A stretch of DNA of 64,000 bases from Myxococcales bacterium (GTDB lineage Bacteria; Myxococcota_A; Polyangia; Polyangiales; Polyangiaceae). Below the pieces are notes generated by a model. That model ran no database searches, was not told the DNA's origin, and was given only the letters and a program-made list of their open reading frames with translations. Where the stretch lies: assembly GCA_947473045.1 (NCBI GenBank), contig CANJCO010000001.1, forward strand, positions 1 to 64,000, given 5' to 3'. Below are positions 1-64,000 of the stretch, in pieces. Position 1 is the first letter of the stretch. Every line of letters begins with the position of its first letter. The translations under genes were made by a program, and so were the position numbers.

Positions 1-147
1 AGCAGGGTGTTGAAAAACACCCTGATAGTAATTGGCGAAGCCAATTGCGTGGGGTGGGGACCCCGAAAAACCGCGTTTTTCGGGGCGGGGAGGTGCATAC
101 CTCCCCGAGATGAAAGGCTAGCAGGCCGTTCTTCAACGGCCTGCTAG
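1..147 (+). repeat. Dispersed five-hairpin repeat, copy A
   Basis: Five hairpins stand head to tail: CAGGGTGTT/AACACCCTG (3-11 with 16-24), ATTGGC/GCCAAT (31-36 with 40-45), CCCCGAAAAA/TTTTTCGGGG (61-70 with 76-85), GGGGAGGT/ACCTCCCC (87-94 with 99-106) and CTAGCAGGCCGTT/AACGGCCTGCTAG (118-130 with 135-147). Related copies lie near 30.8, 31.7 and 57.1 kb. This copy may continue left of the window. It ends 12 bases beyond the stop codon of the BtuF-like gene. No protein-coding role is supported. Confidence 0.9.
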
Positions 148-159
148 CTTGCCCTCCGC

Positions 160-1005
160 TCAGCGCGCTGCGTCCACGGCCGGATGCAGCGCGCGAGCGA
201 GCGTTTCGAGCCCGTCGACCACACGCGGGCCAGGCCTGAGCACCGCTTCGTCCGACACGTCGATCACGCGGCCGAGCTTGACCGCGCGCAGCTCCCGCCA
301 GCCCGGAGCGTCGCGCGCAATTGGCTCGGCGCCGTGCGAGTCGGCCGCGGCGGCGTCGACGATCACGTCCGGGTCGAGCGCCGCGACAGCCTCGAGGTCG
401 AGCGCGGGGTAGCCTTCCGCGATGACGACGTTCGTCGCCCCTGCGAGCTCGAGCAGCTCGCCGGCGAAGGTGCTGCGCCCGGCGGCGACGATCGGCTGAA
501 GGCCGAACAGCATGAGCGCGCGCACGCTCGGAGCCGCCGACACGCGGGCCACGACACGCAGCCGCTGCGCGCGCATGCGCTCGATCAGGGCGCGGGCTTC
601 GGCGTCACGTTTCAGCCTCGCACCGACGCCGGCGATCATCGCGTCGATGTCGGCGAGTGAATCGGCGGGCGGGAAATAGGCGTCGATGCCGCGAGCCGTG
701 AGCGCGTCAGCGATGGCGCGACCAGCCGGTCCGCGCGCGCCGAGGACGAGCGACGGACCGAGCGCGACGATGGCTTCGAGGTTCGGGTCGACGTAGCCGC
801 CCACGTCGGGGAGCGCGCGCACCTCGGCAGGAAAATCGCAAAAGCGGGAGCGGCCCACCAGCGATGAGAGCGCCCCGAGCGCGGCCACGGTCTCGGTGGT
901 CGAGGGCGAGAGGGAGACCACGCGAACGCCCCCGCGGCCGCGCGGAGCGGCGCGCGTGCAGGCCACGACGAGCGCGCCCATGAGCAGGGAACGGCGCGCG
1001 ATCAC
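160..1005 (-). CDS. BtuF-like periplasmic corrinoid/iron-chelate binding lipoprotein
   Basis: A 281-residue protein of the helical-backbone substrate-binding family (BtuF/FhuD/HmuT class), which delivers cobalamin, haem or siderophores to an inner-membrane ABC importer. The N terminus (RRSLLMGALVVAC) carries a twin-arginine-like start and a lipobox ending at about Cys16, so it is probably a membrane-anchored lipoprotein. The first domain holds the family pattern RVVSLSPSTTETVAALG and the later GGYVDPNLEAIVALGPSLVL. Its start overlaps the stop of the NtrC-type regulator by four bases (ATGA), so it is the third gene of a kinase-regulator-binding protein operon. No permease or ATPase adjoins; candidates lie at 39.6 and 49.6 kb. 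The substrate is not determined by sequence. Confidence 0.82.
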   Translation of the reverse strand: MIARRSLLMGALVVACTRAAPRGRGGVRVVSLSPSTTETVAALGALSSLVGRSRFCDFPAEVRALPDVGGYVDPNLEAIVALGPSLVLGARGPAGRAIADALTARGIDAYFPPADSLADIDAMIAGVGARLKRDAEARALIERMRAQRLRVVARVSAAPSVRALMLFGLQPIVAAGRSTFAGELLELAGATNVVIAEGYPALDLEAVAALDPDVIVDAAAADSHGAEPIARDAPGWRELRAVKLGRVIDVSDEAVLRPGPRVVDGLETLARALHPAVDAAR

Positions 1006-2372
1006 GGGCGCCCGATCAGGCCGTATTTGTGCAGCTTTTCGATGAGCGCAGGGCGCGAGACGCCGAGCCGGCGCGCTGCCTCGCTCTGGTTTTTTCCCGA
1101 CGCCTCGAACCGCTCGGCGATGATCCCGCGCTCAAACGCCTCGACGCGTGCCCGGAGCGGACGCGTCGAGCCCGGATCGGCGAACTCTTCCGCGCGCGGC
1201 GGCGCGGCGGTCGCAGGGTCAAGCAGCGACTGCCAAAGCGGCAGGGTCAGGCGCTCGTCAGGCGCGAGCGCCAGCAAACGCGCGATCGCGTTTTCGAGCT
1301 CGCGGACGTTGCCCGGCCAGGGGTGCGCGACCAGCACCTCGACGAGCGCCGGATCGACGTCGACCGGCCCCATTCCGTAGCGATCGGCGTACTGCAGCAC
1401 GAAGGCGCGAATGAGCGGCGCCACGTCTTCGTAGCGCTCGCGGAGCGGGGGGACACGAATGGGAACGACGTTGAGCCGGTAGAACAGATCTTCGCGAAAA
1501 CGGCCCGATTTCGCCTCCGCGGCGAGATCGCGGTTGGTCGCCGCGATGACGCGCACGTCCACGTGCTCGGCGCGACCGCCCACCGCCTGAACCTCGCCCG
1601 ATTGCAGCGCGCGAAGAATCTTGGCCTGCACCGGCAGCGCGAGCTCGCCGATTTCGTCGATGAACAGGGTGCCGCCGTCGGCCTGCTGAAAATAGCCCTG
1701 GCGCGCAGCCACCGCGCCGGTGAACGCGCCCTTCACGTGCCCGAACAGCTCCGATTCGGCGAGGTCGCCCGGAATCGACGCGGCGTTGAAGCGAATGAAC
1801 GCCTTGTCGGCGCGTCGCGAGTGCGCGTGCAAGGCGCTGGCAAACACATCTTTGCCCGAGCCGCTCTCGCCCAGAAACAGCACGGTCACGTCTTTGGGAG
1901 CGACGCGCGCGACCATGTCGAGCACGCGCTTGAGCGCCAGACTCTGGGCCACGATCGTGCGGCCCAGCGAGGCCTCGGTGCGTAAGCGTGCATTCTGCAA
2001 ACGAAGCTGGCGCGTCTCCACCGCGCGCTTGACCGACAGGAGCAGCTCGTCCGGGTCGAAGGGCTTGGGCAGGTAGTCGTGCGCGCCGGCCTTCATCGCC
2101 GCCACCGCGACGCGCTCGCTGCCGTGCGCGGTCAGCATCAACACCGGCACGCTCGGATCCTGCGCGCGCAAACTCGCGAGCACCTGCATGCCGTCGACGC
2201 CCGGCATCGAGAGATCGGTCAGCACGACGTCCGCGCCGCGCGCCTCGAACGCCGCCAGTCCGGCCGAGCCGCCGTCGGCCAATTCCACGACGAGGCCGCC
2301 GTCGGTCAGCACCACGTCGAGCGTGTACCGCAGCGAGGCGTCGTCATCGATAACCAGTACGCGAGGCTGCAT
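1002..2372 (-). CDS. NtrC-family sigma-54-dependent response regulator
   Basis: 456 residues in three domains. The N-terminal receiver has acidic residues near 10-11, the phospho-acceptor Asp53 (VVLTDLSMPG) and Lys103 (LPKPFDP). The central AAA+ domain has Walker A GESGSGKD (about 168-175), the sigma-54-contacting GAFTGA loop (about 215-220) and Walker B GGTLFIDEIGEL. The C terminus is a Fis-type helix-turn-helix (NQSEAARRLGVSRPALIEKL). It activates sigma-54 promoters after phosphorylation, almost certainly by the kinase 50 bases upstream. The overlapping downstream gene is a BtuF-like binding protein, so the sensed signal may relate to metal or cofactor supply, but that is inference. Confidence 0.95.
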   Translation of the reverse strand: MQPRVLVIDDDASLRYTLDVVLTDGGLVVELADGGSAGLAAFEARGADVVLTDLSMPGVDGMQVLASLRAQDPSVPVLMLTAHGSERVAVAAMKAGAHDYLPKPFDPDELLLSVKRAVETRQLRLQNARLRTEASLGRTIVAQSLALKRVLDMVARVAPKDVTVLFLGESGSGKDVFASALHAHSRRADKAFIRFNAASIPGDLAESELFGHVKGAFTGAVAARQGYFQQADGGTLFIDEIGELALPVQAKILRALQSGEVQAVGGRAEHVDVRVIAATNRDLAAEAKSGRFREDLFYRLNVVPIRVPPLRERYEDVAPLIRAFVLQYADRYGMGPVDVDPALVEVLVAHPWPGNVRELENAIARLLALAPDERLTLPLWQSLLDPATAAPPRAEEFADPGSTRPLRARVEAFERGIIAERFEASGKNQSEAARRLGVSRPALIEKLHKYGLIGRP

Positions 2373-2422
2373 TTTGTCGATCTATCCCGGCTCGTTGAAG
2401 CTTCGTTTGAAGCGAAATACTA

Positions 2423-3760
2423 TCACAGTCGCGGGAGGTCCGGCCGATCGGGCGGGGTGGCTACCGGTGGCAGCTCGATGGTCGCCGTCGTTCCCTGGCC
2501 TTTCACGCTGTCGTAGCGCAACGCGCCGCCGTGCTGTTCGATCACGCCGCGGGCCACGGCGATGCCCAGCCCGGAGCCGCCCTCGCGCGTCGAGTAGTAG
2601 GGCCTGCGGATCCGCTCCAGCACTTCGGGGGCCATGCCGGCGCCGCGATCGATGACGCGGATCCGCGCGACGTCGTCCTTCGTGAACACGACGGTGACCG
2701 TGATGCGGGCGCCCGGGGGAGACGCGTGCATCGCGTTGAGCACCAGGTTGAGCAGCGCCTGACGAAGCTTGCGCCCGTCGGCCGTGAGCTCGAGGCGCTC
2801 GTCACCGATGACTTCCATCGACAGTTGCTGCTCGGCGAGGCGCGTTTCGAGCAGCAGGCTCAGCTCTCGGGCAATTTCATAGGGCCGCACCGCCTCGAGG
2901 CGCAAATCGCCGAGGCCCCGCGAGAACGTCAGAAAGCCGTCGACGATGGATTGAAGGCGGTCCGCTTCGCTCGCCACGATGCCAAGACGCTCGGCAATCT
3001 TCGCGTCCGCGCTGTTGCGGGCGAGGTGGGTCGACAGCGCCTTGATGGCAGCGAGCGGGTTTTTGACCTCGTGCGCCACCCGCGCGGCGATGCCTTCGAG
3101 CGCGCGGGAGTAGTCGGTTCCCTCTTCGTAGAGCTCCTCGCGGCGCGTGGCCAGCTCGGCAGCGACGCGCGCGTAGGCGTCGGTGACGTAGATGCCGATC
3201 CGCATCACACTCACGACCGAGAACACGCTCGCGCAGGCGAGGGTCAGGAAAAAGGCGAGCGACGCCGTGCCGCGTGCGGTCGCGAGCGGCGGGGGAAGCG
3301 CCCCGAGCGACGAGACCGACAGCGCGGTCAACCCGGCGAGCCCGAACGCGACGAAGACGGTGAGCAGAACCTTCGGCTTGCGCTCCGCCAGCAGCAGCGC
3401 TGCGCCCACCATCACCGGAATACCCATCGGCAGCATCGGGCTCGCGATGCCCCCGGTCAGCGCCATGATGAACATGGAGTGGGCGGCCCCCCAGGCAAAG
3501 GGCCCCACGCGAACCTCCAGCGCGCGACGCCCCAGCAACATTGACGCGTGCCCGATCGGCAGAGCCACGAGCATGACGAGCGCGCGCGTGCGCGAGCCTC
3601 CAAACGCCGCGAACAGCCCCAGCAAGGCCAGCTGCATCGGAACGACGAAGCGCCACAGCCACTCGCGGCCGCGCGACTGCATCTCGATGAACACCTGCCG
3701 GCGCACAGCTTCGAAGCTCGCGGCGTGGCGAGCGGGCGAGCGGTGCACCGAGGAGGCCAT
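2423..3760 (-). CDS. Membrane sensor histidine kinase (NtrB/ZraS-like)
   Basis: 445 residues from ATG 3760, with a GAAGG ribosome-binding sequence five bases upstream. A longer reading would run into the neighbouring protease gene, so it was rejected. About six hydrophobic segments fill the first 190 residues and no periplasmic sensor domain is evident. The dimerisation/phosphotransfer helix follows, with His230 in VAHEVKNPLAAIKAL. The ATPase domain has an N box (NLVLNAMHA), a G1 box (DRGAGM) and a G2 box (GSGLGIAVARG). It autophosphorylates and passes phosphate to the NtrC-type regulator just downstream. Confidence 0.93.
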   Translation of the reverse strand: MASSVHRSPARHAASFEAVRRQVFIEMQSRGREWLWRFVVPMQLALLGLFAAFGGSRTRALVMLVALPIGHASMLLGRRALEVRVGPFAWGAAHSMFIMALTGGIASPMLPMGIPVMVGAALLLAERKPKVLLTVFVAFGLAGLTALSVSSLGALPPPLATARGTASLAFFLTLACASVFSVVSVMRIGIYVTDAYARVAAELATRREELYEEGTDYSRALEGIAARVAHEVKNPLAAIKALSTHLARNSADAKIAERLGIVASEADRLQSIVDGFLTFSRGLGDLRLEAVRPYEIARELSLLLETRLAEQQLSMEVIGDERLELTADGRKLRQALLNLVLNAMHASPPGARITVTVVFTKDDVARIRVIDRGAGMAPEVLERIRRPYYSTREGGSGLGIAVARGVIEQHGGALRYDSVKGQGTTATIELPPVATPPDRPDLPRL

Positions 3761-3834
3761 CGAGGCCTTCGATGCTACCTGACGAGCGCCCGGTTCGACG
3801 TCCCGCGCACTGCGAGGCGCGGGCGGCTGGGCGG

Positions 3835-5154
3835 TCAGCGAGGCGTCCGGCGGCGGCGCATCGCGAACGCCGCGCCGATCATCGCCGCGATGGCTCCCGA
3901 TTTCCACGGCACCGGCTTGGTGGGATCCGCGCCGAGCTCGCTCACCGCGCAGCCCGTGGTCGTGGTCGTGGTGCGCGGGGCGGGCGATCCCGGGTCGACC
4001 GCAGGCGGAGTCGGGAAGCAGTAGCCGCTCGCCCCGCACGCGAAGCTGTCAGGGCAGCTGCCGGCGGACCCATCGCAGGCCTGGGTGCAAATCGAGCTCT
4101 GGCCATCGGCGGACTGGCATTGACCCGACGCGCAGTCAGTCGCGTCGCCGCACGCATCGCCGATTTGTCCGGCGCCCGGCGTCGGAGGCGGCGTAGCGCC
4201 CGCGTCGGGCGCAGGAGGGGCGGGCGTGACTGTCCAGGCGGGGGCGGGATAGTTGCCGTCGAGCGCAGCCTGCTGCGCCGTCTGCACGATGAGCGACTTG
4301 AACGCGTCGGTGCGCGTGTAAATGCCGCCGACGCAAGTGTTGCCGTTCTGGCCGCCGCGCGACAGCACGCCGAAGCTCACCGGCACCGCGTTGTTGAAGT
4401 TCTTCTGCTCGTAGGCGCTCGAGCCCGAATCGCCCTCGCAGGTACCGTCACCGGAGTAGAATTCGCTCGCCAGAATCTGGCCCCCGGTGTCTCCGCAGTC
4501 GAGAGCTTTGTCGCCGGGAATGCACGCGATGTTGATGTTCTGCCGAATGCGGCGCGTTCCCGCCGAGTTCATGTTGTTTACGCTGTCGAGGCCGTAGCCG
4601 ATCGCGGTGACCGTCGACGAATAGCGCGTGTGATCGGTCATGCTGTACTGCACGACGGGCGTGACGGTGCCCGCCTCCGACGGCCCGACGTTGTCGGCCA
4701 GCTGCAGCAGCGCCATGTCGTTGCCGCACAGCTTGTTTCCGGGCGTGCGAATCATCTTGGCGACCTTGTGCCACCCACGGTTGCCCTGCCACATCGTGTA
4801 ATCGGTAGTGATATAATACTGGTTCACGGGCGCGTTCGGCGCACCGAACACCGTCGACGGCAGCGTGCAGTCGATCTGTGCGGGCGACTGGTCGATGCAG
4901 TGGCGCGCGGTGAGCACCAGGTTCGGCGCGATGAGCGCCCCGGAGCAGAGGAGATTGCATTTGGCGGGGCCGCCCACGCACACCCCCACGGCGAAGGGGT
5001 GCGGCGGGCTGTTGTCAGTCACGCCTCCCTGAACCCCGCTCGATGTCGAGCCGGTGGCTTCGGGCGCGCCCGGCCCGGGTGAAGAGCAGCCGACCCCGAG
5101 CGCCGCGACCGAAACGATCGCGAAGCAAAGCGCTCCGATACGGTGACCAACCAT
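3835..5154 (-). CDS. Secreted trypsin-like serine protease with MYXO-CTERM-like tail
   Basis: 439 residues. The N terminus has a signal peptide with a lipobox-like LGVGC (Cys23). An S1 chymotrypsin-fold domain carries the catalytic triad His85 (LTARHC), Asp146 (GNDMALL) and Ser243 (GDSGS). A Pro/Ala linker leads to a Cys-rich segment (about 330-380). The tail has a Thr run, Cys402, a hydrophobic helix and a final RRRR cluster, which matches the layout of the MYXO-CTERM surface-anchoring signal. A lipobox and a C-terminal sorting signal together would be redundant, so one may not be used. The gene is followed by the kinase gene on the same strand, with 74 bases between. Confidence 0.9.
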   Translation of the reverse strand: MVGHRIGALCFAIVSVAALGVGCSSPGPGAPEATGSTSSGVQGGVTDNSPPHPFAVGVCVGGPAKCNLLCSGALIAPNLVLTARHCIDQSPAQIDCTLPSTVFGAPNAPVNQYYITTDYTMWQGNRGWHKVAKMIRTPGNKLCGNDMALLQLADNVGPSEAGTVTPVVQYSMTDHTRYSSTVTAIGYGLDSVNNMNSAGTRRIRQNINIACIPGDKALDCGDTGGQILASEFYSGDGTCEGDSGSSAYEQKNFNNAVPVSFGVLSRGGQNGNTCVGGIYTRTDAFKSLIVQTAQQAALDGNYPAPAWTVTPAPPAPDAGATPPPTPGAGQIGDACGDATDCASGQCQSADGQSSICTQACDGSAGSCPDSFACGASGYCFPTPPAVDPGSPAPRTTTTTTGCAVSELGADPTKPVPWKSGAIAAMIGAAFAMRRRRTPR

Positions 5155-5316
5155 CGCGTGCTCCTAACTAAAGAGAAGTTCGTTCAGACTGCTCGGGCGA
5201 ATCGAGCCAGACAAACCGCGTGCTCCAGATGCCGTGATGGTAGTTGTTTCGCGCGGCTCGGCAACGGGCAACGCTGAGACTGCAAACTTACGCGGCCTGC
5301 ATAAAGTCTGTGCCGT

Positions 5317-6168
5317 TCACGGCGCAAAATCAGGCAACACCCGGTTCGGCACCACGCCGGCGCGCTGGGCCTCAACGAGCAGAAGCGCGACCGCCTGCCG
5401 CGCGTCGCCGGGCAAATCGAGCGTGTCGGCGTTGGCGTACATCGCCAAATACCGGTCGAGCAGCGCGCGATCGAACGCGAGATCGCCGCGCGACTCCTCA
5501 CGCCCCAGCGCGTCCATCACCTCGTCGCGGTGCGAGAGCGCCCAGGCGATCGACGCGCGGCACACCCGCGACGTGCGCGCCACCAGCGCCTCGCCGAGAC
5601 CGCGCCGGATGACGTTGCCTCCCAGCGGCAGCGGCAGCCCCGTGCGCGACGTCCACGCCTCGCCCACGTCGCCGGCCATGAAAAACCCTTCCCGCGCGTA
5701 CGTCAGGCGCCCCTCGTGAATCAGCAGCGCCGCGTCGACTTCGCCCGAGCGAACGGCCTCGAACGCCCTCGAATACGGCGCGATCGGCACGACGACCGGC
5801 TCGAACTCCGGCAGCACCAGACGCAGCGCGAGATAGGCGGTCGTGCGCAGGCCGGGCACGCCGATGCGCTTGCCTCGGAGCGACTCGAGCGACTGCGGCC
5901 CTGCGGTCACGACGACCGGACCGTACCCGCGCCCCACCGACGCGCCGTGCGGCAGCAGCAGGTAACGGTCTGCGAGCGACGCGTAGTGCGCGATCGACAC
6001 GGCGATGACGTCGACCGTGCCCTCCTCGGCGAGCGCGTTGAGCGCCTCGGTGTCGCGGCGCTCGTGCACGAACGTCAGGCCCTCAGCGTCGACTTTTCCG
6101 GCCAAAACAGGCCAGAACATGAAGATGTCGTCGGAGTCGGGCGAAAACGCGAGTCGGATGGTCGTCAT
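5317..6168 (-). CDS. mqnD: 1,4-dihydroxy-6-naphthoate synthase (futalosine menaquinone pathway)
   Basis: 283 residues from ATG 6168; an upstream extension would overlap the ABC permease gene. The protein has a periplasmic-binding-protein-like fold with the MqnD hallmarks LAFSPDSDDIFMFWP at the N terminus, VIAVSIAHYA, GKRIGVPG, the substrate-loop LLIHEGRLTY and LPLPLGGNVI. MqnD converts cyclic dehypoxanthine futalosine to 1,4-dihydroxy-6-naphthoate, so the organism probably makes menaquinone by the futalosine route. It follows the ABC exporter genes by 13 bases and may be cotranscribed, without an obvious functional link. No other mqn gene is in the window. Confidence 0.92.
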   Translation of the reverse strand: MTTIRLAFSPDSDDIFMFWPVLAGKVDAEGLTFVHERRDTEALNALAEEGTVDVIAVSIAHYASLADRYLLLPHGASVGRGYGPVVVTAGPQSLESLRGKRIGVPGLRTTAYLALRLVLPEFEPVVVPIAPYSRAFEAVRSGEVDAALLIHEGRLTYAREGFFMAGDVGEAWTSRTGLPLPLGGNVIRRGLGEALVARTSRVCRASIAWALSHRDEVMDALGREESRGDLAFDRALLDRYLAMYANADTLDLPGDARQAVALLLVEAQRAGVVPNRVLPDFAP

Positions 6169-6181
6169 GATTGCAGGGTCT

Positions 6182-7312
6182 TCATAGGGCCACTTTCTGA
6201 AAGCGCCGCACGCTTGCCCATACCAGAACCACGCTGATGGCGACGAGCGCGAGCACGTTGGGCAGCAGCTCCCTCGGCCCCGCGTCACGCAACACCACGC
6301 CGCGCATGATCTCGATCATGTGCGTTGCCGGCAGAAATCGTCCGATGACGTAGAGCGGCATGGGCAGGCCCGCGGCGGGGAAGATGTAGCCCGAGAGAAA
6401 AATCGACGGCAAAAAGAACATCTGGGCCTGCTGCTGCGCCTGCGCCTGGGTCTCGGCGCGCGTCGAGATGAAGAGGCCCAGGGCCAAAAGCGCGAACAGA
6501 TAAATGAACGCCATCGCGAACAGGAACAAGAGGCTGCCCCGGATCGGCACGGCGAACCCAAAGCGCATGATGAAAAGCACGAGCGCCATCTCGAAGACGC
6601 CGACGATCAGGTAGGGCGCGAGCTTGCCGAGCATGAGGCCGAGCGGATGAATCGGCGTCACGAGCAGCTGCTCGAGGGTGCCGCGCTCGCGCTCGCGCAC
6701 GATGGCGATCGCGGTGAGCACGATCGCGACGATTTGCAGCATGATCGCGATAAGCCCGGGAATGATGTAGTTCGCCGTGCGGCCGTCGGGGTTGAAGAGG
6801 ATGATCGGCTGCGTGGCCAGCGGCACGATTTGCGGCAGGCCGCTCGCACGCGCGCGCTGGGAGATTTCCTCGAGGCTCACCTGCGACGCGAGACCTGTCA
6901 CCGCACCGAGCGCCTGCGCGCTCACCGCCGAGTCCGATCCGTCGATCAGCACGAGCACCTTCGCGTCGTCTCCGCGCGCACGCTTGTTGTGAAAATCGGG
7001 AGGGATGACCACGCCCACCCGCGCCCGGCCCGCGGCGATCTCGGTGCGGGCGGCCCTCGGGTCGGAGGTGATCGTCTTGACGGAGAATGTGCGCGTCGCC
7101 TTGAGCCGATCGACGAGCTCGCGGCTCGCGCGGGTCTGGTCCTGATCGACCACCACGGTCGGAACATCCTTGACGTTTTGGTCGATGAAACCGAACAAAA
7201 GCAGCTGAAAAATGGGGATCGACAGCGCCGTGACCAGCGTGGCGCGATCGCGCCGGATGTGCAGAAACTCCTTCGAGAAGATCGCCATCAGCGAGTTCCA
7301 GAACATGCTCAT
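6182..7312 (-). CDS. ABC-2 type exporter permease (YbhR/YbhS-like)
   Basis: 376 residues. There is one N-terminal membrane helix ([17 protein letters not shown]), a large extracytoplasmic domain of about 150 residues, then five hydrophobic segments from about residue 180. This is the half-size ABC-2 permease architecture of YbhS/YbhR, including the typical [17 protein letters not shown] cytoplasmic loop. It overlaps the ATPase gene by four bases and belongs to a fusion protein-ATPase-permease operon read right to left. The likely role is export of hydrophobic compounds or drugs as a homodimer. Only one permease is present, whereas E. coli has two. Confidence 0.92.
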
Positions 7313-8277
7313 GAGCGAACCTCGGTGCGCGCGCGCTCGGCGGCCGCTTCGTGGGTGAGGGCGACGAAGACGTCTTCGAGCGACGGCGCGATCCCCCGCA
7401 GCGCCGTCTCGTCGAAGCCGGCCGCGCGCATCCGCGTCACGAGCTCGGCGTCGCCCACGGCGTCTTCGATCACCGCGTGCACCGACTGCCCGAAGATCGT
7501 CGCGCCCTGACAGAACGGCTGCGCGTTGAGGTAGGCGAGCGCGCGCGAGGTTCTGGCGCTGGTGACCTCGAGGCGGCGGGTGCCGGGTCTGTTGACGCTG
7601 GCGTGTGTCTTGAGCGATTCGGGCGACCCCGAGACCATCATCTTCGACAGGTAGAGGTACCCAACCTCGCCGCAGCGCTCAGCCTCGTCCATGTAGTGCG
7701 TGGTCACGAGCAGGGTGATTCCCTCGGCGGCGAGCGCAAAGAGCAGGTCCCACAGCTCGCGCCGCGCGACCGGGTCGATGCCGGCCGTGGGCTCGTCGAG
7801 GAAGATGACGTCGGGCTCGTGCATGAGCGCCGCACCAAGCGACAGCCGCTGTCGCCAGCCCCCGGAGAGCTTTCCGGCGCGACGATCGAGGTACGGACCG
7901 ATGTGCGTGAGATCGACGGCGGCTTGCTTGCGCGCGCGCTTTCGGTCGCCGGAGAGGCCGTAAACGCGAGCGTAAAACTCGAGATTTTCGCCGACGGTGA
8001 GGTCGTCGTAGAGCGCGAATTTTTGGCTCATGTAGCCGATGCGACGGCGAATCGCCTCGCCGCTCGTCGCGACGTCGAGCCCCAGCACGGTCGCGCTTCC
8101 GGTCGAGGGCGCGAGCAGCCCGCACAAAATGCGAATCAACGTCGACTTGCCCGATCCGTTCGGCCCCAAAAGTCCGTAGATCGTGCCCTTTTTGACGTGC
8201 AGATCGACGCGATCGAGCGCGACAAAGTCGCCGAATTTACGGGTGACCTGCCGCACGTCGATGGCATGTTCGGTCAC
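7309..8277 (-). CDS. ABC exporter ATP-binding subunit (YbhF/CcmA type)
   Basis: 322 residues. The nucleotide-binding domain fills about 1-230, with Walker [13 protein letters not shown], signature [12 protein letters not shown], Walker [13 protein letters not shown] and the switch His in TTHYMDEAE. The last 90 residues form the extra C-terminal domain common in drug-exporter ATPases. It powers the ABC-2 permease encoded immediately downstream (four-base overlap) and follows the HlyD-type protein gene, also with a four-base overlap. Confidence 0.94.
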
Positions 8278-9446
8278 TTGGGCACCACGATGAACGCGGC
8301 CATGCCGGCGCGGAGCTCGCCCCTGCCGCTGACGATGCCGATGCGCGTGGCGAACACCTGGTCGGCGCGCTCGTCGGCCGTTTGGAGATTGCGAGGCGAA
8401 AATTCCCCCGCCGCGTTGATGTGCTCGACGCGTCCTTCGAACGAGCGCCCGGGAAACGAGTCGACCGAAATCGGCACCGGCGCGCCGACCTTAATCGCGC
8501 CGAGGTGCGTCTCGGGCACGTAAATGCGCACGTAGAGCTGATCGTCTTCGAGCAGGGTCATCGCGGTGGCGTTCGGCGCGAGGATGTTTCCCGGGCGGAG
8601 CTCGAGCGCCTCGACGCGACCAGCCACAGGCGCTTTGATCGCGAGCTCGCGCAGGGCGACGTCGATTTGCTCAAGGCGTCCGCGGGCCGCCTCGACGAGG
8701 CCCTGGGCGGCCTTGATGTCCTCGACGCGCGAGCCCGAGCTGATGAGCCTCACGCTCGCCTGCGCCTCACGCGCACGCGACAGCGCCTGCGCGAGGTCTT
8801 CCTGACGCGCGCCGTTCTCGAGCTCCGCGACTTGCTGCTTCTGAGCGTCCCGCTGCGCGGCTGCGCTCTTTCGCGCCGCCTCGGCGCTCTCGAGGTCGGC
8901 CTGCGAGACCGCCTGCGTGTCGAACAACTTTCGCACGCGCGCGGCATCAGTCGCCGTCTTTTCGACCTGCACGTCGGCGGCGTCGAGGCGGGCTCGGGCG
9001 GCAGCGATCGCCTCGCGCCGGGGTCCCGTCTTTGTCTCCTGATAGGCCGCCGTCGCCGTCTGTGCGCGCGCCTGAGCCTGCTCGATTTCTTCGGGGCGGG
9101 CGCCGGCCTTGAGCTTGTCGAGCTGAGCCTCGGCCTGAGCCGCCTGCCCCGCGGCCATCAGGCGCTGCGCTTCGAGATCGCCCGGTTCAAGCACGATGAG
9201 CAGCTGCCCGGCGGTGACCGGATCGCCCTCCTTGACCTTCACTTCTTTGACGCGCCCCCCGACCCGCGATCCGATCGCAACAAAGCGCGCCTCGACGGTG
9301 CCGCTCCATTCATAGGGCTTACGTGCAGAATACATCCTGTACCCGCCGTAGCCGGCGAGGCCGAGCGCCAGCAGCGCGAGCGGAACCAAACGGCGGGGAG
9401 AGCGCTTCGACTTCGCTGGGCTTTCGTCGGACATGTTGGCGCGCAT
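8274..9446 (-). CDS. HlyD-family membrane fusion protein (YbhG-like)
   Basis: 390 residues. One N-terminal membrane anchor ([15 protein letters not shown]) is followed by the first half of a biotinyl-lipoyl domain ([20 protein letters not shown]), a long Ala/Gln/Glu coiled-coil hairpin (about 90-240), the second lipoyl half ([18 protein letters not shown]) and a beta-barrel. It links the inner-membrane ABC-2 transporter encoded downstream to the outer membrane. ATG 9434 (MSDESPAK) is an equally plausible start. First gene of the exporter operon. Confidence 0.92.
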
Positions 9447-9567
9447 CTTCTCGGAGAGGCGGCCGCTCTGCTACAGCGTTTTGTATGGTTTACGAGCGTG
9501 CCGCGGCACCGGCAGAGGCGCGACGCGAAGGGCACGTGGCGCGCATCGCTTGCGCGCGTGCGCCCTC

Positions 9568-10359
9568 GTGAGGCCGGCGCTTTACTGGGCCGCAGCCGCT
9601 GCGCTCGCCCTCACCAGCGCCGTCATCGCGGCGACTGCACCGAACCCCGCGAGCCCCTGCGGTGACGGGTTTACTCTCGAGGGAGCGCGCTGCTGCGTCG
9701 CCCCAAACGCTTCGCGCTGCCTCGACGACCAGGGCTGCCCTGCTCCCCTGACGCATACCGCCGCCGGCTGCAGGGCGCCCGAGGTGCGAATCGTCATCGA
9801 GGAAACCACTGCCGTGGTTGGGCCTTCGGATTGGGAGGCCGAAGGCCGCGTCGCGGCGCGCACGCTGCACGTCGCGAGGTTCGCGATCGACGCGTTCGAG
9901 CTTTCGGGCGCCGACGGACGCGCACGGGCCAACCTCACGCGCGACGAATCGCGTGCAATATGCACACAAAAAGGCGGTCGTCTCCCGACCGAAGATGAGT
10001 GGCTCGCGGCGGCGGCGGGCAAGCAGCCGCGACGATATCCGTGGGGCGACACCGGCGCGGTGTGCCGGCGCGGCGCGTGGGGCACAGAAAACGGACCGTG
10101 CGCGTGGGGCGCGACGGGACCCGACACGGCAGGCGCCCACGCCGACGGCGACACGGCTTCGGGAATTCACGACCTCGCGGGCAACGTCGCCGAATGGGTC
10201 GAGGCCGGCGGGTCCGGGGGCCCCGGCGTCGTGCGCGGCGGCTCGTTTCGTTCGATTCTCGCCACGGATCTGCGCACGTGGTCACGGGCGGAGGTCGCGC
10301 CCGACGCGCGCCTCGCGTGGGTGGGCGCCCGCTGCGCCTACGACGCACCACCACGCTGA
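9568..10359 (+). CDS. FGE-sulfatase (formylglycine-generating-like) domain protein, secreted
   Basis: 264 residues if started at GTG 9568, just before a hydrophobic signal segment (YWAAAAALALTSAVIAA). An ATG at 9433 would add an Arg-rich stretch that does not look coding. After a Cys-rich linker (six Cys in about 45 residues) comes the FGE/SUMF1 fold with RLPTEDEWLAAAAG, YPWGD, HDLAGNVAEWVE and VVRGGSF. Many members are not sulfatase activators, and the catalytic Cys pair of true FGE is not clearly present, so the function is open. It diverges from the exporter operon. Confidence 0.7.
   Translation: MRPALYWAAAAALALTSAVIAATAPNPASPCGDGFTLEGARCCVAPNASRCLDDQGCPAPLTHTAAGCRAPEVRIVIEETTAVVGPSDWEAEGRVAARTLHVARFAIDAFELSGADGRARANLTRDESRAICTQKGGRLPTEDEWLAAAAGKQPRRYPWGDTGAVCRRGAWGTENGPCAWGATGPDTAGAHADGDTASGIHDLAGNVAEWVEAGGSGGPGVVRGGSFRSILATDLRTWSRAEVAPDARLAWVGARCAYDAPPR
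9953..9965. repeat. GTGCA-N3-TGCAC palindrome (ATA spacer)
   Basis: GTGCAATATGCAC, one of five exact copies of this 13-bp interrupted palindrome in the window. It lies inside the FGE-domain gene. Confidence 0.85.
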
Positions 10360-10431
10360 ATCGGCGTAAATCAGATTGGTCGCAGGCTTTCCCCACGCGG
10401 TGGTCGCCTCTGGTAGAATCGGCGGCAAACC

Positions 10432-11664
10432 ATGACCGCCGCCGTGTTGTGCATCGGGACGGAGTTGACGCGCGGAGAGCTCGTCAACACCAATGCCGCC
10501 TACCTCTGCTCGGGCCTCACCGACCTTGGCTTCGAGGTCCTCGAAGACGTGGTCGTTGACGACGATCGGGGCCGCATCATCGCGACGCTCGAGCGCCTCG
10601 CGCGCACCACGTCGCTCATCGTCTGCACCGGCGGCCTCGGTCCGACGACCGACGATCTCACGACCGACGCCGTCGCCACAGCGCTCGGCGTGGCGCTCAA
10701 GCGCGACGAGGGCTCCGTCGAGGCCATCCGTCGGCGCCTTGAAAAATACGGGCGCGAGCTCACCGAGAGCAACGCGAAGCAGGCTGATTTCCCTGACGGC
10801 GCCGACATCCTTCAAAACCCGATCGGGACAGCGCCCGGCTTTTCGGTGCGCATCGGCAAGGCGCTCGCGTTCTTCATGCCGGGCGTCCCGCGCGAAATGA
10901 AGAAAATGTTCGAGGAGCAGGTCGAGCCGCGGGTTCGGCACCTCGCGCCCAACACCTCGTGTCAGGTGAGACTCCGCACCTTTGGCCTTCCCGAGAGCGC
11001 GGTCGGCGAGCGCCTCGCCGGGGTCGAAGCCGCGCACGCCCAGGTGACGATCGGCTACCGCGCGCACTTCCCCGAAATCGAGGTCAAGGTGCTGGCGCGC
11101 GCCCCAACCCCGGGCGCCGCACGCGACGCGTGCGAGCGGGCTACCGCCGACGTGCGCGCCAGACTGGGCGACGTTCTCTACGGCGACTCCGACGACACGT
11201 TCGCAGGCGTGGTGGGCCGCAGCCTTCGCAACAAAGGCCTCACGCTGGCCATCGCCGAGTCGTGCACCGGCGGCCTCGTCGGGCACATGCTCACGCGCGA
11301 GCCCGGCGCGAGCGACTACTTGCTGGTCGACGCGGTGACCTACGCCAATACCGCAAAAACAAGGCTCCTCGGCGTCGACGAGGACGTCATCCGGGGTCAC
11401 GGCGCCGTGAGCGGAGAGGTGGCCGCGGCGATGGCCGAAGGCGTGCGGCGGGTGAGCGACGCCGACCTGGCCCTCGCCCTCACCGGCGTCGCCGGCCCGT
11501 CGGGCGGATCGCCGGAAAAGCCGGTCGGGACCGTCTATCTCGCGGTGACGTCGGCCGCCGGAACGCTCGTCAAACATCGCCAGTTCGCTGGCGATCGGCA
11601 TCAAATCCAGACGCTCGCGGCCTACGCAGGGCTGCTGCTGCTCAAAGAAATCGCCCAGCGGTAG
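10432..11664 (+). CDS. cinA: CinA: putative molybdopterin-binding domain fused to nicotinamide-nucleotide amidase
   Basis: 410 residues, the usual full length. The N-terminal COG1058 domain shows CIGTELTRGELVNTN, CTGGLGPTTDDLT and MPGVPREMKKMFEE (ADP-ribose pyrophosphatase in characterised homologues). The C-terminal CinA domain shows AIAESCTGGLVGHMLT with the catalytic Ser and ALTGVAGPSGGSPEKPVGTVYLAV. It deamidates NMN for pyridine-nucleotide recycling; some homologues are induced by DNA damage or competence. It starts 72 bases after the FGE-domain gene. Confidence 0.95.
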   Translation: MTAAVLCIGTELTRGELVNTNAAYLCSGLTDLGFEVLEDVVVDDDRGRIIATLERLARTTSLIVCTGGLGPTTDDLTTDAVATALGVALKRDEGSVEAIRRRLEKYGRELTESNAKQADFPDGADILQNPIGTAPGFSVRIGKALAFFMPGVPREMKKMFEEQVEPRVRHLAPNTSCQVRLRTFGLPESAVGERLAGVEAAHAQVTIGYRAHFPEIEVKVLARAPTPGAARDACERATADVRARLGDVLYGDSDDTFAGVVGRSLRNKGLTLAIAESCTGGLVGHMLTREPGASDYLLVDAVTYANTAKTRLLGVDEDVIRGHGAVSGEVAAAMAEGVRRVSDADLALALTGVAGPSGGSPEKPVGTVYLAVTSAAGTLVKHRQFAGDRHQIQTLAAYAGLLLLKEIAQR

Positions 11665-11670
11665 ATCGCG

Positions 11671-13035
11671 CTACCGGACGATCTCGGCCGCCCACTTTTT
11701 GGCGAGCGCGCAATCGCCCCTGGGCGACATGTCGGCGGCGACGGCAGGCGCGGCGACGATGAGCAGATCGCGCCCCGAACGCACGAGCGCGAGCGTTGCC
11801 TTGCCGGACTTCTCGAAGCACGCGAAGGTCGCGTTCTTGGCGTTCGGAGCCCCAAGCGTCTTCACCATGCCCGCCGAAACCACCCCGAACGCGCGCTCCG
11901 CGTAGCCTGTGGCCACCGGCTTCGCTTCGTCGTATCGAACCCGCCACGCGAGGGCCGCGAGATCGCCCTTCGTGACGAGCGACGCGCGGTCTCCGCCCCA
12001 GTGTGACGCGGCTTCGGCGGCGGCCGCCGGGCTGAGCCACTCACCGAACGTCACGCGCAGGGCGAGCTCTCCGTACGTGTCCGACTCGGCTGCTGCGAAG
12101 CCCGCGCCGAGCGAGGCGAACGGCGGCGGCGCGACCTCGATCGGACGCTCATCCGCGGCGAATTTTTCGGGATGAAGCACCTGCTCGGTCGACACCGGCA
12201 AGCGCTGCCATGCCCGGTCGACCTCAGGCCACCCGCCCTTGCGACGCAGCCCGTTTACAAACAGCAGTCCGTCGGCGTAGGGCGCGATCAGGCTCTCGCG
12301 CATGGCGCGCGGCGCGTCGGATCCCGGACCCTGATCCATGCCTGCACGCACCTGCGAAACAAAGAGCGACTCGGGTACGTCGAGCACCGTCTTGCCGGGC
12401 GCCATCTTGCCGATCATCACGTCGGCCATGGCGCTCGTGGCGTCGCCTTCAGCGAGGCACTGCAAGGCCGCCAGCGCGTCGGAGCGACCCGGCTCGTATT
12501 TCATGCGGCTCTTGAGGTCGTAGTGCTGGTCCTGCAGCGCGTGGACCAGCTCGTGCGCGAGGGTCGCCTCGGCCGCGTCGCCGTCGAGATCGGCGGCGAG
12601 GAGCATGGTCCCGCCGTCGGGCTCGTAGTAGCCCGCCAGCTGCGCTTCGAGCAGCGCGTACATAGCGCTCTCGTACGCGTACTTCGGCGGGAGCAGCCCT
12701 AGCAACGCATCGAGCGTGCCTTCGTCGGCGATGGCCTTTTGAGGCACTTCGCGTTCGACGTGGGCGCGCAGGCGCGACAGCAGCTCGGCGCGCCCCAGGG
12801 TGACGCCGGGCACGGGGCGCGTCGCCGCGAGCTGGCGGGCGTGCGCCACCACGCCGAGCATCGTGCGGATCCGCGCGTCGGCGGCGCCCTCGGACGAAGG
12901 CACGGCCGACGCGGAAGCCGCGACAACCGGCGCGGGAGCAGCGGCTGGCGGCTGCGCGGGCGGCGCAGGAGGAGCGCTCGCGGAGCACGAAAGAACGTGC
13001 ATAATGCACACGGCTCCCGCGGTGCGTGCGTTCAT
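11671..13035 (-). CDS. Secreted lipoprotein with HExxH zincin motif
   Basis: 454 residues. The short signal peptide ends at a VLSC lipobox (Cys17), then an Ala/Pro linker of about 35 residues. The catalytic-looking motif HELVH (161-165) sits in TLAHELVHALQDQHYDL, with a likely third ligand Glu196 in LQCLAEGDAT. The Gly/Trp-rich second half has no recognised domain. It resembles uncharacterised metallopeptidases common in Myxococcota; activity is inferred only from the motif. Its start overlaps the stop of rpe by four bases. A GTGCA-N3-TGCAC palindrome lies inside the signal-peptide codons. Confidence 0.78.
   Translation of the reverse strand: MNARTAGAVCIMHVLSCSASAPPAPPAQPPAAAPAPVVAASASAVPSSEGAADARIRTMLGVVAHARQLAATRPVPGVTLGRAELLSRLRAHVEREVPQKAIADEGTLDALLGLLPPKYAYESAMYALLEAQLAGYYEPDGGTMLLAADLDGDAAEATLAHELVHALQDQHYDLKSRMKYEPGRSDALAALQCLAEGDATSAMADVMIGKMAPGKTVLDVPESLFVSQVRAGMDQGPGSDAPRAMRESLIAPYADGLLFVNGLRRKGGWPEVDRAWQRLPVSTEQVLHPEKFAADERPIEVAPPPFASLGAGFAAAESDTYGELALRVTFGEWLSPAAAAEAASHWGGDRASLVTKGDLAALAWRVRYDEAKPVATGYAERAFGVVSAGMVKTLGAPNAKNATFACFEKSGKATLALVRSGRDLLIVAAPAVAADMSPRGDCALAKKWAAEIVR
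12997..13009. repeat. GTGCA-N3-TGCAC palindrome (TAA spacer)
   Basis: GTGCATAATGCAC lies in codons 9-13 of the zincin lipoprotein, within its signal peptide. Confidence 0.85.
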
Positions 13036-13721
13036 CGGCTGACCCCGGCCGCGGCACGCTCCGCTTCGCCGCGCAGACCCGATATGGCCGCCGCGTAGCT
13101 CGGCTCAGTGAACACAGCGTTGCCCGCGACGAAGACGTTGGCGCCCGCGCGCGCAGCCGCGGCGATGGTGTGCATCGACACCCCGCCGTCGAGCTCGATG
13201 TCGATCGGTCGGCCCTGCCGGGCGACCATCGCCGCGATGCGCTCGACCTTGGGCAGCACGCCCTCGATGAACGACTGCCCTCCGAAGCCCGGGTTTACGC
13301 TCATCACGAGCACGAGATCGAGGGAGCCCATGACGTACTCGAGCGTCGTCTCGGAGGTCGCCGGGTTGAGCACCGCGCCGGCGCGTTTGCCGCGGCCGCG
13401 GATCTGCTCGAGCGTGCGGTGCAGGTGCGTGCACGCCTCGACATGCACCGTGATGCTGTCGGCGCCCGCGTCGGCGAAGGCGTCCACGTAGCGCTCGGGT
13501 TCGACGATCATCAGGTGCACGTCGAGCGGCAGCTTCGTGACCTTGCGCAGCGCCCGAACCACCGGCGGACCGATCGTGATGTTCGGAACAAACCGGCCGT
13601 CCATCACGTCGACGTGAATCCAGTCGGCGCCCGCCGCCTCGACCGCCCGCACCTCATCGGCGAGCCGCCCAAAATCGGCGCTTAAAATCGACGGAGCGAT
13701 GCACACGCGCGCATTTTTCAT
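13032..13721 (-). CDS. rpe: Ribulose-phosphate 3-epimerase
   Basis: 229 residues from ATG 13721. Family starts fit MKNARVCIAPSILSADFGRL, so a 20-residue upstream extension was dropped. TIM-barrel landmarks are IAPSILSADF, WIHVDVMDGRFVPN (metal-binding His and Asp), LDVHLMI, MSVNPGFGGQSF (Asn-Pro-Gly-Phe-Gly-Gly phosphate loop) and IELDGGVS. It interconverts ribulose-5-phosphate and xylulose-5-phosphate in the pentose phosphate pathway. It overlaps the downstream zincin gene by four bases. Confidence 0.96.
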   Translation of the reverse strand: MKNARVCIAPSILSADFGRLADEVRAVEAAGADWIHVDVMDGRFVPNITIGPPVVRALRKVTKLPLDVHLMIVEPERYVDAFADAGADSITVHVEACTHLHRTLEQIRGRGKRAGAVLNPATSETTLEYVMGSLDLVLVMSVNPGFGGQSFIEGVLPKVERIAAMVARQGRPIDIELDGGVSMHTIAAAARAGANVFVAGNAVFTEPSYAAAISGLRGEAERAAAGVSR

Positions 13722-13802
13722 GGCTCGCTTCGTCACGCGCGCCCGGCCGCGCGTCAAGTGCGGGTTGCATATGGGCGCCAAATCCCGGACGCTTCAGCCG
13801 CA

Positions 13803-14252
13803 ATGCACTCCCGCAAGATGTCCAAGTCTGACTTCGACGTCGTCGTCGAGGTGATCGATCGCTGGTGGGGCGGGCCTATCAGCACGCTGGCCCATCCGAT
13901 CTTTTTCTACGAGCTCGGCGAGCTCGCCCACGTCGTCGAGGACGACAGCAGAATCATCGGGTTTTTGCTGGGATTCATCGCGCACGCCGAATCGCAAACC
14001 GACCGAACCGGCTATGTGCACCTCGTCGGCATCCACCCCGATCATCGCCGCAAGGGCGTGGGCCGCGTGCTCTACGAGACGTTTTTGCGAGCGTGCGAGC
14101 AAGCGGGCTGCGTGCGCCTCAAGGCGATCACCACGAACGGCAACGAGGCCTCGCTGCGCTTTCATACGAGCCAGGGTTGGGAGGCGCGCGAGGTCGACGA
14201 CTACGCAGGCCAGGACCGCAGACGCATTGTCTTCACCAAGGAGTTACGCTGA
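13803..14252 (+). CDS. GNAT-family N-acetyltransferase
   Basis: 149 residues from ATG 13803; GTG 13758 and ATG 13818 are alternatives and no strong ribosome-binding site decides. The acetyl-CoA site is VGIHPDHRRKGVGRVLYE (Q/RxxGxG/A type), followed by the typical GNEASLRFHTSQGW. The substrate is unknown. Its stop overlaps the start of the cyclic-nucleotide-domain gene by one base (TGATG), so the two are probably translated together. Confidence 0.85.
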   Translation: MHSRKMSKSDFDVVVEVIDRWWGGPISTLAHPIFFYELGELAHVVEDDSRIIGFLLGFIAHAESQTDRTGYVHLVGIHPDHRRKGVGRVLYETFLRACEQAGCVRLKAITTNGNEASLRFHTSQGWEAREVDDYAGQDRRRIVFTKELR

Positions 14253-14779
14253 TGTCCATGTCCCGTATCGCGATCGCACCCGACGCGCTCACCACCGAGC
14301 GCCTGCGCGAAATCGGCCTGTTTGGTGCGCTCTCCGACGACGTCCTCACCAAGCTCGCGAGCACGCTCCATCAGGTGCGCGTGGGCGCCGGCGACGTAAT
14401 CTTCAGCGAGGGAGACCCTGCGAGCGAGATGTTCATCGTGCTCGAAGGCGAGGTCGAGGTGGTCAAAAAGAGCCGCAAGGGCCGGCTGCATCGCGTTGCA
14501 TTTTTAGGCCCCCTCGACACCTTCGGCGAGATGTCGGTCATCGACGTTCAGCCGCGGTCGGCCACCGCGCGATCGCTGGCCCCCACCCGGCTGCTTCGCC
14601 TGGCCACCGACGACCTCGATCAGCTCTACCGCCACGATCTCAAGGCCTACGCGCTCATCGTGCTCAACGTGGCCCGCGACCTGTCGCGGCGGCTGCGCGT
14701 GACCGACGGCATTCTCGCCGACTTCACCGCCAACATGCTCGACGACTACCTCGATCGCGGACGCAACCCCCGGCTCTGA
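14252..14779 (+). CDS. Cyclic nucleotide-binding domain protein (Crp-like sensor without HTH)
   Basis: 175 residues from ATG 14252, with AAGGAG upstream. Nearly the whole protein is one cNMP-binding beta-roll: LFGALSDDVLTKLA, VIFSEGDPASEMFIVLEGEVEV, and the phosphate-binding cassette region FGEMSVIDVQPRSATARS. A short C-terminal helix (VARDLSRRLR) follows, but no DNA-binding helix-turn-helix. It may act as a regulatory partner, perhaps of the overlapping GNAT enzyme; cAMP-controlled acetyltransferases exist in actinobacteria as fusions, so this split pair is suggestive. Confidence 0.85.
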   Translation: MSMSRIAIAPDALTTERLREIGLFGALSDDVLTKLASTLHQVRVGAGDVIFSEGDPASEMFIVLEGEVEVVKKSRKGRLHRVAFLGPLDTFGEMSVIDVQPRSATARSLAPTRLLRLATDDLDQLYRHDLKAYALIVLNVARDLSRRLRVTDGILADFTANMLDDYLDRGRNPRL

Positions 14780-14798
14780 GGCCCGACGACCCAGCGTC

Positions 14799-15089
14799 TC
14801 AGCCGCCGTCCGAGGCAGCGTCGCCAATGCCGGCGTCACCCGCGGGGCCGCCATCGGCAGGCGCGTCGGTCGATCCATCGGGCGGCGTAGCGTCGGGCGA
14901 CGCTGCATCGGGCGAATTTGCGTCGGACACCACCCCCGCCCCGCCGTCACCGGCTGTTGGCGGCGCGCTCGCGTCCTGGCTCGAACCGAATGTTTCGGGC
15001 GGCAGCGGCTGCGGGTTGAGCGAACACGCGATGCCCAGGACGCCCGCGGCGCCGCCGAGAACGAGCCACCATGCAGCGCGCACCTTCAA
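14799..15089 (-). CDS. Small Asp/Ala-rich lipoprotein with SLNPQPLPP motif
   Basis: 96 residues. The signal peptide ends at a GIAC lipobox (Cys22). The mature protein begins CSLNPQPLPPETFG and continues as a low-complexity Asp/Ala/Gly/Pro tail without a fold signature. It overlaps the neighbouring paralogue by four bases; both share the exact mature start CSLNPQPLPP, so they are a tandem duplication. Function unknown. Confidence 0.72.
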   Translation of the reverse strand: MKVRAAWWLVLGGAAGVLGIACSLNPQPLPPETFGSSQDASAPPTAGDGGAGVVSDANSPDAASPDATPPDGSTDAPADGGPAGDAGIGDAASDGG

Positions 15090-15388
15090 TCTCCGCCGTC
15101 GGGATTGGCGTCGAAGAGCGCGTCGGCGGGCGCATCGGAGACCGCGTCACGCGCGGCATCTCCAGCGTCGGTCGACCCGCCATCGCCGGGCGCCGGGGCG
15201 GAGCCATCGGCCGCGGACGCGCTGCCGCCGTCAGCCGCCAGCGACGCATCGGGGCCCAAGCCCGCGCTGCCGGAATAATCGCCCGGAGGCAACGGCTGCG
15301 GGTTGAGCGAGCACGCGGCGACCGCTGCCACCACGCACAGAGCGCAGAAGAGCAAACGGTTGGGACGCTGGATAAGAGGCGCTCGCAT
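15086..15388 (-). CDS. Small Asp/Ala-rich lipoprotein with SLNPQPLPP motif (paralogue)
   Basis: 100 residues. Signal peptide LLFCALCVVAAVAAC (Cys26 lipobox), mature start CSLNPQPLPPGDYSG, then a low-complexity Ala/Asp/Gly tail. First gene of the overlapping pair. The signal peptide and mature start are conserved with the sister gene while the tails differ, which suggests the decapeptide after the lipid-anchored Cys is what selection keeps. Function unknown. Confidence 0.72.
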   Translation of the reverse strand: MRAPLIQRPNRLLFCALCVVAAVAACSLNPQPLPPGDYSGSAGLGPDASLAADGGSASAADGSAPAPGDGGSTDAGDAARDAVSDAPADALFDANPDGGD

Positions 15389-15526
15389 GTCGACCTGTGC
15401 CTGACAGCTGCATGCTAGGTGCCAACGCGCGGGGAGGCCAACTTGCGCGGCAATCGGCGCCTGCCGAGGCTCGCACTGACACAGTTTGGCACAACGTCGC
15501 GACCTCCGCGCCGCGATCGGGCGCGC

Positions 15527-16189
15527 TCAGGCCGGCAGGAGCCTGCCGTGTTCGAGGCGGAGCAACCGCGCCCCGGCCACCACGATCCGCGGGTCGTGGG
15601 TGGCGACGAGCAGGGCCTTGCCGCCTCGGGCGAGACTGGCCAGTTCGGCCACCAGCTGCTCGGCGCGCGCGTCATCGATGTGCGCGGTCGGCTCGTCGAG
15701 GATCAGCACTGCGGGGTCGAGCAGCAGGGCGCGCGCGAGAGCAATTCGCTGGCGCTCGCCGCCGCTCAATCGGCGCGCGACCACCGACGCGAGCTGGGCG
15801 ACGCCGAAGCGGTCCATCAGGGCGTCCGCGCGCTCGCCGAGATCCCGGCCCTCGGGCACGGCGGGCAGCAGCACGTTCTGCCGCGCGGTCATGCCCTCGA
15901 TGAGCTGTACGTCCTGAAACACGAAGCCAACGCATCTGCGGCGAACCTCCGAGCGGTGCGCGTCGCGCAGCCGGGAGATCGGCTCATCGCCCAGCAGCAC
16001 CTCGCCGCTCGTGGGCAGCAGCATGCCCCCGGCCACGGCGAGCAGCGTGGTCTTGCCGCTCCCGGAAGGCCCGCGCACCAAGGCGATTTCGCCGGGTTCG
16101 AGCGTGAGACAAACCCCGTCGAGCACCACGCGGCGCGCGTCTCCGTCGATCACCCGCTTGGTCACGTCGGCGAGCGCGAGGGCGGACAT
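15527..16189 (-). CDS. ABC transporter ATP-binding protein (LolD/MacB-like)
   Basis: 220 residues from ATG 16189. Complete ATPase: Walker A RGPSGSGKTTLL, Q-loop FVFQDVQL, signature RLSGGERQRIALARAL, Walker B VLILDEPTAHID, and His switch ATHDPR. The family usually pairs with FtsX-like permeases, but none lies next to it. It is divergent from a NosL-like operon with 82 bases between; some nos/copper clusters carry an ABC ATPase (NosF), so a shared role is possible but unproven. Confidence 0.88.
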   Translation of the reverse strand: MSALALADVTKRVIDGDARRVVLDGVCLTLEPGEIALVRGPSGSGKTTLLAVAGGMLLPTSGEVLLGDEPISRLRDAHRSEVRRRCVGFVFQDVQLIEGMTARQNVLLPAVPEGRDLGERADALMDRFGVAQLASVVARRLSGGERQRIALARALLLDPAVLILDEPTAHIDDARAEQLVAELASLARGGKALLVATHDPRIVVAGARLLRLEHGRLLPA

Positions 16190-16271
16190 CGAACCCGAAT
16201 TAGGCCGCCGCGCAGGTGCGCGCAAGCTCCCGCGGTGGGCACGGCGCCTCCGTCGCACTACACTGCCGCGC

Positions 16272-17291
16272 GTGGCGATCCTCGAGCCCTGGGTGCTTCT
16301 GCGGCTGATCGCAGGGCTGATTTCCGCCACGCTCTTCGTGCGGGCGAGCCTTACGTCGGCTCGCGTGCTGCGCTTCTTCAATTTGGCGCGCGCTTCGGAG
16401 GGTCAGCTGGCGCTCGAGCGTCGGCTCGAGCTCGCGCGCACCTTCGTGCGGGTCGGCGCGGCCGTGCAAATCGCGCAGCTGGCCCTCACCGCGCTGGCAG
16501 CCGACAAACTCAGTCACAGCATTCGCGGTGCGATGTGCGCGTACGGCGTCTTCGCGGCCAGCCCGTGGGGCTTTCGCGCGCTGGCGGCCACCGTGGCCGC
16601 GGCCGTTGGCGCCGGCCTTGTGCTGCAGCTGTTTTCCCTCGAAGCGCGCGTACGCGACTTGTCCGTCGCGCGCCCACTCGCGATCGCGACGCTCCTGCTG
16701 ACGCCGCTGTCGATCGTCGATTTCGCGCTCACGGCGAACTTCCTGCTCGGGCTCGACCTCGGCGCCGTCGCGTCGTGCTGTTCGACCGAAATCGACGCGG
16801 GCATCGGGGCGGTCACCGGATACGCCGAAGGGCCCCGAATCATCGCGACCGCGGGCGCCCTCGGGAGCGTCACCGTCGCGGCCGCCGCGGCCTGGTTCGT
16901 GTCGCGGCGGCCCACCGCGCCGCGCATCGTGCTGAGCGGCGCGCTGTCCGCCCTCGCGCTGCCGCTTGCCATCGCGGCCGCGGTGCTCGAGGTCGCGCCT
17001 TACGCGTTCGAGGCCCCCCACCACACGTGTCCGTTCTGCCTGCTTCATGCCGACGTGCTCGGCATCGGATATCCGCTGTTCGCCGGCATGTTCATCGCGA
17101 CGGTCTCGACGATCGGCGCTGCGCTCGGGGCGTTGGTGGCGCGCTCAGAGTCCGGGAAGATCGCGGTCGCGAGCGCGTCTCCGGTCGCGCTCCGACGCGG
17201 AGCGATCGCGTGGGCGATCGTGGTCATGGTTGGCGCAGCCCCGATCGTGCGCTACGCCATCGTCGCGCACGGCGCCCCGCTCTTCCGATGA
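16272..17291 (+). CDS. Polytopic membrane protein with CPFCLLH motif, NosL-associated
   Basis: 339 residues from GTG 16272. Eight or so hydrophobic segments are visible. A Cys pair (ASCCSTEID) lies in the middle, and HHTCPFCLLHAD (about residue 255) precedes another helix; Cys, His and Met near membranes are typical of copper handling. I do not recognise a named family. Its stop overlaps the start of the NosL-like lipoprotein gene, so it probably works with it in periplasmic copper delivery (inference from context). Confidence 0.72.
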   Translation: MAILEPWVLLRLIAGLISATLFVRASLTSARVLRFFNLARASEGQLALERRLELARTFVRVGAAVQIAQLALTALAADKLSHSIRGAMCAYGVFAASPWGFRALAATVAAAVGAGLVLQLFSLEARVRDLSVARPLAIATLLLTPLSIVDFALTANFLLGLDLGAVASCCSTEIDAGIGAVTGYAEGPRIIATAGALGSVTVAAAAAWFVSRRPTAPRIVLSGALSALALPLAIAAAVLEVAPYAFEAPHHTCPFCLLHADVLGIGYPLFAGMFIATVSTIGAALGALVARSESGKIAVASASPVALRRGAIAWAIVVMVGAAPIVRYAIVAHGAPLFR

Positions 17292-17698
17292 ACTCACCCC
17301 GTCGACATTTTCTCGCGCTCAGCGTCGCGGTCGCGCTCCTGCCCGCATGCGGCAAGGGCGGCGAGCGCTGCGGCACCTGCGGCATGAAGGTCGATCCGGC
17401 GAGCGCGTTTCGGGCGACGGTCGCATCGGGCAGCCGGTTGCAGCCGTTCGACACCAACCGCTGCGCCCTCACGGCGTTGCGCGCCGGCGGCGGCAAGCTC
17501 ACCGTTCAGGAGTTCTACTCGCGCGCGCCAGTCGACGGCGCGGCCGTGCGCTACGTCATCGGCAGCGACGTCCTCGGTCCGATGGGCCCCGACCTCATCG
17601 CCGTCGACCCTGCAAAGGTCGATAAATTCGCCCGCGACCACGGCTCCGCGCGTGCGCTCACGCTCGGCGAAATCGACGACAGCGCCCTGAATCCATGA
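17288..17698 (+). CDS. NosL-like copper-binding lipoprotein
   Basis: 136 residues. Signal peptide with lipobox LLPAC (Cys21). The NosL signature CGTCGMKVDP (Cys28, Cys31, Met33) follows at once; in NosL these residues bind Cu(I) for delivery to nitrous oxide reductase. Further NosL-like features are RLQPFDTNRCALT and the YVIGSDVLGPMGPDLIAV region. It overlaps both neighbours (ATGA each side) in a three-gene unit. No nosZ is in the window, so the recipient is unknown. Confidence 0.82.
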   Translation: MNSPRRHFLALSVAVALLPACGKGGERCGTCGMKVDPASAFRATVASGSRLQPFDTNRCALTALRAGGGKLTVQEFYSRAPVDGAAVRYVIGSDVLGPMGPDLIAVDPAKVDKFARDHGSARALTLGEIDDSALNP

Positions 17699-17925
17699 GC
17701 GCGCGCCCGTCGTCGCCGAGGCTCAAGCGCACCCTCGAAGTCGTCTACGGAGTCGAAGGCGTCACCAGCGCGCGGGTTTGGCTCTGGCCGGGGAGCGTGG
17801 CGGTCGGCGTGACCCCTTCGCCGATGACCAGCCCGCACGACCTTTTGCTGCGCGTAGAAGCTGCGATCAGCGGCCTGCGCGAGCAGGGCGAAACTTGGGA
17901 GTTCGGCCTGCTGGAGCTGAGCTGA
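17695..17925 (+). CDS. Small ferredoxin-like-fold protein of unknown function
   Basis: 76 residues overlapping the NosL-like gene by four bases, which is the best argument that it is real. The order of predicted helix and strands (LEVVYGVEGVTSARVWLWPGSVAVGV, then a helix and a last strand) resembles heavy-metal-associated domains, but the metal-binding CxxC is absent. Possibly an accessory of the copper unit; no firm assignment. Confidence 0.6.
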   Translation: MSARPSSPRLKRTLEVVYGVEGVTSARVWLWPGSVAVGVTPSPMTSPHDLLLRVEAAISGLREQGETWEFGLLELS

Positions 17926-17931
17926 GCGCTC

Positions 17932-18438
17932 TCAATTCACTGCGAAAATAGCCTCGATTTCGCTCGTCACCGCGGCGCCTGCCTGGGCCCGCGCCGCGGC
18001 GATCTCCTGCACGACGAGCCCGCGCGCGGTTTCGAGCATGCGGCGCTCGCTGAACGAGAGCACCTTGCCAGCCTTGAGCGAATACAGCTCCCGCACAATC
18101 TCCGCGGCGGCGACGATCGAACCGGTGCCGAGTTTGTCGGTGAACGCCCGATGCCTTCGGTTCCACGACTGGCTGTCGGGTGCGCCGGCGGGAGCGCGCA
18201 GCAGCGCGAAGATGTCGGCGATGGCGGCCTCGTCGACGAGCCTTCGCAGGCCGACGGCGTCGGCGTTTCCGACCGGCACCATGATCTTGTGCTGCGTGTC
18301 GAGGAGTCGCAGCACGTAGTAGCGCTGCCGCGAGCCGCCCAGGTCGCGCTCTTCGATGAACATGATCTCGGCCACGCCTCGGGCGGGATAAACGGCTTTG
18401 TCGCCGACTTGAAACTCGGTCGGGGTCGTAGACTGCAT
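17932..18438 (-). CDS. CdnL/CarD-family RNA polymerase-binding regulator
   Basis: 168 residues from ATG 18438 with a GAGGAG ribosome-binding site. The N-terminal CarD_CdnL_TRCF Tudor-like domain reads FQVGDKAVYPARGVAEIMFIEERDLGG, followed by YYVLRLLDTQHKIMVPV. The helical C-terminal domain (about 75-165) includes WNRRHRAFTDKL with the Trp that stabilises the open promoter bubble in CarD. It binds the RNA polymerase beta subunit and stimulates rRNA-type promoters. Convergent with the NosL unit, six bases apart. Confidence 0.93.
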   Translation of the reverse strand: MQSTTPTEFQVGDKAVYPARGVAEIMFIEERDLGGSRQRYYVLRLLDTQHKIMVPVGNADAVGLRRLVDEAAIADIFALLRAPAGAPDSQSWNRRHRAFTDKLGTGSIVAAAEIVRELYSLKAGKVLSFSERRMLETARGLVVQEIAAARAQAGAAVTSEIEAIFAVN

Positions 18439-18770
18439 GGCAACTCCTCGCGGCGGGCGCCTGGCCCAGGGCCGGACGCGAGCGCAAAAAACCTGTCCGT
18501 CGCGCCCCGGACGTCCCCGGAGCCGTAAGCTGACCAGACCGCCATCGCCGGCGGCGACGCATCGCGGAAAGGGCCGCGTACGCACGCGGCAGGAAGCACG
18601 ACAGCAAGCAGCGCGCCCGCAAACGGGGCCGCGCGAAACTTTAGCAGTCCTCACTGTAGCCGCTGCCAAGGGGGCCCGTCAAGCGGCTCATGCGGAGCGG
18701 ACGATGCCACGTGCAAGGCCGAGGACAACCGCCGCCCTGCCTGGGCTTGGGCGCGCGGCGGGGCCGTCGC
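18439..18770. other. Intergenic region upstream of the CdnL gene
   Basis: This 332-base gap contains the GAGGAG site just upstream of the CdnL start and probably its promoter. I see no convincing gene, RNA or terminator; the open frames across it are Arg-rich and lack family signatures. Confidence 0.5.
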
Positions 18771-19781
18771 TCAGAGTTGCAGCCACTCCCCACGCTCGAA
18801 GACCACCTGATCATCGAGCAGAACGCGGCCCGTCACGACGAACGAATCGACGTGATACCGAACTTCGCGATGGTTCAACTGGGGCTTTTTATAAATCCCG
18901 TGTCGTGCGCCCAGCGAGAGGTGCACGCCGCACACCCGCTCAAACGCGCCGACGTCGCTCACCCGCCGGTCGCGCGACAACTCCCGATTCATGCCAAAGC
19001 CAAGCTCCCGCAGCCACACCTCGCCCTCGTGCGCGCGTATCGTCTCGAGGACGCGATCGAATTCCGGGGTCGACTGCAGCGCGCCGGTGACGCGGCCCTT
19101 TTCAACGACAATGGTAATCGGCGTATCGGGCACGTTGAGCTTCATCGAGGTATCGGTAAACGCATAGAGCTTCGTGCGGCCATGAACGGCCTCGAGATCG
19201 GTCGATTCGGTGAAGACTTCGCCGATGGGAAACTGACTACCGAAATTCTTGAGGCCCGAGAAGTCGCCAATGTTGAGCTTCGCCGATTCGAGCGCACAAT
19301 CGTAGCTCAGCACTTCGCCATCACTCTCGATGCGAGCCGACCGTGCGCGGTCCATGCGCGCCTTGAGCGGATGGCCGATTCCCCGGTAATAAGCAGGATC
19401 GTAGGCCAGCGCGGCCACGTAATTGCCAATTTCGTCGTCCTCCATGCGGGACAAATTGGAGTGCTCGATAACCTTGATACCGCGCTTGAAGAGCTCGACG
19501 CGAATTCTGAAATCTGAAATTCGAAACACCGTCGACTGCACGAGCACGACGAGGTCTCCTGCGACCAGCCTCGCAAATGCCTGCTTGGCGACTTCGGGCC
19601 GGCTCCCGTCGAAGATCACGACTTCCGCACAGGCCAGCTGCTGACGGTAGGCGCCCAGCAGTAGTCGCGCGAGCGCGCACTGCTCATCGGCGACGATCAC
19701 CGCGGCGCGCGCTGGATCGTATTCCATCGCGATCGCGAGCGTCTCGTTCACGTTCTGAAGCGCGAGGGACCCGTGAGGCAT
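18771..19781 (-). CDS. M29-like aminopeptidase (AmpT/AmpS family)
   Basis: 336 residues, close to but shorter than typical M29 enzymes (about 400). The N half has a Rossmann-like layout (VIVADEQCALARLLLGAY, VVLVQSTVFRISDFR). The C half shows motifs expected of the two-metal site: FPIGEVFTES, ELGFGMNREL, FERVCGVHLSLGARHGIY and RYHVDSF (HxD). Family members are metal-dependent exo-aminopeptidases. No neighbour suggests a substrate. Base composition is slightly less GC-rich than its surroundings. ATG 19727 (MEYDPARA) is an alternative start. Confidence 0.7.
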   Translation of the reverse strand: MPHGSLALQNVNETLAIAMEYDPARAAVIVADEQCALARLLLGAYRQQLACAEVVIFDGSRPEVAKQAFARLVAGDLVVLVQSTVFRISDFRIRVELFKRGIKVIEHSNLSRMEDDEIGNYVAALAYDPAYYRGIGHPLKARMDRARSARIESDGEVLSYDCALESAKLNIGDFSGLKNFGSQFPIGEVFTESTDLEAVHGRTKLYAFTDTSMKLNVPDTPITIVVEKGRVTGALQSTPEFDRVLETIRAHEGEVWLRELGFGMNRELSRDRRVSDVGAFERVCGVHLSLGARHGIYKKPQLNHREVRYHVDSFVVTGRVLLDDQVVFERGEWLQL

Positions 19782-19899
19782 GGGGGCCTCGTAGCATGAA
19801 CCGCCGCCCGCCGTTTTGCTCCCGAAGGCGCGGCTCGTTTGGCGCGCGGTGCGATGCGCTAACAGAGCGCCACGAGCGGCGCGACGGAGGCGTAGCCGC

Positions 19900-20820
19900 T
19901 CAGGCGAGCGTCTCGGCGAGGCCCCAGCGAACCCCTCTGTCCGAGGCGACGATGCCTGTCGCTCCGAGCGCGCGCGCGACCTCGGAGACCACGATGGCGC
20001 CGGCCACGATCACGTCGGCGCGCTTCGGTTCGAGCCCGGCAAGCGCGCGGCGCTCCGAGAGCGGCATGCCGGCGAGGCGCGTTGCGAGGGCGTCGAGCTC
20101 GGCGACCGGGAGCGCGTAGCCATGCACGCGCGCGCCGTCGTAAGGCATAAGCCCGAGGTGCACCGCGACCAGGGTGGTGACCGTGCCGGCGATGCCGACA
20201 ATCGGAGCGCCGGCGCGCGGCCGCGGAACTTCGCGCAGCGCCTCGCGCACGGCCTCACGCAGCGCGCGGAGCTCGTCAGCGGTCGGCGGATCGGAGGCGA
20301 CATGCCGCTCGGTCATCCGCACGCTGCCAACGTCGAAGCTGCGGGCGTAGCGGATCGCCTGCGCTGCGCCGGCCGGGGCGGTGCCAATCACGATCTCGGT
20401 CGACCCACCGCCGATGTCGAACACCGCGACCTCGCCGCTTTCGACGCCCAGACCGGAGAGGGCGCCGCGGAAGGTCATGCGCGCCTCCTCGTCGCCGGAG
20501 ATCGTACGCGCCTCCACGCCGAAGGCCGCCCGCACTGTCGCCCGCACTTCGTCGCCTCCGCCGGCGTCACGCATCGCGCTCGTGCCCACAACGGCCACCT
20601 GCGTCACCGACAGGGCGCGCGTGATCGCTGCGTAGCGCTCGAGGCACGCCGCTGTGCGCGCGATCGCCTCGGGCCTGAGCACGCGCGACTTGTCGACGCC
20701 CTCGCCGAGGCGCGTGATCGTCGCCTCCTCGCGCACCGCGCGGAGCACTCCGGATGCATCACGCTCGGCGACGAGCAGCAGAACGGTGTTGGTGCCGATA
20801 TCGATGGCTGCGACGCGCAT
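19900..20820 (-). CDS. Exopolyphosphatase / pppGpp phosphatase
   Basis: 306 residues, the short single-domain form. ASKHA phosphatase motifs: AAIDIGTNTVLLLVAE (phosphate 1), VAVVGTSAMRDA, the catalytic Glu region ISGDEEARMTFRGAL, and VFDIGGGSTEIVIG (phosphate 2). It hydrolyses polyphosphate or pppGpp. Upstream of the OmpA-like gene on the same strand with 83 bases between. Confidence 0.93.
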   Translation of the reverse strand: MRVAAIDIGTNTVLLLVAERDASGVLRAVREEATITRLGEGVDKSRVLRPEAIARTAACLERYAAITRALSVTQVAVVGTSAMRDAGGGDEVRATVRAAFGVEARTISGDEEARMTFRGALSGLGVESGEVAVFDIGGGSTEIVIGTAPAGAAQAIRYARSFDVGSVRMTERHVASDPPTADELRALREAVREALREVPRPRAGAPIVGIAGTVTTLVAVHLGLMPYDGARVHGYALPVAELDALATRLAGMPLSERRALAGLEPKRADVIVAGAIVVSEVARALGATGIVASDRGVRWGLAETLA

Positions 20821-20903
20821 GCCTGGACTCTACACACATAAAGAAAACGGGGCAGGCCCGTGTGGACCCACCCCGCCTTCGAGACGCCCGGGGGCCGCCT
20901 CTG

Positions 20904-21776
20904 TCAGTGAATCGCGCCGAGGTTGAGCATCTCTTCGACGTTCGGCTGAAGCACCAGCTCGACGCGGCGATTTCTGCCCATTTCCTCGCCGGCCTGCTTG
21001 TCGATGTCGCCGGCCTGCGGATCGGTCTCGCCGTAACCCGACGCTGCCCAGTGGCGCGTGTCGAGGCCGCCACCACCGAACTTCTTCGGGTCCTTCGACG
21101 TCTTGTCGCCGACCGGACCGGTCAGAAAAAGCAGCACCTGCCGCGCGCGCGACAGCGACAGGCCCCAGTTGTCCTTGAACGGGCCGCCTGATGGATACTT
21201 CGCGTTGTCGGTGTGGCCCGCGACCTGGAAGTTGCGCGCGTTGAGCGTCGGATCGTTTCGGATCACGTCCGCGACCTGCAGCAGCACGCTCTTGCCCTCG
21301 CCCTTGAGCTCGTCTTTGCCCGACTCGAAGAGCACGTCGCCCGGCAGCTGGATGACCATGCGGTTGTTGCGCACTACGACCTTCAGCCCCACCTGGTTGA
21401 GCTTGTCGAGGCGCGTCTTGAGGTCGCGGAAGCGAGCTTCGATGGCGAGCAGCTGGTCGGCGCGCGTCTTGTATTCGAGCATCGCCTTGTTGAGCTTTTC
21501 GAGCTTGTCCTTCTCGCTCTCAAGGCTGTTTTTTGCTCCCTCGAGGTCAAGGCCCGCCTTCTTGATCTGCTCGCGAAGCTTGTCGGCCTGCGCCAGCGCT
21601 TCGCTGTACTTCTTCTTGTCGTCGTCGAGCTGCTGTTTGGAGGTCTTGAGCTCCGCGCTGAGCCGGTCGACCTCGTGCTGCTTGGCATCCATCTCGGTCT
21701 GCGAGTAGCCGCAGCCCCCGAGGACGAACGCCGCGCTCATCACCAGCACACTTCGCTTGAGAGCTTCGATTCCCAT
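20904..21776 (-). CDS. OmpA/MotB-type peptidoglycan-binding lipoprotein with coiled coil
   Basis: 290 residues from ATG 21776, preceded by GAGGAGGAG. Signal peptide with lipobox LGGC (Cys22), a Lys/Glu/Gln-rich coiled coil (about 28-140), then a C-terminal OmpA domain with VRNNRMVIQLPGDVLFESG, NFQVAGHTDN (peptidoglycan contact) and NRRVELVLQP. It probably tethers the outer membrane to peptidoglycan across a helical spacer. A long N-terminal extension is excluded because it would be the antisense of the histone gene. Confidence 0.92.
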   Translation of the reverse strand: MGIEALKRSVLVMSAAFVLGGCGYSQTEMDAKQHEVDRLSAELKTSKQQLDDDKKKYSEALAQADKLREQIKKAGLDLEGAKNSLESEKDKLEKLNKAMLEYKTRADQLLAIEARFRDLKTRLDKLNQVGLKVVVRNNRMVIQLPGDVLFESGKDELKGEGKSVLLQVADVIRNDPTLNARNFQVAGHTDNAKYPSGGPFKDNWGLSLSRARQVLLFLTGPVGDKTSKDPKKFGGGGLDTRHWAASGYGETDPQAGDIDKQAGEEMGRNRRVELVLQPNVEEMLNLGAIH

Positions 21777-21976
21777 CACCACACTCCTCCTCGTTGTCGT
21801 CGAGCGAACGCGCGATTCGAGCCGCGCTCCGCGGCGAGCCGGACGGTATCTGCGACGCATTCGTCGCGTCAAGCCGCGGCCACCCGCGAGGGCCCGCAGC
21901 GGCGCCGCGTGACTTCGTGTTGATTTCACGCGAAGTAAAAAAAAGAAGAAATCAAGAGTCTGATCAATTCTTTTGT

Positions 21977-22005
21977 TTGACACGTAACGTACGTGACCAT
22001 ATAGG
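21977..22005 (+). promoter_or_regulatory. Predicted sigma-70 promoter of the histone H1-like gene
   Basis: TTGACA (21977-21982), a 17-base spacer, then TATAGG (22000-22005). The region is strikingly AT-rich for this genome. The start codon is at 22037, giving a short leader with GGAGGG before the ATG. Confidence 0.6.
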
Positions 22006-22008
22006 TCA
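21981..22008. promoter_or_regulatory. Two adjacent palindromes over the histone promoter
   Basis: CACGT-AACGT-ACGTG (21981-21995) overlaps the end of the -35 box and TGACC-ATATA-GGTCA (21994-22008) covers the -10 box. Both look like operator sites for dimeric regulators and would compete with RNA polymerase. Confidence 0.55.
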
Positions 22009-22036
22009 TGTAACAACCTCATCTGGAGGGCTACAT

Positions 22037-22423
22037 ATGGCTGCGAAGAAAGCTGCTGCGAAAAAGACCACGAAACCGGCCAAGAAGGCTGCTGCCCCCA
22101 AGGCCGCTGCCAAGGCTGTGAAGCCGGCAAAGCCGGCGAAGCCGGCGAAGAAGGCCGCTGCCCCCAAGGCCGCTGCCAAAAAGGCTGCTGCCCCCAAGGC
22201 CGCGAAGAAGCCTGCCGCCAAAAAGGCTGCCAAAAAGGCCGCCAAAAAGGCTGCCAAGAAGCCTGCTGCCAAGAAGGCGGCCGCAAAGGCTGGCCCTGGG
22301 AAAACCGCCGGGAAGCGTCCTGCCGGCGGAAAATCGGCTGGAAAGTCTGCTCCCCCGGCCCTCCCGTCCATGATGGGTGGCCCGCCTGCGTCCAAGCACA
22401 GCGCGGACGACGGCGAGGAATAG
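22037..22423 (+). CDS. Histone H1-like Lys/Ala/Pro-rich DNA-binding protein
   Basis: 128 residues from ATG 22037 with GGAGGG upstream. Built from degenerate repeats of KKAAAPKAAAK, KPAKPAK and KKAAKKA type, ending in an acidic tail (SADDGEE). It resembles eukaryotic H1 tails and bacterial Hc1/AlgP-like proteins, which compact DNA through charge. Repeats make the DNA slippage-prone, so length may vary between strains. It has a strong predicted promoter with palindromic operators and a strong terminator, consistent with an abundant product. Confidence 0.9.
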   Translation: MAAKKAAAKKTTKPAKKAAAPKAAAKAVKPAKPAKPAKKAAAPKAAAKKAAAPKAAKKPAAKKAAKKAAKKAAKKPAAKKAAAKAGPGKTAGKRPAGGKSAGKSAPPALPSMMGGPPASKHSADDGEE

Positions 22424-22461
22424 GCTCTCCGCCACGGTGCCATCCTCATGGTGGCACCGCG

Positions 22462-22504
22462 GACAGAAGGCGCTTCTCACTTCATTGTGAGGGCGCCTTC
22501 TGTC
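22462..22504 (+). terminator. Strong stem-loop terminator after the histone gene
   Basis: GACAGAAGGCGC (22462-22473) pairs with GCGCCTTCTGTC (22493-22504) around an inner CTCAC/GTGAG stem. A second hairpin (CGGTGCC with GGCACCG, 22435-22459) precedes it. The T-tract is weak. Confidence 0.7.
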
Positions 22505-22543
22505 TATTTGGCGCCTGAAGACGCCCATGGTTGAGCTGGCGGC

Positions 22544-23374
22544 TCAGCGGCGGCGACGGGCCAGCTCAGGCTTGGCCGCGAGCAGTGAGTCCAAACGCCC
22601 CACCCGCGCGCCGAGCATCCTGGCCATCACGGCCGTCACGCTCGCGCCGGTGCGTTGCGCGAAGAGCGTGATGTCGAGCGCGACCTGACTGGTCACGACT
22701 TCGGCGATCGCCGCGGTGCCGCTGATGACGGCGTGGTCGCCTTCCCGTTTTTCTGTGGCGGCCACAAGCGTCTCTTCGTCGTCGCGAACGATGATGAGGC
22801 GGTGACGCCAAAACGCCTCGAGGTCTTTTTCGGCGAGTCCGTACGAGTGCACTTCACCGGGCGCCTTCACCAGCGCGCAGTGTGAAAAGATCACGATGTA
22901 AACGCCGCGCTTCTGGGCCCGACGCAGCTCGGGCATCAACGCGTCGATCTCGCGCGCCCAGCCGCTGACGACTACGCGAGCGCTTGCCGCACGGACGATG
23001 CGCTCGGCCTCTTCGAGCGCGCGATCGTAGCCCCGCACCGTGAAGGCGAGCGGCGCTGGCGCCGGCGCTCCGAGCGCGCGCACGGCGTCGGCGAGCTGGT
23101 CGGCAGACGCGTCGAAGCGCTTGCGCAGCACCGCCAGGACCTCGTCTGCCGGCGATGGCGCGAAGCGTTCGGGCGCGCCTGGGATCGACCGAACGGCGCC
23201 CGCGCGCTCGAGGCGCCGAAGCACGCCGTAGACTGCCGAGCGTGGAATTTGCGCGCGCACGCCGATCTCGTAACCGGTGGCAGGACTGTCCTGCAGCAGC
23301 GCGGCGTAAGCGCGCGACTCGTTGAGGCTGAAGCCGAGCTCCCCGAGTGCCGAGACCAGATCAGCAGCCGTCAT
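22544..23374 (-). CDS. TrmB-family transcriptional regulator
   Basis: 276 residues from ATG 23374; the longer upstream frame was rejected because it runs through the intergenic operator-like region. The N-terminal winged helix matches TrmB (ELGFSLNESRAYAALL, YEIGVRAQIPRSAVYGVLRRLERAGAV). The C half is the phospholipase-D-like effector domain (ARVVVSGWAREIDALMPELRRAQKRGVYIVIFSH). It may sense a small ligand. It is divergent from the bufferin-like cluster with 200 bases between, and a 16-base palindrome lies 31 bases upstream of its start. Confidence 0.85.
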   Translation of the reverse strand: MTAADLVSALGELGFSLNESRAYAALLQDSPATGYEIGVRAQIPRSAVYGVLRRLERAGAVRSIPGAPERFAPSPADEVLAVLRKRFDASADQLADAVRALGAPAPAPLAFTVRGYDRALEEAERIVRAASARVVVSGWAREIDALMPELRRAQKRGVYIVIFSHCALVKAPGEVHSYGLAEKDLEAFWRHRLIIVRDDEETLVAATEKREGDHAVISGTAAIAEVVTSQVALDITLFAQRTGASVTAVMARMLGARVGRLDSLLAAKPELARRRR

Positions 23375-23404
23375 GACGGGCGTGAGTACATCGGTATCCC
23401 CGCA

Positions 23405-23420
23405 AAAACGCGAGCGTTTT
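23405..23420. promoter_or_regulatory. Perfect 16-bp palindrome between the TrmB gene and the bufferin-like cluster
   Basis: AAAACGC-GA-GCGTTTT, two 7-base arms, 31 bases from the TrmB start. A likely operator for a dimeric winged-helix protein. It could serve TrmB autoregulation and control of the divergent cluster. Confidence 0.55.
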
Positions 23421-23574
23421 CGGGTGATTTGCAGAGGATGTGCATTTTTGTTGTACGCGCCACCCCACACCTCGATACGCTTCGTTGCGTTGTGCGGCGC
23501 CCCCAAAGGCGTCTCACGAGCGCAGGCCGGCGGCTGCAGGCTGCGAATTATCGACAAACGTAGGAGAGACAGAC

Positions 23575-23787
23575 ATGAAGATCGCTAAGACGCTCGCCGC
23601 TACCGCGGCTTCCGGAATGCTCATGGGTTTGCTGGCCGCTTGCGGCGGCGAAGCCCCCCCCGCAGCGGCCCCCGCCGCCGCGCCCTCGGCTGATCCGGCT
23701 GCCGCCAGCAGCGCCGGCAAGGCGAGCTGCAACGGCAAGAGCTCCTGCAGCGGCGCCGCTGCGCCCGCCGCGCCCGCCAAGAACTGA
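23575..23787 (+). CDS. Putative bufferin-type metallophore precursor (Cys-containing lipoprotein)
   Basis: 70 residues from ATG 23575 with AGGAG nine bases upstream. A signal peptide ends at lipobox LLAAC (Cys23), then an Ala/Pro/Ser linker, then the short motif SCNGKSSCSG with Cys52 and Cys58, and an Ala/Pro tail. Next come a DUF692 (MNIO) gene and a DUF2063 gene. In bufferin systems the MNIO enzyme with its DUF2063 partner rewrites Cys of a signal-peptide-bearing precursor into copper-chelating heterocycles (thiooxazole or related). The NGK/GK-Cys context fits BufA-like precursors. A lipid anchor on the precursor is unusual; if real, the product would be membrane-bound rather than diffusible. 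Confidence 0.72.
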   Translation: MKIAKTLAATAASGMLMGLLAACGGEAPPAAAPAAAPSADPAAASSAGKASCNGKSSCSGAAAPAAPAKN

Positions 23788-23866
23788 ACGACAGCTCGTG
23801 CGTTGGGCGTCGGATCGCGGATAGCGGTTCGGCGCCCGATGCTTTTTGTGCGATGCTCACTTCAGG

Positions 23867-24712
23867 GTGGGTTTTCGCGATCGACATCAAGTTCCCGATC
23901 TCGGCATCGGCGTTGGCTTCCGCCCGAAGCACGCGGCCGATATTCTGCAGGGTAACGGCTGGTCGCAGGTCGACTGGTTCGAGGTCATCAGCGAAAACTT
24001 CATGGTCGGCGGCGGCGTCCCGATCGAAAATCTGGAGCGCTTGCGGGCCGTGCGCCCAGTCGTGCCGCATGGAGTGTCGCTCTCGATCGGAGCGGTCGAG
24101 GCGCTCGACGAAGACTACCTCGTGCGCCTTGGCGCGCTGACAAAGCGCCTCGCGCCACCGTGGTTCAGCGATCATGCCTGCTTCTGTCGCGCAGCGGGTC
24201 GTGACCTCCACGATTTGCTGCCCCTGCCGCACACGCGCGAGGCGATCGCGCTGGTCGTCGAGCGCATCAAGCGGGTGCAGGGCGAGATCGGGCGCCCGCT
24301 CGCGCTCGAAAATGTCTCGTCGTACCTCACGTACGAAACCAGCGAGATGCCGGAGTGGGAGTTTATCTCCGAGATCGCCGAGCGCGCCGACTGCGGCCTG
24401 CTCCTCGACGTGAACAACATTTATGTCAGCGCGCGCAACCACGGCTTCGACGCGAGCCGCTACGTCGATGCGATCCCGGCCGATCGCGTGCTGCAGATTC
24501 ACCTCGCAGGTCACACCGACAACGGCACCTACCTCCTCGACACCCACTCCGATCACGTCTCCGATCCCGTTTGGGAGCTGTACGCGCGGGCGATCAAACG
24601 CACCGGGCCGGTCTCGACGCTGATCGAATGGGACGAATCGATTCCGACGTGGGAGGTCCTCGTCAGCGAAACGGAGCGCGCGCGGCGCGAGCGCGGCGGG
24701 GCCCTGCCGTGA
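23867..24712 (+). CDS. DUF692 multinuclear non-haem iron oxidase (MNIO, BufB/MbnB-like)
   Basis: 281 residues from GTG 23867 (TTG 23846 is an alternative). A TIM barrel with all MNIO hallmarks: DLGIGVGFRP, HGVSLSIG (His68), SDHACF (His103), LALENVSSYL (Glu148), LLDVNNIYVSARNHGFD (Asp181, His192), LQIHLAGH (His212), DTHSDHV (Asp225, His227) and TLIEWDESIP (Glu254). These residues match the iron ligands known from MbnB-type enzymes, which oxidise peptide Cys to copper-chelating groups. It follows the small Cys lipoprotein gene by 79 bases and overlaps the DUF2063 partner gene (GTGA), the canonical order. Confidence 0.93.
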   Translation: MGFRDRHQVPDLGIGVGFRPKHAADILQGNGWSQVDWFEVISENFMVGGGVPIENLERLRAVRPVVPHGVSLSIGAVEALDEDYLVRLGALTKRLAPPWFSDHACFCRAAGRDLHDLLPLPHTREAIALVVERIKRVQGEIGRPLALENVSSYLTYETSEMPEWEFISEIAERADCGLLLDVNNIYVSARNHGFDASRYVDAIPADRVLQIHLAGHTDNGTYLLDTHSDHVSDPVWELYARAIKRTGPVSTLIEWDESIPTWEVLVSETERARRERGGALP

Positions 24713-25488
24713 AGCTCGCCGAGCTCCAGAAAACGCTGGCGCTTTCGCTGCTGCAGCGCGAGCCGAACCCCGTAGCCGCGACCCTCGCGTCGGGCAGCGC
24801 GCGGCTGTCGCCGCTCGAGCAGGTCGAAATCTACAGGGAGCAGTTCTGGCTGCGCCACATCGCGTGCCTGACCGAGGACTTCCCCACGGTGCGCGCGCTC
24901 ACCGGCGACGCGGCGTTCGACGCGCTTTGCCGGAGCTACCTCGAGGCGTTTCCTCCAGCGCACTTCATGCTGCGCGAGCTGGGGCGCAACTTCGCCGAGT
25001 TCCTCGCGCGCGCGCAGGGCGATGCGCTGCTCGCCGAGGTCGCGCGCGTCGAGTGGGCCTTCATCGACGCGTTCGACGCAGCCGAGGCGCCCGCGCTCGA
25101 TCCCGCGGCGATCGCAGCGGCGACCGACGACGACTGGCCGCTTTCGCGCATTCGCCTCCATCCGTCGATTACGCTGCTCGATTTGTCGTGGCCGGCCGAT
25201 GCGCTGCGAGAGGAACACGCGCGCGGAGAGCCTGTTTCCAGGCCCGAGCGTTCCCCGCGGCGGCTCGTCGTGCACAGGCGCGCGCGGCAGCTCTACGCCG
25301 AGCACGAGCCCGAGTCGGCGTTCGCGGTGCTCGTCGCCCTCGCCGCAGGAGCAACGCTCGAGGCGGCGTGCGCGCACGCGAGCGACGCCGAAGACAAGAT
25401 TGGCGAGTGGTTTTCGCGGTGGGCAGCCCTCGGCTACGTCGCCGCGGTTACCTTCCCGGAGCGCGAGCTCACAGCGGCTTCGCGCTGA
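24709..25488 (+). CDS. DUF2063 MNIO partner protein (BufC/HvfC-like)
   Basis: 259 residues from GTG 24709, which overlaps the MNIO stop. The N-terminal DUF2063 domain is clear: LAELQKTLALSLL, SPLEQVEIYREQFWLRHIACLTEDFPTVRALTGDAAFDALCRSYLEAFPP, then FMLRELGRNFAEFL. The C half (about 160-255) is the second domain seen in HvfC/BufC. In methanobactin and bufferin systems this partner recruits the leader of the precursor to the MNIO enzyme. The coupled overlap strongly supports complex formation. Confidence 0.9.
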   Translation: MKLAELQKTLALSLLQREPNPVAATLASGSARLSPLEQVEIYREQFWLRHIACLTEDFPTVRALTGDAAFDALCRSYLEAFPPAHFMLRELGRNFAEFLARAQGDALLAEVARVEWAFIDAFDAAEAPALDPAAIAAATDDDWPLSRIRLHPSITLLDLSWPADALREEHARGEPVSRPERSPRRLVVHRRARQLYAEHEPESAFAVLVALAAGATLEAACAHASDAEDKIGEWFSRWAALGYVAAVTFPERELTAASR

Positions 25489-25702
25489 CGGCGGGCGCGC
25501 CGGCGTCGATCCGCACGAGACGCATCCCCACGGCCTCGGCGCCGCCCGACAGCCCTTCAATCGTCGTCGTCGACGGACCCGCGTCGCTCGCGAATGCCGG
25601 GGCGGCCGTTGCGAGCGGGGGCGCGGGCGACGACAGGGCCTGGGAGGCCGCGGGCGCGCACGCCGTCGCGAACGACACGAACAGCAGAAAAATACGCATC
25701 AC
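25469..25702 (-). CDS. Small predicted lipoprotein, unknown
   Basis: 77 residues. Signal peptide MMRIFLLFVSFATAC (lipobox at Cys15), then an Ala/Pro/Ser-rich mature part without known domains. It converges on, and overlaps by 20 bases, the end of the DUF2063 gene. Coding is supported by the signal peptide only. It could be an unrelated cell-envelope lipoprotein. Confidence 0.45.
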   Translation of the reverse strand: MMRIFLLFVSFATACAPAASQALSSPAPPLATAAPAFASDAGPSTTTIEGLSGGAEAVGMRLVRIDAGAPAVSAKPL

Positions 25703-25802
25703 TTGAGCGATGTTAGCGCCCTCGGCGGCGCCCGCCCAGCGTCGCGGACTCGACGAACGGCCCCGCGCGTGGTTCGCTCCCGGAGTGCAGCGTGAAAGCG
25801 AA

Positions 25803-27434
25803 ATGCCACAAGACGGGCCCTGCCCGCGCGCGGGGGGCTATGAGCTGCTCTTCGAGCTGGCCTCGGGCGGCATGGCGCAGGTGCTGATCGGGCGCGCTTG
25901 CGACGGGCGCGCTCAGGAGCCTTTCGTCGCCGTCAAACGACCGCACCGCCACCTTGCGACCGACAAGGGATTCCTGGCGATGCTGATCGACGAAGCGCGC
26001 CTCGCGGCTGCCATCGACCACCCGAACGTGGTGCGCGTTCGCGAGCTGGGCTTTCAGGACGACGAGCCCTTCATCGTGCTCGACTACGTCGAAGGCGGCA
26101 CGCTCGCCGAGCTTCGGAAGGAGCTGGCGGCGCGGGAGCGAGCGCTCGACTCGCGGCTCGGCGTACGCGTCGCGATCGACGCGCTGCTGGGTCTGCACGC
26201 CGCACACGAGCTTCGTGACGGCAGCGGAAAGTCGATGGGAATCATCCATCGGGACGTGAGTCCGCAGAACGTGCTCGTGGGGGTCGACGGCCTGGCGCGC
26301 ATCACCGATTTCGGCATCGCCAAGGCCGAAGATCGCGCCCAGATCACCCGCACCCACGAGGTCAAGGGCAAGCTCGCCTACCTGGCGCCCGAGCGGATCG
26401 ACCGCCGTCGCATCTGCACCGTTCAGAGCGACGTATTTTCGATGGGAGTCGTGCTGTGGGAGAGCCTCGCGGCGCGACGGCTGTTCCGCGGCGAAGAGGC
26501 CCTCGACACCCTCGAAGCGGTGATGAAGGCGCCGATCCCGAGACTCCGAGCGCTGGGAGCCGCGGTGCCCGCGCCAGTCGACGAAGTGATCGCCCGGTCG
26601 TTGTCACGCGATCTCGGCGAGCGCTACGCGACGGCGCTCGCGTTCGCTCAGGCGCTCGAGACGGCTGCCGGCAGCGGCGGGATCGCGTCGCACGCTGAGG
26701 TCGCGCGGGTCGTCGAGGCCGTGTTTGGACCGCGGCTCGCGGTGCGTCACGCGCGCATCCGTCGCAGGGTCGGCGAGGCCGAAACTGGCCGGCTTTTCGG
26801 CCTCGCGGGCCTTGTCCTGCGCGCGCCCGTGACGGCGGACGCCGGCACTGCGCCGGCGGCGCTGCTCGATGCACTCCTGCCCGCCGCACCTTCGGGCCGC
26901 TACGCGTTCGCTCCGATCGCGACCTCGCCCCTCGTCCCCATCGACGCGTCCGATGCGCAGCCCCGTCGCTCCCGCGCGCCAGAAATCGCCGCCGGATTTT
27001 TCGCGGCAGTCGCGATCGCGGTGGGCGGCGTGGCGCTCGGGCTTCGACCCGCGTCCGGTCCGGCGGCTGCGGCGTCGGCGACCTCCGCGACCTCGGCGCC
27101 GACTTCCCGCGCGATCACCGTGCAGCTTCCCTTCGTCGCCTCCGGAGCCCAGCTCGACGGCGTCGATCATCCGCTTCGCCCCGCCGCCAGCGCGTTCGCT
27201 GTGGAGCTCGAAATCGCCGCCGAGCGCCGCCATCGCCTCGTTGCAACCGCAGTCGACGGAGCGCGCGCCGAGGCGGTCATCGTCGAAGATGGACCCATCG
27301 GGAAGATCGAGCCGGGCAGCCTCGCGTTCACCCTCGCGCCAAGCGCTGCGCAACCCCCTTCGGCGCCCGCCAAAACCAGCGCGAAAGCGACGCCCCCGGG
27401 AACCGTCCGCGGCGGGTTCACGAGGCTGCCGTGA
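25803..27434 (+). CDS. Membrane Ser/Thr protein kinase (PknB-like)
   Basis: 543 residues from ATG 25803. Kinase domain about 10-290: Gly-rich loop LASGGMAQVLIG, Lys45 (VAVKRPH), Glu65, HRDVSPQNVLV with Asp151, DFGIAKAE with Asp169, and APERIDRR. HRDVSPxN instead of HRDLKxxN is the variant common in Myxococcota. A linker leads to one membrane helix (AAGFFAAVAIAVGGVALGL) and a C-terminal external part of about 120 residues. It phosphorylates Ser/Thr on unknown targets. It overlaps the next lipoprotein gene by four bases. Confidence 0.93.
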   Translation: MPQDGPCPRAGGYELLFELASGGMAQVLIGRACDGRAQEPFVAVKRPHRHLATDKGFLAMLIDEARLAAAIDHPNVVRVRELGFQDDEPFIVLDYVEGGTLAELRKELAARERALDSRLGVRVAIDALLGLHAAHELRDGSGKSMGIIHRDVSPQNVLVGVDGLARITDFGIAKAEDRAQITRTHEVKGKLAYLAPERIDRRRICTVQSDVFSMGVVLWESLAARRLFRGEEALDTLEAVMKAPIPRLRALGAAVPAPVDEVIARSLSRDLGERYATALAFAQALETAAGSGGIASHAEVARVVEAVFGPRLAVRHARIRRRVGEAETGRLFGLAGLVLRAPVTADAGTAPAALLDALLPAAPSGRYAFAPIATSPLVPIDASDAQPRRSRAPEIAAGFFAAVAIAVGGVALGLRPASGPAAAASATSATSAPTSRAITVQLPFVASGAQLDGVDHPLRPAASAFAVELEIAAERRHRLVATAVDGARAEAVIVEDGPIGKIEPGSLAFTLAPSAAQPPSAPAKTSAKATPPGTVRGGFTRLP

Positions 27435-27886
27435 GCAGGCTGGGTCTCGCGTTCGCGGCGTGCGCGGCGTTCGCGGCGTGCGCGTTGATCGCGTGCAGCG
27501 CTTCAGAAACGACTGCGACCAGCTGCAAGGACATTCCGTCCGGTGGGTGCCCGCTCGAGCACGGCGTTGCGTGTGACGACCCTTCGTGCGAGGCCGTTTA
27601 TGCCTGCACGTCGAACGGCTGGAAGTTCGACCACGCGTGCGCGTTGCGTGACGCCTCGGTCGACAGCGCGAGCGCCGCCGATGCAGGCCCCCGCGACGCC
27701 GCCATCGATGTCCCCGGCGCAAGCGGCGGCCCCGGATGCGACCTGCTGCAACCGCCCGACTGCCCCGCGGCTACCGCGCTGCTCTGCCCGCAGGGGTGCT
27801 GCGGATGCGAAGACCTGTTCGTGTGCACCGATGGCGGCTGGAACTACTGGGGCTTTTGCGCCGACGGGGGCGCGCAGCAGAAGTGA
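27431..27886 (+). CDS. Cys-rich lipoprotein, unknown
   Basis: 151 residues from GTG 27431, overlapping the kinase stop. A long Ala-rich signal peptide ends at LIAC (Cys22 region); its DNA contains a near-tandem 15-base repeat (ttcgcggcgtgcgcg type). The mature part has about 14 Cys in two similar modules (GGCPLEHGVACDDPSCEAVYACTSNGW and the C-terminal CCGCEDLFVCTDGGW), which suggests an internal duplication of a disulfide-rich domain. It may be the extracellular partner of the kinase, by overlap only. Confidence 0.7.
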   Translation: MSRLGLAFAACAAFAACALIACSASETTATSCKDIPSGGCPLEHGVACDDPSCEAVYACTSNGWKFDHACALRDASVDSASAADAGPRDAAIDVPGASGGPGCDLLQPPDCPAATALLCPQGCCGCEDLFVCTDGGWNYWGFCADGGAQQK

Positions 27887-27928
27887 GCCGCTTTTGACAA
27901 GCTCCGGCAGGCGACTAGGATCAAGGGA

Positions 27929-28501
27929 GTGAGTGATCCCGAATTGGAAAAGGAAGCAGCGTCAACGCCGAGGGACTCCGAGGGCATGGCCGTTCCGGTC
28001 CGCCGGCGCCGCGACCAGCTCCCGCCCGCCGACTCGAAGCGCAACCTTGTGCTCGTCATCGGGCTGGTCATGGCCGTGGCGGGAATCGTGGCGGTCGTGA
28101 TGACGACCATGAAAGACACCGCGGTGTACGCGAAGCCTGTCGACCAGCTGCTGGCGAATCAAGCGCAGTTCGTCGCCAACGCGGCGCACGCGGCGCGCCC
28201 GGTTCGCGTCGAGGGCAACCTCGTTCATGGCTCGCTGGTGAAGCGCGACCAGCCCTGCGAGTACCGTTTTCGCATGCAGAAAAACGGCGCCGAGCTGGCG
28301 GTTCGGTATGCGCAGTGCGTCGTCCCTGACACCTTCCGCGACGTCGCGGGCATGGACGTGGGCGTCACTGTCGAAGGCGAGCTGCTCGCGGACGGCGCGT
28401 TCGAGGCGAGCACGGTCCTCGCGAAGTGCCCGAGCAAGTACGAGATGAAACAGCGCGCCTCGCAGGGCGAAATGATGCCGACCGGCGATCACGCCAACTG
28501 A
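27929..28501 (+). CDS. ccmE: CcmE haem chaperone, Cys-type (CxxxY)
   Basis: 190 residues from GTG 27929, with AAGGG upstream. One N-terminal membrane helix (LVLVIGLVMAVAGIVAVVM) follows SKRNL, then an OB-fold with VRVEGNLVHGSL and VGVTVEGELL. The haem-attachment site reads LAKCPSKYEM: Cys167 replaces the usual His of HxxxY, giving CxxxY with Tyr171. Such Cys-CcmE proteins are known from Desulfovibrio and some archaea. It holds haem for attachment to periplasmic c-type cytochromes. Other ccm genes are not in the window. A di-haem protein at 46 kb is a possible client. Confidence 0.9.
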   Translation: MSDPELEKEAASTPRDSEGMAVPVRRRRDQLPPADSKRNLVLVIGLVMAVAGIVAVVMTTMKDTAVYAKPVDQLLANQAQFVANAAHAARPVRVEGNLVHGSLVKRDQPCEYRFRMQKNGAELAVRYAQCVVPDTFRDVAGMDVGVTVEGELLADGAFEASTVLAKCPSKYEMKQRASQGEMMPTGDHAN

Positions 28502-28511
28502 TCGCCGCGCC

Positions 28512-29099
28512 ATGCCCGAATCGGTGCCGTGGATGGCGGCTTTCTCCCAGCAGAGCGGATTTCGCTACGAACCCGAGCCCGACGAGCGCTGGCTGCGCGT
28601 TTGGGAGCCCTTCGCCACGCTGAGAACTCCCGTTCGTTACGAGCACGCGCTTCACCGCACCTTCGACACGACGGCGGTGTCGATCGCGCGGTTCGTGCTC
28701 GCGCCGAGGACGGGCTGGGCGGTCGGCGACGAAAGCTGGATCGCCCTCGTGCAGGACGAAGGGCTCACCGGGCCGCCCGCGGCCTCCACAAACGACACCG
28801 CAGGCGTTTTCGGCGACCTGTCGACAGCTCTCGGCAGGCAGCCCACGGGCGACGCCGCGTTCGACAACGTGTTCGCCTCCTACGCCGAAAGCGGCGCTGC
28901 GCTCGCTGCGGCCATCACCCCGAGCTTGCGAAAGCTCACCCTCGGGTGGCGCACCGCGATGCACTTCGAGCTCAAAAAGGGCGGGTTCATCCTGGCGCCG
29001 ATCACGCTCTCGCCCGACGCCCGATCCCTGGCGTGGCTGATCAGCGCCGTCGCTGCATTCTCCGAAAAGGCGAAGAAAGCGGCCGCCGGCAGGCCGTGA
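28512..29099 (+). CDS. Conserved hypothetical protein
   Basis: 195 residues, soluble, no signal peptide. Recognisable features are Trp-rich segments (FRYEPEPDERWLRVWEPFATL, VGDESWIALVQDEGL) and the C-terminal MHFELKKGGFILAPITLSPDARSLAWLI. I do not recognise the family. It follows ccmE by 10 bases and may share its transcript. Confidence 0.65.
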   Translation: MPESVPWMAAFSQQSGFRYEPEPDERWLRVWEPFATLRTPVRYEHALHRTFDTTAVSIARFVLAPRTGWAVGDESWIALVQDEGLTGPPAASTNDTAGVFGDLSTALGRQPTGDAAFDNVFASYAESGAALAAAITPSLRKLTLGWRTAMHFELKKGGFILAPITLSPDARSLAWLISAVAAFSEKAKKAAAGRP

Positions 29100-29155
29100 A
29101 TTGGGTGGTTCGAGCGGTTCCGGCGTATGCTATTGGCCCCCATCGAGGTTTCAGG

Positions 29156-30013
29156 ATGCGCGCACCTTTTCGTACCATTGCTTCGTTCGGCGTCTTGATG
29201 GCCGGCACTGTCGCGGCGCCCGCGCTCGCGCAGCAGCCCGCAGCGACCAGCAAGTACGCCGAGTGTCCCGCCGGTTTTCAGGCGAGCCAAGGCGATCAGG
29301 ATGCCGCGCACGGCGCGTTTCTCGCGGGAAAAGCGGCTTACGACGAGGCCGACTACCAAAAGGCCATCGACTACTTCAAGGACGCGTACCGCCGCGAGTG
29401 CACCAAGCACGCGGTGCTCAACTTCATCGCGCGCGCCTATGAAGCCAAGGGCGACAAGCCCGAAGCGGTCAACGCGCTCGAAACCTACGTACAGCGCGCT
29501 CCGAAGGCCGACGATGCCGAGGCCGTGAAAAAGCGCATCGAAAATCTCAAGGCCGCCATCGCTGCCCAGACCGCCGCTGCGGCCGCTGCCCCGCCGAAAC
29601 CGGCAGCGACCCCTGATCCTCAACCAGTCGCCGGCGCCCCTGCTCCCGCCAGCGGAGGGCACTCGCTCGCGCCGTGGATTACCGTGGGCGTCGGCGGCGC
29701 GGCGCTCGCCGCGGGCGTCGTGCTCGTAGCCGTCGGCGCATCGAACCTCTCCTCAGCGCGCGCGGGCTGCACCATCGTCAACGGCGTCTACACCACGTGC
29801 TCCGACGGCCGACCGCTCTCGGCCCACCAGACCGATTCCAACTCGGCCTCATCGCTCGCGACCATCGGCGGCGTCGTCGCCGGCGTCGGCGCGGCGGCGG
29901 TCATCGGCGGGCTTGTCTGGCACTTTGTCGAGCCGACCGCGGCAAAAAAAGCCGCTTTCGTTCCGATGTTCAGCCCGTCGTTTGCGGGTGCCGGCGTGTC
30001 GGGCAGCTTCTAG
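29156..30013 (+). CDS. Secreted TPR protein with two C-terminal membrane helices
   Basis: 285 residues from ATG 29156. Signal peptide ending at ALAQQ, then two to three TPR-like units (AFLAGKAAYDEADYQKAIDYFKDAYRR; LNFIARAYEAKGDKPEAVNALETYVQ), a Pro/Ala linker, and two hydrophobic helices (ITVGVGGAALAAGVVLVAVGA and IGGVVAGVGAAAVIGGLVW) around a Cys-containing loop. A common Myxococcota envelope-protein design; role unknown. It converges on the next gene, nine bases apart. Confidence 0.8.
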   Translation: MRAPFRTIASFGVLMAGTVAAPALAQQPAATSKYAECPAGFQASQGDQDAAHGAFLAGKAAYDEADYQKAIDYFKDAYRRECTKHAVLNFIARAYEAKGDKPEAVNALETYVQRAPKADDAEAVKKRIENLKAAIAAQTAAAAAAPPKPAATPDPQPVAGAPAPASGGHSLAPWITVGVGGAALAAGVVLVAVGASNLSSARAGCTIVNGVYTTCSDGRPLSAHQTDSNSASSLATIGGVVAGVGAAAVIGGLVWHFVEPTAAKKAAFVPMFSPSFAGAGVSGSF

Positions 30014-30022
30014 ACTTCCGTT

Positions 30023-30748
30023 TCAGTCGTTCCACAGCAACCGCTGGTAGCGGGCCGACGTGGCATCTCCGAACGCGCGCGCCAGCATGACGCCAGCGCG
30101 GCCGTTGGCCCGCACCACGTCGCCGACCGACCGCGCGCTCGCGAGGTTGGCGCCCGCGTCCGCCGATTGCGGGGCCTGAGCAAGGCACGCGAGGTATGTC
30201 TCGACGTAGCGGAGCATGACCCCAAAGAGCTGCGAAGCGGTGTTGCCGCGCGCGCGCACCACCCCGCCGCATCCGCCCGAGAGTGGCGCGATCCAGCCCG
30301 GCACGACGTCGCGGCGCAGCGCGTGCGTGGCTCCGAGCGCGCGATCGAGCGGCGCATAGAACTCCTTGCGAAAGCCCGGCTTCGCGATAGCCGGCCCGCA
30401 CACGTCGAGGTAGGCGCGCGCACGGCCCGGCGGCACGACATTCAGATCGGCAACAAGCACCGGCGCGTCGATTTCGGGGCGCGGATGGACGACGAGCACA
30501 AGGGCACCAAAAAAAGGCGCGACGCGAATGTGCGTGAGCACGGCGCGCGCGACGCGTTCGCCTTCGAGCATGGTGCTGGCCATCGCGAAGCGACCCAGCT
30601 TTGCCTCGACGTAGCCGAGCCCGTCGGCGACTGCCACGGTGGAGGCGCCGCCGGCGTGCAGCGCGCGGTCGAGCTGACGCGTGGCATCAGCGAGATCGAT
30701 GCCCGCGAGGGAGGCTGGCAGGCGGAGGGCTTGAGCGATGAGCGACAT
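30023..30748 (-). CDS. Unknown protein; possible bilin-reductase-like fold
   Basis: 241 residues from ATG 30748, with GGAGGA upstream. No signal peptide. The centre reads PFFGALVLVVHPRPEIDAPVLVADLNVV and then a YLDVCGP segment, a layout that recalls ferredoxin-dependent bilin reductases (PcyA/HY2), where a core strand pair precedes an Asp-containing segment. This is a pattern impression, not a firm match. A divergent ferredoxin-reductase-like gene lies beyond one hairpin repeat and could supply electrons. Confidence 0.5.
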   Translation of the reverse strand: MSLIAQALRLPASLAGIDLADATRQLDRALHAGGASTVAVADGLGYVEAKLGRFAMASTMLEGERVARAVLTHIRVAPFFGALVLVVHPRPEIDAPVLVADLNVVPPGRARAYLDVCGPAIAKPGFRKEFYAPLDRALGATHALRRDVVPGWIAPLSGGCGGVVRARGNTASQLFGVMLRYVETYLACLAQAPQSADAGANLASARSVGDVVRANGRAGVMLARAFGDATSARYQRLLWND

Positions 30749-30780
30749 GGTGGTTTTCCTCCGTGGCTTTTGCCTGGGCT

Positions 30781-30936
30781 GCTGGCAGGCGGTTGAAGCA
30801 CCGGCCTGCCAGCCGTTCATCTCGGGGAGGCATGCACCTCCCCGCCCCGAAGAAGCGCGGTTTCTCGGGGTCCTCACCTTACGCGATTCGCTTTGCGAAG
30901 CTCTCGCAGGGTGTTGTTCGTGCACCCTGCTAGCAG
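30781..30936 (-). repeat. Dispersed five-hairpin repeat, copy B
   Basis: Inverted relative to copy A. Stems, left to right: GCTGGCAGGC../GCCTGCCAGC (30781-30813), GGGGAGG/CCTCCCC (30824-30843), CCCCGA/TCGGGG (30845-30870), TTCGC/GCGAA (30887-30899) and GCAGGGTG/CACCCTGC (30906-30930). It is the most diverged copy, yet several differences are paired on both stem arms. It lies between the divergent starts at 30748 and 31000. Confidence 0.85.
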
Positions 30937-30999
30937 GTTTGCCGCGTGCGTGTGCTAAGCGACAGAGCGACACTTTCTCGCATCCCGCACGAGCCCACG

Positions 31000-31689
31000 A
31001 TGTCGCAGATCGCTCCGCCCCACCCGAAGACGACGGGTCAGCTGTTATCGCGCATCGACGCCGGCGGCGGCTTTCAGCTCGTGACGCTCGACGTCGGGGC
31101 GGTGGCGCAATCGCACGCGATTGCAGGCCAATACGTGTGGATCGAGCTGAACGGCGCCGGCGGCTACTTCGCGCTTGCCGGCCGCACCGGCGGCGGGGCG
31201 TGGCAGGTCGTCGTCAAGCCTGATCGGGGCGCGGCGCTCGAGCTCGCGCGGGCCGAAAATGGCGCGGCGGTGGCCGTCACGGCCGCGATGGGAGGCGGGT
31301 ATCCGTGCGACGCGCTCCGCGGGGCAGGTGTCGTCGTCGCGATGCCGGTGAGCGCCATCGCGGCGGCGCGCGGGGCCATGCTGCAACGCCTCGACGACGG
31401 CGACGCGGCACGCACGACGCTGCTACTCGGCGCGCGCGAACGCGCCGAGGTGCCGCTCGCCCGCGAGCTCGACGATTTCCGCGCCGCCGGCGCCGAAGTG
31501 GTGATCTGCCTGTCGCGCGAGCCGGCGAGCGGCGAAGGCGGATACGCCGACGGGTACGTTCAGGATGTAGCCCGCGAGCGCGCCGGCGCCGCGTCGGTCG
31601 CGTACTTCGTCGCGGGACAGACCAGGGCGGAGACGGGCGTGCGCGCGCTGGCGATCGCCCTGAGCGCGCGCGTGTACTCAAACTACTGA
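31000..31689 (+). CDS. Ferredoxin-reductase-like FAD-binding oxidoreductase
   Basis: 229 residues from ATG 31000. An N-terminal beta-barrel flavin domain (GQYVWIELNGAGGYFALAGR) resembles the RxYS-type FAD domain of ferredoxin reductases but is degenerate. The NAD(P)-domain-like part follows (MGGGYPCDAL, VVVAMPVSAIAAARGAML, TLLLGARERAEVPLARELDDF). No iron-sulfur motif. It is flanked by two inverted copies of the hairpin repeat. Divergent from a possibly bilin-reductase-like gene. Confidence 0.72.
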   Translation: MSQIAPPHPKTTGQLLSRIDAGGGFQLVTLDVGAVAQSHAIAGQYVWIELNGAGGYFALAGRTGGGAWQVVVKPDRGAALELARAENGAAVAVTAAMGGGYPCDALRGAGVVVAMPVSAIAAARGAMLQRLDDGDAARTTLLLGARERAEVPLARELDDFRAAGAEVVICLSREPASGEGGYADGYVQDVARERAGAASVAYFVAGQTRAETGVRALAIALSARVYSNY

Positions 31690-31836
31690 CAGGGCGGTCG
31701 AAAAACCCCCTGCCAGGAATTGGCGAAGCCAATGGCGTGGGGTGGGGACAAGCGAAAAACCGCGTTTTTCGGGGCCGGGGGGTGCATACCTCCCCGAGAT
31801 GAAAGGCTGGCAGGCCGCTGCTTCAACGGCCTGCTA
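31690..31836 (+). repeat. Dispersed five-hairpin repeat, copy C
   Basis: Same orientation as copy A. Stems: CAGGG/CCCTG (31690-31712), ATTGGC/GCCAAT (31719-31733), CGAAAAAC/GTTTTTCG (31753-31771), GGGGGGT/ACCTCCCC (31777-31795) and GCAGGCCG/CGGCCTGC (31810-31834). It starts on the base after the stop codon of the upstream reductase-like gene and may act as its terminator. Confidence 0.88.
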
Positions 31837-31893
31837 ACGCAGCCGCCGCGGCGAGTGTGGACATCCGCCCGGGTGCCGGTAGGCTCGCTTGCG

Positions 31894-33651
31894 ATGACGG
31901 ACTCGGTCGCGCCCATCTCATCCACGCTCACGGGCGGCGGGAAGGAAGAGGTGCGCGCTGCGACGCTGAAGCCCTATTTCCTTAGGATTCGCGCCGAGAG
32001 GGGCGATCGCGCGGCGACCAGCATGGCGCTCGAAGCCGGCATCGACGAGTCGATTATCCACGACGAGACGTCCTGGGTCAGCGCAGACCGCGCCAAGCGC
32101 GCCTTGCGAAAAATCGCCCAGGAGCTCGGCCCCGAGGCGCTTCGTACGCGCGGCGTATTCGGCTCGCACCCGGAGGTGCTCGGCAGCTACGTCCGCATGC
32201 TCAGAACCGCCAAGAACGCGCGCGACGCGTACGGCTACCTCGCAGCCAACGCCGCCGAGTCGACCCGGCTCGGCGAGTGGGAGCTGCTGGCGAACGCAAC
32301 CAGCCCCCTGCGCATGACCTTCAAGCCACGCGACACCGGCGAAGCGGGCGGAAGCGCGAACGGCGACGACCTGCTTTGCGCGGCGCGCATCGGTGAGCTC
32401 GCGAGCCTCCCGAGCTTCTGGGGCGATCCGGAGGCGGGCGTCGCGCATCCCTCGTGCCTCGCGCGCGGCGATGACGCTTGCGTCTACGACGTGACGCTCG
32501 CGCGCCACCGCGGCCTGTGGGCGCTGGCGCCACTTTGGGGGGCCTCGACCGGCGCAGCGGCGGGCTTGATTTTTGGGCTGGTCGGAGGCTGGCCCTCGGC
32601 GTCGCTGGCAGCCGCGCTCGGCGGAGCCTTCGGTGCGACCGGCAGCTACGCGCACGCACGGCGGCAGAGCGATGCGCGTGCCCGCGTGTTCGAACGCAAC
32701 CGCATCGCAGCGCTCGAACGCAACCTCGAGCTGAAGGGCACGGCGAGCGCAACGCCTGGCGACCTCGCGGGGCATGTGCTCGGCGGAAAGTACAAAATCG
32801 GCAAGAAGCTGGGCTCGGGCGGCATCGGCGTCGTCTACGCCGCCGAACACGTCTCGCTTGGCCATGAGGTCGCAATCAAGGTGCTGCGGGGGGCTGCCGC
32901 AACGGACGGCAGCGAGATCGCGAGGCTTCGGCGGGAGGCACAGGTGCAGGTGCACGTCGACCACCCGAACATCGCTCGCGTGCTCGACCTCGACCAGATG
33001 CCCGACGGCTCGATCTACGTCGTAATGGAGCGCCTCATCGGTCGCTCCCTCGCCGACAAGCTAGGCCGCGAGGGGCTCATCACGCCCGCGTTCGCCGTGC
33101 CCTGTTTTGTGGGGGTTTGCGCTGCGCTCGCGGCGGCGCACGCGAAGGGCGTCGTGCACCGCGATCTCAAGCCTGGGAACGTATTTCTTTGCGAAGACGG
33201 CTCCTCGAAGGTGCTCGACTTCGGCATGAGCAAGCTCACCAGCGCCGAGTCGCTGACGCAAGCCGGGTACACGCTCGGAACCCCTGAATACATGGCGCCG
33301 GAGCAGTGCATCGGCGCGCCGGTAGAGGCTCGCACCGACGTGTATGCGCTTGGAGTGCTCATGTATGAGGCCCTCACGGGTGAGCTGCCGATCGCCTCGG
33401 CGTCGCGACGCGAGTTGCTCGAGCTGCACCAGCGCAAGACCCCCTCGGCGATGCGCGATCGCAGGCCCGATCTCGCGCTCCCGGCTGCGCTCGATCACGC
33501 CATCATGCGATGCCTGCGCAAAAAGCTCGAAGACAGGCCGTCCGGCGCCGACGAGCTCGGCCAAATGCTCGCGGCGATTCCGATCGAAGGTCTGCCGCTC
33601 GCCTATCCGCCCGGAACGCCGCGCAAGCGGGGCGCGAACGTCAGGGCCTGA
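31894..33651 (+). CDS. Ser/Thr kinase with N-terminal haem/V4R-like sensor and two membrane helices
   Basis: 585 residues from ATG 31894; an ATG inside the repeat was rejected. Residues about 1-200 form a sensor with a 4-vinyl-reductase-like end (HPSCLARGDDACVYDVTL). Two hydrophobic segments (about 210-250) follow, then the kinase: Gly loop LGSGGIGVVYAAEH, Lys329 (VAIKVL), HRDLKPGNVFL with Asp424, DFGMSKL and TPEYMAPEQ. It is likely a membrane receptor kinase. The double-FHA gene converges on it (11-base overlap) and could encode a phospho-reader. Confidence 0.9.
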   Translation: MTDSVAPISSTLTGGGKEEVRAATLKPYFLRIRAERGDRAATSMALEAGIDESIIHDETSWVSADRAKRALRKIAQELGPEALRTRGVFGSHPEVLGSYVRMLRTAKNARDAYGYLAANAAESTRLGEWELLANATSPLRMTFKPRDTGEAGGSANGDDLLCAARIGELASLPSFWGDPEAGVAHPSCLARGDDACVYDVTLARHRGLWALAPLWGASTGAAAGLIFGLVGGWPSASLAAALGGAFGATGSYAHARRQSDARARVFERNRIAALERNLELKGTASATPGDLAGHVLGGKYKIGKKLGSGGIGVVYAAEHVSLGHEVAIKVLRGAAATDGSEIARLRREAQVQVHVDHPNIARVLDLDQMPDGSIYVVMERLIGRSLADKLGREGLITPAFAVPCFVGVCAALAAAHAKGVVHRDLKPGNVFLCEDGSSKVLDFGMSKLTSAESLTQAGYTLGTPEYMAPEQCIGAPVEARTDVYALGVLMYEALTGELPIASASRRELLELHQRKTPSAMRDRRPDLALPAALDHAIMRCLRKKLEDRPSGADELGQMLAAIPIEGLPLAYPPGTPRKRGANVRA

Positions 33652-34609
33652 GCAACCAAAAAAGACCCGCAGCCGAGAGCGCGAGGATAACCAAAGCCGC
33701 GAGCACCACGCCGGCGTCCGTGCTCGAAACAGCCGATTTTCGCGGAGCGGCGCGCGGTGGAAGCGGCTCCGGCGGAGGCGCGCGCGACGGCGAAATTTCG
33801 CGCTCGCTCCGCGGCGGAGCAGGGGCTGCGGGAGCCGCAGGCGCAGCGAGTTCTTCCTGCGACATGGGCTCATCGTCGCAGGCTTCGAGGTCTCCGAGCG
33901 CCGACGACACGGGCTCCTCGAGCGCCAGAACGTTCACCCCGACGCGCATGGTCACCGCCGATCGCCAGGGCACGTCGCGCGACGAGGAGAGCGCGGAGTC
34001 GCCAAGCTGCACGCCGTTTCTGGAGCCGAGATCACGCACCACGACCGCTGCGCCGCGACGAACGATCTGCACGTGCTCGCGCGAGGCGTCGGGGTCGGCG
34101 AGCGGCAGATCACACGCCTCACCCCGACCCGCGCGATAGACGCGCCCCTCCTCTTCGAGCGCGAGCGTAGCTCCCGCGTCGGGGCCTTCCACCACGTGAA
34201 CCGTGGGGTAGGCGCGATCGCCCTGTTCGCGCATCGCCCGGGCCACCAGCGCGAGCGCGATGTCGCGCGTCGCCGCAGGCAGGTCGGCGGTCACCGGACC
34301 CTGATCGAGCTTCACCTCAATCCACACGCGACCGATTCGCACCCTGTCGCCGCTGCGAAGAATGCGCGGCGCGCGGTGCGCGAGCCTCACGCCGGCGATC
34401 CAGGTGCCGTTGGTGCTGCCGTCGTCGAGGATGGAGTACTCGCCGCCTTTCGCCTGAATAATCGCGTGGCGGTGACTCACGCTCGGGTCTGGCAGGCGCA
34501 CGTCGGACGACGCGCTTCTACCGATGACGATGCGCGCCCCGTCGAGCGTCAGACGCGGCGCTTCGCCCGCGCCGGGCGCTTCGGAATTGATGACGATCGT
34601 CAGGGACAC
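33641..34609 (-). CDS. Double FHA-domain protein with C-terminal membrane anchor
   Basis: 322 residues. Two FHA domains: the first (about 25-95) with IVIGRSASSDVRLPDPSVSHRHA and STNGTWI, the second (about 130-215) with ASREHVQIV and LGSRNGVQL. Both keep the phosphothreonine-binding Arg, Ser and Asn. A Pro/Ala linker and a single C-terminal helix (GVVLAALVILALSAAGLFWLL) suggest a tail-anchored phosphopeptide reader. Convergent with a Ser/Thr kinase gene, a likely source of its phosphorylated partner. Confidence 0.9.
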   Translation of the reverse strand: MSLTIVINSEAPGAGEAPRLTLDGARIVIGRSASSDVRLPDPSVSHRHAIIQAKGGEYSILDDGSTNGTWIAGVRLAHRAPRILRSGDRVRIGRVWIEVKLDQGPVTADLPAATRDIALALVARAMREQGDRAYPTVHVVEGPDAGATLALEEEGRVYRAGRGEACDLPLADPDASREHVQIVRRGAAVVVRDLGSRNGVQLGDSALSSSRDVPWRSAVTMRVGVNVLALEEPVSSALGDLEACDDEPMSQEELAAPAAPAAPAPPRSEREISPSRAPPPEPLPPRAAPRKSAVSSTDAGVVLAALVILALSAAGLFWLLRP

Positions 34610-34639
34610 TGGGTGCGCACTCGCGGCTCCGTATCAGGC

Positions 34640-35596
34640 TCAATCGCGCGACGGCGACAGATCGTGTGCGCGGCGCTCGACCCACGCGATGACGTCGGCC
34701 GCGACGTCGCGGCCCTTGTGGCGACTGAGCTCCTGAATCCCGGTGGGGCTGGTGACGTTCACTTCGGTCAGTCGACCGCCGATCATGTCGAGGCCCACGA
34801 AATAGAGCCCGTCGGCCCGTAGTCGTGGCGCGATGTCCGCCACGATCGCGCGCTCGGCTTCTTCGAGCTCGCACGGCTCGACGCTGCCACCGACGTGAAT
34901 ATTGGAGCGAATGTCGTCGGCGCGTGGCACGCGGTTGATCGCGCCGAGCGGCTCGCCATCGAGCAAAATGACTCTTTTGTCGCCCTTGCGCACCGCCGGC
35001 AAAAACTCCTGCACCATCGCGATGTGCGCCCCCTCGCCGGTGAGCATGTCGACGATCGAGCGCGCGTTGCCGTCGCCTTCGCTGAGCATCAAGACGCCCG
35101 TGCCCCCGGCGCCATCGAGCGGCTTGATGACCGCCCGCCCGCCGACCTCGCGCACGAACGAAAGAATGCGCTCCCGATCGGATGCGACCAGGGTCTTCGG
35201 GGTGTGCTGCGCGAAATGCATCGCGTACAGCTTTTCGTTGGCGTCGCGCAGCCCGCGCGGATCGTTCATGATTACGGTGCGGCCCCGCACGCGCTCGAGC
35301 ATCAGGGTGGCGTACAAATAGGCCTGATCAAACGGCGGATCTTTGCGAATGAACACCGCCTCGACGTCGGCGATGCGCACCTCGTGGCGCTCGCCGAAGC
35401 TGAAATAGGGCGCGTTGTCTTCGACCCGCAGCTCGCGAACCTGCGCGTGCAGGTCGCCCTGGTGGGCGAACAAATCGCGGGGCTCGCAGTGAAGCGCGAC
35501 GTGACCGCGCGCTTGTGCAGCACGTTGGAAGGCAAACGTCGTATCCTTGTCGGGAACGACGCGAGAGACAGGATCCATGACGTACAAGAACCGCAT
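34640..35596 (-). CDS. gshB: Glutathione synthetase
   Basis: 318 residues, the usual GshB length. Pre-ATP-grasp start FLYVMDPVSRVVPDKDTTFAF, then VEAVFIRKDPPFDQAYLYAT, ATP-grasp VIKPLDGAGGTGVLML, MVQEFLPAVRKGDKRVILLDGEPLGAINRVP, and GLDMIGGRLTEVNVTSPTGI with the metal-binding Glu/Asn. It joins gamma-glutamylcysteine and glycine. gshA is not in the window. The start overlaps the divergent gamma-glutamyltransferase start; ATG 35578 is an alternative. Confidence 0.95.
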   Translation of the reverse strand: MRFLYVMDPVSRVVPDKDTTFAFQRAAQARGHVALHCEPRDLFAHQGDLHAQVRELRVEDNAPYFSFGERHEVRIADVEAVFIRKDPPFDQAYLYATLMLERVRGRTVIMNDPRGLRDANEKLYAMHFAQHTPKTLVASDRERILSFVREVGGRAVIKPLDGAGGTGVLMLSEGDGNARSIVDMLTGEGAHIAMVQEFLPAVRKGDKRVILLDGEPLGAINRVPRADDIRSNIHVGGSVEPCELEEAERAIVADIAPRLRADGLYFVGLDMIGGRLTEVNVTSPTGIQELSRHKGRDVAADVIAWVERRAHDLSPSRD

Positions 35597-37334
35597 GCAG
35601 AACCTCTATCGGCACGCTGCCCGCATCACGCGGGCCAGCCTCACCAGCGCGGCAAAACACCGCGGCCGTAGCCTAGCACCCGTGGCCGCGCTTTCGTCGG
35701 CTGTCGTGGCCCTGATCGGCATGCCCGCGCGCGCCGCGTTCACGAGCCCCGCGGAGGGAGCGAGTTTCGCCGTCGCGACCGAGAACGCCGACGCCACGAA
35801 GGCAGCGATCGCCGTGATGCAGTCGGGCGGCAACGCCATCGACGGCGCCATCGCAGCGGCCCTCGCGCTTGGCGTCACGGCGCCGAGCTCAAGCGGGCTC
35901 GGCGGCGGCGGCTTCGCGCTCGTGTATTCGGCGAAAGATCACAAGGTGACCGCGCTCGATTTCCGCGAAGTTTCAGCCGCGAAGTCGAGCAACGAAGACC
36001 TGATCGGGCGGACCAAAGCCGGAGCGTCAATCGGCGTTCCCGGGGAGCCGGCCGGCCTCGAATGGCTAAGCGTGCATTATGCAAAGAATTCGCTGGCGCA
36101 AGACGCGGCGCCCGCGGCCGCGCTCGCGACGCAGGGGTTTGGCGTAAGCCAGCATCTCGGCGACGCGATCGCGATGCAGCGCACTGCGCTCGCGACTTCG
36201 CCCCTGGCCGCGCTCTACGCGCCGGGTGGAGCCGCGATCGCGTTCGGTCAAACCATTCGCAACCCGGCGCTCGGCAAGACCATCGCGCGGTTTGGAGCCG
36301 AAGGCGCGAAGCCCTTTTATTCGGGCGACATCGCGAAACAAATCGTCGCCGCCGCCGCGCAGGCCGGCGGGCGCCTCGAGGCCTCGGATCTCGCCGGATA
36401 TGCGGCCAGGGAGCGCGCTCCGCTCACGCGCACGTTCGGTGCGCGCACCGTGTCGACCATGCCAGCCCCGTCGGCCGGCGGGCTGATGCAGCTCGAGCTG
36501 CTGTCGCTTTACGGCGCCGATTCGACGTCGTCGCTGCATGACATCGGCTTCGGTTCGAGCCAGTACTTCCACATGGTGGCCGAGGGCATGCGCGGCGCCG
36601 TCGCCGACCGCGCAAGGCTCGCCGGCGATCCCGACGTCGAACCGCAGGTGAACGCAGCCTTCGATCGCGCGCTCGAGCCCGCTCAAATGAAGGCCCGCCT
36701 GGCCCGCATCGACCCGCGAAAAACGCACGCGACGGCTGAGTTCAAGACCCACGAAGAGGGCACGACGCACCTCGTGGTCACCGACGCTGAAGGAAACGTG
36801 GTCTCCCTCACCACGACGGTCAATGACCCGTTCGGCGCGCGCGTCACGGCCGGAGACACCGGCATCGTGCTCAACAACCAGCTGAACGACTTTTCGCTGC
36901 CCGCCGACGTCGCCGGATTCGGCGTCATCGGACTCGGGCCCAACAGGCCCCGCGGCGGCGCGCGCCCGGTGTCGAGCATGGCGCCGACCATCGTGCTCGA
37001 AAACGGCGTGCCGATCGTCGCACTCGGCGGCTCGGGCGGCAGGCGCATCGCCACAGCGACCACGCAGGCGCTCATCGGGAGGCTCGTCTACGGACTCGAT
37101 GCCAGCACCTGCGTCTCGTCTCCGCGCATCTACACGCAGGGCACAGAATTGTTCATCGAGCCGATGATCGCCGAAGACGTGCAGGTCGGCCTCGCGGCGC
37201 GCGGAGAGTCCGTCAAAGACGAGCCCTTCGTGAAGTCGGGCGTGCAGATGGTCACCTGGGATCGCGCCGGCGGACAGGTGACGATCCGCGCGGCGTCCGA
37301 TCCGCGAAAGCACGGGTTTTCCGCGGCCTGGTGA
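35595..37334 (+). CDS. ggt: Gamma-glutamyltransferase (glutathione hydrolase precursor)
   Basis: 579 residues from ATG 35595; starts at 35577 or GTG 35682 are possible. A signal-like segment (ALSSAVVALIGMPARAAF) is followed by the large subunit (NAIDGAIAAALALGV, SSGLGGGGFALVY). Autocleavage is expected before the Thr of EGTTHLVVTDAEGN; the small subunit has VNDPFGARVTAGDTGIVLNNQLNDFS and a later GGSGGRR. It degrades periplasmic glutathione. It is head to head with the glutathione synthetase gene. Confidence 0.93.
   Translation: MQNLYRHAARITRASLTSAAKHRGRSLAPVAALSSAVVALIGMPARAAFTSPAEGASFAVATENADATKAAIAVMQSGGNAIDGAIAAALALGVTAPSSSGLGGGGFALVYSAKDHKVTALDFREVSAAKSSNEDLIGRTKAGASIGVPGEPAGLEWLSVHYAKNSLAQDAAPAAALATQGFGVSQHLGDAIAMQRTALATSPLAALYAPGGAAIAFGQTIRNPALGKTIARFGAEGAKPFYSGDIAKQIVAAAAQAGGRLEASDLAGYAARERAPLTRTFGARTVSTMPAPSAGGLMQLELLSLYGADSTSSLHDIGFGSSQYFHMVAEGMRGAVADRARLAGDPDVEPQVNAAFDRALEPAQMKARLARIDPRKTHATAEFKTHEEGTTHLVVTDAEGNVVSLTTTVNDPFGARVTAGDTGIVLNNQLNDFSLPADVAGFGVIGLGPNRPRGGARPVSSMAPTIVLENGVPIVALGGSGGRRIATATTQALIGRLVYGLDASTCVSSPRIYTQGTELFIEPMIAEDVQVGLAARGESVKDEPFVKSGVQMVTWDRAGGQVTIRAASDPRKHGFSAAW
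36072..36084. repeat. Near copy of the GTGCA-N3-TGCAC palindrome
   Basis: GTGCATTATGCAA, one end mismatch from the consensus, inside ggt. Confidence 0.5.
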
Positions 37335-37351
37335 GACCGGCCTCGCGCGCG

Positions 37352-38179
37352 CTACTCCTCGGTGGCGAGCGCGAGCTCTGCGGTTTTTCCCATGTCCATG
37401 TCGCTCGCGAGCGCGTAGCCCACGCCCGCACGCTGGGTGACCGCAACCGAGTAGCCGTTGGACCGGCCCACCCGCACTTGCGCGGTTCCGACGGGCCGCG
37501 CTTCGAGCTCGGAGTCGCTGACTTGAATGCGACGCGGATCGAACACGATAATGCTGACCCGCCGCGTCTCTCCGCCGCTGCTGAGTTCGTAGCGAAGCAT
37601 CGCCGCGCGCTCGCGACGCACAGGCAACACGCAGCCGCCCACGAGCTTCGCGTGTTGACCCTGCAGCGTGGCCGCGCGAACCGGAACGCCCACGAACTGT
37701 TCGAGCTGCCCCACGTTTTTGGGGTTGGTGCACTCCGGAGGCGAGGGCCGCCCGTGCTCGGCGACCAGCTCGGCGAGCAGATCGTCGCCGAATCCCGCGT
37801 GCAGTGAGCTGGTGGCCGTCGTGCGCGCGAGCGGCCCGCGCGACATGGCGCTCCACGCGAGGGCGAACGCGGCTGCGCTGGCGAGCGGTACGACCGTACG
37901 CCACGCCGCCGACTTTTTCTGGGCCACAACTTGACCCGCCGAGCGGTCGGTCTGCGCGCGCATCGCCGCGGTGACGCGGGCGCGAACGGCGTCGCTCGCC
38001 GATTCGCGTACAGCGCGCTTGAGCGACGCTCGGGTGGCGAACTCGAGCTTCACGCGTTCCTGACAACCGCCGCATCCCTCGACGTGGGCTTCCACATCGA
38101 GCTGCCTGCCCGCTTCGAGCTGACCGTCGGCGAACGCGCCTACGAGGTGCGCGAAGTCACGGCAGCCGCGAACGGTCAC
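37352..38179 (-). CDS. Zinc-finger anti-sigma factor
   Basis: 275 residues. The N-terminal zf-HC2/ZAS domain has HVEGCGGC (HxxxCxxC). One membrane helix follows (VVPLASAAAFALAWSAMS, about 95-112), then a periplasmic part of about 160 residues. It overlaps the upstream ECF sigma gene by four bases, the usual sigma/anti-sigma arrangement, and should hold that sigma factor inactive until a signal disrupts the complex. The nature of the signal is not visible. Confidence 0.88.
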   Translation of the reverse strand: MTVRGCRDFAHLVGAFADGQLEAGRQLDVEAHVEGCGGCQERVKLEFATRASLKRAVRESASDAVRARVTAAMRAQTDRSAGQVVAQKKSAAWRTVVPLASAAAFALAWSAMSRGPLARTTATSSLHAGFGDDLLAELVAEHGRPSPPECTNPKNVGQLEQFVGVPVRAATLQGQHAKLVGGCVLPVRRERAAMLRYELSSGGETRRVSIIVFDPRRIQVSDSELEARPVGTAQVRVGRSNGYSVAVTQRAGVGYALASDMDMGKTAELALATEE

Positions 38180-38826
38180 GCGGCACCCCTTTTTTTCGCG
38201 CGAAACTGGGCGAGGTCGGCCGGAGGTTCGGCGGCGACCAACGCTTCGGCCTTCACGATGCCCATCGACAGCGCGTGGTCGTACAGCGTGCGCTGCAGAA
38301 TTTTGCGGCCCCTGTGGAGCCTGCTCATGACGGTGCCCATCGGACAGCCCATGATATCGGCGATTTCCTCGTAAGAGAACTCCTCGACGTCGGACAGGAT
38401 CACCGCGAGGCGAAACTCGGGCGGCAGCGCGTCGAGCGCCCTGCGCACTTCGCCTTCGATGATCGGCAGCAGCGCGACCTGCTCCGGGTCCCGAAGCTGA
38501 CGCATGGTCGACGCGCTCACCCAGCCGTCGGCGAGCGGGTCAGCATCGGGCCCGTCGAATACGCTCTTTTCGAGCCCGCCGCGGCGGAACTTGTTGATGA
38601 ACGTGTTGGTGAGGATTCGAAACAGCCACGCCTTGAGGTTGGTGCCCGCGTGGTACTGGTCGCGCGCGCGCAGCGCCTTCACCAAGGTGTCCTGCACCAG
38701 ATCTTCGGCCTCGGTCGGGTTGCGCGTCATGCGGCAGGCGACGCCGTGGAGGGCATCGAGGTGCGTGAGCGCCTCATCCATGAAGGCGTCGGAGTCTTTT
38801 GCGGAGTTCGAGTCGAGCTGCGGCAT
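38176..38826 (-). CDS. ECF-type RNA polymerase sigma factor
   Basis: 216 residues. Region 2 (LHGVACRMTRNPTEAEDLVQDTLVKAL, LKAWLFRILTNTFINKFRR) and region 4 (LDALPPEFRLAVILSDVEEFSYEEIADIMGCPMGTVMSRLHRGRKIL) are complete; regions 1.1 and 3 are absent, as in ECF factors. It directs polymerase to stress or envelope regulons and is followed by its anti-sigma gene (four-base overlap). Confidence 0.95.
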   Translation of the reverse strand: MPQLDSNSAKDSDAFMDEALTHLDALHGVACRMTRNPTEAEDLVQDTLVKALRARDQYHAGTNLKAWLFRILTNTFINKFRRGGLEKSVFDGPDADPLADGWVSASTMRQLRDPEQVALLPIIEGEVRRALDALPPEFRLAVILSDVEEFSYEEIADIMGCPMGTVMSRLHRGRKILQRTLYDHALSMGIVKAEALVAAEPPADLAQFRAKKRGAA

Positions 38827-38921
38827 TTCGGGGCTCTTCCTGCAGCCCAGCGGCCAAGTTGGCCACCCGGTCGCTTCAGGTCAACCCCGGCCCACCGGCG
38901 CCTATTCCGCGAGCGGCGCCG

Positions 38922-39491
38922 CTATTTTTCGCCTGCCTGAGCCTTGAGCTTCTTTTCGAGCTCCTCGATGCGCGCGTGGAGCCGCTTTACGTCACCTTCG
39001 AGCTGCTGCCACGGAAGCACGCTCGGGAGGATGGCGCGGACGCGCTCATCGATTTTCAGCTGCCATTCCTCGAGCGTACCCTTGGCCTGCTCGACGATGC
39101 CGGGTTTGCTGGGAGCGGGGGGCGGAACCGCGGGCACCGAAGGGCGATCCTTCGCGGGGATCAGGCGGCCGATTGGCCCCTCGCGCAAGTCGGACAGCAC
39201 CTTCTCGGTGCGCTCCTGAATGAGGCCGCGCAGGGTCTGCAGGGGCACGCTTCGCGTATTGCCCTTCTGCTCCTCGAAGATGATCTGCGCCAGGGTGACG
39301 TCGGTGAGATCTTCTTTCGAGTTGTTGTCGATGATCTGCACTTCCTCGCCCGTGCGAACGATCTCGGCGATCTGCAGCAGGGTCACGTAGCGGCTGTCTT
39401 TGGTGTCGTAGAGTTTGCGATTGGAGTAGCGCTTGATGACGCGCTTGCTTCGCGCTGCCGCGCCCTGCGTGTCCGGATTGCTGGGTTGCAC
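38922..39491 (-). CDS. phaR: PHB/PHA accumulation regulator (PhaR-like)
   Basis: 189 residues. The N-terminal PHB_acc_N DNA-binding domain is clear (VIKRYSNRKLYDTKDSRYVTLLQIAEIV), then the PHB_acc domain (VTLAQIIFEEQKGNTRSVPLQTLRGLIQE). A Pro linker and a C-terminal coiled coil (RLHARIEELEKKL) follow. PhaR proteins bind polyhydroxyalkanoate granules and repress phasin genes. Its presence suggests PHA metabolism; an LpqC-type esterase is encoded at 45 kb. Confidence 0.92.
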   Translation of the reverse strand: MQPSNPDTQGAAARSKRVIKRYSNRKLYDTKDSRYVTLLQIAEIVRTGEEVQIIDNNSKEDLTDVTLAQIIFEEQKGNTRSVPLQTLRGLIQERTEKVLSDLREGPIGRLIPAKDRPSVPAVPPPAPSKPGIVEQAKGTLEEWQLKIDERVRAILPSVLPWQQLEGDVKRLHARIEELEKKLKAQAGEK

Positions 39492-39576
39492 GATTGGACG
39501 CTCCCGAGGATCGGCGACACGCCGACCGTGGAGCTATGATGCGTTGAGTCAACGCCCATGAGAAGAGCCTAAAGCA

Positions 39577-40419
39577 ATGCCCGTCCTCGAAGCCGCGCAG
39601 GTCTCGGCGCACTACGCGCAAGCTTCGGCGCGTAAGGCCGGCACGCGCCCGCACGACAGCCCCCTTCGCGATGTGAGCCTCGCGGTCGACGAGGGCGAGC
39701 TCGTGGCGCTGCTGGGGCCCAACGGCGCCGGAAAGTCGACGTTGCTGCGCGTGCTCTCCGGCGCGCTCGCCCCCGCTGAGGGCGAGGTGCGGGTGTTTGG
39801 AAGGCCGCTGGCTTCGTACGCGCGCGGCGACCTGGCGCGGGTCGTCGCTGTCGTGCCGCAGCTCGAGGAAGTCGCATCGGGATTCTCGGTGCTCGACGTG
39901 GTGCTGATGGGCCGCGCGCCGCATCAGGGAGCGTGGCTCACGCCGTCGCCGGCGGACGTGCAAATCGCAAGGGAATCGCTGGCCCAGTGCGATCTCGGCG
40001 GCCTCGAGGCGCGCTCGACTGCGGAGCTTTCGGGCGGCGAACAAAAGCGGGTAAGCATCGCGCGGGCCCTCGCGCAGCAGCCTAAAATCCTGCTCCTCGA
40101 CGAGCCCGCGGCCTTTCTCGATGTGCGTCATCAGGTGGCTCTGTACGATCTGCTCGTAGGCCTCGCCCGCGGCTCCCGGCTCGCAATTGTGTGCATTATG
40201 CACGATCTCAACGTCGCCGCTCAGTACGCCTCGCGCGTCGGCCTCATGAAGCAGGGAAGGCTTGTGGCGCTGGGCACAGTAGAAGAGGTCATGACCTACC
40301 GCAGGCTGCGCGAGACCTTCGACGTCGACCTCTACTGCGGGGTCAACGACGTCACGGGAGCGCGTTTTTTTGTGCCGATGCGAGGTCACCTCGTCCCGCC
40401 TGTCCGCGAGGCGCCGTGA
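39577..40419 (+). CDS. ABC importer ATP-binding protein (BtuD/HmuV/FecE class)
   Basis: 280 residues. Walker A LLGPNGAGKST, Q-loop VVPQLEE, signature ELSGGEQKRVSIARAL, Walker B ILLLDEPAAFLD, His switch MHDLNVAA, and the C-terminal extension (LYCGVNDVTGARFFVPM) typical of FecE/HmuV ATPases. The likely partner is the FecCD-type permease at 49.6 kb and the binding protein at 0.2 kb, although they are not adjacent. It overlaps aat by four bases. A GTGCA-N3-TGCAC palindrome lies in its His-switch codons. Confidence 0.9.
   Translation: MPVLEAAQVSAHYAQASARKAGTRPHDSPLRDVSLAVDEGELVALLGPNGAGKSTLLRVLSGALAPAEGEVRVFGRPLASYARGDLARVVAVVPQLEEVASGFSVLDVVLMGRAPHQGAWLTPSPADVQIARESLAQCDLGGLEARSTAELSGGEQKRVSIARALAQQPKILLLDEPAAFLDVRHQVALYDLLVGLARGSRLAIVCIMHDLNVAAQYASRVGLMKQGRLVALGTVEEVMTYRRLRETFDVDLYCGVNDVTGARFFVPMRGHLVPPVREAP
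40191..40203. repeat. GTGCA-N3-TGCAC palindrome (TTA spacer)
   Basis: GTGCATTATGCAC, exact palindrome, inside the BtuD/HmuV-class ATPase gene at the conserved His-switch codons. Confidence 0.85.
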
Positions 40420-41105
40420 GCCCCGTCGAGCCGGCGAAGACCCCGATTCGCTTCCCCGACCCGCGCAGCTCGGGGCGCCGCGGCATCGTCGCGGTCGGCG
40501 AAGACTTTCGACCGGGGACGCTGCTGTCGGCCTACCGCGCCGGCATTTTTCCGTGGCCGCACGACGGCGAAGGCGACGAGAAGGTCGTCGCGTGGTTTTC
40601 GCCCCACCGAAGGGCCACGCTCCCCCTGGGCGCGCTGCAGTGGAGCCGAAGCCTGCGCCGCACGCTCCGCCGCCACGGGTTCCGCATCAGCGTCAACACG
40701 GCCTTTCGCGAAGTGATGGAGGCCTGCGGCTCGGTGCGCGAAGAGGGGACCTGGATCATCCCGAACCTCGTCGAAGGCTACGTGGCGCTGCACGAGCTGG
40801 GCTGGGCGCACAGCCTCGAAATTTGGGAGGGGACCGAGCTGGTCGGAGGCATCTACGGCATCGCGATCGGGCGGGCATTTTCAGCCGAGTCGATGTTCCA
40901 CCGGCGCACCGATGCCTCGAAAATAGCCTTCGCGACGCTGACCGAGCGCCTCCGCGACGGCGGCTATTCGCTGTTCGATGCCCAGGTGATGAACCCCCAC
41001 ATCGAGAGCCTGGGCTGCAGGCCCGTCGCCCGCGACACGTTTCTTTCCGAGCTCGCCGTGGCCCAGGCGACCGAGCCGCCGCTGCCGATCAGCGCTTGGC
41101 CATGA
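40416..41105 (+). CDS. aat: Leucyl/phenylalanyl-tRNA-protein transferase
   Basis: 229 residues from GTG 40416. Motifs: FPDPR, GIVAVGEDFRPGTLLSAYRAGIFPWP, VVAWFSPHRRATL, TWIIPNLVEGYVALHELGWAHSLEIWEG, ELVGGIYGIAIGRAFSAESMFHRRTDASKIA and LFDAQVMNPHIESLG. It adds Leu or Phe to N-terminal Arg/Lys of proteins for the N-end rule, normally feeding ClpS/ClpAP. Overlaps the upstream ATPase gene (GTGA) and the convergent rseP end by 17 bases. Confidence 0.96.
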   Translation: MSPVEPAKTPIRFPDPRSSGRRGIVAVGEDFRPGTLLSAYRAGIFPWPHDGEGDEKVVAWFSPHRRATLPLGALQWSRSLRRTLRRHGFRISVNTAFREVMEACGSVREEGTWIIPNLVEGYVALHELGWAHSLEIWEGTELVGGIYGIAIGRAFSAESMFHRRTDASKIAFATLTERLRDGGYSLFDAQVMNPHIESLGCRPVARDTFLSELAVAQATEPPLPISAWP

Positions 41106-42150
41106 TGTCGAAGTAGTAAGTCACGAAGCCGATCATGCACAGCAGCATGAGCAGCCCGAGCGCGTGCACCTTCGCCTCGACTTTGGCGTCGGGCTTGCGC
41201 CTGCTGGCGGCCTCGAAGCCCAGAAAAATCAAGCGACCGCCGTCGAGCGCCGGCACCGGCAGGAGATTGAACCCGCCGAGGTACGCGCTGAGCGCCCCGA
41301 GAAATTTGAAGAGGTCACCGGTGCCGCTCTTGGCCGCAGCGGCCGCCATTTTGGCCATCCCTACGGGGCCTGCAGCCTGCACCTTCTCCTTGCCGCTGAT
41401 GAAACGCACGAGGCCGACGATCGTGTCGGCGACCACCTTGGGCGGCTCGGTTACGGCGAGCTTGCCGGCCTCTGCGAAGCCGACTTTGTCGACGCGGATA
41501 GGCGGTCCGATCATGATCTTGCCGGCGTTTTCGTCGCCCTTGGCGCGCGGGACGACCCTCACGCGCACGGGATCGGGCGCGCCGTCGCGGGCAAGCTCGA
41601 GCTCAATTGCGTCGCCCGGATGCGAGCTCACCGCGCGGGTCAGCTGCTCCCACGAGCCGACGTGCTCGCCGTTGACGCTCACGATGCGGTCGTTGTCGAC
41701 GACTCCGGCCGCGTGGGCAGGACCGTCCGGATGCGTCACGACGCGCATGCTCGTGCGGTCCTCGACCACCTTGCCGGCGATCATAAATCCGGCGAAAAAC
41801 AGCACCGAAGCGAAGAAATAGTTGGCGAGCGGCCCAGCGGCGATCGTGCACACGCGGGCCCACAGCGAGGCGTTCTGATAGCTCCCGACGTCTTTCGGAT
41901 CGGTCTCCTCGTAGGGGTTCATCCCGGCGATTTGCACGTAGGCTATGAACGGGATGAGCGCGATTTGGAACGTGGTCGCGCTGCCCTCCGGCTGGTGCTT
42001 GTAGAGCCGCGGGCCGAAGCCAATCGAGAACGTGGTGACCCGCATGCCGAAGCGGCGCGCGACGAGGTAGTGCCCCGACTCATGAACGATCATGAGAATC
42101 GCGAGACCAAGAATACCGACGACGTAATAGGCGGGTTCGAATCGCGACAT
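41089..42150 (-). CDS. rseP: Site-2 intramembrane metalloprotease
   Basis: 353 residues. The first helix carries HESGH (His23, Glu24, His27). A cytoplasmic-side loop is followed by FGPLANYFFA-like IAAGPLANYFFA, one PDZ domain (about 130-215, GPAHAAGVVDNDRIVSVNGEHV), and the second catalytic motif NLLPVPALDGGRL with the zinc-binding Asp. Length is shorter than E. coli RseP, which has two PDZ domains. It cleaves membrane anti-sigma factors and signal-peptide remnants; the anti-sigma at 37.4 kb is a possible substrate. Confidence 0.94.
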   Translation of the reverse strand: MSRFEPAYYVVGILGLAILMIVHESGHYLVARRFGMRVTTFSIGFGPRLYKHQPEGSATTFQIALIPFIAYVQIAGMNPYEETDPKDVGSYQNASLWARVCTIAAGPLANYFFASVLFFAGFMIAGKVVEDRTSMRVVTHPDGPAHAAGVVDNDRIVSVNGEHVGSWEQLTRAVSSHPGDAIELELARDGAPDPVRVRVVPRAKGDENAGKIMIGPPIRVDKVGFAEAGKLAVTEPPKVVADTIVGLVRFISGKEKVQAAGPVGMAKMAAAAAKSGTGDLFKFLGALSAYLGGFNLLPVPALDGGRLIFLGFEAASRRKPDAKVEAKVHALGLLMLLCMIGFVTYYFDIMAKR

Positions 42151-42216
42151 GCGCCTGTCAGTGTAACGCGGCTGGGCGCCGCCGGCACCTTCAGCGCGAG
42201 CGGCCCGGCGGCGCGC

Positions 42217-42837
42217 TCAGAAGAACGAGACGCCGATGACGAAGGACGGGACGCCGACGCGCATCGTCAGCGCGGCGTTTTTGCTGAAGTGGTATCGGGC
42301 GCCGACGCTTCCCCAGGGCTGAACGTTGACCCGGTTGGGACGCCCGCTCTGGCAGATGGCGATGTCGCGCGCCGTCACGCCGGGCGTCTGAGCGTAGACG
42401 TCGCAATAATCTTCGTAGCTGCCAAAAAAAGGCGCGAAGCCGGCCTCCGCGAAGACGCTCCACTTCTTGGCCACGAAGAAGTTCCACTGCAGCCCGACCG
42501 GGAAATAAAAGTAGTTCGCCGAGCAGCTGCCCGCGTAGAGCGCGAAGCCGCACGAGCCACCGAAGTGCGCCCAGTCCGCGCCGAACGTAATGGCCGGCAG
42601 GTTGTTGATCGTCTGCACGAAGCCGTTGTGCATCAGCGGAATGCTCGCGCGGCCGCCGACGCCGAACCCGAAGCCTCCCCAGCCGAACGCGTCCCAACCG
42701 ACCAGGCCGTGGGGCTCGAGCTCGACGGCATAACGGAGGTGCTCGCCGGGGTTCTTGACGGTGTCGTCGGCACGGCAAAGGCAAGGCGCTGCCGCGAGGG
42801 CCACGCCGATTACGGAAACACAGAGCCAGGGTTTCAT
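42217..42837 (-). CDS. Outer-membrane beta-barrel-like protein
   Basis: 206 residues from ATG 42837. Signal peptide (VIGVALAAAPCLCRAD), then alternating amphipathic strands with many Gly/Tyr/Phe/Trp and a C-terminal Phe (GVPSFVIGVSFF), typical of outer-membrane barrels. Extra Cys residues (GGSCGFALYAGSCSANY, YCDVY, ICQ) may form disulfides. No family name. Divergent from the TonB-dependent receptor gene, 68 bases apart. Confidence 0.72.
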   Translation of the reverse strand: MKPWLCVSVIGVALAAAPCLCRADDTVKNPGEHLRYAVELEPHGLVGWDAFGWGGFGFGVGGRASIPLMHNGFVQTINNLPAITFGADWAHFGGSCGFALYAGSCSANYFYFPVGLQWNFFVAKKWSVFAEAGFAPFFGSYEDYCDVYAQTPGVTARDIAICQSGRPNRVNVQPWGSVGARYHFSKNAALTMRVGVPSFVIGVSFF

Positions 42838-42905
42838 GCGGTGTTTTTTCTGCTGGGAAGCCAAGCCACCATAGGCACGATTGCGCCGGGATTCCATCGT
42901 GTGCG

Positions 42906-44906
42906 ATGACAACCCGCATGCGCGCAAAGTCCGCGGCTCTGGCGCTGGTCGCACTGACGCGCGTAGCGCTGGCGCAGGCGCAGGAGCGCGAAGAGGCCGA
43001 AGATGTAACGGTGCGAGGGTCGCGCGCGGGCGGCTTCGTGAGCGAAGCGACCGAGGGCGAGGCGGCGCGCGAGCTGACCGACGCCGCGACGCTCGTCGAG
43101 GCCATGCCCGGAGTGCACGTGAGGCGTCAGGGCGCGGACGACGGCTTCGCGACGCTCTCGATTCGCGGTTCGTCGTCGTCGCAGGTGAACGTGCTGCTCG
43201 CCGGCGTGCCGATGTCGGGCGCCTCGGACCCTTCGGTCGACCTCGGCTCGATGCCGCTGTGGCCGGGGGCGCGCGCGCGCGTCTACCGGTCGTTTGCGCC
43301 GGCCTCGCTCGGTCAGGGCTCACTGGGAGGTACCCTCGTCCTCGATCTGCCCACGTCGCGAATGATGGAGCGGTCAGAAGTGTGGAGTGCTGTGGGGTCT
43401 TTCGGGGCTGCGCGGCTGCGCGCCGGCGACGTGCGCGATCTGGGAGGCGGCGCCCAGCTCATCACCGCGCTCGCGGCCGCGCGGGCGGACGACGACTTTT
43501 CGTACGCGAATCCGCTCCATCAGCCTCCCTCGCTCGATCCGCGCGAGACGCTCACGCGAGACAACTCCCAGCACGCTTCGGCGAGCGGTCTGGTGGGGCT
43601 CGTGCTGCCGTTTGCGCTGACCGGCGGACGCCATGGCTCGCTGCGCATCACCACGATCGCGCAGGCGCGGCAGCAGCATTTGCCCGGCACCATTTTCACG
43701 CTGACGCCGCGGCAGACCCTGAACATGAACCGCGAGCTGATGAGCCTCGAAGCGACGCTGGGCGCGGGCGACGGCGCCGTGTTTTCGAGGCTCTGGTCGA
43801 AGCGCGAGGCGCGCGCGTTCGTCGACGGTGAGGCGACCGGAGCGGGCGCGGCGTTGGCTGACACGACGATCGTGGGCGCCGGCGTTGCGGCTGGATGGCG
43901 CGGGCGGCCATCGTCAAAAATTCGGGTCGAAGCCGTCGTCGACGCCAAGGCAGAGCGCTTCGCTCCGGGACGCTACGTCGGCCCGTCGCCAACCGCGGGC
44001 GCCACGCGCACTGCAGTGGGAAGTGGCGTCGACGCATCCTGGGATGTTCGTCCGTCGCTCTCGCTGTCGGCCTCGGGTCGCGTCGACGCATGGCACGACG
44101 CATCCGTCGATGCCGCGATCGCTCCCGCGACGGAGGTGCGTCCCAGCGCGCACGTCGGCGCGGAAGTGCACCTGCCTTCAGTCGCCGTGGGTGCGCACGC
44201 GGGCGTGCTCGCTCGACCTCCCAATTTCGCCGAGCGCTTCGGCACCTCCGGGGGCGCGCTTGCCTCGCCCGAGCTTCAGACCGAGTCGGCGTCGACGTTC
44301 GACCTCGGCGCGCGATGGGCGGGGCGCGCAGGCCGGCTGCGCGTCAGCGCCGAGGCGGTCGCGTTCGCGTCGTGGGCGCGCGAACTGATCACCTATGTGC
44401 TCGTCTCGGCGCGGGGCGTGCCGAAGGCCGTAAACATCGGCGAGGCGCGAATCCTGGGGCTCGAAGCCTCCCTCGCCGCGCAGCTCGGCGGCGCCCGTTT
44501 GCGTGCATCTTACACGGGACTTTCTACCGCGAACTTGTCGGCCTGTTCGGCCACGTTGTGTCCTTCGCTGCCGGGCAGGCCCGCCCGCGATCTGTCGGCG
44601 GACGTCTCATACGCGCTCGGTCCGGTGACCGTTCGCTACGGGGTCGACGCGCTCGCCGGGATGATGGCCGACGCCGCCGCCACGATCGACGTGCCTGCGC
44701 GGGTGCTGCAGTCGGCCGGCCTCCGCGTCGGGCTCGGTCGCTTCGCGGTGGTCGCGCTCGACGTCCGAAACCTCTTCGACGTGCGCACCGGCGAGTACGC
44801 GCAAGGTTTCAACGGCACGGTCGCGACTTACCCGATCGGCGACGCGCTCGCGTTTCCGCTCCCGGGGCGCAGCGCGCTCGCGAGCCTGCGGGTCACCGGA
44901 CCGTGA
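42906..44906 (+). CDS. TonB-dependent outer-membrane receptor (BtuB/CirA-like)
   Basis: 666 residues. Signal peptide to about residue 25, then a plug domain (DAATLVEAMPGVHVRRQGADDGFATLSIRGSSSSQVNVLLAGVPM, GTLVLDLPTSR) and a 22-stranded barrel. The C-terminal strand ends in SLRVTGP, without the common terminal Phe. The canonical TonB box is not clear; EREEAEDVTVRGS near the N terminus may serve. The substrate could be cobalamin, haem or a siderophore; candidates for the inner-membrane importer are elsewhere in the window. Confidence 0.88.
   Translation: MTTRMRAKSAALALVALTRVALAQAQEREEAEDVTVRGSRAGGFVSEATEGEAARELTDAATLVEAMPGVHVRRQGADDGFATLSIRGSSSSQVNVLLAGVPMSGASDPSVDLGSMPLWPGARARVYRSFAPASLGQGSLGGTLVLDLPTSRMMERSEVWSAVGSFGAARLRAGDVRDLGGGAQLITALAAARADDDFSYANPLHQPPSLDPRETLTRDNSQHASASGLVGLVLPFALTGGRHGSLRITTIAQARQQHLPGTIFTLTPRQTLNMNRELMSLEATLGAGDGAVFSRLWSKREARAFVDGEATGAGAALADTTIVGAGVAAGWRGRPSSKIRVEAVVDAKAERFAPGRYVGPSPTAGATRTAVGSGVDASWDVRPSLSLSASGRVDAWHDASVDAAIAPATEVRPSAHVGAEVHLPSVAVGAHAGVLARPPNFAERFGTSGGALASPELQTESASTFDLGARWAGRAGRLRVSAEAVAFASWARELITYVLVSARGVPKAVNIGEARILGLEASLAAQLGGARLRASYTGLSTANLSACSATLCPSLPGRPARDLSADVSYALGPVTVRYGVDALAGMMADAAATIDVPARVLQSAGLRVGLGRFAVVALDVRNLFDVRTGEYAQGFNGTVATYPIGDALAFPLPGRSALASLRVTGP
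44503..44515. repeat. Near copy of the GTGCA-N3-TGCAC palindrome
   Basis: GTGCATCTTACAC, one mismatch, inside the TonB-dependent receptor gene. The following bases cgggac match those after the copy at 52826. Confidence 0.5.
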
Positions 44907-45980
44907 TCACGGCATGGGATGCGCGAGGAAGAAGTTCACCATGGTCTCCGTCGCGCTGATGTCGGTGCTGGTCTTTCCGACCAGCGGAACAGGAACGCCG
45001 CCGGGCCACGTGTGACCTCCCTGATCGATCTTGCAGTGCACGACCTCAGCGCCGGGCGAGCAAGTGTCGTAGCGGGTGCAGGTGGCGTCGCCGTGCTGGT
45101 AGATGACGCTCCCGGCGCCGAGGCACGCGTCTTTTTCGCGCCATATTTGCAGCGTTTCGGCTGTGGAGCGAAAGTCGAGTGCGCCGGGCACGTTGAGCGG
45201 AACGATGGGAGATCCACCGCTGTACGGAACAATGGGATCGCTCGTGCCGTGGAAGTCGAGGACAGGGACCGGGCGCGTGGGTCTGCACGACGCGGCTGCG
45301 AGTCCCATTTCGCCGGCCACCGGCGCGATCGCCGCAAAGGTGTCGGCCATCTCACAGGCGAGGCGGTAGGACAAAAAGCCGCCGTTCGAATAACCTGTAG
45401 CATACACGCGTTTTGGGTCGATGCAGTAGTCCGCTTCAATTCGCGCGAGCATCGCCTTGACGAACCCCACGTCGTCGACCGCGTTGGTCCACGCGGTGCC
45501 GCAGCAGTCGCCGGCGTTCCAGCTGGTCGCGATTCCCACGGGGTAGACGACGAGGTAGCCGTGGGCGTCGCTCGACCCGTCCATGCGCGCGAAGATGCGC
45601 TGCTCGAGCGCGTTGCTGGTGAACCCGTGAAAATTGAGCACGAGCATCGCGCCGCGCGCTGGATCGTAGGCGGGCGGCACGTGCACATAGAAGAGGCGCG
45701 CGAGGCCTCCCGAGGTCACGGTCACCGCCCGATCGCCGCCGCCAAGCGACTTGCCGCTGCACGCGAACGCGCCCCCGCCCGCGTCGCCAAACGACGGAGC
45801 CGCGTGGGTGCCGCCGTCGGGGTCCGGATCGGAGGTGGGATACGCGCCGTCGAAGTCGAGGGCGTGCGGCCCTGCGTCGACCGGCGTACCCTCCCACCCG
45901 GGCGGACCGGAGGCGGACCCGCAGGCGATCGCCACGGCAAGGCCACCGACGACGGCGACGACGGGCAAGGCAGGGCGCAT
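44907..45980 (-). CDS. LpqC/PHB-depolymerase-like esterase lipoprotein
   Basis: 357 residues. Lipobox AIAC (Cys20), then an Asp/Gly-rich linker, then an alpha/beta hydrolase of the LpqC/esterase-PHB family: oxyanion region LVLNFHGFTSNA, nucleophile Ser198 in ATGYSNGGFLSY, acid in LDFHGTSDPIVPY, His in QGGHTWPGG. The many Cys (DCCGTAW, YCIDP, SCRP, TCTRYDTC) point to disulfides. It could act on feruloyl polysaccharide esters or polyester. Its end abuts the receptor gene. Confidence 0.88.
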   Translation of the reverse strand: MRPALPVVAVVGGLAVAIACGSASGPPGWEGTPVDAGPHALDFDGAYPTSDPDPDGGTHAAPSFGDAGGGAFACSGKSLGGGDRAVTVTSGGLARLFYVHVPPAYDPARGAMLVLNFHGFTSNALEQRIFARMDGSSDAHGYLVVYPVGIATSWNAGDCCGTAWTNAVDDVGFVKAMLARIEADYCIDPKRVYATGYSNGGFLSYRLACEMADTFAAIAPVAGEMGLAAASCRPTRPVPVLDFHGTSDPIVPYSGGSPIVPLNVPGALDFRSTAETLQIWREKDACLGAGSVIYQHGDATCTRYDTCSPGAEVVHCKIDQGGHTWPGGVPVPLVGKTSTDISATETMVNFFLAHPMP

Positions 45981-46038
45981 GCGAAAAACGCTAGCAGAGG
46001 TTCGGGCGCTGCGAGCCTTCGGAGGGGACGCGGCGCGG

Positions 46039-47838
46039 TTACGGCTCGGGTTCAGCGGTCAGGACCTGAAGAAACGGCACCAGCGCGTCGGCGTGCGACT
46101 GGGCAAACTCGGGCAGCCATCGCTCGGTCGCTCCTACGGCGCGCGGGTCCGACATCGGGAGACCGGCAGTGCCGTAGTTTCGCGCCGCCTCCTGCAAGGT
46201 CGCGAGCGTCCCGCCGTGGCCGTACGGAGCGCTTCCGGCGACCCCCCGAAGCGGCGCAGTCTTGAACGACCCGAGCTGCGCGGCATGCGCGACCAGCGAG
46301 GACGAGGGTTGCACGAACTCGCTCGACGCGAGGCGAGCGATGCCGTCGATTCGGCCCCGGTCGGCCTGTCCATCTTGACGCCCCGTCGGGTAACGGTCGG
46401 GATGAAAGGCGTCATCGGTCAGGCGGGGGCCCCAGTGACACTGGGCGCACCCGTTCACAAAAAACCCCGAAAGTGAGCTCTTCTCGTCGGGCGACAGGGC
46501 GCCGAGATCGCCGCCGATGTAGGCATCGAGCCGGTTTGGCTTCACCCGCAAGGTGCGCTCGTAAGCGGCTATTGCCTTGCCGACGTTCATGAATATGGTC
46601 GTCGTCGCCTGCCTGTCACCCGGGCTCATGGCCTCCCACGTCGGATCTCCTGGCCTGCCCGCGGACGGAAAGCGCTGCACGTCCGCGAGATCGGGGAGCG
46701 GACCGAACACGCTCGCGTAGGCGCCCGGATAGTGAGCCGCGACGGCGTGGGCGACAAAGAGCCTCGTGCCCCCGAATTCGCGCGCGTCCTCGAGCGGGCC
46801 GAGGGCCTGCATCCAGAGCGTGTCGGCGCGGCCATCCCAGAGCTGCCAGCGCGCGTGCGCGGCGAGCGCGACGCTGGGCGAGTTGCGGTCGACCGTCGCG
46901 ACGCCGCCGGTCGATTGGGGCAAACCGTCCTGCAAATTGCGGGTCGCATCGTGACACGATCCGCACGCGACCTTGCCGGACGGCGAGAGCCGCACGTCCT
47001 GAAAGAGCGCCTTGCCGAGCGCCGCAGCGGCCGGATCATCGGCCTTCGCGTTGCTTGGCTCGGCGGGCGGCGCGCCTGGCAACGTCATGTCGTGCAGAAG
47101 GCTCCACTGGTTTCGTGTGAATACGCCGTCGAAGCGCTCCAGCGGCGGGTAGGCAGGTTCGGGGAGTCGATCAAGGGCGGCGAGCTCCTGACGCAGACGA
47201 AGCTCGAGCAGCTGCGGATCGGGATCATGCAAATAGCTGCGAACGGTCATGGTGCGCGTGTCGACCAGCACCACCAGCGGCAGAGAGCCGCGACCCGGAT
47301 CCACGCTTCCAAACGCATAATTCGGGTCGATCGCGATGGCGTCCGGCGCGTCGATCAGCGCTCGGTACGACGGAATATCCGCAGTCTGCGGCGGATCGTT
47401 GTCGCGGTCCGAGACAAGCAAATCGAGCCATCGAAGCCGCGGGCCGATATCGAGGGCCCCCAGCTCGCCGGTGTGCGCGAGGTGCCAGCGGCAGGTGCCG
47501 CACCAGGGAGCGCCCACGCGCACCACCAGCAGGCGCGCGCGCGGAGCGCATGGCTCGTAGTAGTCGCGCAGGGCGACCTTCCCCGGCAGGCTGTCGAACG
47601 ACCAATCCGGCAACGTGCCGCCGATGGCTACCCTGTAGTCGGCGACCGGGTAGCCTCCGTCGACCGAGCCTTCGTCGGAGCAAGACAAAGGCCCCGGCCC
47701 ACCGTCGCGAGCGCCGCCGTCCGCACGGAGTGCTCCGTCGTTGTCTGAGCTGCCGCTGCACGCGACGATGGCGATCAGCGCCGCCGCCGCCCGCGCAGGA
47801 CGCCATCGCGATCGGAGCGCAGCTGCAGGGCCAACCAT
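46039..47838 (-). CDS. Thioredoxin-domain / di-haem cytochrome c peroxidase (MauG/MbnH-like) fusion lipoprotein
   Basis: 599 residues from ATG 47838. Signal peptide with lipobox IVAC (Cys27). Residues about 70-230 form a thioredoxin/TlpA-like domain with GAPWCGTCRWHL (redox Cys near 113 and 116). Residues about 260-595 form a di-haem peroxidase with CGSCH (about 292-296) and CAQCH (about 464-468). MauG/MbnH proteins of this fold oxidise Trp or Tyr on partner proteins; others reduce peroxide. The fusion to thioredoxin is unusual. It diverges from a small CX3C-repeat protein. Confidence 0.88.
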   Translation of the reverse strand: MVGPAAALRSRWRPARAAAALIAIVACSGSSDNDGALRADGGARDGGPGPLSCSDEGSVDGGYPVADYRVAIGGTLPDWSFDSLPGKVALRDYYEPCAPRARLLVVRVGAPWCGTCRWHLAHTGELGALDIGPRLRWLDLLVSDRDNDPPQTADIPSYRALIDAPDAIAIDPNYAFGSVDPGRGSLPLVVLVDTRTMTVRSYLHDPDPQLLELRLRQELAALDRLPEPAYPPLERFDGVFTRNQWSLLHDMTLPGAPPAEPSNAKADDPAAAALGKALFQDVRLSPSGKVACGSCHDATRNLQDGLPQSTGGVATVDRNSPSVALAAHARWQLWDGRADTLWMQALGPLEDAREFGGTRLFVAHAVAAHYPGAYASVFGPLPDLADVQRFPSAGRPGDPTWEAMSPGDRQATTTIFMNVGKAIAAYERTLRVKPNRLDAYIGGDLGALSPDEKSSLSGFFVNGCAQCHWGPRLTDDAFHPDRYPTGRQDGQADRGRIDGIARLASSEFVQPSSSLVAHAAQLGSFKTAPLRGVAGSAPYGHGGTLATLQEAARNYGTAGLPMSDPRAVGATERWLPEFAQSHADALVPFLQVLTAEPEP

Positions 47839-48006
47839 GATGTCGAGCGGACACGATACCGCACCGCCGCCGTCGTGGCCGCGCGAAGGCGTCCGGGCGA
47901 CGGCAGACGGCAACTTGACGAGCCATGCCGCTCGGTGGGACGCTCGAGGGGTTGACCGTTCCGGCGACCGCTCGCCGCCCCCTCACCCGCTCACGGAGTA
48001 CCGCTC

Positions 48007-48246
48007 ATGACGCACTCGATCCGCTTGTCTTTCGTGGCCGCTGCGCTCACCCTGGGTACGCTTTGTTTCGGTGTGGTCGGGCCGGCGTCGGCTTCCACCG
48101 GCGACGAGACGCCCAACGCGGCCGACTGCGCATCAAGCTGCGCGTCCATCCAGGCCCACTGCGCGCAAGGCTGCGGCAGCAACGCCACCTGCGTGAAGAA
48201 CTGCGCCGACATGGTCTCGCGCTGCACAGCCGCCTGCCCCAAGTGA
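48007..48246 (+). CDS. Small secreted protein with four CX3C pairs
   Basis: 79 residues. Signal peptide to about residue 30 (ending ASAS). The mature chain of about 49 residues has eight Cys at 41, 45, 52, 56, 62, 66, 73 and 77: four CX3C pairs at intervals of 6, 5 and 6. This is a twin helical-hairpin pattern like small Tim chaperones or metal-binding Cys helices. No family recognised. It lies 168 bases from the divergent thioredoxin-peroxidase fusion gene, a possible partner for its disulfides. Confidence 0.75.
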   Translation: MTHSIRLSFVAAALTLGTLCFGVVGPASASTGDETPNAADCASSCASIQAHCAQGCGSNATCVKNCADMVSRCTAACPK

Positions 48247-48334
48247 GCGCAGCGCGCGCTTCGACCTGACCTTCCGGGTCGACCGGCTCCTCGTTGTGCT
48301 ACGTTCCGCGCGTCTTTAGCGCGAGGAACGCCCC

Positions 48335-49483
48335 ATGACCCAGTCGATGCCCGGTAACAACGCACAACAGCCCGCCGGCGCGGGCATTTCACTCACGGGT
48401 GGCGCGGCCATCCTGGCCCCCATTCAGGCCTTCCCGAACGGCGTTCCTTCGAACGCGCTCGTGCTGATTCCGCTTGGCGCCAACGGCGCACCCGTCGAGA
48501 CGCAAATCGTCGCGGGTCCGGTTGCGCTCAAGATGGAGGAAGTCTGGAAGCTCCTCGGGTTCAACGGCCCGGCAGTTCAAGTGCAGGACGACCAGGGTCG
48601 CCCGATCGCCATCGGCCTCGAAGACCTGCTCGGCGGCCTCGAGAAGCACTACGAAGAAGACGCGAACGATCTCGATCGCGGGCGCATTTTTGCGCAGGAG
48701 CTGATCAAGTACAGCCGCTTCGAGAAGGCCGAGAAGATCCTCGCGAAGGTCGTCGCCCTCGGCGGCGGCGGCGAAGACTGGCTCGCGCTCGGCGTGGCCC
48801 AGCTGCAGCAGGAGAAGTGGGACAAAGCCGAGGGCACCCTCAAGGGCGCGCAGAACCTCATGAAGGACAACCCCTTCCCGAGCCTGCACCTCGCCAAGGT
48901 CGCTTCGGGCAAAAGAGACAAGGCGGCAGAGCGCGAGCACGCAGAGCGCGCCGTGTCGATCGCGCCCAACTCGGTCGACGCGTGGGCCTACCTCACCAAC
49001 GCCATGCGCGAGCAGCTCGGCGAAGAAGACGGAATCAAGCGCATCGAAGAGCTCGCGGCCACGCCCGTAAACGCCAAAACGGCGGCTCCTTTCGTCGCGC
49101 TTCAGGGCTTTTACGCCACCGACGAGTCGACGCGCGACAAGGCGATCGGTTTCGCGAAAAAGGGCGTCGAGCGCGCCCCCGACGACGCCCTCGCGCTGCT
49201 GTGCCTGTCGGCCCTCTACGGGCAGGCCGGCAAGCTCGACGAAGTCATCAAGCTCCTGGCGCCGTACGAGGCCGCAATGCTGCGCGACGTGCGCCTCGCC
49301 CACAACTACTTCGAGGCGCTCTTCCAGGCGCGCGACATGGCGAAGGTCACCGCGCTGCTCAACAAGCTCGCGACCAGCCCGAGCAAGGAAGTGAAGCAGT
49401 TCGCGATCGAGCGTTCGCGCGCCATCTCGCAGATGCTCGCGCAGCAGCAGCAGGCCCTCGCCGCGACCTCCGCAACGAGCTAA
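48335..49483 (+). CDS. TPR-repeat protein
   Basis: 382 residues, cytoplasmic (no signal). The N-terminal part (about 15-95) is a distinct non-repeat domain, followed by six or so TPR-like helix pairs (FAQELIKYSRFEKAEKILAKVVALG; LALGVAQLQQEKWDKAEGTLKGA; AKKGVERAPDDALALLCLSALYGQAG). It is a scaffold of unknown partner. A strong terminator follows. Confidence 0.85.
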   Translation: MTQSMPGNNAQQPAGAGISLTGGAAILAPIQAFPNGVPSNALVLIPLGANGAPVETQIVAGPVALKMEEVWKLLGFNGPAVQVQDDQGRPIAIGLEDLLGGLEKHYEEDANDLDRGRIFAQELIKYSRFEKAEKILAKVVALGGGGEDWLALGVAQLQQEKWDKAEGTLKGAQNLMKDNPFPSLHLAKVASGKRDKAAEREHAERAVSIAPNSVDAWAYLTNAMREQLGEEDGIKRIEELAATPVNAKTAAPFVALQGFYATDESTRDKAIGFAKKGVERAPDDALALLCLSALYGQAGKLDEVIKLLAPYEAAMLRDVRLAHNYFEALFQARDMAKVTALLNKLATSPSKEVKQFAIERSRAISQMLAQQQQALAATSATS

Positions 49484-49508
49484 AATAGACTGTTTCGTGA
49501 AGTTCGGG

Positions 49509-49542
49509 TGCCCCCGGAGCCGCGAGAGCCGCTTCGGGGGCA
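49509..49542. terminator. Bidirectional stem-loop terminator between convergent genes
   Basis: TGCCCCCGGAGC (49509-49520) pairs with GCTTCGGGGGCA (49531-49542), 12 base pairs including G-T pairs, between the TPR gene and the FecCD-type permease gene. Confidence 0.7.
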
Positions 49543-49557
49543 TCGCCGTTTGTGGCG

Positions 49558-50559
49558 TCAGCGCGCGCGGCGTCGCAACAGGGCGATAAACAGCGGGCCT
49601 CCCACGAGCGCCGTGATCGCGCCCACCGGCGGCTCGCGATGAACGAGATGAAAGAGACCGCGACTCGCGGCGTCGCAGGCGACGAGCACCGCCGCGCCGC
49701 CGAGCAGCGAGGCGGGTAGAAGCCGGCGCGCGTCGGAGCCTACGAGGCGGCGCATGGCGTGCGGAACGATGAGCCCGACGAAGCCGATGAGTCCCGTAGT
49801 GCTCACGATCGCCCCTACGATCAGCGAGCTGGCGACGAACACGCGGCGCTCGAGCCTTCGCACGTCGACCCCGAGGTTGGCCGCGGCCTCATCGCCGAGC
49901 GCGAGCAGATTGAGCCGGCCCGCGTCCACGAGCAGCACTCCGACGCCCAGCGTCACATAGAGCGCGACGAAGGCGATGACGCTGGGGCTCTGAACATCGA
50001 GAAATCCCATCAGCCAGAAGAGCAGCTCCTGCGCCTTGTTCGCCGAAACCAGGGTCTTTGCGAACGTGATGGCGGCCGAAGCGATGGCGTTGACGACCAC
50101 GCCCGCGAGGAGCACCGGCTCACTGCCGCGGCGGCCGGTGGCGCGCGCCATGCCATAAACAAGCGCCGTCGCCGCGAGACCCGAGGCAAGGGCGACGAGC
50201 GGCACGAGCGAGGCGCCCCAAAAGGCGACGCTGCCGAGCCCGAGCAAAATGGCGAGGGTCGCCCCGAGCGCTGCGCCGCCGGAGACGCCGAGCACATACG
50301 GCTCGGCGAGCGGGTTTCGCAGCACAGCCTGAAACACAACGCCAACAGCGGCGAGCCCGCTGCCCGCGATCGCGCCGAGAATCACGCGCGGAAGGCGTAG
50401 CCCGACAACGATGTCGCGGTCGACGGAGAGCGGGTCGCGGAGAGCCACGACAAGAGACGCGTTGCCGCTGCCGACGGCGAGGCCGACGATCACAGCTCCG
50501 GCGAGCGACAACGTCAGCAGGGCGAGCCACGGGGCGACGCGCGGCCCGGCTGCATTCAT
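49558..50559 (-). CDS. FecCD/BtuC-type ABC importer permease
   Basis: 333 residues, about ten hydrophobic helices. Family motifs: LRLPRVILGAIAGSGLAAVGVVFQAVLRNPLAEPYVLGVSGGAALGA, GRLNLLALGDEAAANLG and TGLIGFVGLIVPHAMRRLVGSDARRLLP (the coupling helix to the ATPase). It imports cobalamin, haem or iron chelates. It overlaps coaX by four bases but has no ATPase or binding protein beside it; suitable candidates lie at 39.6 and 0.2 kb. Confidence 0.93.
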   Translation of the reverse strand: MNAAGPRVAPWLALLTLSLAGAVIVGLAVGSGNASLVVALRDPLSVDRDIVVGLRLPRVILGAIAGSGLAAVGVVFQAVLRNPLAEPYVLGVSGGAALGATLAILLGLGSVAFWGASLVPLVALASGLAATALVYGMARATGRRGSEPVLLAGVVVNAIASAAITFAKTLVSANKAQELLFWLMGFLDVQSPSVIAFVALYVTLGVGVLLVDAGRLNLLALGDEAAANLGVDVRRLERRVFVASSLIVGAIVSTTGLIGFVGLIVPHAMRRLVGSDARRLLPASLLGGAAVLVACDAASRGLFHLVHREPPVGAITALVGGPLFIALLRRRAR

Positions 50560-51323
50560 GGGAGATTGCGCTCGTAGAGAATGCGAAGACCCACGAGCGT
50601 GAGGTCGTCGTAGACCTCGTCGATGCTGGTCGAAAGCGGCGCTATGAGCCGCGCGAGACCCCCGGTCGCGAGCACCGGCGTGGCTGCCCCGAGCTCGTCG
50701 CGAAGCCGAGCGACGAGACCGTCGACGAGGCCGACGTATCCAAACACGATGCCGGACTGCATGGCGCTCACCGTGCTCTTTCCGAGCGCGCGCGCGGGCT
50801 TTTGAATCTCAACGCGAGGCAACTTCGCGCCCCTCGAAAACAGGGCGTCGGCGCTGATTTGAATGCCCGGACAAATGGCGCCGCCGAGATATTCACCCTT
50901 GGCCGACACGCAATCGAACGTGGTGGCGGTCCCGAAGTCGACGACGATCACGGCGCCGGCAATTTTGTCGAACGCAGCCACCGCGTTGACGATGCGATCG
51001 GCGCCGGCCTCGCGCGGGTTGTCGATGAGGATCGGCAGCCCCGTGCGAATGCCCGGGCCGACCACCAGCGCCTCGCGACCGAAACTCTTGCGCACCACGT
51101 CGATCATTGGCTCGGTGAGCGAGGGAACGACGCTCGCGATGATCGCAGCGTCTACCGACGCCGGGTCGACGCCGTGCATGTCCAGAAGCTGGCGCAGCAC
51201 CACGGCGAACTCGTCGGCGGTGCGTCCGCGTCCGCTCTCAACGCGAAACCGATGTTCGAGACGATCGCCCTGAAAGAGGCCGTAGACGATGTTCGTGTTA
51301 CCGACGTCGATGACGAGGAGCAT
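50556..51323 (-). CDS. coaX: Type III pantothenate kinase
   Basis: 255 residues. ASKHA fold with LLVIDVGNTNIVYGLF (phosphate 1), GREALVVGPGIRTGLPILIDNPREAGADRIVNAVAA (Asp-Arg-Ile substrate loop), VVDFGTATTFD (phosphate 2) and LATGGLARLI. It phosphorylates pantothenate, the first step of coenzyme A synthesis. It overlaps the downstream permease gene. Confidence 0.96.
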   Translation of the reverse strand: MLLVIDVGNTNIVYGLFQGDRLEHRFRVESGRGRTADEFAVVLRQLLDMHGVDPASVDAAIIASVVPSLTEPMIDVVRKSFGREALVVGPGIRTGLPILIDNPREAGADRIVNAVAAFDKIAGAVIVVDFGTATTFDCVSAKGEYLGGAICPGIQISADALFSRGAKLPRVEIQKPARALGKSTVSAMQSGIVFGYVGLVDGLVARLRDELGAATPVLATGGLARLIAPLSTSIDEVYDDLTLVGLRILYERNLP

Positions 51324-51377
51324 GGCAGTTGGACGACGCTAGCAATGTTCGCCGAGCGCGTCGAAGGCGGCGTGGGG

Positions 51378-53552
51378 CTACTCGGTTACGCGCACTTCGC
51401 GCACGACGTCGCCCTCGGCCAGCGCGGCCCAGTCTCCCTCGGCGTGGCCGATGCGAGCGTAGTCGCCGTCGAGGTGGGGCAGACGCGCGAGCGTAACGAA
51501 GAGCTGGCTCGACCCCGTGTCGCGACCCGCGAGGGCCATGCCGACATCGAGCGGACCGAATGGTACCGGGGAGGTCTCACACCGGAGCGAACGATCCGCG
51601 CCCCCATAGCCGTCACCTCCCGGATCTCCCAGTTGTGCGACGAAGCCGACGACCACGCGGTGCACCACGATCCCCTTGTAAAAGCCTGCTTTCGCGAGAT
51701 CGATGATGCGTGACGACGTCACCGGCGCGAGCTCGGGATCGAACACGATTTTCAGCGTGCCGGCGTCGGTTTCGAGGGTCATTGCGCCGCCGCGCGGGGC
51801 GCAACGCTCACCCGCAGCCGCGCCCGTCGAGGGCCTGCTGCAGAGCGTCGCCGCATCGCCCAGCGCCCTCAGCGCCTTCTGCGCGCGGTCGCGCAGCGTC
51901 ACGTTGCTGTCCTTGCACTGGGCCTCCGCGAAGCCCCTCGCGGACGCAAGTCGCAGCGCGACGGCGGCGTCGAGGAGCGCCGCGCGGGTCTCGATGGCGC
52001 TCTCCGGCAGCGGGCGGCCCAGCGCCTGCGCGAGCGCCTGGCCAACAGCGGGATCGAGGTCGCGATCCGGGCTGGTTCCGGGAGCCGGAGATGTGGGGTC
52101 GAGTCCGCGCTTGCGCTCCTTGGCGGAGAGCACGAGGGCCCGCTCCGGATGGGCTTGCAGCCGCTCGGCCGCCACGGCGACGACCCCGGCGCGGGCGTCC
52201 ATCAGCGCCGCGGCGAGCGCCTTGCGCGCCGCCTCCGCGAGCTCGGGGTGAGCGTCTATGGCCTCGAGCGCGGCCTCCGCGATGACGGTGTTATGGCTCT
52301 GCGTAAGGGCGAGCCAGGCGTTGCGACGCTCGGCCACGAGCGGCCGAAGCACCAGCTGTGACAGGCGCGCGCGCTCCCACGCGACGGTCCCGGCGGCGTC
52401 GCATTCTCGCAGCCATTTGCTGTCGAACGCCCCCTCGGACAAAGCTGCCGAGGCGGCGCAGCGAAGCGTGGCGAGGCGACGGGCGAGCGACGCAGGGGTG
52501 GCGTCACCGGGCGCCGTGAGACGCGCAGCGGCCATGAGCGAAGCGCGGGAGGCCTTGGTCGGCGCTCCGACCGACGTGAGCAGCGCGAGCGCCACGCCAA
52601 AGTCGTCACCACCGAGTCGCAGGATGCCCAGCGCATCGCCGCCGCGCGGCAGCACGCGATCGAGCGCCGATGCCGCAGCGGCGTGTCCGGCGTCCCCCAG
52701 CCGAGCGAGTCCGCGCGCAGCCTCGGCGCGCTCGGCGTTGGGCGCGGCCTGGTCGGCGGCGATCTTCGCCAGATCAACCGCGGCGCCTTCCCCGGCGCGA
52801 GCGAGCGCGCGCACGGCAAAAACGCGTGCATCTTGCACGGGACCTGCCGCGACCGCGCGCGCCGCGGGCAGCAGGCGCGCGGCGAACGCCTCGTCGATCT
52901 TGTCGAGGCGCGCGAAGGCGAAGAGCGCTTCCGGGCGGCCTTTTTCAGCGCTCTGAAGCAACGTAGCCAGCGTCGCCGCTTCGAGACCCGACTTGCGCGC
53001 AGCGAGATCTCCCAGCGCCAGCGAGGCCGGCCCGGCCCAGCGTCCGTCGTCGCCGACCCACGCCGCGAGCTGCGTTTCGGCCCGCACGCCCCCGCATCGG
53101 CCGATGGCGCGGGCGATGGCCTCGCGCAGGTCAACGCGCGGAGTCGCCGCGTCCACGGGCAAGCTCACCGCGCGCGCTGCGAGGGCGCGCACGTGGGCGT
53201 CCTCGCGGCCTTTGCAGGCGAAACCCAGCCCGTACGCGGCCCACGAGACGACCTCGGGGTCTTCGTCGCTGAGCGCGGCGCCGAGGTCGACGAGGGCCGG
53301 GCCATCGGCGATGCGCGCCAGCGCGCGAGCGGCTCTGCGACGAACGGCGACGTCGGCTTTGCGGCGCTGCGCCTCGCCGACCGCGGCGGAGTCGCGCGCG
53401 TCCTCCGCAGCACAGATGGCGTTCAGCTCGGCCGAGAGGGAGGCGGCCGACACGGCGACGGGCGCAGCGTCGGAAGCCGCAGACGCGTCAAGGCGCGCGG
53501 GGTCGCTCCGGCCACACGCTGCCAGCAGGGCGATCGCGACTGCCCGCCTCAT
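51378..53552 (-). CDS. HEAT-repeat lipoprotein fused to a cyclophilin-type peptidyl-prolyl isomerase
   Basis: 724 residues from ATG 53552. Lipobox ALLAAC (Cys13), then about 540 residues of Ala-rich HEAT-like repeats (for example VDLGAALSDEDPEVVSWAAYGLGFA), then a C-terminal cyclophilin domain (LKIVFDPELAPVTSSRIIDLAKAGFYKGIVVHRVVVGFVAQLGDP, SSQLFVTLARLPHLDGDYARIG). The isomerase core is shorter than free cyclophilins but has the usual order. It may be an outer-membrane folding factor with a scaffold arm. It overlaps the upstream YdcF-like gene (ATGA). Confidence 0.85.
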   Translation of the reverse strand: MRRAVAIALLAACGRSDPARLDASAASDAAPVAVSAASLSAELNAICAAEDARDSAAVGEAQRRKADVAVRRRAARALARIADGPALVDLGAALSDEDPEVVSWAAYGLGFACKGREDAHVRALAARAVSLPVDAATPRVDLREAIARAIGRCGGVRAETQLAAWVGDDGRWAGPASLALGDLAARKSGLEAATLATLLQSAEKGRPEALFAFARLDKIDEAFAARLLPAARAVAAGPVQDARVFAVRALARAGEGAAVDLAKIAADQAAPNAERAEAARGLARLGDAGHAAAASALDRVLPRGGDALGILRLGGDDFGVALALLTSVGAPTKASRASLMAAARLTAPGDATPASLARRLATLRCAASAALSEGAFDSKWLRECDAAGTVAWERARLSQLVLRPLVAERRNAWLALTQSHNTVIAEAALEAIDAHPELAEAARKALAAALMDARAGVVAVAAERLQAHPERALVLSAKERKRGLDPTSPAPGTSPDRDLDPAVGQALAQALGRPLPESAIETRAALLDAAVALRLASARGFAEAQCKDSNVTLRDRAQKALRALGDAATLCSRPSTGAAAGERCAPRGGAMTLETDAGTLKIVFDPELAPVTSSRIIDLAKAGFYKGIVVHRVVVGFVAQLGDPGGDGYGGADRSLRCETSPVPFGPLDVGMALAGRDTGSSQLFVTLARLPHLDGDYARIGHAEGDWAALAEGDVVREVRVTE
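52826..52838. repeat. GTGCA-N3-TGCAC palindrome (TCT spacer)
   Basis: GTGCATCTTGCAC, exact palindrome, inside the HEAT-cyclophilin gene. Confidence 0.85.
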
Positions 53553-54016
53553 GACGCCGCCGCCGCGAGCCGCAGGGCTCCCCATTCACGCGCCGCGCGA
53601 GCAGCCCGTCGAAGCGCCGAGGGACGAACGGGCTCGTACGCGGGGACGCCTTCCGCAGCGACGCCGGCACGCCGAAACGCGGCGAGGGCTCGGGGCAAGT
53701 GCCAGTGGCAGGTCACGACGCACACGGCCAATGGGGGCCGCCGCGCCAGGATCGCCGCGCAATAACGTGCATTTTGCACAGTATCGAACGAACACCGTTC
53801 GCGCAGCAGGTCGCGTCCCGGCACGCCGAGCACGGCCAGACGCTCCGCCATAAAATCGGCCTCCAGCAGGCCGTTCCAGGTGCGCCCGCCGCTGGCGATC
53901 ATCAGCGCTGCCCTTCGCGCGTGAAAGGCCCGCGACGCGACCTCGAGCCGCCGCTCCAAAGCGCCCGAGCCACCCGCTCGAACGCGGCAACCGAGGACCA
54001 CGATGGCAATGCTCAT
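53549..54016 (-). CDS. DUF218/YdcF-family protein
   Basis: 155 residues from ATG 54016; an upstream extension is rejected as Arg-rich. Motifs: AIVVLGCRVRAGG, ASRAFHARRAALMIASGGRTWNGLLEADFMAERL, SFDTVQNARYCAAIL (Asn pattern of DUF218) and VVTCHWHLPRALAAFRRAG. SanA/YdcF-like proteins affect envelope integrity and may bind nucleotide. No membrane helix here, unlike SanA. It overlaps the HEAT-cyclophilin gene by four bases. Confidence 0.85.
   Translation of the reverse strand: MSIAIVVLGCRVRAGGSGALERRLEVASRAFHARRAALMIASGGRTWNGLLEADFMAERLAVLGVPGRDLLRERCSFDTVQNARYCAAILARRPPLAVCVVTCHWHLPRALAAFRRAGVAAEGVPAYEPVRPSALRRAARAAREWGALRLAAAAS
53767..53779. repeat. GTGCA-N3-TGCAC palindrome (TTT spacer)
   Basis: GTGCATTTTGCAC, exact palindrome, inside the YdcF-like gene, less than 1 kb from the copy at 52826. 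Confidence 0.85.
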
Positions 54017-54307
54017 GCTTCGCGCAGCGGAGCCTACGACAATCGACGGCGCTTTGCCCAAGGACGCGCGACGCTTTCGCCGGCCGCGTATCGCGCAGAC
54101 CTTGCGCGAACCGCGTAGCGGCCAGCCAGCGTTTCGCGCTTGGCAGCGCGGCCGCGACGAAGCGGTTGCGTGCCCCAGCAGAAAGCGCGGCGCCGGCGCG
54201 AGTTGGTACCGTTGATGCAGCACGGTGCGCACCAAGCGCGCAGCTGCAAACAGCGCGCGCGCCAATCGTTCGTAGGCGCTCAATTTCGCGCCAAAAAGGA
54301 GTTCGGC

Positions 54308-55132
54308 ATGGGCTCATCCTTCGCTGTCTCAGGTTCACGGTCCCGCTCGCTCGACACCTACCGCGCCAGCCTGTCGGGTTTTGTTCCCCTCGACCGCGAC
54401 GTCGAGATCGATCTCGCGCGGCGCTGGCGAGAAGGCGAAACGCGGGCCGGCGAGCGCATCGTCGAGGCCTGCCTTCCCTTCGTCATTTCGATCGCGCTCG
54501 AGTACCGCAGGTGGGGCGTGCCCATCGAAGACATCATCCAGCAGGGCAATCTCGGGCTGCTCCGCGCCGCGGCGAAGTTCGATCCCGCGAAGGAGTGTCG
54601 CCTCGCGACGTACGCCGCCTACTGGATTCGCGCCGAGATTCGCGAGTACGTCGTGCGCTCGTATCGCGTGGTTCGGCTCGGGACCACCAAGGCCGAGCGG
54701 CGCGCGCTCCGCGCCTACCGAACAACGGGAGAGAGTGATCCCGAGAAGCTCTCGGCGCTGTCGGGTTTGGCGACAGAGCGGGTGACGATGTTGCTGCCTT
54801 TGCTGACAGCGCGCGAGTCGAGCCTCGACGCTCCGTTCGGCGACCTGCCCGCTGCAATCGACCGGGTGGCCGCGCCAGGTCCGTCTCCCGAGGAAGAGGC
54901 CGGAGCGGAGGAGACGCAGACGGCGGCGCGGGGCGCCATTCGGGCTGCCATGGCGGAGCTGTCCGATCGGGAGCGCCTGATCGTCCAGTCGCGACTGATG
55001 AGCGACGATCCGCTCACGTTGCAGCGGCTCGGTGAGCTCCTCGGAGTCAGCAAGGAGCGGGTGCGCCAGCTCGAGGAGCGCGCGTGTTCAAAGCTTCGCG
55101 ACCGCCTCGGAGAGCTGCGCGCGACCGCCTGA
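54308..55132 (+). CDS. RpoH-like alternative sigma-70 factor
   Basis: 274 residues from ATG 54308 with AAGGAG upstream. Region 2 is RpoH-like (LPFVISIALEYRRWGVPIEDIIQQGNLGLLRAAAKFDPAKECRLATYAAYWIRAEIREYVVRS), then region 3, and region 4 (LSDRERLIVQSRLMSDDPLTLQRLGELLGVSKERVRQLEERACSKLR). The RpoH box in 2.4/3.0 is only partly kept, so it may be one of several heat-shock-like factors typical of Myxococcota rather than the sole RpoH. The 291 bases before it hold no clear gene. Confidence 0.92.
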   Translation: MGSSFAVSGSRSRSLDTYRASLSGFVPLDRDVEIDLARRWREGETRAGERIVEACLPFVISIALEYRRWGVPIEDIIQQGNLGLLRAAAKFDPAKECRLATYAAYWIRAEIREYVVRSYRVVRLGTTKAERRALRAYRTTGESDPEKLSALSGLATERVTMLLPLLTARESSLDAPFGDLPAAIDRVAAPGPSPEEEAGAEETQTAARGAIRAAMAELSDRERLIVQSRLMSDDPLTLQRLGELLGVSKERVRQLEERACSKLRDRLGELRATA

Positions 55133-55197
55133 GCCGGGCGAGTTTTTTGCGCCCACAAACTCGCGGGGCCTGCGGCGAGCTTGCTAGGGTCCGCGTG

Positions 55198-57087
55198 ATG
55201 TCGAAGCGCGCCGTTGCTCTCGCCTCGGCCGGGGTGCTCATCGTCGCGGCTGCGCTGATGGCGCGCGCCCCTCACGAGCACGCGCAGGTGCCGGCGACAT
55301 CGCCTTTGCCAGCACCGGACGCCGCTTCGGCGGAGCCGATCGCAGCCATCGAGGAAGAAGACGGTCTCACGTTCCGGGTGCCCACCGGCCACCCGGCGGC
55401 GCTCTCTTGCGACGACTCCCGCCGCATCGTCGGCCAGGTGCGCGCCGAGTTACTCGCGTGGGAGCCCGAGAAAGTTGCCCCGAGCGCGCTCGCTTCGGGC
55501 CTCATCGACTGGCTCGACCCGTATGGCGTCTTTGCCGCGGGCGCGGGCTGCCCGGCCACTGCGGTCATCGAGTCACGCTCCGCGGCGATGCTGGCCGAGC
55601 TCGAGGCGCCCGGAGCTTCCGACTGCCCCGCTGCTCTCGCGGTGGGCAGGGCTGCGGCTTCATGGATGCGCGAGATCGCCGGCGCGATGGATGAGGCGCG
55701 CCGCAGGCCTGCGTCTCCCGGCGATCGGCCGTGGGCGGAGTCGTGGGCCGACCTGGCCGATTCGAACACCGACGCGCGGGCGCTGGCGGCCGAAGTGGGC
55801 GAGCGTCTCGGCCGGATCGAGCGCGCACTTGGAGCGGGCGCAGCTCCCTACGTGTCAGCGGCGATCGCGCGGTACGCCCCCACCATGACGCCGGCGGAGT
55901 GGAGCGAGGTGGTGCTCGCCGCAGCGCTCCGCGCCTATGTGCCGCTGGTCGATCCTCACGGCGCGTGGGCCCCGGAGGGCGAGGAGTCGAGTGTCTACGA
56001 TCTCGACCTCGAGGCCACTCCGCCCGAGCGCGCGTGGACGAAGGCAACGCGAAGCGTGATCGGAGTTCGCATCGACGAGGGCGCAAGAGCTCCGCTGGCT
56101 GCCGGCGATGTGGTGCTCGAGATCGACGGAGTGACAACGGCAGGCCTGCCTCCCGAGCAGGTCGACCAACTCGCGCTCCATGCAGCGGTCGGGGAGATGA
56201 GTGTAGTTTACATCGAAGCAGTCAGCCGAAAAATCGTTCGGGCCGAGCTCGCATCGTCCGAAATTCTCGCGGCTGCGCCGTCTGTCGCAGCGCCGGCGAC
56301 GCTTGCGGTGACCCGCGTGGCCTACGGCGAGGCGAGCGACGTCGCGCTCATCGCCATCGCCGATGTCCCCGACGATTTGGGTCGACGTTTCACGACCGCC
56401 CTCGATTTGGCCCTCCGCGGCCCGCGACCCGTCGCCGGTGTCATCCTCGATCTGCGCGGCAACGGCGGCGGATCGACCGAAGGCGCGATCGATGTGCTCG
56501 GATCGCTGATCCCCGGAGCGCCTCTTTTCCCGATGAAACGACGCGACGGCACCATCGAAGTGGAGCGCGCGCCCGCCGCCGCAGGCGGACCGCTCTATCG
56601 CGGGCCGATGGCGACGCTGGTCGATCCGGGCACCGCGAGCGCTGCCGAAATGATCGCTGGCGCGCTCGGCGCCTACCACCGCGCGGCCATCGTGGGTGCT
56701 CCCACGTACGGAAAAGGCTGCGCACAGGAATATGCCGACGACGCGGCCCATGCCGGCGTGCTTCGCCTGACCACGCTGCTTTACGCGCTCCCCGACGGCA
56801 GCGCGGTTCAGCGTGTGGGCCTCGCGCCGTGGTCGCGCGTTGCGTTCGTCGCGGCCGACGTCGAGGCGCTCGATCGCGAAGCGCTCCTGCCGCATGCGCC
56901 GCCGTCGTGGGCCGGACCCGAAGTGCGCGACGCCCAGATCGTCAAACGAAGCGAAATCGGCTGGCCCTCTGCCTCCGGGCCGATTGGTCCGTGCGCCGAT
57001 CCGCGCGTGTGCGAGGCGATCGCGTCGCTCGCAGCAGCGAAACGACCCCGCGACACGCTCCGCGGCGCATCCGCTCGCGGGCACTAG
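55198..57087 (+). CDS. S41-family C-terminal processing peptidase-like protein
   Basis: 629 residues from ATG 55198. Signal-like helix (ALASAGVLIVAAALMARA), an N-terminal helical region (about 60-280), a PDZ-like segment (VIGVRIDEGARAPLAAGDVVLEIDGV), then the S41 core with VILDLRGNGGGSTEG, nucleophile Ser481 (DPGTASAAEMIAG) and Lys506 (PTYGKGCAQ). Cys residues near both ends suggest a periplasmic site. Its TAG stop lies inside the first hairpin stem of repeat copy D. Confidence 0.9.
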   Translation: MSKRAVALASAGVLIVAAALMARAPHEHAQVPATSPLPAPDAASAEPIAAIEEEDGLTFRVPTGHPAALSCDDSRRIVGQVRAELLAWEPEKVAPSALASGLIDWLDPYGVFAAGAGCPATAVIESRSAAMLAELEAPGASDCPAALAVGRAAASWMREIAGAMDEARRRPASPGDRPWAESWADLADSNTDARALAAEVGERLGRIERALGAGAAPYVSAAIARYAPTMTPAEWSEVVLAAALRAYVPLVDPHGAWAPEGEESSVYDLDLEATPPERAWTKATRSVIGVRIDEGARAPLAAGDVVLEIDGVTTAGLPPEQVDQLALHAAVGEMSVVYIEAVSRKIVRAELASSEILAAAPSVAAPATLAVTRVAYGEASDVALIAIADVPDDLGRRFTTALDLALRGPRPVAGVILDLRGNGGGSTEGAIDVLGSLIPGAPLFPMKRRDGTIEVERAPAAAGGPLYRGPMATLVDPGTASAAEMIAGALGAYHRAAIVGAPTYGKGCAQEYADDAAHAGVLRLTTLLYALPDGSAVQRVGLAPWSRVAFVAADVEALDREALLPHAPPSWAGPEVRDAQIVKRSEIGWPSASGPIGPCADPRVCEAIASLAAAKRPRDTLRGASARGH

Positions 57088-57263
57088 CAGGCCGTTGAAG
57101 CAACGGCCTGCTATCCTTTCATCTCGGGGAGGTATGCACCTCCCCGCCCCGAAAAACGCGGTTTTTCGCCGGTCCCCACCCCACGCAATTGACTTCGCCA
57201 ATTCCTAGCAGGGTGTTTTTCGAGCACCCTGCTAGCAGGCCGCTCGAACAACACGCTGCCAGG
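57084..57263 (-). repeat. Dispersed five-hairpin repeat, copy D
   Basis: Inverted relative to copy A. Stems: AGCAGGCCGTT/AACGGCCTGCT (57086-57112), GGGGAGGT/ACCTCCCC (57126-57145), CGAAAAAC/GTTTTTCG (57150-57168), a weaker AATTG/CAATT arm pair (57187-57203) and AGCAGGGTG/CACCCTGCT (57207-57233). A partial extra unit runs to about 57263. It lies between convergent genes and supplies the stop codon of the S41 gene. Confidence 0.9.
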
Positions 57264-57264
57264 T

Positions 57265-58029
57265 TCAGCGCAGCGTTCGCACCCAGTCGAAGGCCAGCTT
57301 GACGACGAGCGCCGCGACCACGACGAGCGCGACGGCCCTCACGAAGCGGTCCCCGCGCGCGAGGGCGACGCGCGCCCCCACGGCGGCTCCCGCAGCGTTC
57401 GCAGCGGCCATCGGCAACGCCACCTTCCACAGCACGGTTCCGCGAATCGAAAATAACAGCATAGCCGCCAAATTCGAGGCCAAATTGGCCACCTTCGCGT
57501 TTCCTGACGCGCGCGCGGCGCCTTCGCCGTAGATGAGCGAAAACGCGACGATCAGCATCGTCCCGACGCCGGGCCCAAAAAAGCCGTCATACGCGCCGAG
57601 CGCGAACGTGACCGCTGCGGCCGCCGGTAGCTGCAGCGACGTCGCGAGCGCCTGACCGCTTCCGCGCGGGCGCGCGGTCACGACGACGGCGGCGAGCACG
57701 AGCATCACGATTACCACCGGACGCAGGGGCTCGGGGCGAACGGCCAGCAGGAGCGCGGCGCCGGCGAAGGAGCCGACCATCGCGCACAAAAAGGCGACCG
57801 GAGCGCGCGCGCGGTCGACGCTTCCGCGTCGCCAGTAGGACACCGCGGACGAGAGGGCGCCGAACGTGGCCTGCCCCTTGTTGGTGCCCAGCGCGAGGTG
57901 CGGTGGCAACCCCGCCGCGAGCAGCGCCGGCAAGCTGATGAGCCCGCCGCCACCGGCAATGGCGTCTACGAAGCCGGCCCCGAACGAGGCCGCCGCGAGC
58001 AGACCGAGGGTCGCCGGCGTCACGATCAC
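57265..58029 (-). CDS. TauE/SafE-family membrane transporter
   Basis: 254 residues from GTG 58029, which overlaps the upstream gene stop (GTGA). Two repeated halves: the first with SFGAGFVDAIAGGGGLISLPALLAAGLPPHLALGTNKGQATFGALSS, the second with LGAYDGFFGPGVGTMLIVAFSLIYGEGAARASGNAKVANLASNLAAM. The family moves sulfonates, sulfite or related organic anions. About eight helices. Cotranscribed with the EEP-family gene. Confidence 0.92.
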   Translation of the reverse strand: MIVTPATLGLLAAASFGAGFVDAIAGGGGLISLPALLAAGLPPHLALGTNKGQATFGALSSAVSYWRRGSVDRARAPVAFLCAMVGSFAGAALLLAVRPEPLRPVVIVMLVLAAVVVTARPRGSGQALATSLQLPAAAAVTFALGAYDGFFGPGVGTMLIVAFSLIYGEGAARASGNAKVANLASNLAAMLLFSIRGTVLWKVALPMAAANAAGAAVGARVALARGDRFVRAVALVVVAALVVKLAFDWVRTLR

Positions 58030-58829
58030 GTGGAAATCGTGGCGATCACGCCGAAATGGTCGCTCGGCCACACCTCGCCCGCGGGCTCGTCGAAGCACAC
58101 GCGGGCCGACAGCGGCTCGCCGCGAAGCTTCTCATCGGGTCCGGCCACGAAAATGTAGTCGATGCGCCTGTCGGGTTCGCGAAGCGCGAGCGCATAGGGG
58201 TTTCGCCTTGCGAACGTCGTACCCCGCGAGCCGTCACCGGCCACCGCAAAACAATCTGCAAAATACACAGAAGTGCCGCCGAGCGAGGTAAGACCGCGCA
58301 TGTAGCGAATCTCGTCGCTGTCGGGCTCGGCGTTGAAGTCGCCAACCACGACCGGAGGCAGACTCCCCGGCGACTCCGCCGGCGCCATCTTGCGAACGAA
58401 GCTCGTCAGCGCCCGCACCTGCTGCTCGCGTACGTGGCCCTCATCGAGCTTCCAGTTCAAATGCGTCGAAAAAAACGGCAATTTTCCCCCTGGGCTGTCA
58501 ATCTCCGCGAAGACGACCGAGCGCGACTCGGTGGTGCCCGGAAGCGAGAACGTGGCGCTGCGCGTGATGGGCCAGCGCGACAGCACGGCGTTGCAGAGCC
58601 CCCACGGCGTGGCGTCGACGCCGCGGCCAAGGGCGACCTGATAGCCAAGTCCGCGAGCGATGTCCTCGGCCTGGTTGACCTCGTGCTCGCCCTGCATGAA
58701 AATAATTTCTTGAAGGCCGATAACATCGGGGAGCAATCGGCCAAGCTCCGATCGAATCACGTCCAGCCGCGCTTCCCACGGGCCAAGGCGGTTCCAGATA
58801 TTGAGCGTGGCTACGGTGACGGCTGCCAT
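58026..58829 (-). CDS. Endonuclease/exonuclease/phosphatase (EEP) family hydrolase
   Basis: 267 residues. DNase I-like fold: TVATLNIWNR, PDVIGLQEI (metal-binding Glu), FFSTHLNWK (His), VVVGDFNAEPDSDEI (Asp/Asn) and the final WPSDHFGVIATI (Asp-His). Could be a nuclease or phosphodiesterase on lipid or sugar phosphates. No signal peptide. First gene of the pair with the TauE-like transporter. Confidence 0.9.
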   Translation of the reverse strand: MAAVTVATLNIWNRLGPWEARLDVIRSELGRLLPDVIGLQEIIFMQGEHEVNQAEDIARGLGYQVALGRGVDATPWGLCNAVLSRWPITRSATFSLPGTTESRSVVFAEIDSPGGKLPFFSTHLNWKLDEGHVREQQVRALTSFVRKMAPAESPGSLPPVVVGDFNAEPDSDEIRYMRGLTSLGGTSVYFADCFAVAGDGSRGTTFARRNPYALALREPDRRIDYIFVAGPDEKLRGEPLSARVCFDEPAGEVWPSDHFGVIATIST

Positions 58830-59194
58830 GCCCCGAGGCTACCGGATCGCCGCGTCGGCCCCAACCCGGCCCTGTGCACAACCTGCGTCTGCGCCTGTGG
58901 GCTGGGCGTGGAGTGATCGGGACAGCCGCCCCGAGCCCTCGAACTGTCCCCGACCGTCCTCAGGCGCTCCCTCCATCTCTCCCCAGCGCAGCACATACGC
59001 AAGCTGCTAAAATTAAAGCACTATTTCGGTTATCCAAGGTTTCCACAGGGCCTACTGATGCTTCTATAAATTTCTCTCTTTAAGATCTCGAGAGAAGATC
59101 TCTGCACGGCCGCAAAATGCAGCGCCCACAAAGCACGAGCGCCCACGAATGAGCCCGCCGTCACCCGCGCCGATCTGATAAACCATGCGTCGCA
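58830..59194. other. Intergenic region upstream of dnaN, candidate oriC-like or promoter region
   Basis: 365 bases between the divergent EEP gene and dnaN. It holds TGTGCACAA (58873-58881; reverse complement TTGTGCACA, near DnaA box consensus), TTATCCAAG (59030-59038) and GTTTCCACA (59039-59047), plus an AT-rich run (about 59008-59085) and a direct repeat AAGATCTC twice (about 59082-59103). In many bacteria the origin lies by dnaA-dnaN; dnaA is not here. It may equally be only the dnaN promoter. Confidence 0.45.
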
Positions 59195-60325
59195 ATGGAC
59201 CTCCTCGTTGGCAAAAAAGACCTGTTGAAGCTCGCGAGCCGCATGCAGGGCGTCGCCGAGCGCAAAAGCACGATGCCGGTGCTGTCGAACGTTCTGCTCT
59301 CGGTCGACGGTCCTGGCACGCTGAGGCTTTCGGCGACCGACCTTTACCTGTCGATTTCAGGCAGCATTTCAGCCGAGATTCGCAAAGGCGGCAGCGTCGC
59401 TGTGCCCGCGAAGGACCTGCTCGAGCGCGTGAAGATGATGCCCGAAGGCTCCATCCAGATCACGACGCACGACAACGCGACTACGGTGCTCAAGGCCGCT
59501 GGCAGCGCGCGCCGCTACACGCTGCGAGGCATGCCCGGCGACGACTTTCCGCCGCTCCCGGCGCCTGCCGAGGGCTCCCCCACCCTGTCGGTCAGCGTCT
59601 CGGTGCTGTCGGAGCTCATCGCCCGCACCCACTTTTCGATCTCGACCGATGAGACCCGCGCGCACCTCAATTCTGCGCTCTTCGAGTGGGACGGCGATCT
59701 CGTTCGCATGGTGACGACCGACGGTCATCGCCTCTCGAAGATGGAGGTCAAGCTCGAGGGGCGTCAGGCGTCTTCGACGATGCTGATTCCGCTCAAGGCC
59801 ATTCACGAGCTCAAAAAGCTATGCGACGAAGTGCTCGCTGAGTCGAAGGACGGCAAGCAGGAGATTCAGATCACGCAAAGCGGAGCGTCGGCGTTCTTCT
59901 CGTCGCACGGCTCGATCTTCAGCGTGAAGCTCGTCGACGCGCAGTTTCCGCCCTATTCGCAGGTCATTCCGCAAAACAGTGAGAAGGCCGTTCGCATCCC
60001 GCGCGCCATTTTTGCCGATGCGCTGCGCGCCGTTTCGATCGCGGCGAGCGAGCGAACCGGAGGCGTAAAGCTCTCGCTGAGCAGCGGCACGATGCGCATC
60101 TCGAGTGAATCACCCGAGAGCGGCGACGGCTCCGATGAGCTGTCGGTCGACTACTCGGGAGCACCGATGACGATCGGCTTCAACGCCAAATACTTCCTCG
60201 ATGTGCTCGGCGGGCTCGATGAAGAAGAGGTCGTGCTCGGCCTCTCCGGCGAGCTTGATCCCGCGGTAGTGCGCCCCGGCAGCGGCAAGGCGTTCCTCGC
60301 CGTTGTCATGCCGATGCGAATCTGA
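59195..60325 (+). CDS. dnaN: DNA polymerase III beta sliding clamp
   Basis: 376 residues, usual length. Three clamp domains: VGKKDLLKLASRMQGVAERKSTMPVLSNVLL, then SVSVLSELIARTHFSISTDETRAHLNSALFEWDGDLVRMVTTDGHRLS, and the C-terminal FNAKYFLDVLGGLDEEEVVLGLSGELDPAVVRPGSGKAFLAVVMPMRI. It encircles DNA and tethers polymerase. First gene of the dnaN-recF-gyrB set, eight bases before recF. Confidence 0.97.
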   Translation: MDLLVGKKDLLKLASRMQGVAERKSTMPVLSNVLLSVDGPGTLRLSATDLYLSISGSISAEIRKGGSVAVPAKDLLERVKMMPEGSIQITTHDNATTVLKAAGSARRYTLRGMPGDDFPPLPAPAEGSPTLSVSVSVLSELIARTHFSISTDETRAHLNSALFEWDGDLVRMVTTDGHRLSKMEVKLEGRQASSTMLIPLKAIHELKKLCDEVLAESKDGKQEIQITQSGASAFFSSHGSIFSVKLVDAQFPPYSQVIPQNSEKAVRIPRAIFADALRAVSIAASERTGGVKLSLSSGTMRISSESPESGDGSDELSVDYSGAPMTIGFNAKYFLDVLGGLDEEEVVLGLSGELDPAVVRPGSGKAFLAVVMPMRI

Positions 60326-60332
60326 GCCGGGC

Positions 60333-61445
60333 GTGCACGCGCTCGTAGCGCAGACGTTGCAAGTACGCGCGCTGCGAAATCTCAGCGCGGTCGACCTTGA
60401 GCCCGGTCCACGGTTCAACGTTATTTCCGGCGACAACGGGCACGGCAAGACGTCGCTCCTCGAGGCGCTGTATCTGGTCGCCACGACGCGAAGTTTTCGC
60501 ACGAGCAAGCTCGGCGAGCTCGCGCCGACGGGCGCTCCGGGCGCCACCACCAGCGTGCGCGCACGCATCGACGACGGCATCTCGGTGCATGAGCAAAGCG
60601 TCGGACTCCTCGGCGCGCGGCGCTCGGTGAAGTTCGATGGCGTGCGGCCTGCGAAGCTTGCGCAATACGCGTCAGCCACGCCCGTCGTCGTGTTTTCGCC
60701 GAGCGAGCTGGGGCTCTCGATGGGGCCAGGATCGGAGCGACGCAAGCTCCTCGATCGCGTCGCGCTGTATTCGGGGCTGGGAGCGCTCGAAGCGTCGGAG
60801 TCGTTTTCGCGTGCATCACGGGAGCGGCAACGAGCTCTCGAGACGCGAGGGATTTCGGCGCGCGATCTCCCCCAGTGGGAAGCCCTCATCGTGCAGCACG
60901 GGCTCGGGCTGATGCACGCGCGCGCGGCGTCGGCCGAGCGGCTCGCAGCGGCCGCAACCGCGGCCTTTGAGGGCATCGCGGCGCCAGGGCTGTCTGCGGC
61001 CTTCGTTTACGCACCAAGCGCGCCCACGGGCGCCGAGGCCTACCTGCGAGCGCTCGAGTCGATGCGCACGCGCGATCTGGCGAGAGGTTCGGCGAGCGTC
61101 GGACCCCACCGCGACGATCTGGCCGTCACCCTCGGGCAGATCGCGGCTCGCCACGTGGCCTCGCAGGGCCAGCATCGCGCCATCGTTCTGTCCCTGAAGA
61201 TCGCGGAGATCGACGTTGTGTCGCGAGCGCGGCAGGCGCGGCCGATACTCCTGCTCGATGACGTATCGAGCGAGCTCGACCGATCGCGCACTTCGGCGCT
61301 GTTCGCGCTGCTTGGCGAGCAGGAGGGGCAAGTGTTTCTGACGACGACGCGTCCCGAGCTGCTCGACGCAGACTGGCGGGGTCATGCGTCGTCGGCGACG
61401 CGGCGCGATTTCGTGATTGAAGGCGGCGTGATTCGGGCGCGCTGA
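60333..61445 (+). CDS. recF: DNA replication and repair protein RecF
   Basis: 370 residues from GTG 60333, just after the dnaN stop. SMC-like ATPase: Walker A SGDNGHGKTSLLEAL, signature-containing region SVGPHRDDLAVTLG and ASQGQHRAIVLSLKIAEID, Walker B PILLLDDVSSELD, and VFLTTTRPELL. Loads RecA with RecOR at gaps. Conserved neighbour of dnaN and gyrB. Confidence 0.95.
   Translation: MHALVAQTLQVRALRNLSAVDLEPGPRFNVISGDNGHGKTSLLEALYLVATTRSFRTSKLGELAPTGAPGATTSVRARIDDGISVHEQSVGLLGARRSVKFDGVRPAKLAQYASATPVVVFSPSELGLSMGPGSERRKLLDRVALYSGLGALEASESFSRASRERQRALETRGISARDLPQWEALIVQHGLGLMHARAASAERLAAAATAAFEGIAAPGLSAAFVYAPSAPTGAEAYLRALESMRTRDLARGSASVGPHRDDLAVTLGQIAARHVASQGQHRAIVLSLKIAEIDVVSRARQARPILLLDDVSSELDRSRTSALFALLGEQEGQVFLTTTRPELLDADWRGHASSATRRDFVIEGGVIRAR

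Positions 61446-64000
<2,555 letters not shown>

Follow-up and report, generated by a model that had tools for sequence, protein, structure and literature searches.

Bufferins sequester copper in the periplasm through Cys-derived thiooxazoles (PMC12452194). The products of MNIO enzymes paired with a type 1 PME partner (MNIO-PME1) carry a 5-thiooxazole and generally bind copper, and the Cys-Lys MNIOs have an Asp at a specificity site beside the catalytic Asp (PMC13097082). Lipoprotein signals are predicted in about 16% of Buf2 bufferins (PMC12452194), and a lipidated MNIO product of the EGKCG type, NedA, has been made in E. coli, where the lipobox-bearing peptide was both triacylated and modified (PMC12636315). 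Here we describe a locus on a 64,000-nucleotide stretch of DNA (the window) from a soil myxobacterium with a genome of 5.15 Mb, probably a member of the Polyangiaceae, whose closest named relatives are Myxococcales and Labilithrix MAGs. Its genes follow the order precursor, MNIO, partner, which is that of Buf2 clusters and is kept in relatives:

23575..23787, + strand: precursor lipoprotein, bufA-like, 70 aa (translation; lipobox conserved family-wide upstream of the MNIO gene; dN/dS)
23728..23754, + strand: core unit CNGKSSCSG with the candidate modification sites Cys52 (23728-23730) and Cys58 (23746-23748) (motif scan; spacing in relatives)
23800..23847, + strand: terminator-like hairpin of 19 pairs followed by a T-run (TTTTTG), between the precursor and MNIO genes (fold z-score -4.3)
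23867..24712, + strand: MNIO/DUF692 maturase, bufB-like, 281 aa from a GTG start (NCBIfam, Pfam, ligand motifs; start by homology)
24709..25488, + strand: DUF2063-RRE partner (PME type 1, bufC-like), 259 aa (Pfam, AlphaFold2, Foldseek)

By analogy with the characterised systems, we consider it probable that these genes form a minimal lipidated bufferin-type RiPP operon, in which Cys52 and Cys58 would become 5-thiooxazoles and bind copper within the cell envelope.

The enzyme is a BufB-type MNIO. It scores 350 bits with Pfam PF05114 and 348 bits with the NCBIfam model MNIO_BufB (NF050167; cut-off 310), and its histidine and acidic motifs (HGVSLS, SDH, EN, DVNN, HLAGH, DTH and EWD) line up with those of 3BWW, TglH and MbnB. 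The original prediction had drawn a link to methanobactin, which is not supported: the MbnB model (TIGR04159) scored the window MNIO at 56 bits, well under its cut-off of 325. The HvfB model likewise stayed below its cut-off (253 bits against 360), as did the ApyH and ChrH models. The first in-frame start is a TTG at 23846; the true start is most likely the GTG at 23867, since homologues begin M/V-[SG][FY]R..H..PDLG at the equivalent residue. Compared with its copy in a genome of the same genus (L004), the MNIO gene is clearly under purifying selection (dN/dS ~0.22; 0.24/1.07, NG86).

The partner gene begins with a GTG at 24709 and overlaps the MNIO stop (24712) by 4 bases. Its product matches Pfam DUF2063 (PF09836) at 67 bits against a cut-off of 27, has the length of a PME type 1 partner (~250-260 aa), and yielded an AlphaFold2 model with a mean pLDDT of 93.5. 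When this model was searched with Foldseek, the top matches were 3DEE, 8HCI_A and 8HI7_A, and only 3DEE and the partner of TglHI (TglI) fell below E = 0.001; these two matches argue that both a DUF2063 half and an RRE-like half are present. With the BufB cut-off passed, the DUF2063 family matched and the partner fold fitting 3DEE and TglI, the predicted bufferin-type MNIO and DUF2063 RiPP cluster is upheld. The three-gene order recurs within the genus (L004) and through the family, and thus is not a chance arrangement.

At the window locus we saw no DoxX or metal gene directly adjoining the cluster and no Lactamase_B_2 gene. Nothing there specifically indicates copper, and the product could instead act on a different metal (such as zinc or gold) or under oxidative or sulfur stress; some bufferin clusters include mercury genes, and roles other than copper handling have been proposed (PMC12452194). 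We nevertheless regard this as unlikely, given how generally the characterised MNIO-PME1 products bind copper (PMC13097082).

The same genome carries a second MNIO system on contig 32 (L215:2807-5262). There, a 151-aa lipobox precursor with five core Cys (motifs CSANGC, SCGA and CGAGTC) lies upstream of an MNIO that reaches neither the BufB nor the HvfB cut-off; downstream, a DUF2063-like gene on the opposite strand converges with the MNIO gene and overlaps its end.

The precursor gene of the window is preceded by a Shine-Dalgarno-like AGGAGAG and translates (23575-23787) as MKIAKTLAATAASGMLMGLLAACGGEAPPAAAPAAAPSADPAAASSAGKASCNGKSSCSGAAAPAAPAKN, with Cys at positions 23, 52 and 58. By pattern, it has a Sec-type signal, as bufferins do, with the lipobox LAAC at Cys23 (codon 23641-23643). 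The profile search that the original prediction had proposed for all three proteins succeeded for the MNIO (PF05114, BufB) and the partner (DUF2063), while the precursor matched no family in Pfam or NCBIfam. In the same-genus copy L004, KTLAATAASG and SAGKASCNGKSSC are identical in protein although their codons differ synonymously, and the precursor dN/dS is ~0.38 (0.29/0.76, NG86; the alignment is short and partly gapped).

For a wider comparison, we gathered MNIO orthologues from named genomes and from 108 genomes within the family, and read the DNA upstream of each for precursor ORFs. In 67 of 74 distinct family MNIO loci, the upstream DNA has a Cys-containing ORF that begins like a signal peptide, so that homologues of the small gene are indeed conserved beside MNIO genes, the point on which the original prediction had staked itself. 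This conservation, the protein identity with L004 despite synonymous changes, and the dN/dS value together indicate that the small gene codes for a genuine protein that is under selection and linked to the MNIO. Among the 62 family precursors that could be classified by core, 61 have a lipobox, usually with GG after it; these counts refer to the myxobacterial family only, because the scan misfires within the cores of non-myxobacterial precursors. The lipobox had been thought odd for this class. It is instead the rule among these relatives, and lipidated bufferins have already been published. Lipidation of the window precursor is accordingly predicted from a conserved signal peptidase II (SPII) lipobox of the kind seen on DAG-RiPP precursors.

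The core itself bears a clear resemblance to Buf2. The motif C.GK..C.G occurs only once in the six frames of the 64-kb window, and CNGKSSCSG aligns with the Buf2 unit CKGKNECKG such that the C-x5-C spacing, the internal GK and the G two residues past the second Cys are all kept. Both post-Cys lysines are replaced, by N and S, so the core has CN and CS where Buf2 and the Cys-Lys captophorins have Cys-Lys. It contains two Cys, as compared with the six (or twelve) conserved in Buf2 cores. Of the two features that had been singled out as unusual, the low Cys number holds, whereas the C-x5-C spacing is ordinary for Buf2, as in CKGKNEC. A home-made HMM of the Buf2 core gave the precursor 8.9 bits, a score exceeded by at least 8 of 1,997 shuffles, and membership of Buf2 by precursor sequence alone is therefore weak. 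Since the precursor lacks the six Cys, it should be called a reduced Buf2 variant rather than a textbook member, one that would act as Buf2 bufferins do and whose orthologous position traces it to them.

Most relatives have cores of the CKGKNECKG (Cys-Lys) type with 6-8 Cys, such as DCCKGKNECKGKSGCKTETNASCAGSNECKGKGTSCPKG, and in nearby orthologues the corresponding position holds canonical CKGKNECKGKSGCK cores. The number of core Cys is 1-4 in 16 reduced members versus 6-8 in 46 canonical members; in the reduced members, 46 of 49 core Cys are followed by S, G or N, while K dominates in the canonical ones. On the MNIO tree a single clade of reduced members is rejected (AU p = 4e-7), and reduced cores thus arose more than once. 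A fall to 1-4 core Cys in several lineages, together with the complete loss of the cluster in neighbours, might also be read as decay, in which the lineage is giving up the metal site and retains the gene chiefly for its small lipoprotein. We find this very unlikely, because the core unit is protein-identical within the genus despite synonymous changes, the enzyme and partner are intact, and selection on the enzyme is clearly purifying.

The enzyme also departs from the canonical pattern. The window MNIO has Glu, not Asp, after the proposed catalytic Asp (LIEWDES), at the position of FonB-Phe250. With Glu at the specificity site and a substrate without post-Cys Lys, its chemistry may differ from that of Cys-Lys MNIOs, and the MNIO could turn the precursor into something other than a 5-thiooxazole, through another Cys oxidation or modification of one Cys only. 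In addition to the S, G or N found after nearly all Cys of reduced cores, the catalytic Asp is followed by Glu at 10 of 15 reduced loci versus 3 of 46 canonical loci, and chemistry is diverse across the MNIO family (PMC12636315). However, the enzyme still scores above the BufB equivalog cut-off, Asp to Glu is a conservative change, and the L004 MNIO combines Asp with the same core as the window. We therefore give this alternative a low probability, and 5-thiooxazoles remain our preferred reading. The association between Glu and reduced cores has a Fisher p of 1e-5 when phylogeny is ignored, but it amounts to only ~2-4 independent pairs and is no longer significant when phylogeny is taken into account; a co-change of the residue with core reduction was set aside as a finding. 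It is possible, though we hold it only tentatively, that several myxobacterial lineages separately pared a 6-8-Cys Buf2 bufferin down to a lipid-anchored core of 1-4 Cys that has no lysines, alongside an adjusted MNIO pocket (Asp to Glu), to give a minimal surface-anchored metal site with altered substrate rules.

The hairpin between the precursor and MNIO genes recurs in the family. Similar hairpins with unrelated stem sequences are found at 16 of 54 family loci (~30%), versus a mean of 1.1 and a maximum of 3 in shuffles. In the simplest reading, the hairpin is likely an attenuator that would give more precursor than enzyme. We found no sigma-70-type promoter for the window cluster. A promoter-like block, GATACCTTTGTA[GC]CCT, lies 5' of the precursor at four related loci (L006, L008, L043 and L044), and in the window the GATACCTTTGTA block is present only in diverged form, CGATACGCT, at 23470-23484. 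A palindrome, AAAACGCGAGCGTTTT, at 23405 was dropped, as it is not conserved in relatives.

Upstream of the cluster lies a divergent neighbour:

22544..23374, - strand: TrmB-family regulator (Pfam TrmB)

Its orthologue is present in 37 of the 108 family genomes, adjoining the MNIO gene in 11 and lying elsewhere, or occurring without the cluster, in 26. It often stands in a conserved neighbourhood of TrmB, Ser/Thr kinase and GGCP-lipoprotein genes, and the TrmB-kinase order occurs without the cluster in several genomes. A role for TrmB as a dedicated regulator was rejected as unproven, on the 26 of 37 orthologues that do not lie beside an MNIO gene and on the TrmB-kinase order without the cluster. 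The TrmB gene probably marks a site at which the cluster is inserted and lost and is not part of the system. At that chromosomal site one relative has an MNIO fragment (L206:900-1100) and no intact cluster, and another (L197) has an apparent precursor remnant 5' of its TrmB gene, again with no intact cluster there. These remnants point to recurrent loss of the cluster; some relatives have lost the system, which is thus dispensable. Also in this part of the window, at ~22040-22423 (+ strand), is a Lys/Ala/Pro-rich histone H1-like protein with AAKKAAAPKAAAK repeats.

Computed here are the layout of the three genes, the families to which enzyme and partner belong, the conservation of the lipobox and core unit, and the repeated shrinkage of the core in several lineages, where 6-8 Cys that are mostly followed by Lys give way to 1-4 Cys that are not. 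In the mechanism we propose, the precursor would be made in excess, as the terminator-like hairpin sits before the enzyme gene. The DUF2063-RRE partner would hold the precursor while the MNIO oxidises Cys52 and Cys58 before export, most likely to 5-thiooxazoles as in characterised relatives. The Sec pathway and signal peptidase II would then export the peptide, lipidate it and cut it at Cys23, and its lipobox suggests anchoring in the cell envelope, probably at the outer membrane. There, the two thiooxazole thiols would bind and buffer copper. By analogy, the lipid-anchored product would carry one or two thiooxazoles and act as a copper buffer of the envelope.

Among described systems, the Buf2 (Buf_6/12Cys) bufferins and Cys-Lys captophorins (PMC12452194, PMC13097082) share with the window the precursor-MNIO-DUF2063 order, the Sec signal, the C-x5-C unit with GK inside, the BufB-type MNIO and the PME type 1 partner; the window differs in having two core Cys, not six or twelve, no Cys-Lys, Glu in place of Asp after the catalytic Asp, and no DoxX. 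DAG-RiPPs (DybA and NedA; PMC12636315) share the precursor lipobox, and in both cases MNIO modification is expected before Lgt/LspA processing; however, DybA contains a CPACGMG macrocycle and NedA an EGKCG oxazolin, whereas the window has a Buf2-like unit. The CxxxxC signal-peptide precursors (PMC12452194; cluster X of PMC12636315) are also small, secreted or lipidated two-Cys precursors beside MNIO and DUF2063 genes; in contrast to them, the window spacing is C-x5-C, relatives trace the core to Buf2, and the locus shows no Lactamase_B_2 gene. Methanobactin (MbnABC) has in common the MNIO enzyme family and copper-binding Cys-derived heterocycles, the latter predicted in the window, but the window MNIO lies far below the MbnB cut-off, its partner is a DUF2063-RRE protein, and methanobactin precursors are without a Sec signal. 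The oxazolin or EGKCG captophorins (HvfA/B) do not fit, with HvfB below cut-off, no EGKCG and Pro as the second residue of the R-R pair (FRPKH). Bufferins are known as copper peptides with many Cys, and the locus would extend them to a near-minimal form that is lipid-anchored and has one C-x5-C unit. The family forms a natural series, running from eight core Cys to one on a single orthologous enzyme, and opens to direct test both the substrate rules of the MNIO (what the post-Cys Lys and the Asp/Glu of the pocket contribute) and the question of how small a useful copper site can be.

What the first reader, a model, noticed from the sequence alone, without database searches (positions are those of the whole stretch)
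48007..48246. Secreted 49-residue mature protein with four CX3C pairs
Eight Cys in perfect C-x3-C pairs (spacings 6, 5, 6) suggest helical hairpins, either disulfide-linked as in Tim/CHCH proteins or loaded with metal. The gene diverges from the thioredoxin-peroxidase fusion, which could oxidise or reduce it.
Basis: partly seen in the sequence, partly recalled or inferred. Interest (0 to 1): 0.55.

Follow-up and report, generated by a model that had tools for sequence, protein, structure and literature searches.

The report
Exported disulfide-zippered two-helix mini-protein
A bacterium of the myxobacterial kind makes a tiny exported protein whose eight evenly spaced cysteines very probably zip two helices together, a build known from some animal toxins that also turns up in other bacteria, where its job is still unknown.

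Summary
The ORF and its layout are real: window 48007-48246 (+), signal peptide plus about 50 residues, Cx3Cx6Cx3Cx5Cx3Cx6Cx3C. AlphaFold2 gives two helices joined by a GSN turn; a gammaproteobacterial look-alike gives the same with pLDDT 95. The spacing is mirror-symmetric, so nested disulfides 1-8, 2-7, 3-6, 4-5 are expected. A separate test agrees: in a lipoprotein found by its N-terminus in 138 of 177 genomes of the order, 91 of 113 scorable tails keep all eight Cys at template spacing, and 14 of 15 two-Cys losses remove exactly a nested pair. This favours disulfides over metal thiolates. The link to the thioredoxin-peroxidase fusion is not conserved in the 29 other loci inspected, although a genus mate lacks both genes at this site. 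P0001 resembles the other hairpins in Cys layout alone, so common descent is unproven. Closest builds: neurotoxin B-IV, acrorhagin I, vanabins; among bacteria, gallocin A (one disulfide). Job: my bet is an ultra-stable exported scaffold; secreted effector is the main alternative.

The parts
48007..48246 (+). P0001, exported 79-aa protein with eight Cys in four CX3C pairs
   Evidence: ORF, ribosome-binding site, GC3, exact layout
47995..47998 (+). GGAG ribosome-binding site, 8 bases before the ATG
   Evidence: sequence read directly
48007..48093 (+). Sec-type signal peptide (residues 1-29, AxA site); no twin arginine, no lipobox
   Evidence: inspection of the translation; no signal-peptide program available
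48118..48174 (+). helix 1 (mature residues 9-27) with C12, C16, C23, C27 on one face
   Evidence: AF2 model, DSSP; ideal helical-wheel angles within 60 degrees
48175..48183 (+). turn, mature residues 28-30 (GSN)
   Evidence: the C4-C5 loop is the variable part in the lipoprotein tails
48184..48231 (+). helix 2 (mature residues 31-46) with C33, C37, C44; C48 just after it
46039..47838 (-). divergent gene: thioredoxin-like domain (WCGTC) fused to a di-haem MauG-type peroxidase, lipobox by inspection; a neighbour, partnership not shown
   Evidence: not paired with hairpin ORFs in 29 other loci
48335..49483 (+). conserved TPR protein, used as the anchor for synteny

Best explanation
P0001 is exported by the Sec route and folds in the oxidising periplasm or outside the cell into a two-helix hairpin zipped by four nested disulfides (mature C12-C48, C16-C44, C23-C37, C27-C33; each pair of positions sums to 60). 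Shown: the ORF, its layout, and the same layout in exported proteins of other bacteria. Predicted: the helices. Inferred from pair losses in other proteins: the pairing. Inferred only: the job. I think it most likely acts as a chemically inert, protease-resistant scaffold whose freely varying outer helix faces bind another envelope or extracellular molecule. The same layout serves elsewhere as the C-terminal tail of a lipoprotein found through most of the order. It is probably not a metal store and not a dedicated substrate of the neighbouring thioredoxin-peroxidase.
For: AF2 from 5 sequences: pLDDT 86.4 (92-95 in the three middle ten-residue blocks), helices 9-27 and 31-46; look-alike L251: pLDDT 95.4 in the best of five models (the fifth 50.9), helices 2-19 and 23-39. 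All four Cys of each helix lie within 60 degrees on an ideal wheel. Lipoprotein tails, found by N-terminus only: 91 of 113 keep all eight Cys at template spacing; exact loss of C4+C5 in 10 and of C3+C6 in 4, plus one 7-Cys relative lacking only C3. By genus, 8 of 9 two-Cys losses are nested pairs against 4/28 expected, binomial 1.4e-6; with only losses at span 37-38 plus the counterexample, 4 of 5, p=0.002. Stand-alone look-alikes with a signal peptide by inspection: L025, L167, L251 and L354, L165.
Against: No disulfide was measured; AF2 does not model the bonds and I had no coordinates for S-S distances. The pairing evidence comes from another protein family, and with the Cys held fixed 31 of 200 shuffles of P0001 score at least as well against that family, so homology is unproven. 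One counterexample, L428 (fragmented genome G031), lacks C1+C2. Genera are not fully independent, and some C4+C5 losses go with a shortened loop. Twelve lipoprotein copies end at a stop without a full tail, so the tail is dispensable there. No conserved neighbourhood points to a job. The best sequence relative found is 32% identical, and none of the 107 other family genomes searched has a close one.
Confidence: 0.58

Rival explanations
1. Metal-thiolate protein: the reduced Cys ladder binds Cu(I), Zn or another soft metal, as in copper storage proteins, whose Cys-bearing helices enclose Cu(I).
For: CX3C steps on a helix suit soft metals (general knowledge). The nearest homologue of the neighbouring fusion (L112; 61% identical) has a metallothionein-like ORF in its flank.
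Against: Sec-type signal peptide by inspection, whereas exported Csp1 proteins use Tat (PMC7558416, passages); one His and one Met in the mature part; Cys are lost in nested antiparallel pairs in lipoprotein tails; no Pfam family matches.
Confidence: 0.1
2. Redox partner: the divergent thioredoxin-MauG protein oxidises or reduces P0001, which acts as a disulfide or electron carrier, in the manner of vanabins that reduce vanadium, or needs it to mature.
For: Divergent neighbours; in the same-genus genome G111 the esterase and TPR genes abut and both genes are missing at that site, so the two may have come or gone together. Vanabins share the disulfide-array build and act as V(V) reductases with some reversible disulfides (PMC9486056, passages). 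[quoted passage not shown]
Against: Matches to the fusion, many to the peroxidase part only, occur in 68 of 177 order genomes, but 0 of 29 other loci inspected have a hairpin ORF in flanks of up to 1.5 kb. Short hairpin proteins elsewhere have no such neighbour that I recognised.
Confidence: 0.1
3. Secreted effector used against prey or competitors, an analogue of animal helical-hairpin toxins, plant alpha-hairpinins and the bacteriocin gallocin A.
For: Several of the nearest solved structures are such exported peptides: acrorhagin I Z 5.9, anopheline anti-platelet protein Z 5.4, neurotoxin B-IV Z 4.2; B-IV again for L251 (Z 4.2, rmsd 2.0 over 41 residues). Gallocin A shows that bacteria do use a disulfide-stabilised helical hairpin to kill. 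P0001 is stand-alone and of sporadic occurrence.
Against: All fold matches are weak (best Foldseek E 3.6), and unrelated helical proteins score as well (an encapsulated-ferritin-like protein tops the list); a shared build shows no function. The commonest use seen here is a tail on a lipoprotein. No export cassette or immunity gene was recognised beside it. Net charge of the mature part is -1.
Confidence: 0.16
4. Precursor of a modified peptide (radical-SAM or MNIO type) whose Cys are enzymatically altered.
For: Weak hit to TIGR04117, Cys-Xaa-Xaa-Xaa repeat radical SAM target, E 0.024.
Against: 14.7 bits against a cut-off of 50; none of the four neighbouring proteins scanned is a radical SAM or MNIO enzyme.
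Confidence: 0.03
5. Chance ORF, not a gene.
For: Small; no match in the only other genome of the genus held.
Against: Good ribosome-binding site, high GC3, signal peptide and a layout not reached in shuffles.
Confidence: 0.03

Closest known systems
Neurotoxin B-IV of a nemertean worm (PDB 1VIB, Pfam PF07822 Toxin_13)
   Same: Two helices in a hairpin cross-linked by four disulfides (PMC6410017, PMC11722136, passages); almost the same Cys spacing, Cx3Cx6Cx2C-x10-Cx3Cx6Cx3C, read off the alignment
   Different: Animal toxin with a longer loop; no significant sequence match (E 0.28 for the profile; 2 of 35 members, best 0.072); no evidence that P0001 is a toxin
[quoted passage not shown]
   Same: Bacterial exported peptides of 42 and 60 residues modelled as alpha-helical hairpins, with an intramolecular disulfide confirmed by experiment (PMC10100652, passages)
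   Different: One disulfide per peptide, GG leader and ABC export, immunity gene alongside; P0001 has eight Cys and a Sec signal. No sequence comparison was made
Vanabins of sea squirts (PDB 1VFI)
   Same: Disulfide arrays along a helix-helix interface in place of a hydrophobic seam (PMC13348028, passage); weak fold match Z 3.9 and 3.8
   Different: 18 conserved Cys and nine disulfides, metal-binding Lys/Arg, V(V) reductase; P0001 has 8 Cys in the mature part
Acrorhagin I of a sea anemone (PDB 6UX5, as named)
   Same: Two helices and four disulfides (PMC11722136, passage); top of the VIA list for P0001, Z 5.9, rmsd 5.4
   Different: One disulfide joins a helix to a loop; metal chelation by His proposed for its activity; 10% identity
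CHCH and small Tim proteins; plant alpha-hairpinins
   Same: Helical hairpin held by Cys pairs facing each other across two helices (CHCH abstract in the listing; rest recalled)
   Different: Two disulfides and one Cys pair per helix (recalled) instead of four expected disulfides and two CX3C pairs per helix
Copper storage proteins Csp1/Csp3
   Same: Many Cys on helices
   Different: Four-helix bundles loaded with Cu(I), Tat-exported if exported; P0001 has two helices and a Sec-type signal

Membership tests
Disulfide-stabilised helical hairpin (structural class) | two helices joined by a short turn | tested here: met
   AF2 models, (prediction only)
Disulfide-stabilised helical hairpin (structural class) | disulfides across the two helices | tested here: inconclusive
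   Mirror-symmetric spacing, and nested pair losses in other proteins with the layout; no measurement on P0001
Pfam PF07822 Toxin_13 (neurotoxin B-IV-like) | profile match at the family cut-off | tested here: not met
   P0001 has no Pfam hit up to E 1
Vanabins | 18 conserved Cys, nine disulfides | tested here: not met
   8 Cys in the mature part
CHCH / small Tim | one Cys pair (CX9C or CX3C, definition recalled) per helix | tested here: not met
   two CX3C pairs per helix
Alpha-hairpinins | Cx3C-Xn-Cx3C with two disulfides (definition recalled) | tested here: not met
   four CX3C pairs
Gallocin-type class IIb bacteriocins | GG leader, two peptides, immunity gene | tested here: not met
   Sec-type signal by inspection, single small gene between the fusion and TPR genes
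Copper storage proteins (Csp) | four-helix bundle with many Cys; Tat signal in exported members | tested here: not met
   two helices, no twin arginine by inspection, no Pfam match
TIGR04117 Cys-Xaa-Xaa-Xaa radical SAM targets | 50-bit model cut-off | tested here: not met
   14.7 bits
Tail of the order-wide lipoprotein (group B here, unnamed) | eight-Cys hairpin layout | tested here: met
   17.6 bits, E 0.0011 at Z=5000 against a profile of 89 tails without P0001; not above Cys-fixed shuffles (mean 14.7, SD 2.6; 31 of 200 reach it), full shuffles at most 3.9
Tail of the order-wide lipoprotein (group B here, unnamed) | N-terminal lipoprotein domain (A3) | tested here: not met
   the search with A3 hit two contig-end fragments in this genome, on C95 and C14, not P0001

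The most novel reading that the evidence does not exclude
Bacteria of several phyla hold an undescribed class of exported mini-proteins folded by a four-rung disulfide zipper instead of a hydrophobic core. Stand-alone members such as P0001 are released as effectors on neighbouring cells, convergent with animal helical-hairpin toxins, and the same unit was fused as a tail onto a lipoprotein kept through most of an order of myxobacteria.
Probability: 0.15. Interest if true: 0.75.

Novelty: new variant of a known kind. Interest (0 to 1): 0.42.

Why it matters
Helical hairpins with four disulfides were known to me from animals only, and the listings and passages I saw of an open-access library show no bacterial one; the bacterial case found there, gallocin A, has a single disulfide per peptide. 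If the zipper is confirmed, it gives a 40-residue bacterial fold needing almost no hydrophobic core, with variable outer faces: useful as a scaffold and as a test of how often this build arises independently. The pair-loss pattern makes the connectivity directly testable.

Tried and rejected
Single-protein scan of genome contigs: 64 stretches matched a pattern, none was confirmed. tblastn against plasmids: one hit, E 0.3. phmmer of P0001 against PDB: none up to E 10. PHROGs: P0001 only a weak hit to an uncharacterised family (E 0.014), weak hits also for L251 and L167. Pfam: the look-alike L167 has sub-threshold hits to DUF6520 (19.8 bits, cut-off 25.4) and T4 Spackle. NCBIfam scan of 35 hairpin domains: none. 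Shared neighbourhoods among nine loci with short hairpin proteins: besides the hairpins, one 75%-identical gene in L064 and L066, 5-6 kb from the hairpin gene, and a few 27-32% similarities; no common context. Promoter and terminator scan: nothing found; it covers sigma-70 type only. Literature for the spacing: five papers, none on bacteria by title (passages of two read; three seen in the listing only). Other searches were seen as capped listings.

Considered and dropped: metal store, peroxidase substrate, RiPP precursor, chance ORF (see rivals). The raw pattern count (139 of 183 genomes) is not used as evidence, because many hits are Cys-rich repeats or low-complexity DNA and the reversed control also hits often. 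Likewise: of 118 and 120 loci held, 71 and 38 have an uninterrupted frame with the layout, but only 6 and 1 have exactly eight Cys in it (6 and 3 with at most nine). The odd frame in L344 was set aside, and the frames of L225 and L316 overlap competing ORFs.

Alignment A1 was chosen by its Cys, so its invariant Cys prove nothing, and its score for P0001 includes P0001 itself; one search was run to avoid this and shows that only the layout is shared.

Dropped before counting: 10 of 140 places listed were not fetched (G147, G148, G150, G151, G051, G069, G049, G033, G029 and the second of G153). Of 130 fetched, 17 have no scorable tail: 5 run off a contig, 12 end at a stop (one of these with 3 Cys). 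Of 113 scored, six labelled by the script as single losses (four of C1, two of C4) keep eight Cys with a one- or two-residue shift, and L428, labelled as loss of C5, really lacks C1 and C2.

I lowered the best explanation from 0.62 to 0.58 and interest from 0.45 to 0.42, and raised effector from 0.14 to 0.16 and redox partner from 0.08 to 0.10.

Full report
What is there. Window 48007-48246 (+) encodes a 79-residue protein with a GGAG ribosome-binding site 8 bases before the ATG, GC3 0.85, a Sec-type signal peptide by inspection, and a mature part of about 50 residues with eight Cys in the layout Cx3Cx6Cx3Cx5Cx3Cx6Cx3C. The pattern is found once in the window and never in 100 shuffles. In the whole genome the looser pattern occurs twice with no hit of the reversed control; the second hit is in a lipoprotein-like ORF on contig C41 (L408). 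The genus mate G111 has three such hits (L405, L407, L409), all in lipoprotein-like ORFs; L405 is related to L407 and to L408.

Fold. AlphaFold2 on the mature protein with four look-alikes gave mean pLDDT 86.4 and helices at 9-27 and 31-46, the turn being GSN. A look-alike from a Lysobacterales genome (L251), run with six others, gave 95.4 and helices at 2-19 and 23-39; one of its five models was poor, 50.9. All four Cys of a helix fall within 60 degrees of each other on an ideal wheel. Mature Cys positions 12, 16, 23, 27, 33, 37, 44, 48 are mirror-symmetric: 12+48, 16+44, 23+37 and 27+33 all give 60. This is what a hairpin with four rungs needs.

Connectivity test. Many genomes of the order carry a lipoprotein whose extreme C-terminus has this layout. 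I built an alignment of its N-terminal domain only (A3) and searched 177 order genomes: 138 have it. I fetched 130 of 140 places (30 loci) and read the tails (recount). 113 have a scorable Cys tail. 91 keep all eight Cys at template spacing, allowing one to three residues between C5 and C6 and a free loop between C4 and C5. Six more keep eight Cys with a one- or two-residue shift. Ten have lost exactly C4 and C5 (genera g59, g20, g21, g33, g36, g1, g8), among them the window's own genome (L520) and G111 (L522). Four of one genus (g54) have lost exactly C3 and C6, residues that are apart in sequence, and a genome of the same family (L475) has lost C3 only. One (L428) lacks C1 and C2, against the rule. 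So 14 of 15 two-Cys losses are nested antiparallel pairs; by genus 8 of 9, against 4/28 by chance, binomial 1.4e-6; counting only losses at span 37-38 plus the counterexample, 4 of 5, p=0.002. Genera are related and some C4+C5 losses come with a shortened loop, so these figures are guides. In 62 of 113 the frame ends one residue after the last Cys, in 37 two residues after; P0001 ends two after. Twelve copies end at a stop without a full tail, so the tail is dispensable in some lineages.

Reach. Seven loci hold an open frame with exactly eight Cys in the stretch: L167 (a deltaproteobacterium) and L251 (Lysobacterales), both signal peptide plus hairpin and little else; L226 (Myxococcales) and L235 (Acidobacteria), both lipoprotein-like; L225 (Acidobacteria, start uncertain); L283 (an archaeon, after a hydrophobic stretch); and L354 (a phage-like contig, signal peptide plus hairpin). 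L316, a viral contig, has a nine-Cys version. A profile search of 235 phylum genomes matched 33 at E 0.001 or better, 22 of them in the window's own order. The relationship of P0001 to these is one of layout: against a profile of 89 lipoprotein tails without P0001 it scores 17.6 bits, E 0.0011 for 5000 proteins, but 31 of 200 versions with Cys kept and the rest shuffled score at least as well. Its best sequence relative is L025, 32% identical, E 6.5e-5. Descent from one ancestor is therefore open.

Neighbourhood. [quoted passage not shown] Matches to it, many to the peroxidase part only, occur in 68 of 177 order genomes. I inspected the 30 loci returned, flanks up to 1.5 kb: apart from the window's own, none of 29 has a hairpin ORF. 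The TPR gene downstream is conserved (29 of 31 family genomes). In G111 the esterase gene abuts it with neither the fusion nor P0001 between them; G111 has a 46%-identical fusion elsewhere. Of the other TPR loci none shows the esterase beside it, so gain and loss cannot be told apart. The two genes may thus have come or gone together here, which leaves room for a local partnership, but nothing beyond proximity supports it. Nine loci carrying short hairpin proteins elsewhere share no common context.

Comparison with the known. No Pfam or NCBIfam family fits at its cut-off. Fold searches return only weak matches, several of them helical hairpins held by disulfides: acrorhagin I (Z 5.9), anopheline anti-platelet protein (Z 5.4), neurotoxin B-IV (Z 4.2) and vanabin2 (Z 3.9) for P0001; B-IV (Z 4.2, rmsd 2.0 over 41 residues) and vanabin2 (Z 3.8) for L251, below an unrelated ferritin-like protein (Z 4.8). 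Unrelated helical proteins score equally, so this shows a common arrangement only. [quoted passage not shown] B-IV has four disulfides across two helices (PMC6410017 and PMC11722136, passages); its disulfide pairing was not checked. [quoted passage not shown] So disulfide-held helical hairpins are not new to bacteria; a four-rung one I did not see in any listing or passage. The listings were capped and subscription papers are largely absent from the library.

Verdict. The job is unknown; my bet is an inert exported scaffold, with secreted effector as the most interesting alternative.

Noticed in passing
L050, L410-L539 (order-wide; own genome split over G000 C95 and C14): An unnamed lipoprotein found in 138 of 177 order genomes, almost always one copy per genome, with two further Cys in its N-terminal domain and a hairpin tail that some lineages lack.
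   Followed up: partly
L080 4781-5779 (+), L155, L159: Long arrays of the 11-residue unit Cx3Cx6, which would make extended Cys-studded helices.
   Followed up: no
L112 84-366 (-): Metallothionein-like ORF in the flank of the closest homologue (61%) of the thioredoxin-MauG fusion.
   Followed up: no
L409 3-1641 (+): Ser/Thr-kinase-like ORF, a TPR-like ORF, then a hairpin lipoprotein in a row; ORFs related to the middle one lie beside the lipoproteins of L405 and L408. Domain names are by inspection.
   Followed up: partly
L354 5155-5346 (+): Exported hairpin protein between a regulator-like and an integrase-like ORF (by inspection) of a phage-like contig, a possible cargo gene.
   Followed up: no
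L167 303-1451 (+): The deltaproteobacterial hairpin protein follows an OmpA-family gene.
   Followed up: no
window 42906-44906 (+) and 49558-50559 (-): TonB-dependent receptor of the vitamin B12 type and a FecCD-type permease (by inspection) flank the region, a possible B12 or iron uptake locus.
   Followed up: no
L090 2620-3400: In G073 a MauG-type ORF also stands divergent to the TPR gene, separated by a repeat array and no hairpin ORF.
   Followed up: partly
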